Shown here: positions 1 through 33,191 of the stretch, one piece after another | Position numbering within the stretch: position 1 is the first letter of the stretch | Layout of the letters: each line of letters starts with the position of its first letter | NCBI GenBank assembly: GCA_015492715.1 | Contig: WGEO01000054.1 | Coordinates: forward strand, 1 to 33,191 | Reading direction: 5' to 3' | Origin: Phycisphaerales bacterium | GTDB lineage: Bacteria > Planctomycetota > Phycisphaerae > Phycisphaerales > UBA1924 | DNA: 33,191 bases | The notes under the pieces: model-generated | What the model was told of the DNA's origin: nothing | What the model saw: the letters and a program-made list of their open reading frames with translations, nothing else | The model's database searches: none | Made by a program: the position numbers and the translations under genes

Positions 1-2264
1 CCATCAGCCAGGCGGGCAATGTCATCGACGATCGGCGGGACTGGACCCGTCGGATGCTGCTGAACCTCGGGATCGAGGGGCGTGTGGATACCGATGTCGA
101 TGTGCGGGTCGTCGGCAGCGATGCACGGTTCGAGGTGCGCCTAGGGGGGGACGGCCTCGTGATCCGCCCCAGAGCTCCGCTCCCGGAGGGTGTTGTGCCC
201 ACGGACGAGCCTCTGGCGATTCGGCAAGTCAGCGCGAGCATCGAGGCGAGCCACGAGCGTGTCAGCGTCGACCTCTCGGGGATGCTCGAGGAAGCGCCGG
301 TCTCCGCCAGCCTCGTGTTGCAGTTCGGCGGGCGGACGCCCCGGCTTCTCATCCAGGGACACGCCGAGGATCTCGATGTCGAACAGCCCCTCGAGGCCCT
401 CGTGGCGGTTTTTTCCGAGCGTGCATCGGCCTCGCTGGCGGAACTACGCAGGGAGTTCAATCCTGCTGGTCGTGTCGTCGGCGACCTGCGTCTGGTGCTG
501 GATGAGCCGGCATCGGAGCCGACCATTGCCATCGAGATCCACGGTATGGCGGGGCTCGAAGGTGATACGGATCTGGGACGCATCGCCCTGACCGGCCGGG
601 ATGGACTCCTGACCTGGTCGAGCGATGGGGTGGTGCGGTTCTCGGGGCTGCGGGCGCGATGCGAGATCGACGGACGGTCTGAAGGCGAGTTGCGTGTGGA
701 TGGATGGGTTCATGCACGCGACCCATCGCATGAGGGAGACCTCTCCGTCTCGCTGCGTGGGATGCCCGTCGAGGGCGTGCTGGTTCGCGAGGGGCTTGTC
801 CGCGTGCTGAGCGAGCGGGCGCTGTCGAAGTGGCGATCGCTGGAGCCCGGGGGGGTTGTCGACGGCGAGGCGCACATCGAGGGGCGGCTCGGCGAGGCCG
901 GGGGGTCGGTGTTTCGCGTCCGCCTTCTGCCGCGCGTGCTCAGCCTTGCAGACGGCGATCGTCGGCTCGTCCTGGACGACATGGGCGGGAGCATCGAGTT
1001 CGACGGTGCGGGCGTCGAGCTGCGACAGATTCGGGCCGGACTCGCGGACCTGACGATCCGTGCCGACGGGCACATCGCGTCGACGGATGAGGGCGCGGAA
1101 CTTGCCTGCGACATCTCATTGGAGGCGCCGCGTCTGACGCCCCAACTTCGTGCCCAACTGCCGGCACGGGTGCGGGAAGTGCTCGAGGGGGTGGACCTGA
1201 CGAGCGATGGGCCCGCGTCGCTGAGCTGCGACGCTCTGCGGGTTGTTTTCAACGACGAGGGGAAGACCGTGCGGTTCGAGTGTAGAGGGCAGGTCGCCCT
1301 CGAAGCGGCCTCGCTGGCCCTGGGCATGCGTCTCGACGACGCCGAAGTGCGGGGCGGCTATCGGGCCGCGTGGTCCGAGGGGGAGGCTCCCCAGTTCGAG
1401 GCGTCACTCGTCATGCCCACGCTTCGAGCCGGGGGGATCGCGATGCGTGACGGCGAGGTGCGCATGAGCCTGACACCGGCGGGCGATCTGTGGGTCTCGC
1501 AGTTCAACGCGGGAGTCCACGGCGGCAGGGTTGCGGGGGATATGGTGCTCCGCGAGGCGCTGCGCGGCGGGCGGGACTATGCGATCCATCTTCGCGGCGG
1601 CGAGGTGGATCTGGCGAGTCTGCTTCGCGACGGCAGCACATCAGAGGGTGTCGAGGATGGAGAGGATGGGTCGCGGGGGCGTCTGCAGGGCGAGTTGTCG
1701 CTGAGCGGGCGTCTGGGCGACGCGGGATCGCGCCGGGGGCGTGGGACGGCCCGCGTCGTGGGGGGGAGTGTCGTGGATGTGCCCCTTCTGCTTCAACTGG
1801 TGAGCGTGGCCAACCTGCGCCTGCCCAGCAGCGCTCCTGTTGCGCTTGCCGTCGCATCGTTCTATATCGACGGCGATCGTGTCGTCTTCGAGGATCTCAG
1901 CGCGTTTGCGGGGGACATCGAGATCTTCGGGTTCGGATCGATGACGATCGCCGATCGCGTGCTGGATCTTCGCTTCGTGCCGCGCGTCGCCAATCCGCTT
2001 CCGATCATCGGCGACCTCATGGCGGGGCTGAACCGGGAACTCATGACGGTCCGTGTGCGTGGGACACTTCGCGAGGCGAAGGTGAAGTCGGAGGTGCTCC
2101 GGGGAACACGGGCGCTGGTCGGTCGTGTCACGGGCAGGCAGAGCGAGGCCGATGAGTTGCTGGAGCGTTTCGAGCGTCAGGCCGAGCGTGCCCGGGAGCG
2201 GTTTCTTCGACTGCGGGCGGAAAGCGGTCGTGTCCGGCGGGCGGGTGGGTCGCCTTCGCCGTAG
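1..2264 (+). CDS. AsmA-like / DUF3971-type large envelope protein, 5'-partial
   Basis: Frame is open from the window start through the listed ATG at 54. Long beta-rich repetitive protein; the C-terminal region (GGSVVDVPLLLQLVSVANLRLP...FGSMTIADRVLDLRFVPRVANPLPIIGDLMAGLNRELMTVRVRGTLREAKV) resembles the AsmA C-terminal region. Confidence 0.7.
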   Translation, partial: ISQAGNVIDDRRDWTRRMLLNLGIEGRVDTDVDVRVVGSDARFEVRLGGDGLVIRPRAPLPEGVVPTDEPLAIRQVSASIEASHERVSVDLSGMLEEAPVSASLVLQFGGRTPRLLIQGHAEDLDVEQPLEALVAVFSERASASLAELRREFNPAGRVVGDLRLVLDEPASEPTIAIEIHGMAGLEGDTDLGRIALTGRDGLLTWSSDGVVRFSGLRARCEIDGRSEGELRVDGWVHARDPSHEGDLSVSLRGMPVEGVLVREGLVRVLSERALSKWRSLEPGGVVDGEAHIEGRLGEAGGSVFRVRLLPRVLSLADGDRRLVLDDMGGSIEFDGAGVELRQIRAGLADLTIRADGHIASTDEGAELACDISLEAPRLTPQLRAQLPARVREVLEGVDLTSDGPASLSCDALRVVFNDEGKTVRFECRGQVALEAASLALGMRLDDAEVRGGYRAAWSEGEAPQFEASLVMPTLRAGGIAMRDGEVRMSLTPAGDLWVSQFNAGVHGGRVAGDMVLREALRGGRDYAIHLRGGEVDLASLLRDGSTSEGVEDGEDGSRGRLQGELSLSGRLGDAGSRRGRGTARVVGGSVVDVPLLLQLVSVANLRLPSSAPVALAVASFYIDGDRVVFEDLSAFAGDIEIFGFGSMTIADRVLDLRFVPRVANPLPIIGDLMAGLNRELMTVRVRGTLREAKVKSEVLRGTRALVGRVTGRQSEADELLERFERQAERARERFLRLRAESGRVRRAGGSPSP

Positions 2265-2301
2265 GATTGCACCCGCTGCACAAGGAGGATTCTGGAAGGC
2301 G

Positions 2302-3420
2302 ATGCACAGCGACCCGCACAGGCAGGAACTCGATCCGCAGGCGACCTCGGCGACACCCGCAGCGCAGGATGTCCCGCCGGAGCTGCCCGCGCAGCGTCGG
2401 GTGGATCATCCGGAGATCGTCGAGCGGCTGAACCAGACGATCCGCGAGGTGGGCGGAGATCCCGGGGCTTTCGAGGGGCGACTGGTGCGGGAGTTGCTCA
2501 TCGCCGGGCTGAAGCTGATCCCGGACGGTCGTGATACGGGCGAGCTCAAACTTATTACGGCGGCGGTCAAGGAGTTGCGATACGCCTATCGCGTGTTCGG
2601 GCAGTACCGCGATCGCTACAAGGTCTCGATCTTCGGTTCGGCGCGCACCCCGCCGGAGCATCCGGATTACATCTGCGCCAGGGAATACGGGCGGCTGATG
2701 GCCGAGGCGGGCTGGATGGTGATCACCGGCGCGGGCGACGGGATCATGAAGGCGGGGCACGAGGGGCCCGGGCGCGAGGCGAGTTTCGGCGTCGCGATCC
2801 GTCTGCCGTTCGAGACGACGGCGAACGAGGTGATCGCGGGCGACGAGAAACTCATCCACTTCCGCTACTTCTTCACGCGCAAGCTGATGTTCCTGTCGCA
2901 GGCCGACGCGGTGGCATTGTTTCCGGGCGGCTTCGGGACCATGGACGAGGCGTACGAGACGCTGACGCTGGTCCAGACGGGCAAGGCAAGCATGATCCCG
3001 ATCGTCATGCTCGAGGGTGAGGGCAGCGTCTACTGGCAGCAGTGGGACGCGTTCGTCCGGGATCACCTGCTGGCGCGCGGGCTGATCAGCCCCGAGGATC
3101 TGTCGCTGTACCACATCGCGGCGTCGCCCCGCGAGGCGGTCGAGCATGTGCAGCGGTTCTATCGGAACTATCACTCGTCGCGCTATGTGGGGGACGACCT
3201 CGTCATCCGTCTGCGTCATCGCCTGCGTGACAGGGATGTCGAGTGCCTGCAGGAGGAGTTCTCCGACCTCATCCGCGAGGGCGGCATGACCCAGCGCGGC
3301 CCGTACGAGGTCGAGGACGACTGGCTCGACCTGCCCCGCCTGGCATTCACGCACACGCGCCACAAGTACGGGCGCGTCCGCCAGCTGATCGACCGCATCA
3401 ACGAGTGCGACCCGGCATGA
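2302..3420 (+). CDS. LOG-family (TIGR00730-like) Rossmann-fold protein
   Basis: PGGFGTMDEAYETLTLVQTGK motif and SIFGSARTP...GAGDGIMKAGHEG. The ORF opens at 2125, but ATG 2302 lies after an AAGGAGG at 2282-2288. Confidence 0.85.
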   Translation: MHSDPHRQELDPQATSATPAAQDVPPELPAQRRVDHPEIVERLNQTIREVGGDPGAFEGRLVRELLIAGLKLIPDGRDTGELKLITAAVKELRYAYRVFGQYRDRYKVSIFGSARTPPEHPDYICAREYGRLMAEAGWMVITGAGDGIMKAGHEGPGREASFGVAIRLPFETTANEVIAGDEKLIHFRYFFTRKLMFLSQADAVALFPGGFGTMDEAYETLTLVQTGKASMIPIVMLEGEGSVYWQQWDAFVRDHLLARGLISPEDLSLYHIAASPREAVEHVQRFYRNYHSSRYVGDDLVIRLRHRLRDRDVECLQEEFSDLIREGGMTQRGPYEVEDDWLDLPRLAFTHTRHKYGRVRQLIDRINECDPA

Positions 3421-4322
3421 GGCCGGGACGCGGACTGTTCGTCTGCCTGCTGATCCTGCTGGGGGCGTGCGCATCGAGCGAGCCCTCACGGGTCCGCGGC
3501 ACCGGCACGGGTCCCCATGCCGGTCTCATGGGTGAGATCTGGATCGTCCATGATCCGGATGAACGGATCGCTCGAGCGCTGGCACCGTTTGATGACGGCT
3601 GGGAGAGCGCCGGCGCCGTGGGGCGTTGGCGTCGGAGCGGGCTGCGCCTCGTGCGCGTGCCACTGGAACAACTCCGGGCTCTCCGATCGTCGCTCACCAC
3701 CGGGGGGCAGGTCAGCGTCCGCCCGCTGGGCGAAGTGCCCGCGTGGACGGAGTTTTTCGAGGGGCAGGACCTGAGCGAGGGCGGCGTGCGTCTGGACAGC
3801 GGCTTCGTGGCGCTGGACCCGGGCAGGCCGAGGCTGCTCGTGCGGGCGTGGTCCGAGCCGCGCATCGACGGCGGGGAAGTTGTCGGGCAGATTCGTGTCG
3901 AGATGGTGCCCCAGCATCATCTGGGATCCCGGGATTCCAGGCAGATCCAGTTCGTGCCGATCCAGGAGACGCCCGTCGTCGATGAGGGGCTGGTCTTCGA
4001 GCGTCTGCTGCTCTCGCTTCCCGTCCGGACTGGTGAAGCCTACCTTGTCGTGGGTGAAGCACCGGAGGTCGATTGGCATCGTCTGATCGAGGAGCCCGCC
4101 GAACCGGAGGCGGAAACACCCGCCGGGAAGTCCGATTCCACCACCAGTGACGGCGAGGTGTCAGGAGATGTCCGGTTCCCCCGCTCTCCCGGGTCCATGC
4201 GTCCGACGCTGGGCGAGGCGTTGCTGAACGCGGCGTCCTACACGGTCGGCTCGCGCGACGAGCGGGCCGTCATCGTTCTGATACCGCCGGCCCCCGCGCC
4301 ATACTCGCTGCTGGGAGGGTGA
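3417..4322 (+). CDS. putative lipoprotein, unknown function
   Basis: ATG 3417 overlaps the upstream stop (ATGA). N-terminus MRPGRGLFVCLLILLGACASS has a lipobox (LGAC). Confidence 0.65.
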   Translation: MRPGRGLFVCLLILLGACASSEPSRVRGTGTGPHAGLMGEIWIVHDPDERIARALAPFDDGWESAGAVGRWRRSGLRLVRVPLEQLRALRSSLTTGGQVSVRPLGEVPAWTEFFEGQDLSEGGVRLDSGFVALDPGRPRLLVRAWSEPRIDGGEVVGQIRVEMVPQHHLGSRDSRQIQFVPIQETPVVDEGLVFERLLLSLPVRTGEAYLVVGEAPEVDWHRLIEEPAEPEAETPAGKSDSTTSDGEVSGDVRFPRSPGSMRPTLGEALLNAASYTVGSRDERAVIVLIPPAPAPYSLLGG

Positions 4323-5344
4323 GCGTGCGTCGCTACAGGGGCATCTCGATCGCGGTCATGAGCGTCGCCCTGCTGTCTGGGGTCTCGATGGCTCTCGGGC
4401 GTGACGACCTGGCCCGCGTGCTCGTCGGCGTCCTGCTGCTCGTCCTTGGTGCCGAGTGGCTCGTGACCGGCGCCGCCCGTCTGGCACGCGAGTTCGGCGT
4501 GAGCCCGTTCGTTGTCGGTCTCACGGTCGTGGCGTTCGGCACGAGCGCGCCCGAGCTTGCCGCCAGCGTGCGTGCCACGGTCGCCGGCGAGGGCGAGCTG
4601 GCCGTCGGCAATGTCATCGGATCGAACATCGCCAACATCTGCCTCATCCTCGGGCTGACGGCGATGCTCCGCCCCGTGCCCGTGCAGTCGGGCGTGGTGC
4701 GCCGGGATGTGCCCATCGTCATCGGCGTGACGATCGGTGCCATCGTGACATTCGTCGATGGCGTGATCGGTCGGATCGAGGCGGCGATTCTTGCGTCGGG
4801 CATCGTCGCGTTTACGGTCTTCCTCGTGATCGCAGGGCGGCGTGAGGTCATCGAGCAGGCTCTCGACGAGCCCGAGCCGGTGATCCGGGTCGGTCCATCT
4901 CGCCTGTGGCTTGTCGTCAGGACGCTCATTGGCATGGTCGCCCTCGTGCTGGGGGCGGACCTGCTGGTCGACGGGGCGACGGCTCTGGCCGAGGCGATGG
5001 GGGTGCCCAGCGTCATCATCGGGCTCAGCCTTGTCGCCTTTGGCACGAGTGTGCCGGAACTTGCGACCTCGCTGGCGGCGGCGATCAAGCGCGAGTCCGA
5101 TATCGCCGTGGGCAATATTCTCGGCTCCAATGTCTTCAACATCCTCTGCGTGCTGGGGATCTCCGGGCTCGTGCGTCCGCTCGATGTCCCACCATTGGCC
5201 ATGCAGCGCGATGCGTGGGTGATGCTGGTCGTCGCGCTGGCATGTCTGCCCATTCTCGGGACGGCGAGGCGCATCTCGCGCCTGGAAGGCACGCTCCTGT
5301 TCGTGACCTACCTCGTCTATGTCATTGTGATCTATGTCGTGTGA
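4319..5344 (+). CDS. calcium/sodium antiporter (CaCA family, YrbG-like)
   Basis: Two homologous halves with VVGLTVVAFGTSAPELAASV...GNVIGSNIANI and IIGLSLVAFGTSVPELATSL...GNILGSNVFNI. GTG start overlaps the preceding stop. Confidence 0.92.
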   Translation: MSVRRYRGISIAVMSVALLSGVSMALGRDDLARVLVGVLLLVLGAEWLVTGAARLAREFGVSPFVVGLTVVAFGTSAPELAASVRATVAGEGELAVGNVIGSNIANICLILGLTAMLRPVPVQSGVVRRDVPIVIGVTIGAIVTFVDGVIGRIEAAILASGIVAFTVFLVIAGRREVIEQALDEPEPVIRVGPSRLWLVVRTLIGMVALVLGADLLVDGATALAEAMGVPSVIIGLSLVAFGTSVPELATSLAAAIKRESDIAVGNILGSNVFNILCVLGISGLVRPLDVPPLAMQRDAWVMLVVALACLPILGTARRISRLEGTLLFVTYLVYVIVIYVV

Positions 5345-5347
5345 GCG

Positions 5348-5454
5348 ATCGGTCCGAGAACCCGCCCTCGCCCAGGTTGCCCAGTCGCCCCGTGCGGAGG
5401 AGATGATCTTCGAACGGGGCGTTCCGGCGGGAGCGGGGTGGGCGGCGGACCGAT
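5348..5454 (+). ncRNA. candidate structured 5' leader element (nested inverted repeats)
   Basis: Perfect arms ATCGGTCCG (5348-5356)/CGGACCGAT (5446-5454), CCGCCC (5362-5367)/GGGCGG (5440-5445) and CGCCCCGT (5386-5393)/ACGGGGCG (5414-5421), all nested, between the antiporter stop and the HD-GYP start. No known family recognised. Confidence 0.3.
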
Positions 5455-5467
5455 AGGCCCTGCGAGC

Positions 5468-6703
5468 ATGCTCCGGGTTCCGATCGTCCATGCCAAGGCG
5501 GGGATGACGCTGGCGATGCCGGTGCAGCATCCGGATCGCGCCGACACCGTGCTGCTGCGCGAGGGGGTGGAGCTGACCGATCAGTTGATCACGCGGCTGC
5601 GCCAGATCCGCTGCCGGGAGGTCTGGATCGAGTTTCCGGGGCTCGAGGAGATCTGCGCCTTCATCCGCCCCGAGATCCAGCGGGAGCACGCGAGGGTCGC
5701 CGCTCGGATCGACGAGGCGATGCAGAGCGTGCGTGAGGAATGGTCCCCCAAACTGGACTATCTCCGCTATCGCGACGCGATGCAGGGGCTCATCCAGAAT
5801 CTGATCGAGCACCCCCAGGCGGCGATCTTTGCCAGTGAACTGGTGTCGGCCAGCCGGCCGGCGCTCCGCCATGCCAGCACGGTGAGCCTGCTGAGCGTGC
5901 TGATCGGTCTGAGCCTCGATTTCTATCTCATCTGCGAGCGAAGCCGCCTGCGGGCGCACCACGCCCGTGATGTTTCCAGCCTTGGCATCGGGGCGATGCT
6001 GCACGACATCGGGCTGCTCCGTCTGAACGAGGAGGCCCGCGTCTATTTCGAGGAGACGGGCGACGAGCAGGACCCGCGCGTGCAGGAGCATGTCCACCTG
6101 GGCTATCGCCTCGTGCGACCGTGCGTCGACGCGGCGGTCGCGACCGTCGTCCTCCATCATCACCAGCGATTCGACGCCAGCGGGTATCCCCGCCGGCGGG
6201 TCGAGCGGGGCAAGTACGAGGCGCCGGGCGGGCACGACATCCATGTTCTTGCCCGCATCTGCGCCTGTGCGGACATCTTCGATCAGACCCGCTGGGGCGT
6301 CGGGAGCGATCCGATCCCAACGGTGCGTGCACTCGCCATGATGCGACGGCCGCCGATAGCAGACTGGGTCGATCCCGTCGTGCTGATCGGCCTCCAGCAT
6401 GTCGTCCCGCCCTTTGCTCCGGGCACGGTCGTTCGCCTGAGCACGGGCGATGAGGCCGTCGTGGTCGATACTTCGCCCCTGGAGCCGTGCAGGCCCAGGG
6501 TGCGCGTCATCACCTCCCTCGATCCGCGTGCACGCGTCGACGCCTCGCCGGTCGACCTGCGCGCCGAGCGAGATGTCTCGATCGTCGAGGTCGACGGCAT
6601 CGATGTGCGCGGGGATCTGTACGATGTCTCATCCCTGGAGGAACTGGACCTCGCGGCCCTCAATCGGCGCATCACACGCGAGCACAGCATGAGTTCCCGA
6701 TGA
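5468..6703 (+). CDS. HD-GYP-type domain protein (divergent)
   Basis: MLHDIG, HVHLGYRLV, VVLHHHQRFDASGYP and ADIFD motifs of the HD-GYP superfamily. Listed ORF opens at 5438; ATG 5468 chosen as likely start. Confidence 0.8.
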   Translation: MLRVPIVHAKAGMTLAMPVQHPDRADTVLLREGVELTDQLITRLRQIRCREVWIEFPGLEEICAFIRPEIQREHARVAARIDEAMQSVREEWSPKLDYLRYRDAMQGLIQNLIEHPQAAIFASELVSASRPALRHASTVSLLSVLIGLSLDFYLICERSRLRAHHARDVSSLGIGAMLHDIGLLRLNEEARVYFEETGDEQDPRVQEHVHLGYRLVRPCVDAAVATVVLHHHQRFDASGYPRRRVERGKYEAPGGHDIHVLARICACADIFDQTRWGVGSDPIPTVRALAMMRRPPIADWVDPVVLIGLQHVVPPFAPGTVVRLSTGDEAVVVDTSPLEPCRPRVRVITSLDPRARVDASPVDLRAERDVSIVEVDGIDVRGDLYDVSSLEELDLAALNRRITREHSMSSR

Positions 6704-6726
6704 GCACGCGGGAAGCGTGTGCGGCA

Positions 6727-8457
6727 TCACGAGCCCGCCGGGCGTCTCCCGGGAGGTGCGCCTCGCGGACGCCCCGACCCGGCACGCGACGAGCCTGCCC
6801 CGGGGGGCCTGCTCGGGCGTGTCATCTGGGGCCTGCGCGATGGAGAGGCAAGCACCGGCCGCTTCCAGCGTGCGACAGGCTGTCCGGATTCATCCAGTTC
6901 GTACCCGGCTGCCAGGAGCTGCTCCGGATCCCATCCGGTGGCGAGCAGCTCACCCGGCGCAGGCTCGCGCAGGAGGACACGCTGGCCCTCGCTCGCGCCC
7001 GCGACAATCTCGGCGTACAGATCGGACCGCTTGCCCAGACGGATCGGCACACGCGCGAATCGTCCGTCGGCGGGCACGAGCACATACTGCACCGGCCCGT
7101 CACTGAAGACCGCCTCGATCGGTGCCGCGAGCACATCGTCGGCCCGGTCCAGGATGATCGTCGCATCGCAGCGCATGGACGGCTTGAGGTTGCTGATGTC
7201 CTGCCCCGGGTCGAGATCGATCTTGACCGTGTACTCACGACGGTTCGGGTCCCGCCATCCGCCCGTTTCGGCGAGCACGCCGATGCTCGCCACACGCCCC
7301 AGATAGGTCCTGTCGACGGCCTCGACGCGCACGCGGGCGACCTGCCCGGGTCGGATGCGGCCGGCGAGCGATTCGTGGACGCTCACGGAGGCGACCATCT
7401 CGCTCGTATCCGGGAGGACCATCAGCAGTTGGTTGGGGTAGACATCGGTTCCGACATCGAAGGGCTGATCCCCGCCGCGCCAGTTGTCGCGCAGGCTGCT
7501 GGCGTACACGACGAGGCCGCTCCTGGGAGCCCGGATCGTCGCCGCCTCGAACTGCTGCTCGAGTTCGGCCAGGCGCTCCTCGCGGATCTTGAGCTGCTCA
7601 CGCCGGGTCTCGACGATCGCTTCCTTGTTGCGCAGGTTGATCGCGTTCTGCTCCAGCGTGCGCTTGAGGGCGGCCTCGGCCTTCTCCACATCCGCGATTT
7701 TCGTCTTCTCGTCCTCCGGGTACTGGAAGTTCTCGTAGATCTCGATATCCAGTTTCGCGATGACATCGTCGGCGATCGCCTGCTGGTACTGGATCTCAAC
7801 CTGCTCCAGCTCGTCCTTGCTCTTGAAGCCCTTCTCGTAGTTCTCGCGTGTCCGCTCGAGCTTGTCGCTCAGCCTGCGCAGCTCTCGCTCGGCGCGTTCG
7901 GCGGCGATCCGGAGCTGCTCACGACGCTTGGCGACCTCACCCTTGCGCCAGCGCTCCAGCGCCAGCTTCGCCAGCTCGACCTTGAGCTCCGCGTCCTGTC
8001 GCGCGCTCTCGTTCGTGTTCTTCTGCAGGCTGACATTGGCCTCGGCCTGCTCCAGCTCGTTGCGGGCCTGGATCACATTCAGACGCTCCTGACGGATCTG
8101 CTGCTCGATCGCGTCCGTGTTCAGGCGGATCAGCAGGTCGCCCTCTTCGACAAAGGTGCCCTCGTCCACGAGCTCAGCGATCTTGGAGCCGGTCTGCAGC
8201 GGGTTCTTGATCTCCAGCTGGTTCTTGGCCTCCAGTTCACCCGAGGCGGTCACGGTGATCTCGAAACTCATCCGCTCGATCCGCCCCAGATCGGTCGCGC
8301 CGCTCGTCTCGCGGGCCGGCCTTCCGGTGGTCGCCAGCAGCACGGCTCCGAAGCCGAGGGCCGCGATGACCACGACCCCCAGCACGACGCGAAGCGTGCT
8401 GCCTCGACGGGTCCACGACGATCGCCGATTCCTGGCATGCATCCACCGTCTCCTCAT
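6727..8457 (-). CDS. HlyD/RND-type efflux periplasmic adaptor subunit
   Basis: N-terminal TM, VTASGELEAKNQLEIKNPLQTGSKI, long coiled-coil hairpin, IRAPRSGLVVYAS barrel-sandwich half; Pro/Arg/Ser-rich C-terminal tail. Start could be internal ATG 8442. Confidence 0.85.
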   Translation of the reverse strand: MRRRWMHARNRRSSWTRRGSTLRVVLGVVVIAALGFGAVLLATTGRPARETSGATDLGRIERMSFEITVTASGELEAKNQLEIKNPLQTGSKIAELVDEGTFVEEGDLLIRLNTDAIEQQIRQERLNVIQARNELEQAEANVSLQKNTNESARQDAELKVELAKLALERWRKGEVAKRREQLRIAAERAERELRRLSDKLERTRENYEKGFKSKDELEQVEIQYQQAIADDVIAKLDIEIYENFQYPEDEKTKIADVEKAEAALKRTLEQNAINLRNKEAIVETRREQLKIREERLAELEQQFEAATIRAPRSGLVVYASSLRDNWRGGDQPFDVGTDVYPNQLLMVLPDTSEMVASVSVHESLAGRIRPGQVARVRVEAVDRTYLGRVASIGVLAETGGWRDPNRREYTVKIDLDPGQDISNLKPSMRCDATIILDRADDVLAAPIEAVFSDGPVQYVLVPADGRFARVPIRLGKRSDLYAEIVAGASEGQRVLLREPAPGELLATGWDPEQLLAAGYELDESGQPVARWKRPVLASPSRRPQMTRPSRPPGAGSSRAGSGRPRGAPPGRRPAGS

Positions 8458-8590
8458 CTACCCGAACAACGCACGACCCCCGCCAAGAGTTCACCCCGGG
8501 GCATGGATTCTTGTCCTACCGTGATGGCCCCGCCGGGTTTCGCAGCCGCTGGCGATCCATTTGTCCGATGGATCGGCATACGCTGGCGCC

Positions 8591-9292
8591 GTGCCCGATC
8601 TTCCCGATCAACTCCTGCTTGTGGTCGCCTGGCCTCTCGAAGCCGAGCCGATCCTGCGGGCGCTCGAACTCGATCCCGAGCCGCCCCCCTTCTGGGTTCG
8701 ACGGGAGGTGGCCCCCGGGTGCGATCTCGTCGTCAGTGGAGTCTCCAAATCCAATGCGGCAGGGTGCGTCGCTCATTGCGTGGGTCCGGAGAAGGACACG
8801 GGAATCCTCGATGTCGGGCTGGCGGGGGTGCTCCCGGGAGCATGCGCACACTTGGGTGATCTCGTCCTCGCGACCAGAAGCATCTTTGCGGATGAGGGCA
8901 TCGAGACCCCCGCCGGATTCCAGACTTTCAACGAGATGGGGTTCGCCTTGCTCGATGGGTCCGACGAGGTCCCGATAACGCCCGCCTGGCGACATCGCCT
9001 TTCCGGATTCGTCGAGCACGAGGGCCCGATCGCGACGGTCTCGACCTGTGCCGGGACGGACGCACAAGCCGCACGCGTGCGCGCACGGACGGGGGCGATC
9101 TGCGAGGCCTGCGAGGGGGCGGCTGCGGGGCTGGTGGCCCATCGTCTGGGCCTGCCCTTTGCGGAGCTGCGGGTCCTGAGTAATACGACCGGGGACCGTG
9201 AGCATCAGCGCTGGGAGGCCCGGCGGGCACTGGATCGAATGGGCGAGGTTATCGCTCGCATCCTGCGAGGGCGGGTGCTGGTTCGTCGGTAG
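8591..9292 (+). CDS. mqnB: futalosine hydrolase
   Basis: Nucleoside-phosphorylase-like fold: VGLAGVLPGACAHLGDLVLATRS, GAICEACEGAAAGLVAHRLGLPFAELRVLSNTTGDR. ORF opens at 8561; GTG 8591 is an alternative start. Confidence 0.8.
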   Translation: MPDLPDQLLLVVAWPLEAEPILRALELDPEPPPFWVRREVAPGCDLVVSGVSKSNAAGCVAHCVGPEKDTGILDVGLAGVLPGACAHLGDLVLATRSIFADEGIETPAGFQTFNEMGFALLDGSDEVPITPAWRHRLSGFVEHEGPIATVSTCAGTDAQAARVRARTGAICEACEGAAAGLVAHRLGLPFAELRVLSNTTGDREHQRWEARRALDRMGEVIARILRGRVLVRR

Positions 9293-9423
9293 CGGGTCTG
9301 CGGGCTGGGGCCTCTGTGCCGACGGCGTCGACCCCGTCGGGCTTGCCGGTCTCAACGAAGGCCCGATCCGGACCGATGCTCGCAGAGCGGGCACAGGTGC
9401 GCGCGCAGATTCCGGGGTCATCC

Positions 9424-10581
9424 ATGCTCTTTGGCGGCAGGCACAGGCAATCGGCGGGGGTGCTGGGGAAGGTGGCGTCATCGCGTCCCATCGCGGTCGA
9501 CTTCGGCGCCACCTGCATGAAGGTCCTGCAACTGAGTGCGGGCGATCCGCCCGGGCTGGTGGCGGCCGCGTGCGTGCCGACGCCCGAGCAGTTCCGTTAT
9601 AACGCGGGCCGGCGCCTGAACTGGCAGGTCGAGCAACTCGGTCCGATCATCCGCAAGGGTGGGTTCCGCGGGCGCCGCGTGGCGTGCGTCCTGCCGAGTT
9701 CCAGCACCTTCTGCAAGCACATGCAGGTTTCGCTGGGCGAGGGCGTTGATGCGCGGGCGGTCGTGGAGTCGGCGATCCCCGCGGAACTGAATTGCCCCGC
9801 CGAGGCGCTCATCATGCGTCATCACGAGGTGGGTCAGGTGGGCAAGACGGGAGGGCGCACGGAACTGATCTGCATGGCGACGCCCCGTGTGCTGGTCCAG
9901 AAGATCATGGACGCCCTGCGCAGGGCACGCCTCGAGGCCGTGGGGATGTACCCGGAGGTGCTCACGCTCCTGCGCGCGTTCGAGGGGCTGCGGGTTGCCG
10001 AGGCCGATCCGACGATGTACATCGACCTTGGCTGGTCGACGACGCGGATCGTGATCGCCCATGGGTCGGATCTGGTGTTTGCCCGCTCGATCGACATGGG
10101 CGGGCGTCAGTTCGACGAGGTCGTACAGCAGCGACTGAACTGCGATCCTGCGGGAGCCAATCGCACACGCCTGGAGTTGACGGATCTTGCTCCGACGGCT
10201 CCCGAGCCCGCTGCGACGACGGGCATGCCGCATCTGGACGCGCAGGTTCGCAGTGCGTCGGCGACCGCGACGGCTCCCGAGATCGACCTGAGCGAGCCGC
10301 TGGAGATGCTGACCGACGAGATCAGCATGTGCGTGCGGTACCACGCGTCGGTTTTTCCCGAGCATCAGATCGCATCGGCGGTCTTCGTGGGAGGGGAGGC
10401 CCGCCAGCGTGCGCTCTGCGAGCACATCGCCCGCACCCTGCGCCTGCCGGGGCATGCGGCGGACCCGATGGCGCGGGTCGCCCGCACGGGCAGAGAGACG
10501 GTCTCTGGTGTGGACCTCAAGGCCCAGCAGCCCGGCTGGGCGAGCGTGCTCGGCGCCTGCCTGAGCCCGACGGATCTGTAA
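9424..10581 (+). CDS. pilM: type IV pilus assembly protein PilM-like ATPase
   Basis: Actin-like fold signatures (PIAVDFGATCMKVLQL; YIDLGWSTTRIVIAHGSDLVFARSIDMGGRQFDE; SAVFVGGEARQ). First gene of a pilM-N-O-P-B order. Confidence 0.85.
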   Translation: MLFGGRHRQSAGVLGKVASSRPIAVDFGATCMKVLQLSAGDPPGLVAAACVPTPEQFRYNAGRRLNWQVEQLGPIIRKGGFRGRRVACVLPSSSTFCKHMQVSLGEGVDARAVVESAIPAELNCPAEALIMRHHEVGQVGKTGGRTELICMATPRVLVQKIMDALRRARLEAVGMYPEVLTLLRAFEGLRVAEADPTMYIDLGWSTTRIVIAHGSDLVFARSIDMGGRQFDEVVQQRLNCDPAGANRTRLELTDLAPTAPEPAATTGMPHLDAQVRSASATATAPEIDLSEPLEMLTDEISMCVRYHASVFPEHQIASAVFVGGEARQRALCEHIARTLRLPGHAADPMARVARTGRETVSGVDLKAQQPGWASVLGACLSPTDL

Positions 10582-10593
10582 GGAGGCGACGCG

Positions 10594-11427
10594 ATGTTCA
10601 AGACAACACGCCCGGACTCGGGCGGCTCGTTCCTTCCGGCGGATTATGTGCAGGCCAAGGCCGAGCATCGTGCCAACTTTCTGACCATCCTGCTCTTCCT
10701 CGTCATCATGTTCCTGCTCGTCAGTGCGTTCCTGATCACGAACCGCAGGTGGCAGGCGGTGCGGGAGCGCGACGCGGCCGTGTCCGTCGCATACGAGCAG
10801 GAGGCGGGCAAGATCAAGCAGTTGCACGAGCTGGAGCGCAGGCAGGCCGAGATCGCCGAGAAGGCCGAGATCGTCAACGCCCTGCACGAGCGGATCGGGC
10901 GTTCGGTCCTCCTCGCCGAGATCAACACACGCAGGCCCAACGACGATGTGGACATCCTGGAACTGGAACTCGAGGGCAAGCGGATCAAGACCCAGCCCAA
11001 GGCGGATCCCAGGCAGCGCAAGGGCAAGGTCCGGAACCTGAGCTCCAAGGCCCGCGTCCGCGAGAAGAATCAGGAGAACGATCGTCCCCGCGTCGAGCCG
11101 CCCCGTTTCGAGCACACGCTGAAGATCGTCGGGGTGAGCAGGGACAACGCCTCGATCACCGACTACCTCTCGGCCCTGGTCGATTGCCCGCTGCTGGAGC
11201 GGGTCGAACTGGCCTACATCGAGGAAACCATGCTCGAGGACGAGGACTTCCGCAAGTTCGAGATCCGTGCCCGCCTGCGCGACAGGGTCGATCCGCGCGA
11301 ACTCGATCTGGCCCGCTACGAGCAGTTGCGCGATGAGGTCGAGCAGGCAGACGGTGAGCACACGGGCGAGGAACGCACCGGCATGCTCGAGTCGATCTTT
11401 GCGACCTTCGGCGGGAAGGAGGGGTAA
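10594..11427 (+). CDS. PilN-like membrane protein of the type IV pilus inner-membrane complex
   Basis: Single N-terminal TM, coiled coil, position directly after pilM. Confidence 0.65.
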   Translation: MFKTTRPDSGGSFLPADYVQAKAEHRANFLTILLFLVIMFLLVSAFLITNRRWQAVRERDAAVSVAYEQEAGKIKQLHELERRQAEIAEKAEIVNALHERIGRSVLLAEINTRRPNDDVDILELELEGKRIKTQPKADPRQRKGKVRNLSSKARVREKNQENDRPRVEPPRFEHTLKIVGVSRDNASITDYLSALVDCPLLERVELAYIEETMLEDEDFRKFEIRARLRDRVDPRELDLARYEQLRDEVEQADGEHTGEERTGMLESIFATFGGKEG

Positions 11428-11430
11428 CCC

Positions 11431-11976
11431 ATGCGGTTCGGAGCCCGTGAACTGGTCCTGGTCGTCGTCCTGCTGGCAATCCCGGTTGCGAGTTACTTCC
11501 TTGTCTTCCAGCCCCAGAACGAGGCGATCGAGGTCGCCCTGAAGGAGATCGAGCACAAGGAACGCACGCTCGAGAAGCTCAAGCAGGAGACCGCACGCAC
11601 GGACGACCTGGCGCGCGCCATCGAGCAGTTCGAGGAGAAGATCGCCGATGTCGAGGCGCAGCTGCCCAGCGACAAGGGCGTGGACTCCATCGTCCGTCAG
11701 GTCTCGGACCTGGCCGTCGAGGCGGGGCTGGCCTCCCCCGCGCTCAAGAGCGAGGATCCGGTCCCGGCGGGGCTGTACTTCGAGCAGCCCCTGGCGATGT
11801 CCACCGTCGGCAGGTGGAAGGACAGCGGGTTCTACGAGTTCCTGCTTGCGCTCGAACGCCTGCCCCGCAAGACACGGATCCCATCGATGAAACTCAAGCG
11901 CGACTCGAAGAACGACGGTATGTTCGAGATCGAGTTCACGCTGAGCATCTACTTCCAGGACGGGGACCAGTCATGA
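11431..11976 (+). CDS. pilO: PilO-like (GspM-like) type IV pilus inner-membrane protein
   Basis: N-terminal TM, coiled coil, then ferredoxin-like PilO region (LPSDKGVDSIVRQVSDLAVEAGL...FYEFLLALERLPR). Confidence 0.75.
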   Translation: MRFGARELVLVVVLLAIPVASYFLVFQPQNEAIEVALKEIEHKERTLEKLKQETARTDDLARAIEQFEEKIADVEAQLPSDKGVDSIVRQVSDLAVEAGLASPALKSEDPVPAGLYFEQPLAMSTVGRWKDSGFYEFLLALERLPRKTRIPSMKLKRDSKNDGMFEIEFTLSIYFQDGDQS

Positions 11977-12650
11977 GCAACGAGTTGCACGAATCGCAGA
12001 ACCAGGCAGACCATCACCCTGCCCACGCGATGTTCCATGCCATCGACAGTGATGACGAGTCCCTTGCGCCGCCGCCCGCTCGCAAGATCCCCACGACGCA
12101 CATCACCGCGGCGTTCGTCGCGATCGTCGGAGGCGCATCCATATTCGCCATGCGTCAGATGGGCATGAAGAGCGGCATGGACTTCTCGTCCCGTCCGATC
12201 GCCTTCGAGAGCGAGTACAGCCCCGAGGATCATGCACGGTTCCAGCGTGTGCTCGCGGAACTCGAGATGAGCGACATGCTCGTGCAGATCCCGCCGGAGC
12301 ACGCGGGCAGCAATCCGTTCTTCCTCGGCATCCAGCGTGAGGATCCGAACGCGGGGCGCCAGGCCGACGCCGCAGAACGCGAGCGTCAGCGCCGCCAAGA
12401 GCAGGCCCGCCGGGCCGCCGAGGCCCGCCTTGCGCAGATCCAGGGAGCACTGGAGCGGCTGCGTCTGGGGACCATCGTGACCGGGCGTGTGCCCGTGGCG
12501 ACGATCAACGATGAGATCGTGCGGGTCGGGGATGTCGTCGACGAGATGTTCACGGTAGTCGAGATCCAGCCCTCGGCGGTCACGCTCGAGGCCGACGGCG
12601 TGCGCTACACCATCACACCCCAGAGCCACGGCCCGGGCGCCGGCCACTGA
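11973..12650 (+). CDS. single-TM protein in the PilP position of the pilus operon
   Basis: ATG 11973 overlaps the pilO stop (ATGA). One TM (THITAAFVAIVGGASIFAM) and a small C-terminal beta region (GTIVTGRVPVATINDEIVRVGDVVDEMFTVVEIQPSAVTLEADGVRYTI). Confidence 0.6.
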   Translation: MSNELHESQNQADHHPAHAMFHAIDSDDESLAPPPARKIPTTHITAAFVAIVGGASIFAMRQMGMKSGMDFSSRPIAFESEYSPEDHARFQRVLAELEMSDMLVQIPPEHAGSNPFFLGIQREDPNAGRQADAAERERQRRQEQARRAAEARLAQIQGALERLRLGTIVTGRVPVATINDEIVRVGDVVDEMFTVVEIQPSAVTLEADGVRYTITPQSHGPGAGH

Positions 12651-12676
12651 CACATCCGCCACGACAGGGAGTCGCC

Positions 12677-14683
12677 GTGGGCAAGTACAACATCGACGAC
12701 ATCCTGGATCGACTGGGCGTGGATGCGGAGACCAGTGTCCCGCGCCGACGCCAGCCCGCACAACAGGAACAGGAGGAGGCCGCCCCCTCGCACACGATCG
12801 ACAAGGCGGAGCAGGCGTTCAGCCCGCTCCCGTCGATGCCCGCGCACCAGAAGCGGCCGGGCGCCGATCGCGACGATCCCGCGGCCCGCGCCAGGAGTGC
12901 CGATATCGCCGAACCCCTGGTCGGCAACGCCATCAACGAGATCTACACGCCCGACGGCGAGGGCGACGGCGAGGACCACCTGGCCCTGGGCGAGGTGCTG
13001 GTCTCGCGCGGCGCGATCACGCGCGAGCAGCTCACCAGCGCTCAGCAGGTGCTCAAGCAGAGCCCGAACCAGACGCTCCAGCAGATCCTGATCGAGCAGG
13101 GCGCCGACGAGGTCGAGATCCAGCGGGCCGTCGCCGAGCTCGCCCGCGTGCCCTTCGAGCGCATCGATCTGGAGAAGGGCCTGGAGGGCGGGTTCGACGG
13201 CAGGCTCCTGCAGCGCCTGGGAGTGGAATACTGCAAGGAGCACCTCGTCATCCCGCTGCGCACCGAGGGCAAGCGCGTCGTCATCGGCGCAACACGCCCC
13301 GACGATGTCTTCCGCATCGACGAGATCAAGCGCATGCTCGGGGTGCCGGCGATCAAACTGGTGCTCGTCGCCGCCTTCGATGTCCGCGGAGCGCTCGAGA
13401 TCGTCGGCGAGAGCGAAGAAGAGAGCGAAGACCTCTCCGATATCCTCGCCGATGTCGACGAGTCCGATGTCGAGGTGGCCAAGGAAGGCTCGGAAGACAT
13501 CAATCTGGAGGCCAAGGCCGGCGAGAGCCCGGTCATCCGCTATGTCAACTACATCATCCAGACGGCGATCAAGGAGGGCGCAAGCGACATCCACATCGAG
13601 CCGGGCGAGAAGAAACTCAAGGTCCGCTTCCGCATCGACGGGCAGCTCTTCGAGATGATGAACCCGCCCCTGTCCATGAGCGCCGCCATCACCAGCCGGC
13701 TCAAGATCATGGCGAACCTGGACATCTCCGAGCGGCGCGTCCCGCAGGACGGCAGGATCAAGTGCACCGTCCAGGGACGCAAGCTCGACCTGCGCGTCTC
13801 GACGCTTCCGACGCCGTTCGGCGAGAAGACCGTCATGCGCATCCTCGACACCAAGAGCATCAATGTCAGGCTCGAGGATCTCGGATTCAGCGATGAGACG
13901 CTCGAACTCTGGCGCGCTCAGATCAAGGCCCCGCACGGGATCGTTCTCGTGACCGGCCCCACCGGCTCGGGCAAGACCACCACGCTCTATTCCTCCCTCC
14001 GCCAGCTCGACAAGAACAAACTCAATGTCTCGACCGTCGAGGACCCGGTCGAATACTCCCTCGACGGCATCACCCAGACGCAGGTCCACGACAAGATCGG
14101 GATGACCTTTCCCGTCGCGCTGCGGGCCCTCCTGCGACAGGACCCCGATGTCATCATGATCGGCGAGATCCGCGACCACCAGACCGCCCTCATCGCCGTC
14201 CAGGCAGCCCTCACGGGACACCTCGTGCTCAGCACTTTGCACACCAACGACGCCCCGAGTTCCATCACCCGCCTGGTCAATATCGGTCTGGAGCCCTTCC
14301 TGCTCGGGGCGGCGGTCAACGGCGTGCTCGCCCAGCGCCTCGTCCGACGCCTCTGCCAGCACTGCAAGAAGCAGGGCGCCGCCAGCGACGAGATGCGCGA
14401 GTACCTGGAGATGCAGGGCATCGACGCGAGCAACATCTGGGAGGCCGAGGGCTGCGACAAGTGCCGAAACACCGGCTACGCAGGTCGCGTCGGCATCTAC
14501 GAACTGCTCGTCGTCGACGACGGGCTCCGCGATGTCATCGCCCGCAATCCCAATGTCGCCGAGTTCCGGCGCATGTGCCTCGAGCGCGGCATGGTCTCGC
14601 TGCGCGACGACGGCATGCAGAAGGTCGCCGCCGGCCTGACCAGCGTGCAGGAAGTCCTGCGCGTCACCAAGGAAGCCGCATAG
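12677..14683 (+). CDS. pilB: GspE/PilB-family type IV pilus assembly ATPase
   Basis: GTG start; MshEN-type N-terminus (GEVLVSRGAITREQLTSAQQVL), Walker A GPTGSGKTTTLYSSL, DPDVIMIGEIRD, tetracysteine CQHCKK...CDKCRNTGYAGRVGIYE. Confidence 0.93.
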   Translation: MGKYNIDDILDRLGVDAETSVPRRRQPAQQEQEEAAPSHTIDKAEQAFSPLPSMPAHQKRPGADRDDPAARARSADIAEPLVGNAINEIYTPDGEGDGEDHLALGEVLVSRGAITREQLTSAQQVLKQSPNQTLQQILIEQGADEVEIQRAVAELARVPFERIDLEKGLEGGFDGRLLQRLGVEYCKEHLVIPLRTEGKRVVIGATRPDDVFRIDEIKRMLGVPAIKLVLVAAFDVRGALEIVGESEEESEDLSDILADVDESDVEVAKEGSEDINLEAKAGESPVIRYVNYIIQTAIKEGASDIHIEPGEKKLKVRFRIDGQLFEMMNPPLSMSAAITSRLKIMANLDISERRVPQDGRIKCTVQGRKLDLRVSTLPTPFGEKTVMRILDTKSINVRLEDLGFSDETLELWRAQIKAPHGIVLVTGPTGSGKTTTLYSSLRQLDKNKLNVSTVEDPVEYSLDGITQTQVHDKIGMTFPVALRALLRQDPDVIMIGEIRDHQTALIAVQAALTGHLVLSTLHTNDAPSSITRLVNIGLEPFLLGAAVNGVLAQRLVRRLCQHCKKQGAASDEMREYLEMQGIDASNIWEAEGCDKCRNTGYAGRVGIYELLVVDDGLRDVIARNPNVAEFRRMCLERGMVSLRDDGMQKVAAGLTSVQEVLRVTKEAA

Positions 14684-14786
14684 CCCTGCGCACGGCTTGC
14701 CACATATGACACAAGCCCCCGGCGCGGGGCAAGAATCGTGACGCTTCCCTATCTGTCGGGCGTGTGGGTCATAAACCCCATTTTTA

Positions 14787-14812
14787 TCTTTCTTTCTCTT
14801 TCTCCCTCTCTC
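14787..14812 (+). other. 26-nt uninterrupted homopyrimidine tract in the intergenic region
   Basis: TCTTTCTTTCTCTTTCTCCCTCTCTC, preceded by GGGTCATAAACCCCATTTTTA (14767-14786). Conspicuous in a GC-rich genome. Confidence 0.8.
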
Positions 14813-14868
14813 GTCGACCGTGGTTATACTCCCGGCACTGATACCGCCAGAAATAGGAAGAATCCTCA

Positions 14869-16014
14869 ATGGATATTGGCATCATGAAGAGGCACAGGGT
14901 GTTGAGCGGCCTGGCGGGAGCCGCCGCGCTGGCGTCCATGGTCCACGCGCAGCAGATTCCAGATTTGGACGAGGATGGACGGATCTCGTTCGATGAGTTT
15001 GCCCTGGCCCTCCGCGATCGCCTGCAGAACCAGCCGATCCGGGACCTCGACGGCAACGGCATGATCGACGAGCAGGAGTTCAGACAGGCCATCGTCGATC
15101 TCTGGCATGTCATGCAGGGCGATGTCAATGGCGACGGCGTCATCGACGAGGACGACCTCGCCATCGTGGGCGCCAATCAGGGGCTCGTGGATGTGCCGTA
15201 CACCGTCGGCGACCCGGATCTGGATGGCGATGTCGATATCGATGACTTCCTGCTGACACTGGCGCAGATGGGATCGCCGGTCGTCGGCGACGACGACGAA
15301 GCCGTCCGCACCATCGCGCTCGTCGCCGCCTATGCCGCAACCATCGGCACGGCGGAAAGCCCGGTACATCACACATACTTCTCATCGACATGGCCGCCGG
15401 ATCACAACGGCGCCAAGAGCGACTTCTGGCCGCCGGATCACTCGGGCGGCATCAGCGGCCAGTGGGAGCGGGACGACCTCACGCACAACATCCTGCAGAG
15501 CGAACTCTGGCCGGGGAATCATCTCTATGTGTACAGCCAGATGTGGGATCAGTCGAGCCATGTCGTCGAGACCAGCACGCAGGTCTGGCCGTCCAATCAC
15601 TGGTTCCGTGTCAGTCTCGACTGGCCCGATGACCATGCGCCCGAGACGAGCCGGACCTGGCCGTCGAACCATCAGGTCGGCAACAGTGCGTTACAGGAGC
15701 CCTCGGACCACCATGCCCAGCCGAGCAGTCGCTGGCTCCACGCCGTGGACCTCAGCTCCGAGCGATGGCCGCCCAATCACGATCGGACCATGAGCCACGG
15801 CTGGCAGACGCACGATCGGGAGTTGAGCCTCCTCTGGCCGCCGAACCACTTCAGCGGTCCCTCGAGCACATGGCCCGACGACACACACTGGTCGGCGAAT
15901 CACTTTCTCTATCTGTCGAAGTCCCAGGGGCTGCCGCCCCGTGATGTCAGGTTCCCGCCAGATCATGACTACGGGACAACATTCCGCGACGCGATCGACA
16001 TGCTCACGCCATGA
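14869..16014 (+). CDS. secreted EF-hand/dockerin-like protein with C-terminal WPxNH tandem repeats (protein A)
   Basis: AGGAAG at 14855-14860 before the ATG; signal-like N-terminus (RVLSGLAGAAALASMVHAQ). Loops DLDEDGRISFDEF, DLDGNGMIDEQEF, DVNGDGVIDEDDL, DPDLDGDVDIDDF, then ~12-aa repeats such as SSTWPPDH, SDFWPPDH, SRTWPSNH, SERWPPNH. Confidence 0.85.
   Translation: MDIGIMKRHRVLSGLAGAAALASMVHAQQIPDLDEDGRISFDEFALALRDRLQNQPIRDLDGNGMIDEQEFRQAIVDLWHVMQGDVNGDGVIDEDDLAIVGANQGLVDVPYTVGDPDLDGDVDIDDFLLTLAQMGSPVVGDDDEAVRTIALVAAYAATIGTAESPVHHTYFSSTWPPDHNGAKSDFWPPDHSGGISGQWERDDLTHNILQSELWPGNHLYVYSQMWDQSSHVVETSTQVWPSNHWFRVSLDWPDDHAPETSRTWPSNHQVGNSALQEPSDHHAQPSSRWLHAVDLSSERWPPNHDRTMSHGWQTHDRELSLLWPPNHFSGPSSTWPDDTHWSANHFLYLSKSQGLPPRDVRFPPDHDYGTTFRDAIDMLTP
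15367..15966 (+). repeat. tandem protein-level repeat, consensus about x4-S-x2-W-P-x-[ND]-H, mostly 12 aa (36 nt)
   Basis: Trp codons at 15391, 15427, 15463, 15508, 15544, 15586, 15622, 15658, (Gln at 15694), 15733, 15766, 15802, 15835, 15871, 15889; most intervals 33-42 nt, mode 36. Confidence 0.9.
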
Positions 16015-17285
16015 CGGACGCGAGGGCGTGGAAGGCACCGGGCAGGGCCTCTGCAATCACAATCGGATGCCTGGCATGCGGGGCATATTCGTCCGATGCG
16101 GGCACGCCACCCGCATCGCCGCAGGACATCGTGTGGAATCAGCAGTGGCTGGAGGCCGCTTGGCCCGAGGAGCCGAACATTCCGGAGCGATCATGTCCGC
16201 CTGAGGCCCGTGACGAGATCGCGGACCCGGAAGCACACTTCGACTCGCCGCGATCGATCCTGGAAGCGGTGCTCCGTCGGGCGCCCGCCGATCCGGTCGT
16301 GTATCCGACCGAAGGCTATTACTACTTTCATTTTCGTTTGGGCCATCGCCGAGTCAGCGGCAACATTCGATTTGCCGCTGCGGAGGCGGGCGAGATAAGC
16401 ATCGGCTACTTCGACCGCGACGATCCTCGCAACGCGAAGACGGCCCGCTACCGCGATGGGGAGGACGGGGTTCGCGTGGCCAGGGTGTCAAGCGGATGTT
16501 TCCGCCTCGAGGTCCGGGGCGGCCCGTCGCGCGTCTTCCGTGTGATCGACCACACGGAACTGCCGCGCCCGCCGCTCCCGCTTCGCGCGGACGAGGAGAT
16601 CGTCGCATCGATCATCGATGAATCGGGTGTCCCCTTTGTTCTGCTCTGGCACGCGCCCTCGGCCAGCTTCTACTACTGCCTTCACGACGCGCTGCCGGTG
16701 GCCGAGGAGTTCGACAGAGTCCAGGGGCACGAGCAGTTCCTCGTGGGGCGACGATCGCGCTTCGTCCTGTTCGAGAGCGTCGACGCCAGACGCTATCTCG
16801 TCGGGGTGAAGGAAGAGGAGATCAGGAAGAACTCGTGGTTCGACGGTCCGTTCGATCAGGTCCCGCCGGATCTGAACATCCGTAGCAAACTCGAACGCTG
16901 CTACCCGTATGTACGCATGCGAGGGGGCATCGACGAGCACGGCAACTTCTGCGAACTTGCAGGACAGCGCGTGGCGATCAGTGCGTATCGCGACTATCGA
17001 TCGCTGGACGACCTCATCCGCGAGTGCGAGGCGATCTGGGAATCTGCGGCCTCCGACCACGATGCCGTCCTGCAGATGACATTCGAGTCCAAGCGGACAT
17101 TCCACGAAAGGCTCGCAGACAGGGCGGCCTCGCCTCGCAGGCACTGGCCGGCGAATCACTGGGGCTGGGTCAGCGGCCTCTGGCCGCAGGAGCACGCCCA
17201 GACGCTCAGCGCACACTGGCCCGCCAACCACTTCCCCGCCAACTCCCGCCAGACACCGCCGCGAAGTGACACGCAGGAGCGATGA
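16011..17285 (+). CDS. unknown protein with three C-terminal WPxNH repeats (protein B)
   Basis: ATG 16011 overlaps protein A's stop (ATGA). No family recognised for the ~370-aa body. C-terminus [33 protein letters not shown]-terminus ([20 protein letters not shown]) may be an export signal. Confidence 0.8.
17142..17231 (+). repeat. three WPxNH-type units with exact 12-aa period
   Basis: TGG codons at 17145, 17181 and 17217 (36-nt intervals) encoding WPANH, WPQEH, WPANH. Confidence 0.92.
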
Positions 17286-17355
17286 CGGCAGTCGCGCTCC
17301 GGCCGGTCTCCGGACGCCATCTGCTACCATGCCCTCGTCCAACGGGAGCATGCAC

Positions 17356-19407
<2,052 letters not shown>

Positions 19408-19576
19408 TAACCGGAGCCGAACCCGACTCATCAGGCGCAACAAAACGCGCAAAAGTTGCCGACCACACTTCCCGTTCTGCCGTCGGGCATCGACCCAAAG
19501 TCGATCCGCGGCTTCCCCGATGGAGTTTCTGCGACCGTCTGCGTCGACGGTCCGGAAACCATTCGGAGGAATCCCC

Positions 19577-19963
19577 ATGCGCCGAATCGCCCTGATGCTC
19601 TGCCTGCCCGCCCTCGGTCTGGCCGCCTGCTCGACCACGGGGCCGTTCGCATCCACCGAGTCCGCCCCGCCGGCCGCCTCTGGTGTCGCCCGCTCCAACG
19701 ACAGGACCTTCGCGGCGTCATACGAGCGCGTCTGGCAGGCCGCCGAGCAGGCCGCCGACGATCTCGGCCTCAGTCAGGGATATCGCGATCCTTCCTCGGG
19801 GCGGTTCGTCGTCGAAGACGCCGACGACGCGGACCTCCGCATCGAACTGACATCGCAGGGCCACATGACCCGGGTGCATGCACGCGGCGAATCGGCTCCC
19901 TTCTTCCTCGATCAACTCGAACAGCATCTCGCGGGCTACGCCAGCGCAGACGACCACCCCTGA
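19577..19963 (+). CDS. small putative lipoprotein, unknown function
   Basis: CGGAGGA precedes ATG 19577; MRRIALMLCLPALGLAACSTT lipobox. Confidence 0.7.
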   Translation: MRRIALMLCLPALGLAACSTTGPFASTESAPPAASGVARSNDRTFAASYERVWQAAEQAADDLGLSQGYRDPSSGRFVVEDADDADLRIELTSQGHMTRVHARGESAPFFLDQLEQHLAGYASADDHP

Positions 19964-20039
19964 TGGGACGCCCGGGCATGGAGCGTCTTCGGGGACTTGA
20001 CCGCCCGCAGTCCGATCCGCCGATGCCTAGCCTCTCCAC

Positions 20040-20858
20040 ATGCGCGTTCGATTCCTTGGCACCGGCACGAGCGCGGGTATTCCCGCATTGGGGTGCTTCT
20101 GTCCCGTGTGCACGAGCGAGGATCCACGCGACAAACGCCTGCGCACCAGCGCGTGCCTGAGATTCTCGGATCCGCAGGGCAATCCCCGCACGATTCTCCT
20201 CGATTGTGGGCCGGACTTTCGCCAGCAGGCGCTCCGGGCCGGTCTTGATCGCCTCGATGCGATCCTCCTGACCCACAACCATGTGGATCACACCTGGGGT
20301 CTGGACGAGGTCCGGCGGTTCAATGTCACGATGGGCCAGCCCATCGATGTCTATGCCAGCACGCACACCCGTGATTTTCTCCATCGTGTGTACGCCCACA
20401 TCCTCGATCGAGCGCACAACATCAACGACAGTTTCGTCGCCGACCTGATCGTCCATACGATCGAAGCGGGCGTTGCGCTGGATCTGTTCGGATTGCGGAT
20501 TACTCCTATTCCGCTGCTCCACGGGCGACTGGAGATTCTGGGCTATCGCATCGAGGCGGATGATCCCACCCTGTCATCCGGACTCCTGCCCATGGCCTAT
20601 TGCACGGATGTGTCGGCGCTTCCTCCCGAGGCCTGGCCGCATCTTCAGGGATTACAGACGCTCGTGCTCGATGCGCTCCGCAGGCGTCACCATCCGACCC
20701 ACCTGACCCTGGATCAGGCCGTGGCGTTGGCTCTGCGGATCGATGCATCCCGAACATTCTTCGTCCACATGTCGCACGATCTGGGCCATGCGGAGACGGA
20801 CGCATCCCTGCCGGAGGGGATCGCCCTGGCCTACGACGGGCTGGAACTGGAGGGGTGA
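20040..20858 (+). CDS. MBL-fold metallohydrolase, PhnP-like
   Basis: MRVRFLGTGTSAGIPALGCFCPVC...LLDCGPDFRQQ...ILLTHNHVDHTWGLDEVR. Confidence 0.85.
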   Translation: MRVRFLGTGTSAGIPALGCFCPVCTSEDPRDKRLRTSACLRFSDPQGNPRTILLDCGPDFRQQALRAGLDRLDAILLTHNHVDHTWGLDEVRRFNVTMGQPIDVYASTHTRDFLHRVYAHILDRAHNINDSFVADLIVHTIEAGVALDLFGLRITPIPLLHGRLEILGYRIEADDPTLSSGLLPMAYCTDVSALPPEAWPHLQGLQTLVLDALRRRHHPTHLTLDQAVALALRIDASRTFFVHMSHDLGHAETDASLPEGIALAYDGLELEG

Positions 20859-20960
20859 TCGGGGATTGCGGAGCACCCGGCACGGGCCGGCGATCCGATG
20901 GGGAACCCGGGTGGTGGCGGGCTCGCCCGTGCGGGACGGGGCTCCTATCGTTGCCGTCCC

Positions 20961-21827
20961 ATGGGCAAGTCACGCGAGATCAAGAAGCGTCTGAAGGCCG
21001 TCGCGAACATCCGGCGGATCACCAAGACCATGCAGATGATCGCCACGAGCAAGTTCTCGCGGGCGCAGCAGGAGTCGCTGGCCGGCAAGCCCTACAGCGA
21101 GGCGCTGTTCGGGCTGGTCAGCGAGCTCGCCGGCGCGTGCGAGAGCGATCATCCGCTGCTGACGGGCGTGCCCGAGGCAGAGGGCAAGCCCGAGTTGACG
21201 CTCATCCTGACATCCGATCGCGGGTTGTGCGGGCCGTACAACGGTTCGATCATCCGCACCGCCCTTGCGCACATCCGTTCGAGCGAGAAGGTCTCGGGCG
21301 GCACGCTCGAGGTGGTCGGACGCAAGGGTGCGACCGTCCTGAAGTTCAATGGAGTTCGCGTCGACACGCACCACACGCAGTTCGGCGACAAGCCGCGCTA
21401 TGAGGATGTGGAAAAGCTCTGCCAGCGGTACATCGACCTGTTTCAGCAGGGCGAGGTCTCGGCGGTCCGCGTGGTGAGTATGAAGTACATCTCCGCGGGT
21501 CGCCAGCGGCCCGAGGTGCTCCAGCTCCTGCCGTTCCGCCCTGCCGAGCAGGGTGATCAGCCGTCGCGCAGCCAGTACGAGTTCAGCCCGAGCGAGCACG
21601 AGATGCTGGATCGTGTCGTGCCGGCGGCGGCCAAGGCCCTGCTCTTCCAGGCGTTCAAGGACGCGGTCGTCAGCGAGCACATCGCGCGCATGGTCGCGAT
21701 GAAGGCCGCCACGGACAACGCGGGCAAGATGGGCCAACGCCTCAACCGCGAGTTCAATCGCGCCCGTCAGGCACAGATCACGACCGAACTGACGGAGATC
21801 GTCTCCGGGGCGGCAGCCCTGTCCTAG
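20961..21827 (+). CDS. atpG: F0F1 ATP synthase gamma subunit
   Basis: SREIKKRLKAVANIRRITKTMQMIATSKFSRAQ, LTSDRGLCGPYNGSII, C-terminal RMVAMKAATDNAGKMGQRLNREFNRARQAQITTELTEIVSGAAAL. Confidence 0.95.
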   Translation: MGKSREIKKRLKAVANIRRITKTMQMIATSKFSRAQQESLAGKPYSEALFGLVSELAGACESDHPLLTGVPEAEGKPELTLILTSDRGLCGPYNGSIIRTALAHIRSSEKVSGGTLEVVGRKGATVLKFNGVRVDTHHTQFGDKPRYEDVEKLCQRYIDLFQQGEVSAVRVVSMKYISAGRQRPEVLQLLPFRPAEQGDQPSRSQYEFSPSEHEMLDRVVPAAAKALLFQAFKDAVVSEHIARMVAMKAATDNAGKMGQRLNREFNRARQAQITTELTEIVSGAAALS

Positions 21828-21848
21828 GCATCTGGCTCGTCGAGCGTG

Positions 21849-24026
21849 CTACAGGTCCACGGGGTCTCCGTGCGCCCGGCGCATCAGCCAGCGGAAGGTG
21901 CCCAGGCGCTCGGGCGAGCACTCGCCCGCTTCCTTCGGCGGCTTCAATCGGACATACGAGCCGTCGCGCTGCATCTCCCACGCGTCGCGCGCGTCGCGCA
22001 GCAGCACCTGCATGAGCTCGACCATGCGTCGGCGGGCGGTCTCGTCCACGATGGGCACGCACGCCTCGACCCGGCGGTTCAGATTGCGGTACATCCAGTC
22101 CGCCGAGCCGATCAGCCACACGCCGTCCATGGGGTCGTCGCTGCCGTCGGCGAAGTGGTAGAAGCGTGAGTGCTCGAGGAATCGCCCGACGATCGAGCGC
22201 ACGCGGATGTTCTCGCTGACGCCCGGGACCTGCGGGCGGAGGCAGCAGAAGCCGCGCACGATCAGGGTGATGTCGACGCCCGCACGCGATGCCTCATAGA
22301 GCTTCATCGTGATCGCGTGATCTTCGAGCGCGTTCATCTTTGCGACGATCCGTGCGGGGCGTCCGGCGCCGGCGTGCTCGATCTCGCGGTCGATGAGTTC
22401 ACAGAAGGTGTCGCGCATCTGGTCCGGCGCGACGACGAGCTGGTCGAAGACATGCTGCTCGCTCCGCCCGGTGAGGTAGTTGAACAGCTGGACCACATCC
22501 TCCGTGATCGCCTCATTCGCGGTGAACAGCCCGAGGTCCGTGTAGAGCTGGGCCGTCTTCGGGTGGTAGTTGCCCGTGCCGATATGGGCGTAGCAGCGCA
22601 GGCGTCCGCGCTCCTGGCGCACGACGAGCGCACACTTGCAGTGGGTCTTGAGTCCCACGACGCCGTAGGCCACATGCACGCCCGCCTTCTCGAGCTGGCG
22701 GGCGAAGCGCACATTGCGGTGCTCGTCGAAGCGTGCCCGCAGCTCGACGAGCACGGCGACCTGCTTGCCCGCCTCCGCCGCCCGAATCAGGGACGGGATG
22801 AACGCCGCCGACGGGCTCGTGCGATACAGCGTGAGCTTGATCGCGAGGACATCCGGATCGCGGGCGGCGTTGGCGATGAATCGCTCGACGCTCGAACGAA
22901 AACTCTCGTACGGGTGGTGGACGAGGATGTCGCGGGCCCGGATCTCGCGGAACAGATCGCCCCCCGCCTCGGCGATGCGTGCGGGCGTGACCGGCGACCA
23001 CGGCTCGAAGCGAAGATCCGGGCGCTCCAGATCGGCCAGGGGGAACAGGTCCGTCGTGTCCATCGGGGTGATGGTCTCGTAGACATCCGCTGGTCTCAGG
23101 CCCAGTTCGCGCGTCAGGAGCCCCACGATCTGCGCCGACGGGTTCGGGGGCACCTCCAGGCGCACGGCGTCGGCAAAGCGGCGCATCCGCAGTTCCTGCT
23201 CGACATGCTCGAGCAGGTCCGCGACCTCCTGATCCTCGATCTCCACCGCCGCCGATCGCGTCACGCGGAACGCCATCACCTCGTGGATCTGCATCCCGGG
23301 GAACAGATCGTCGAGGTTGCTCGCGACGATGTCGTCGAGGAAGACGAAACGCGACTGCGTGGCGATCGGACCGGAAGGATCGTCCACGGGCACCAGATTC
23401 GGAATCACGCCGGGGATCTTGACCCGTGCGAAGTGTGTCTCGGGCTCGCCGGGCCTGCTCAGCAGCACCCCCAGGCTCGTCGACAGATTCGAGATGAAGG
23501 GGAAGCGATGGCCCGGATCCACGGCCAGGGGTGTCAGAATCGGAAAGACCTGCCGACGGAACCACTCGTCGATGCGTTCGCGATCGCCCCGCTCCAGGTC
23601 CTCGACGCGCAGCACACGGATGTGCTCGCGGTGCAGCGCCGGCAGGAGCTGCTCATGGTAGATGGTCCCGAGCTCACGCTGCAGGCCGATGACGCGCTCG
23701 CGGATCCGCCCGAGCAACTCCTGCGGGCCCATCCCGTCGTGCCCGTGCAGGGTCGAGCCCTCGTGCGCCAGACGCTTGAGCAGGCCCACACGCTTCATGA
23801 AAAACTCGTCGAGGTTGTTCGCGAAGATGGCGCAGAATCGCACGCGTTCGAGCAGCGGTGTGTCGTCGCGCGTCGCCTGGGCCAGCACCCGCCGATTGAA
23901 CTCCAGCCACGACAGATCCCGATTGACGAAGAGCTCGTGTGCGGGTGGCTCTCCGTCGGCGCGCTCCGTGAAGCGGGCACGATCCGTCGTCGTTGCCTTC
24001 GTGTTGTGCTTCTTCGACTTGCTCAT
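21849..24026 (-). CDS. ppk1: polyphosphate kinase 1
   Basis: FVNRDLSWLEFNRRVLAQA, FANNLDEFFMKRVGLLKR, LTLYRTSPSAAFIPSLIRAAEAGKQVAVLVELRARFDE, HCKCALVVRQE, YAHIGTGNYHPKTAQLYTDLGLF. Confidence 0.97.
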   Translation of the reverse strand: MSKSKKHNTKATTTDRARFTERADGEPPAHELFVNRDLSWLEFNRRVLAQATRDDTPLLERVRFCAIFANNLDEFFMKRVGLLKRLAHEGSTLHGHDGMGPQELLGRIRERVIGLQRELGTIYHEQLLPALHREHIRVLRVEDLERGDRERIDEWFRRQVFPILTPLAVDPGHRFPFISNLSTSLGVLLSRPGEPETHFARVKIPGVIPNLVPVDDPSGPIATQSRFVFLDDIVASNLDDLFPGMQIHEVMAFRVTRSAAVEIEDQEVADLLEHVEQELRMRRFADAVRLEVPPNPSAQIVGLLTRELGLRPADVYETITPMDTTDLFPLADLERPDLRFEPWSPVTPARIAEAGGDLFREIRARDILVHHPYESFRSSVERFIANAARDPDVLAIKLTLYRTSPSAAFIPSLIRAAEAGKQVAVLVELRARFDEHRNVRFARQLEKAGVHVAYGVVGLKTHCKCALVVRQERGRLRCYAHIGTGNYHPKTAQLYTDLGLFTANEAITEDVVQLFNYLTGRSEQHVFDQLVVAPDQMRDTFCELIDREIEHAGAGRPARIVAKMNALEDHAITMKLYEASRAGVDITLIVRGFCCLRPQVPGVSENIRVRSIVGRFLEHSRFYHFADGSDDPMDGVWLIGSADWMYRNLNRRVEACVPIVDETARRRMVELMQVLLRDARDAWEMQRDGSYVRLKPPKEAGECSPERLGTFRWLMRRAHGDPVDL

Positions 24027-24403
24027 GGCTCGGGCCTGTAGATCGCCCAGCAGGCGGGGGCCTCACGCACGCCGACGCTCGCGACCCGCACAGACGCGGG
24101 CAGACGCTCCCGCAACGCGTCGCCGATGTGGCGTGCCAGCAACTCGGCACTGGGATTCACCCGATCGAACGGCTCGACCGCGTTCAGGTTCTGATTCCGG
24201 AACGGCGCGATGATCGCATCGATCTCCGCCTCGACGGCATGAAAGTCGCACAAAAGCCCGTCGTCGTCGAGGGCCGGTCCCTCGATCTCCACGCGCACGA
24301 TCCAGTTGTGCCCGTGCACGGGCTCGACCTCGCCCCGAAGACGGAGGCTGTGGGCCGCACAGAACGCACGCTCGATCCGGATCGCATACACGGGCATGAG
24401 CAT
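24023..24403 (-). CDS. 6-pyruvoyl-tetrahydropterin synthase / QueD family protein
   Basis: FCAAHSLRLRGEVEPVHGHNWIVRVEIEG, GLLCDFHAVEAEIDAIIAPFRNQNLN, ...REAPACWAIY. Stop overlaps the ppk1 start. Confidence 0.88.
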   Translation of the reverse strand: MLMPVYAIRIERAFCAAHSLRLRGEVEPVHGHNWIVRVEIEGPALDDDGLLCDFHAVEAEIDAIIAPFRNQNLNAVEPFDRVNPSAELLARHIGDALRERLPASVRVASVGVREAPACWAIYRPEP

Positions 24404-24476
24404 AGCACGTCATGCCCACCCGCCTGCGATCTATGATCCGCTCCGACCACCCACGGACTCATCCACGGAGCCAGCC

Positions 24477-25913
24477 ATGTCCGACGCTCCTCTCATGCTC
24501 TCGGTCAGCGGCCTGCGCGGCATCGTCGGCCGGAGCCTCACGCCCGACCTCGCCCTGCGATACGCCTCGGCGTTCGCGGGTCTCCTCGCCGATCGCTTCG
24601 ACCACCCGCGCGTCGTCATCGGACGCGACGGACGGGCAGGCGGCGAGATGATCCGGCACGCCGCCGTCGCCGGCCTGCTGAACGCGGGCTGCGATGTGAT
24701 CGATCTGGATATCGCGTCCACCCCGACCGTCGCCGTCGCCTGCCAGCAGGAGGGCGTCGACGCGGGTGTCATCATCACCGCCAGCCACAACCCGGCCCAG
24801 TGGAACGGCATCAAGTGCCTCGTGCGCGCCGAGGGAGCCCTCGACGGGCTCGCGCACGCCCCATCCCCGCAGACGGCACGGGCGATCATCGAGCGGTTCG
24901 AGTCCGGAGCGGGCGCGCCATCCGCCGAGCCGGGGGACTATCAGCAGGATCCGGATGCGCCGGGTCTGCATGTCGCCCGCGTCTGGCAGGCTCTCGATGC
25001 GATCGGGTGCGACCCGCAGGCGATCGCCGGGCGAGGGTTTCGGACTGTTGTCGACGCGGTCAACGCCTCGGGCTCGACGATCAGCATGCCCCTGTGCTCG
25101 ACCCTCTCGCACGCCATCGGCCTCTACACCTCGCTCTCGGGCGTCTTCCCACACACCCCCGAGCCGACCGCGGAGAACCTGGGCGATCGGGCGGGCCTGC
25201 TTCAGGCCGTCCCGGGCCTTGCCGCCCATGTGGGGTTTGCCCAAGACCCCGACGCCGACCGTCTTGCCATCGTCGATGAGCGGGGCACCTACATCGGCGA
25301 GGAATACACGCTGGTGATCGCCGCCGAGATGCTCCTGCGTGCCCATCGGCGCACCACCCCCGACGACGAACCCGTCATCTGCGCGAACCTCTCGACCAGC
25401 CGCATGATCGACGACATCGCACAGCGTCACGGCGCCCGCGTGGAACGCACGCCCGTCGGCGAGGCCCATGTCGTTCGCCGGATGAAGGACCTCGCCGAGA
25501 AGGGACAGACCGTGCTGCTGGGCGGGGAGGGCAACGGCGGCGTGATCTGGCCCCGCATCACCCTCGTGCGCGACAGCCTCAGTGCCATCGCTCTGACGCT
25601 CGCGCTCATGAGCGACGAGAGCCGCCCGCTCAGCGCGATCGTCGCCGACCTGCCGCGCTACGCGATCGTCAAGCGCAAGCAGCCGCTGGCCGATCGCCGC
25701 GCCGCCGCTCTCGCGCTCGATCGCCTCTGCGAGGCGCTGGGGGCGGAGGGTCGCGTCGACAGACAGGACGGCGTGCGGATCGACATCGGGGATTCATGGG
25801 TGCATGTCCGGGCGAGCAACACCGAGCCGATCCTGCGCCTCATCGCCGAGGCACCGGACCGGGCCCGTGCCGAGGCACTGCTCGACCGCGTGCAGGGGAT
25901 CGTCGTCGGATGA
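24477..25913 (+). CDS. phosphoglucosamine mutase / phosphomannomutase family protein
   Basis: SVSGLRGIVG, VIITASHNPAQWNGIKCL (phosphoserine loop), AQDPDADRLAIVDE, GGEGNGGVIWP, RASNTEPILRLIAEA. Confidence 0.9.
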   Translation: MSDAPLMLSVSGLRGIVGRSLTPDLALRYASAFAGLLADRFDHPRVVIGRDGRAGGEMIRHAAVAGLLNAGCDVIDLDIASTPTVAVACQQEGVDAGVIITASHNPAQWNGIKCLVRAEGALDGLAHAPSPQTARAIIERFESGAGAPSAEPGDYQQDPDAPGLHVARVWQALDAIGCDPQAIAGRGFRTVVDAVNASGSTISMPLCSTLSHAIGLYTSLSGVFPHTPEPTAENLGDRAGLLQAVPGLAAHVGFAQDPDADRLAIVDERGTYIGEEYTLVIAAEMLLRAHRRTTPDDEPVICANLSTSRMIDDIAQRHGARVERTPVGEAHVVRRMKDLAEKGQTVLLGGEGNGGVIWPRITLVRDSLSAIALTLALMSDESRPLSAIVADLPRYAIVKRKQPLADRRAAALALDRLCEALGAEGRVDRQDGVRIDIGDSWVHVRASNTEPILRLIAEAPDRARAEALLDRVQGIVVG

Positions 25914-25941
25914 AAAAACCCGCGGAAGATTCCTCCGCGGG
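25913..25941 (-). terminator. rho-independent terminator for the minus-strand zinc-ribbon gene
   Basis: Read on the minus strand: CCCGCGGA-GGAATCT-TCCGCGGG followed by TTTTTT. The T-tract lies on A25913-25918. Confidence 0.8.
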
Positions 25942-25964
25942 CGGGGGCTCTGGTCGGACGCTGC

Positions 25965-26375
25965 TCAGCCACCGTCGATCTGCATCGTATTGAGTTCCTC
26001 GTGCAACTGCTGCGTCTCCTTCAGACGATCCGGGATTCGGGTGAACGGCTCGCCGCAGTGCGGGCAGGTCGGCGGGAGCTCGGCGTGCCCGATCCGCAAC
26101 ACGAGTTTGTCGCAGGCGGGACACTTGGCGGCCTGCTTGACCTTGCGTGATCCGCACTCGGGGCACTCGGGAAGCCCGCCCTGCTGCACGGCCTTGTTGT
26201 ACTCGCGCATCGTCAGTTCGAACTCGTTGGAGCACTGTGAGCAAACGAGATACACCGGGCGGTCCATGCTCTCCTCTGCCGGTCCCTTCGGCCCGCTGTT
26301 AATCATGAACATGTAGCCCGCGCCGCCCAGCGCGGCGATCGCGATGATGATGAGAACGATGTTCTTCGTCGTCAT
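25965..26375 (-). CDS. membrane-anchored double zinc-ribbon protein
   Basis: N-terminal TM (NIVLIIIAIAALGGAGYMFMI) then CSQC...CPEC...CPAC...CPHC. ORF opens at 26432; ATG 26375 is the likely start. Confidence 0.7.
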   Translation of the reverse strand: MTTKNIVLIIIAIAALGGAGYMFMINSGPKGPAEESMDRPVYLVCSQCSNEFELTMREYNKAVQQGGLPECPECGSRKVKQAAKCPACDKLVLRIGHAELPPTCPHCGEPFTRIPDRLKETQQLHEELNTMQIDGG

Positions 26376-26390
26376 GGATTGAGTCTCCAG

Positions 26391-26421
26391 AAAAACGGGG
26401 GAAAGGAGCCCCCTTCCCCCG
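26391..26421 (-). terminator. rho-independent terminator for the prepilin-type gene
   Basis: Read on the minus strand: CGGGGGAA-(10 nt)-TTCCCCCG followed by TTTTT. Confidence 0.75.
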
Positions 26422-26450
26422 CCCGGATTCATGCGGCGCTCAAACGACGA

Positions 26451-27383
26451 TCAGTCGTGCCACAGCTCGCGGTGCGGCTTGCCGTCATTGTTCCACTTCG
26501 CCCGCGCCTCGTCGTCGCGCTTGACCAGTTCTTCGTAGCGGATCGGCTCGACATGCGAGTCCACATGCAGGACCTGGCTCATGCCGGTCGAGGGAGCGAC
26601 CGCGTTCGGGTTGTTCTCGATCTCCTCGCGATCGAGATCCCGCGCAAAGTGCCGACGGCTCGGACGATTCAGATCATGCGAGGGCGTCTGCCCGGGTGTC
26701 ACCCACGGATCCGCGTACCCGTCCGGGGGCGCGTCCATGACCGCGTACATGTTCGAGGGGAAGAGCACCTTGCTCTCGCGGAAGTCGCCCCACCACTCAC
26801 GCAGGTTCGGGTTCCTGCGGATGTAGTTGTATTCCGCAGGATCCCGGTTCATGCAGTGCTCGCCGAGACCCAGCGACGAGAACTCTTCGACACCCGACTC
26901 GTTGTAGCCATAGGTGAAGAACTTCGCCTTGGGGCCCTCCGCCCAGAGGGGTTCCTCCGTCTCGTCCTCATACCCGTAGTAGATCGGTGCCCAGAACTTC
27001 TTGGCCAAGTCGTGGTTGCCATCCTCGAAGACCGGCTCCCACTTGAAGTCCTCGAAGGACGACGGGCACCAGAACGCCGCGTAACTGTCGCTCATCCGTG
27101 TGCGGAGCTTCGCGGGCCAGGTGTAATACCAGCGAGTGGCCCCGCCGCCGATCGGCTGGAAGTGGCCCGCGGGCATGTAGTCCTCCTCGTCCAGCAGATA
27201 ACTGGCAAACGCGTTGCCCATCTGCTTGAGGTTGTTCCCGCAGATCACCAGTTTCGCCGTCTCACGCGCCTTGCCCAGCGCCGGCAGCAGGATGGAGATC
27301 AGCAGGGCGATGATCGCGATCACCACCAGCAACTCGATCAGCGTGAAACCCCCACGCCTGACTCGTCCAATGCTCCGCATCAT
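26451..27383 (-). CDS. prepilin-type N-terminal cleavage/methylation domain protein (pseudopilin)
   Basis: [44 protein letters not shown]: class III signal (G|FTLIE). ORF opens at 27506; start at 27383. Confidence 0.92.
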
Positions 27384-27516
27384 GCTCGTTTCCTCGTTCT
27401 TCACCCGCCCCGCCCGAAACGGACCGACTCGTACCCTAGCCGATCTGACCCCACGGGAAAAGGTCCGCTCGCCAGATTCACATGCCTTGGGAATACGGAA
27501 TTGCACGCATCATCAC

Positions 27517-28299
27517 CTATCGGCACCCGCCGCTGAACACATCCAAGAAGTAGAAGAAGTCATCCACATCGACATCCCCGTCCGGCACGCCGTACCCCGG
27601 ATCGGTCGGATCTCCTGATCCGGTCAGATCCGCCCGGGCGACATTACCCGCAGCGAACTGGTCGAGGAAGTAGAAGAAGTCATTCGCATCCAGCGATCCG
27701 TTCGGCACTCCGTACGACGGGTCGTCGGGATTGCTCGAACCTGTCATGTCCGCCACGCACGCCGACGCCTGCACCTCGATCAGGATCGTGTACACCGGGC
27801 TCGGCAGGTGGGTCCCGGTCTGGTCATAGACCGACACATCGACGGCGTACAGGGCTTTGTTCGGATCATAGTCGGGATGCGTGGAATCGACATACCACCA
27901 GGGTGTCATCCCGAATCCGGACCATCCCTCACCTAGGTACAACTCCTGTCCGGGCTGGTCGTACACATTGCCCAGATCACCATCGGGCCGCATGGACAGT
28001 GCCGGGTCCCACGCGTGGAAAACCATGAAGATCTGGGTTCCCTGCTCGATCGGGAACAGCCCGTCACCCGGGATCCCGTTCACGCCTTCCTCGATGTTGA
28101 CGCCATTGCCCCACCATCCGGGTTCTCCCGGGATCAGGAAATCTGCGGGGATCGGATCGGCAAAGTCATAACTTCCCAGACGCAGTTCGTTCAGATCGAT
28201 CTCCAGCACCACGAGGATGTCGCTCTCGTGGGCGATCGCCACTCCTGCGAGTCCGAGAACCGCGCTCGCGGCGAGCGCCTGCCATCCGTTTCTCAGCAT
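27517..28299 (-). CDS. secreted protein with tandem GC-type dockerin-like C-terminus
   Basis: Signal peptide MLRNGWQALAASAVLGLAGVAIAHE. C-terminal tandem CVADMTGSSNPDDPSYGVPNGSLDANDFFYFLDQFAAGN / ARADLTGSGDPTDPGYGVPDGDVDVDDFFYFLDVFSGGC. The listed 995-aa ORF is over-extended. Confidence 0.85.
   Translation of the reverse strand: MLRNGWQALAASAVLGLAGVAIAHESDILVVLEIDLNELRLGSYDFADPIPADFLIPGEPGWWGNGVNIEEGVNGIPGDGLFPIEQGTQIFMVFHAWDPALSMRPDGDLGNVYDQPGQELYLGEGWSGFGMTPWWYVDSTHPDYDPNKALYAVDVSVYDQTGTHLPSPVYTILIEVQASACVADMTGSSNPDDPSYGVPNGSLDANDFFYFLDQFAAGNVARADLTGSGDPTDPGYGVPDGDVDVDDFFYFLDVFSGGCR
27547..27683 (-). repeat. two copies of the dockerin-like unit, 120 nt apart
   Basis: GAAGTAGAAGAAGTCAT at 27547-27563 and 27667-27683 (FFYFLD-encoding), in frame, 40-aa period. 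Confidence 0.85.
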
Positions 28300-28446
28300 C
28301 AAACGAGCCTCCCGCGGGGACGGATTCCCCTCCCAGACCTGCGCAGCATACCACGGGCGGGCTTGCGATGCCAGAGGGATTTGCCCATTCGCTTCCCGAA
28401 TACCAACAGGAATCGACGGGCGCCCTTCTCTAGACTCTGAGCCCCC

Positions 28447-30255
28447 ATGGCCAGGATTCCCGCCCTTGCCCGTCTCAGCACGCGTCTCGGCTTCGAGCGT
28501 GACTGGTACCTGATCATCCTCGGTGCCATCGTCGGCACGCTGACCGCGCTGGGCGCCCTGTTCTTCAGCAGAGCCCTCGAGGGTGTCGACGAACTGGTCC
28601 ATTCCCTCGCCGGCTCGTCGGCATCGTGGTTCATCCTCGTTCTGCCCATTCTGGGCATGGGCCTGACGGGCGTGCTCGTGCACTATTACGCCGCCGAGGC
28701 CAAGGGGCACGGCGTGCCGCAGGTGCTGCGGGCCCTCGTCGAGCGATCGGGCGTCATCCCCGCCCGCATCGGGTTCATCAAGGTCCTCGCCTCGATCCTC
28801 ACGGTCGGCAGCGGGGGCTCGGCGGGCACCGAGGGACCCATCGTCCAGATCGGGGCGACTGCGGGCAGTGTCTTCGGGCAGCGTCTGGGTCTGACGCGCG
28901 ACCAGTTGCGGACGCTCGTGGGCTGCGGGGCAGCCGCCGGCATCAGCGCGATCTTCAACGCCCCGATCGCCGGGGTGTTCTTCGTCCTCGAGATCCTGCT
29001 GCGCGACTTCTCGATCAAGACCTTCACGCCCATCGTCGTCGCGAGCGTCTTCGCCGCCGTCGCGACGCAGGCCTTCGCGGGCGAGAACGAGGCGATCTTC
29101 CAGGTCAGCGCGAGCCTGCACGATGCTCAGTTTCTCTACATCGAGTTGCCGACCTTCATCCTCCTCGGCGCCATCTGCGGGCTCGTCGCCGTGGGCTTCA
29201 ATCTCTTCCTCCACCTGGGCGAGGACTGGTTCGACCGCCTGCGCGTGCACCCCCTGCTCAAGCCGATCATCGGCGCGATCATCCTCTCGGGGATCGGGCT
29301 GGTGTCCTACCAGCTCGCACGCTACTACGGCGCCGGCGGTCGCGAGGCGCACATCCCGCAGGTCTTCGGCAACGGCTACCGCATCATCGAGTCGCTCCTG
29401 GATCCTGCCAGTTACAACCCGCTCAACACGACCAACGATCTGCCCATCGCGCTGCCGCTCCTGCTCATCCTGCTCGTGCTCAAGGGCATCGCGACGACCG
29501 CCACGCTCGCCTCGGGCGGCTCGGGCGGCGTCTTTGCCCCGAGCCTGTTTCTCGGCGCCGTCGCGGGGGCATCTCTGGGCGTCGGGCTGGACCGCGTCGG
29601 ACTCATTCCTGCCGGGAGCACGCCCGCGGCCTATGCGCTCGTGGGCATGGCCGCCGTCGTCGCCGGCACGACCCACGCACCGCTGACGGCCATCCTCATC
29701 CTCTTCGAACTGACGCGCAACATCTATGTCGTCCTGCCGATCATGCTCGCGGCGGTCGTCGCCACCGTCATCGCCCAACTCATCGAGCCGGACTCGATCT
29801 ACACCTACAAACTCCGGCGGATGGGCGTGCGGGTGGGGGCATCGCGCGACCTGACCGTCCTCCGCCGGATCACCGCCGGCGACTGCGAGATGGTCCCGCT
29901 TCCCGAAGAACGGGTGTACCCGTCGGACCCGCTGGCCAAACTCATCTCCCTCCAGGCCCGCAGCGAACTCCCGGACTTCGTGGTCGTCGACGAGGACGGG
30001 CGATATGTGGGCATGGTGACGGGGGCCGACATCCGCACGGCCCTGATCGATCGCGAGGCGATCCCGCTTCTCCTTGTCGCCGAGCTGATCCGATCGGACC
30101 TGCCCACGATCGAGCCGGGCGAGACGCTCGAGAGCGTCCTCGACAAGTTCGCGCGTGCCGACACGGCGAGCCTCTGCGTCGTCAGCCCCGGCGCCGAGCC
30201 CCGTCCGATCGCGCTGCTCACGCGCGGGCGGGTCATGCGCCGATACCAGGCCTAA
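28447..30255 (+). CDS. ClC-family chloride channel/antiporter with C-terminal CBS pair
   Basis: GSGGSAGTEGPIVQIGA, GGSGGVFAPSLFLGA, and C-terminal CBS-like segments (DFVVVDEDGRYVGMVTGADIRTAL). Confidence 0.93.
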   Translation: MARIPALARLSTRLGFERDWYLIILGAIVGTLTALGALFFSRALEGVDELVHSLAGSSASWFILVLPILGMGLTGVLVHYYAAEAKGHGVPQVLRALVERSGVIPARIGFIKVLASILTVGSGGSAGTEGPIVQIGATAGSVFGQRLGLTRDQLRTLVGCGAAAGISAIFNAPIAGVFFVLEILLRDFSIKTFTPIVVASVFAAVATQAFAGENEAIFQVSASLHDAQFLYIELPTFILLGAICGLVAVGFNLFLHLGEDWFDRLRVHPLLKPIIGAIILSGIGLVSYQLARYYGAGGREAHIPQVFGNGYRIIESLLDPASYNPLNTTNDLPIALPLLLILLVLKGIATTATLASGGSGGVFAPSLFLGAVAGASLGVGLDRVGLIPAGSTPAAYALVGMAAVVAGTTHAPLTAILILFELTRNIYVVLPIMLAAVVATVIAQLIEPDSIYTYKLRRMGVRVGASRDLTVLRRITAGDCEMVPLPEERVYPSDPLAKLISLQARSELPDFVVVDEDGRYVGMVTGADIRTALIDREAIPLLLVAELIRSDLPTIEPGETLESVLDKFARADTASLCVVSPGAEPRPIALLTRGRVMRRYQA

Positions 30256-30273
30256 CTCGATCGGATCTGACCC

Positions 30274-30681
30274 ATGTCCACCTCGGTCTGGATCGTCATC
30301 GCGATCGTCATCGTCCTCGACCTGCTCTTCATGCCCGTGGTGGTGCGCCTGATGGTCGCGCAGGCCTGGAACCCGATCGCCGAGGCTCATCCCCGTGCGG
30401 CCCCTGCGCCCGACGCGCTCACGCGCCGCCGGCAGGGCATCTCGGTCGGCCTGGTCAACCTGGGCATGTGCTTCACGATCAGCGTCGACGAGCACGCTCT
30501 GCACCTGGTGCCCAACGCGCTGGGGCGTCTGCTGGGTCTGCGACCGGCGAGCGTCCCGTGGGATGCCATCGAGGCGAAGAAGCGAGGACGGTTCTTCTCC
30601 CGTGTGCGCATCGCCGGGCGCGATCTCAGCGCACCGCGCTGGTGTCTGGACCTCGCCTTCGTGGACGAGGGCGGGTCCTGA
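30274..30681 (+). CDS. small membrane protein, unknown function
   Basis: N-terminal TM (VWIVIAIVIVLDLLFMPVVV); starts 19 nt after the ClC stop. Confidence 0.6.
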   Translation: MSTSVWIVIAIVIVLDLLFMPVVVRLMVAQAWNPIAEAHPRAAPAPDALTRRRQGISVGLVNLGMCFTISVDEHALHLVPNALGRLLGLRPASVPWDAIEAKKRGRFFSRVRIAGRDLSAPRWCLDLAFVDEGGS

Positions 30682-30695
30682 CGCACACGCGGGCG

Positions 30696-32105
30696 TTACC
30701 CGTCTCCCAGCGTCTTCTTGCGGCGCAGGATGTGGTGGTAGTGCTGGGCGAAGCGGTGGGCCTCGTCGCGCACCTGCTGGAGCAGGCGCAGCCCCAGGTG
30801 CCTGCGCGACAGACGCAGCGGCTCGTCGCGATCGGGCAGATACAGCTCCTCTTCCTTCTTGGCCAGCGCCACGACCGCCGGCGGGCGGGCATCCAGGGCC
30901 CCGAACGCCTCCATCGCGGCGTGCAACTGTCCGCGTCCGCCGTCGATCAAGATGACATGCGGGAACAGCTCGAAGCCCCGCCCGGCGTCGCGATAGCGTC
31001 TGCTGATCACCTCGCGCATGGCCGCGTAGTCGTCGTTGCCCGCCGTGCGGATCCGGTACCTGCGGTACTCGTCCTTGAAGGGCCTGCCGTCGACGAAGCA
31101 GACCTTGCTGGCGACGGTCTCGCCGCCCATGAGGTGCGCGATGTCGAACCCCTCGATGCAGCGGGGGAGTTCATCGAGCCCGAGGGTGCGGGCGAGGCTC
31201 CGGAGCGAGCGGGACGGGTCCAGCCGGGCGATCTCGGTCTCGGGCTGCCAGCCGTCGCGCATGCTCGCACGCTCGTCGAGCTTCTCGAGCGCCTCGATCT
31301 GATCGCGCACGACCGCCGCCCGCTCATACTCGCGGGCCTCGCTCAGACGCTCCATCTCCCGCCGCAACTCGCGGATCAGGCTGCTCCTCCTGGACTCGAC
31401 GAAGCGGATCAGGCGGTCGATGTCCGCGCGATAGTCCTCGGCGCTGATGCGATCGGCGCACGGAGCCGAGCACTGCCCGATCGCCGCCAGCAGGCATGGA
31501 CGGAAGTGGCGGTTCTTCGGATCGCCCTCGACGATGTCCAGCGAGCAGGTGCGAAAGCGGAAGATCCGCTGGGCGACGGCCATCGCCTCGCGCAGCGCGC
31601 CCGCCCCCACGAACGGCCCATAGATCTTTGCCCGACGGAGCGACGGATCCGAGGGGTTCCGCGTGATCATCACGCGGGGAAAGTCCTCGTCGCGCGTGAT
31701 CACCAGATAGGGATAGGTCTTGTCGTCGGTCTGGAGCACATTGAAGCGAGGCTTGATGTCCTTGATCAGGCGATTCTCCGCGAGCAGGGCCTCCCACTCG
31801 CTCGCGCACAGGAGTACATCGAAATCGTGCACCAGATCGAGCATCGCCCGCTTGCCCGGGCCGAGGTCGGCGCTGGGCACGAAGTAACTGCTCACCCGGT
31901 CGGGCAGGCGGGCGGCCTTGCCCACATACAGCACGACCCCGGCCGCGTCCTTCATCAGATACACGCCGGGCGACGCCGGCAGATCGCGGGCCTTGCGCAG
32001 CAGACGCCCCAGACGCTCGCGGCGCGACTCCGTGCCCCACGCCGGCGGGGCGTCGCTGGGCAGGAAGCCGTCCTCATCCGTGATCGCACGATCGGGATCG
32101 TCCAC
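30696..32105 (-). CDS. uvrC: UvrC-type excinuclease subunit lacking the C-terminal HhH region
   Basis: GIY-YIG (SPGVYLMKDAAGVVLYVGKA), UVR segment, RNase-H-like domain (EGFDIAHLMGGETVAS...LIDGGRGQLHAA). GTG 32105 preceded by GGAAGGA; ORF opens at 32186. Confidence 0.88.
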   Translation of the reverse strand: MDDPDRAITDEDGFLPSDAPPAWGTESRRERLGRLLRKARDLPASPGVYLMKDAAGVVLYVGKAARLPDRVSSYFVPSADLGPGKRAMLDLVHDFDVLLCASEWEALLAENRLIKDIKPRFNVLQTDDKTYPYLVITRDEDFPRVMITRNPSDPSLRRAKIYGPFVGAGALREAMAVAQRIFRFRTCSLDIVEGDPKNRHFRPCLLAAIGQCSAPCADRISAEDYRADIDRLIRFVESRRSSLIRELRREMERLSEAREYERAAVVRDQIEALEKLDERASMRDGWQPETEIARLDPSRSLRSLARTLGLDELPRCIEGFDIAHLMGGETVASKVCFVDGRPFKDEYRRYRIRTAGNDDYAAMREVISRRYRDAGRGFELFPHVILIDGGRGQLHAAMEAFGALDARPPAVVALAKKEEELYLPDRDEPLRLSRRHLGLRLLQQVRDEAHRFAQHYHHILRRKKTLGDG

Positions 32106-32161
32106 GCCACATCCTTCCCGTTCCGTTCCGGGATCGGTTCCCCGATGAACGCACGCGGGCC

Positions 32162-33191
32162 TCAGCCCTCCAGTGCCAGCCTGCACATCATCTCGACACC
32201 CACACCGATCGCGTCGTCATTGAAGTCGAAGGTCGCCTGATGCAACTGCGGCACATCGCCCGCCCCCTCGGGGCGGAGCCCGAGCAGGAAGAAGCACGCG
32301 GGCACATGCTGCCCGTAGTACGAAAAGTCCTCGCCGCCCATGAACGCGTCGGGCACCAGTTCGGCCCGCTCCTCGCCCAGCGCCCGCGCTGCAACCTGGA
32401 GCACATGGCGGGCCAGATGCTCCTCGTTGCGGGTCACGGGATAGCCCTCCTGCCAGTCGATCTGCGCCCGACAGGCGTGTGCCTCGCTCGTGCGCTCGAC
32501 GATCTCGAAGAACCGCTCGCGTGCGCGCCGGCGCACGCCCTCGTCCAGCGTGCGCACGGTGCCGACCATGCGGACCTCTGCGGGGATCACATTGTTCGCC
32601 TCGCCCGCATGGATGGCGGCGACCGTGACCACGACGCTGCCCGTCGGTGCCACGCAGCGCGACGCGATGGACTGCAGCGCCACGACGCACGAACTGGCCG
32701 CCAGCACCGGATCGTGGGCCAGGTGCGGAAATGCCGCGTGCCCCTCCACGCCCCGCACGACGACCTCGAAGTCGTCGGTCGCAGCGAGCAGTGGGCCTGG
32801 GCGGGTGCCCACATGCCCCAAGGCCATGTTGGGCCAGCCGTGCAGCCCGAAGATGCGTCCGACGCGAGGGCCGAGCCCCCCGCCGGCGCTGCCCAGCAGC
32901 GCGCCGTCGTCGCACATCGCCCGCCCGCCGGCACCCCCTTCTTCTGCCGGCTGAAAGATCAGCGTCACGGGATGGGGCCTGTGCTCGATCTTCGAGAGGA
33001 CCCGTGCCGTACCCAGCAGAATCGTCGTGTGTCCGTCGTGCCCGCAGGCGTGCATCACGCCCGGATGCTCGGACGCATACGGCCTGCCCGTCTGCTCGTC
33101 GATCGGCAGGGCGTCCATGTCCGCCCGCAGGTCCACCGCAGGTCGATCGCCCCCGTCGCTCGCCGGGATGTGCGCCACGACACCCGTACCC
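32162..33191 (-). CDS. M20-family amidohydrolase, 5'-partial (runs off the window)
   Basis: [61 protein letters not shown]. Frame remains open to the window edge. Confidence 0.93.

Follow-up and report, generated by a model that had tools for sequence, protein, structure and literature searches.

Short tags on exported proteins that are served by a dedicated partner are known from the GlyGly-CTERM/rhombosortase (PMC3237569) and PEP-CTERM/exosortase (PMC1569441) systems of Haft and colleagues. There, as in the gene pair A-B that we describe here, a tag is carried by unrelated proteins, is co-distributed across genomes with one partner, which is often encoded adjacent to it, and occurs sporadically across phyla; as a functional analogy, these two systems are the closest to A-B. 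The pair is, however, a member of neither by their defining features: their tags are single and C-terminal, with a transmembrane stretch and a basic end, whereas the tag of A-B is multi-copy and has no transmembrane stretch, and on inspection the end of A lacks the hydrophobic stretch that accompanies PEP-CTERM, GlyGly-CTERM and LPXTG motifs. Their partners are membrane proteases, while B is a probable exported protein without a fold match and without a match to any sortase, exosortase or rhomboid protease.

The pair also resembles cohesin-dockerin systems, which likewise combine an exported scaffold with a cognate domain, and A has EF-hand/dockerin-like calcium loops; but Dockerin_1 scores far below its cut-off in A (E 0.32, 11.7 bits against a cut-off of 22.9), a cohesin domain was matched in none of 25 B proteins, and recognition would fall on the repeats of A, not on its calcium loops. 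A third likeness is to ZepA, which is also exported, has conserved histidines and occurs sporadically, among others in planctomycetes and Proteobacteria. Neither the PEP-CTERM domain of ZepA nor its H-x2-9-H-F/Y-H zinc site (PMC10957091) is present in A, as read from the sequence. Our search of the open-licence literature for WPxNH-type or His-x4-Ser repeats returned nothing relevant and no description of such a system, in agreement with the proposal of the initial annotation that an undescribed two-component system is encoded here.

Genes A and B (Table 1) lie in a 33,191-nucleotide stretch of DNA from a Phycisphaerales bacterium, called the window below. The coupling of the two genes through a shared ATGA, and the lack of relationship between their products apart from a repeated unit, were both noted in the initial annotation and are borne out by the sequence, A containing EF-hand loops and B belonging to no family. 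Both proteins have probable export signals, and at about half of the B loci of the Phycisphaerae group lipobox-like motifs were seen on inspection. The search near A for a sigma-70-like promoter was negative, which carries little weight in this phylum. Type IV pilus/type II secretion-like genes, encoding PilM, PilN, a T2SSB/CdsD_C-like protein and an MshEN-T2SSE ATPase, occupy window positions 9316-14683, and this block stops about 185 bases before A. A pilus or secretion link to A-B is not supported, because the pair has other neighbours in relatives; flanking genes vary there, and no conserved third gene was seen.

Table 1. Features of the A-B gene pair, in window coordinates.
Feature	Position	Strand	Basis or remark
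Protein A gene, 381 aa	14869-16014	+	EF-hand loops and His-x4-Ser repeats; repeats of homologues positionally alignable across genera
Probable signal peptide of A (..LSGLAGAAALASMVHAQ)	14869-14952	+	Sequence inspection
Four EF-hand/dockerin-like calcium loops of A, residues 32-137	14962-15279	+	Pfam EF-hand families above cut-off
Repeat region of A: 15 H-x4-S units, 8 with WPxxH, mostly 11-13 aa apart	15367-15918	+	Sequence
Terminal unit of A, FPPDHDYGTT (Thr at +5)	15952-15981	+	C-terminal element FPPDHxWxTT conserved
ATGA: TGA stop of A (16012-16014) overlaps ATG start of B	16011-16014	+	
Protein B gene, partner of A, probable export signal, 424 aa	16011-17285	+	
Probable export signal of B, lipoprotein-like, Cys 20 or 23	16011-16079	+	Sequence inspection
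Core domain of B, beta-rich then helical	16227-17126	+	Confident AlphaFold model
Signature DGPFDQ of B	16842-16859	+	D278, G279, P280, D282 and Q283 invariant in 69/69; F281 in 67/69
C-terminal tail of B, three 12-aa WPxxH-x4-S units	17145-17246	+	Sequence; predicted disordered

Calcium loops above the Pfam cut-offs, as in an exported EF-hand protein, were found in A only (EF-hand_1, E 3.8e-9; EF-hand_6, EF-hand_7 and EF-hand_5 also above cut-off). Lanmodulin is weakly matched by the same stretch, with a score far short of the cut-off (E 0.005). AlphaFold returned a poorly folded A (mean pLDDT 39), in which the repeats look disordered; a solenoid fold was considered for these repeats and is not supported, since the model gave them no confident fold.

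The initial annotation identified the element shared by A and B as a WPxNH repeat, present at the end of B as three exact 12-residue units. Both proteins do carry the units, and those of B are exactly equal in length and spacing (12 residues, with histidines at 383, 395 and 407), but they differ in sequence, and W-P proves to be a local decoration: what does not vary is a histidine followed, five residues on, by a serine. Several units of A keep H-x4-S after losing W-P (for example DLTHNILQS, SRWLHAVDLS and GWQTHDRELS), so that the unit common to A and B is, as read from these sequences, His-x4-Ser, with WPxN an optional planctomycete flavour. We rejected WPxNH as the defining unit, as W-P is missing from some A units and from all partners outside planctomycetes. 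When serines were counted at each distance after histidine, with the expectation obtained by shuffling, serine stood at His+5 in 17 of 20 cases in the repeat region of A (2.3 expected, z 10; the units here number 17 if overlapping HH pairs are included) and in 3 of 5 in the tail of the window's B (0.4 expected); chance does not account for the unit. The excess is also seen in larger samples, at 300/399 in 22 homologous repeat regions (51 expected, z 39) and 59/88 in pooled B tails (7.3 expected, z 21), while the same counting gave nothing notable in the N-terminal part of A or in the B core. Around the unit all residues except His and Ser vary freely, and many W/H/S columns of the A repeats are invariant among 13 homologues. 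Other carriers of the motif were sought with a DNA pattern for WPx[ND]H over the whole 2.68-Mb assembly: 10 of the 12 matches fall inside A and B, a reversed control pattern gave 3 forward and 2 reverse matches, and no gene beyond A and B clearly has the units.

So many regularly spaced, exported histidines raise the thought that the chain traps zinc, copper or nickel, with B as its receptor or loader. The EF-hand loops of A would suit such a role, and ZepA, an exported zinc protein of patchy distribution that includes planctomycetes, offers a precedent (PMC10957091). We nevertheless consider metal handling improbable: the serine is kept just as strictly, and serine does not usually serve as a ligand of zinc or copper; the units need no His clusters of the H-x-H kind; and no transporter lies consistently beside the pair. 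An ABC-type permease, FtsX/DevC-like by eye, does follow B at L004 2300-3679 (the same as L057 8800-10179), and was not seen beside other B genes.

Searches of Pfam, of NCBIfam and of the sequences in the PDB gave no match for B. Its AlphaFold model (pTM 0.77; 196 of 402 residues above 90) has a confident core in which about 14 strands precede a helical part; the mean pLDDT is about 90 for most of the stretch between mature residues 51 and 345, and both ends are disordered. Foldseek comparison of this model with the PDB and with BFVD viral models gave no match (best E about 0.015-0.03, TM-scores about 0.1). Among 69 B sequences P99, E101, Y105, G117, D203, F251, R260, N274, D278-P280, D282, Q283 and R320 are invariant, and S205, E195 and D308 nearly so, across several lineages. 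Eleven of these residues are charged or polar (E101, D203, R260, N274, D278, D282, Q283, R320, S205, E195 and D308), a pattern that could be that of an enzyme and that a binding pocket would explain equally. No catalytic motif, cofactor or reaction was recognised in B, and no fold match points to a mechanism.

Within the window's family of planctomycetes the pairing of A with B in relatives, which the initial annotation had put forward as a check, proved complete. The profile of B found 20 of the 163 genomes of the window's family, and the profile of A reached its repeat region in exactly these 20, whereas 28 further genomes match only the EF-hand part of A (E 4e-13 or weaker). A His-x4-Ser gene directly adjoins B in all 20 B-bearing genomes, often as two in tandem, and the A-B junction is mostly an overlap or a gap of tens of bases. 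The same arrangement is present in a genome from another planctomycete family (L072). A typical planctomycete A-B locus also occurs on QWIH01000053.1 (L051), titled Leptolyngbya sp. PLA1, a title that probably refers to the culture and not to the organism. Units are present in 20 of 24 readable planctomycete B tails and in none outside planctomycetes; by this comparison the B tail is a planctomycete addition. One genome (G107) has fused the two proteins naturally, in a 670-residue ORF (L027 685-2694) that joins a leader and A-type repeats to the core and tail of B. This fusion ORF comes directly after another A-type ORF in the same frame, with one stop codon between them. The conserved pairing, this fusion and a unit that behaves like a recognition tag support part of the interpretation in the initial annotation.

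A close-relative scan of genome contigs with the window's B as sole query found nothing, and viral contigs and plasmids held no relatives, but a scan of 84,980 species genomes with a three-row alignment did reveal B outside planctomycetes, in Rhizobiales (Nitratireductor, Aquibium and MAGs of the Xanthobacteraceae) and in a small number of MAGs that are unnamed or bear the label Gemmatimonadetes or Eisenbacteria. All of these B proteins lack the tail, the very finding that the initial annotation said would count against its claim; the link between B and the unit stands nonetheless, because the tag is carried there by the neighbouring protein, often an unrelated secreted protein built of His-x4-Ser. 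In Nitratireductor and Aquibium this neighbour, immediately upstream of B, is a secreted protein of 1171-1216 residues that belongs to a group of large secreted Rhizobiales proteins with PG_binding_1 and DUF11-like domains, and its C-terminal third is made of SHLKTGSPHNKLQ-type repeats, with His-x4-Ser about every 7 residues. Across the Rhizobiales partners the units (HRPPKSPHLPRGS, SHFKPKSHKKAKS, HIPRVSRAQNPP, HNVNRSRRRD) keep the spacing alone. In 20 such partners, picked by His and Ser content and not by spacing, from loci where a partner had already been seen, serine stands at His+5 for 549 of 706 histidines (77 expected, z 60). Small secreted proteins of the VQHWRWGSRGFHGRDRSHWR kind, also with His-x4-Ser, lie near B at other loci, so that the tag is found on scaffolds as unrelated as an EF-hand protein, a large PG_binding_1 protein and small MKKY... 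proteins. EF-hand loops are present in A and missing from several of the other scaffolds.

The near-identical tandem units of some Rhizobiales partners, with SHLKTGSPHNKLQ repeated more than 20 times, recall multi-copy precursors from which short peptides are freed by proteolysis, and B might then be a processing or export factor. We think this very unlikely: B has no protease family match, and the planctomycete units differ among themselves while each position is conserved between genera, unlike in precursors.

Clusters of 2-4 small secreted Trp/His-rich proteins (HWRWGS, HSRYWSHRRWGS) lie near B and divergent from it at L143 1283-1606, L144, L145 and L146 3610-5780; at least one paralogue of these, away from B (L161), lacks His-x4-Ser spacing. 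Two loci, L061 7713-9989 and L104 493-3167, have a tandem pair of B genes.

Each ORF near B was tested for serine at offsets 1-14 after histidine, with p below 1e-4 taken as significant. All 25 readable B loci of the Phycisphaerae group were significant at +5 and none at any other offset. In the Rhizobiales, 29 of 46 loci were significant at +5; offsets 1-4 and 6-10 gave no more than one, and offsets 11-13 gave 6-7, in which the repeat period is echoed. Among the 17 loci of this group (about one third) that failed the adjacent-partner test, some have a partner cut by the contig end (L104) or a small candidate just below threshold (L146, L107). The seven B loci outside both groups do not individually pass at +5, and the case for them lies in small pooled samples, with serine at +8 in neighbours from Eisenbacteria- and Gemmatimonadetes-labelled MAGs (13/27, 2.1 expected) and at +4 in those of two other genomes (10/15, 1.7 expected). 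Two B proteins in which DGPGDQ replaces DGPFDQ (L073 1348-2727 and L074 581-1810) go with heptad His-x3-Ser proteins, that is, with serine at +4, hinting that the sequence of B and the His-Ser spacing co-vary. Could the co-occurrence be an artefact of composition or annotation, produced by low-complexity ORFs or out-of-frame reading? The repeats are indeed low in complexity, and some of the genes are GC-rich with long antisense ORFs, but +5 is singled out of 14 offsets in separate lineages and on unrelated scaffolds, B was found by an independent profile, and 23 control loci without B gave no significant result at any offset; we therefore find this explanation hardly credible.

The tag also follows B between genomes. 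B is present in 40 of the 298 genomes of Nitratireductor's order: in 25 of the 29 that strongly match the N-terminal domain of the Nitratireductor partner (E 1e-88 or better), against 15 of the remaining 269 (Fisher p 5e-22, not corrected for kinship, and relatives share ancestry). Among the large PG_binding_1/DUF11-like proteins that we fetched, a His-x4-Ser tail occurs only with B in the genome. In 7 of 8 fetched orthologues from B-bearing genomes the tail has 29-57 units (two of these tailed orthologues lie on a different contig of the assembly from B); the exception is G759, with B and an N-terminal orthologue without the tail. Of the 19 N-terminal orthologues fetched from genomes without detected B, none has His-x4-Ser in the tail region, apart from a single chance match in one; they end instead in DUF11-type repeats or in Cys-rich or Pro-rich tails, although the absence of B is not certain for each genome because many assemblies are incomplete. 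Homologues of the small proteins, too, have units in five genomes with B and none in two genomes without it.

We think it likely that B recognises the tag, or acts on it, directly. We tentatively prefer, among the possible forms of this interaction, that A and B work outside the cytoplasm as a dedicated pair, with B as a maturation factor that acts on the His-x4-Ser units. A would be an exported scaffold whose flexible chain displays the two-residue tag about 15 times; B, exported and here probably lipid-anchored, would recognise the tag specifically through its core domain and chemically modify or join the His/Ser pair of the units, and the tagged protein would become cross-linked or anchored outside the cell. 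A planctomycete B, with three units, would itself be a client. We lean to modification over binding because the unit retains just two side chains, both reactive and at a constant distance from each other; because a single B gene has 15-58 units to serve, a ratio easier to reconcile with a catalyst than with a stoichiometric binder; and because the invariant residues of B are of a catalytic sort.

The same co-occurrence, adjacency and fusion would also be expected if B were a non-catalytic binder that docks on the units, much as cohesin docks on dockerin; A would be a multivalent scaffold on which B collects to form an assembly at the surface. The tag on planctomycete B itself would then recruit more B, which is close to the co-assembly first suggested for the pair, and a lipoprotein-like B would tether A; the predicted disorder of the repeats is likewise that of linear motifs. 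Two conserved side chains among interchangeable hydrophobic or charged spacers are, however, thin for binding alone, as is a single gene for up to 58 units. As a binding pocket also explains the invariant residues of B, we take docking to be a serious possibility, if a slightly less probable one, and hold to modification only tentatively. The observation made in the initial annotation is thus confirmed, and its interpretation partly supported.

More doubtful, in our estimate, is the further step of taking B as the founder of a new exported enzyme family, with a hitherto unknown covalent reaction on His-x4-Ser as a multi-copy maturation tag. Such a reaction might be a cross-link, a cyclisation or a conjugation, and the tag would be in use in planctomycetes, in Rhizobiales and, with other spacings, in further lineages. 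A two-residue tag at a fixed distance, preserved across phyla amid changing surroundings and found on unrelated proteins with one partner, signals a specific biochemical activity, and 'low-complexity' His-rich secreted proteins become likely clients of a system. The genetically simple two-gene case in named Nitratireductor and Aquibium strains makes this activity measurable.
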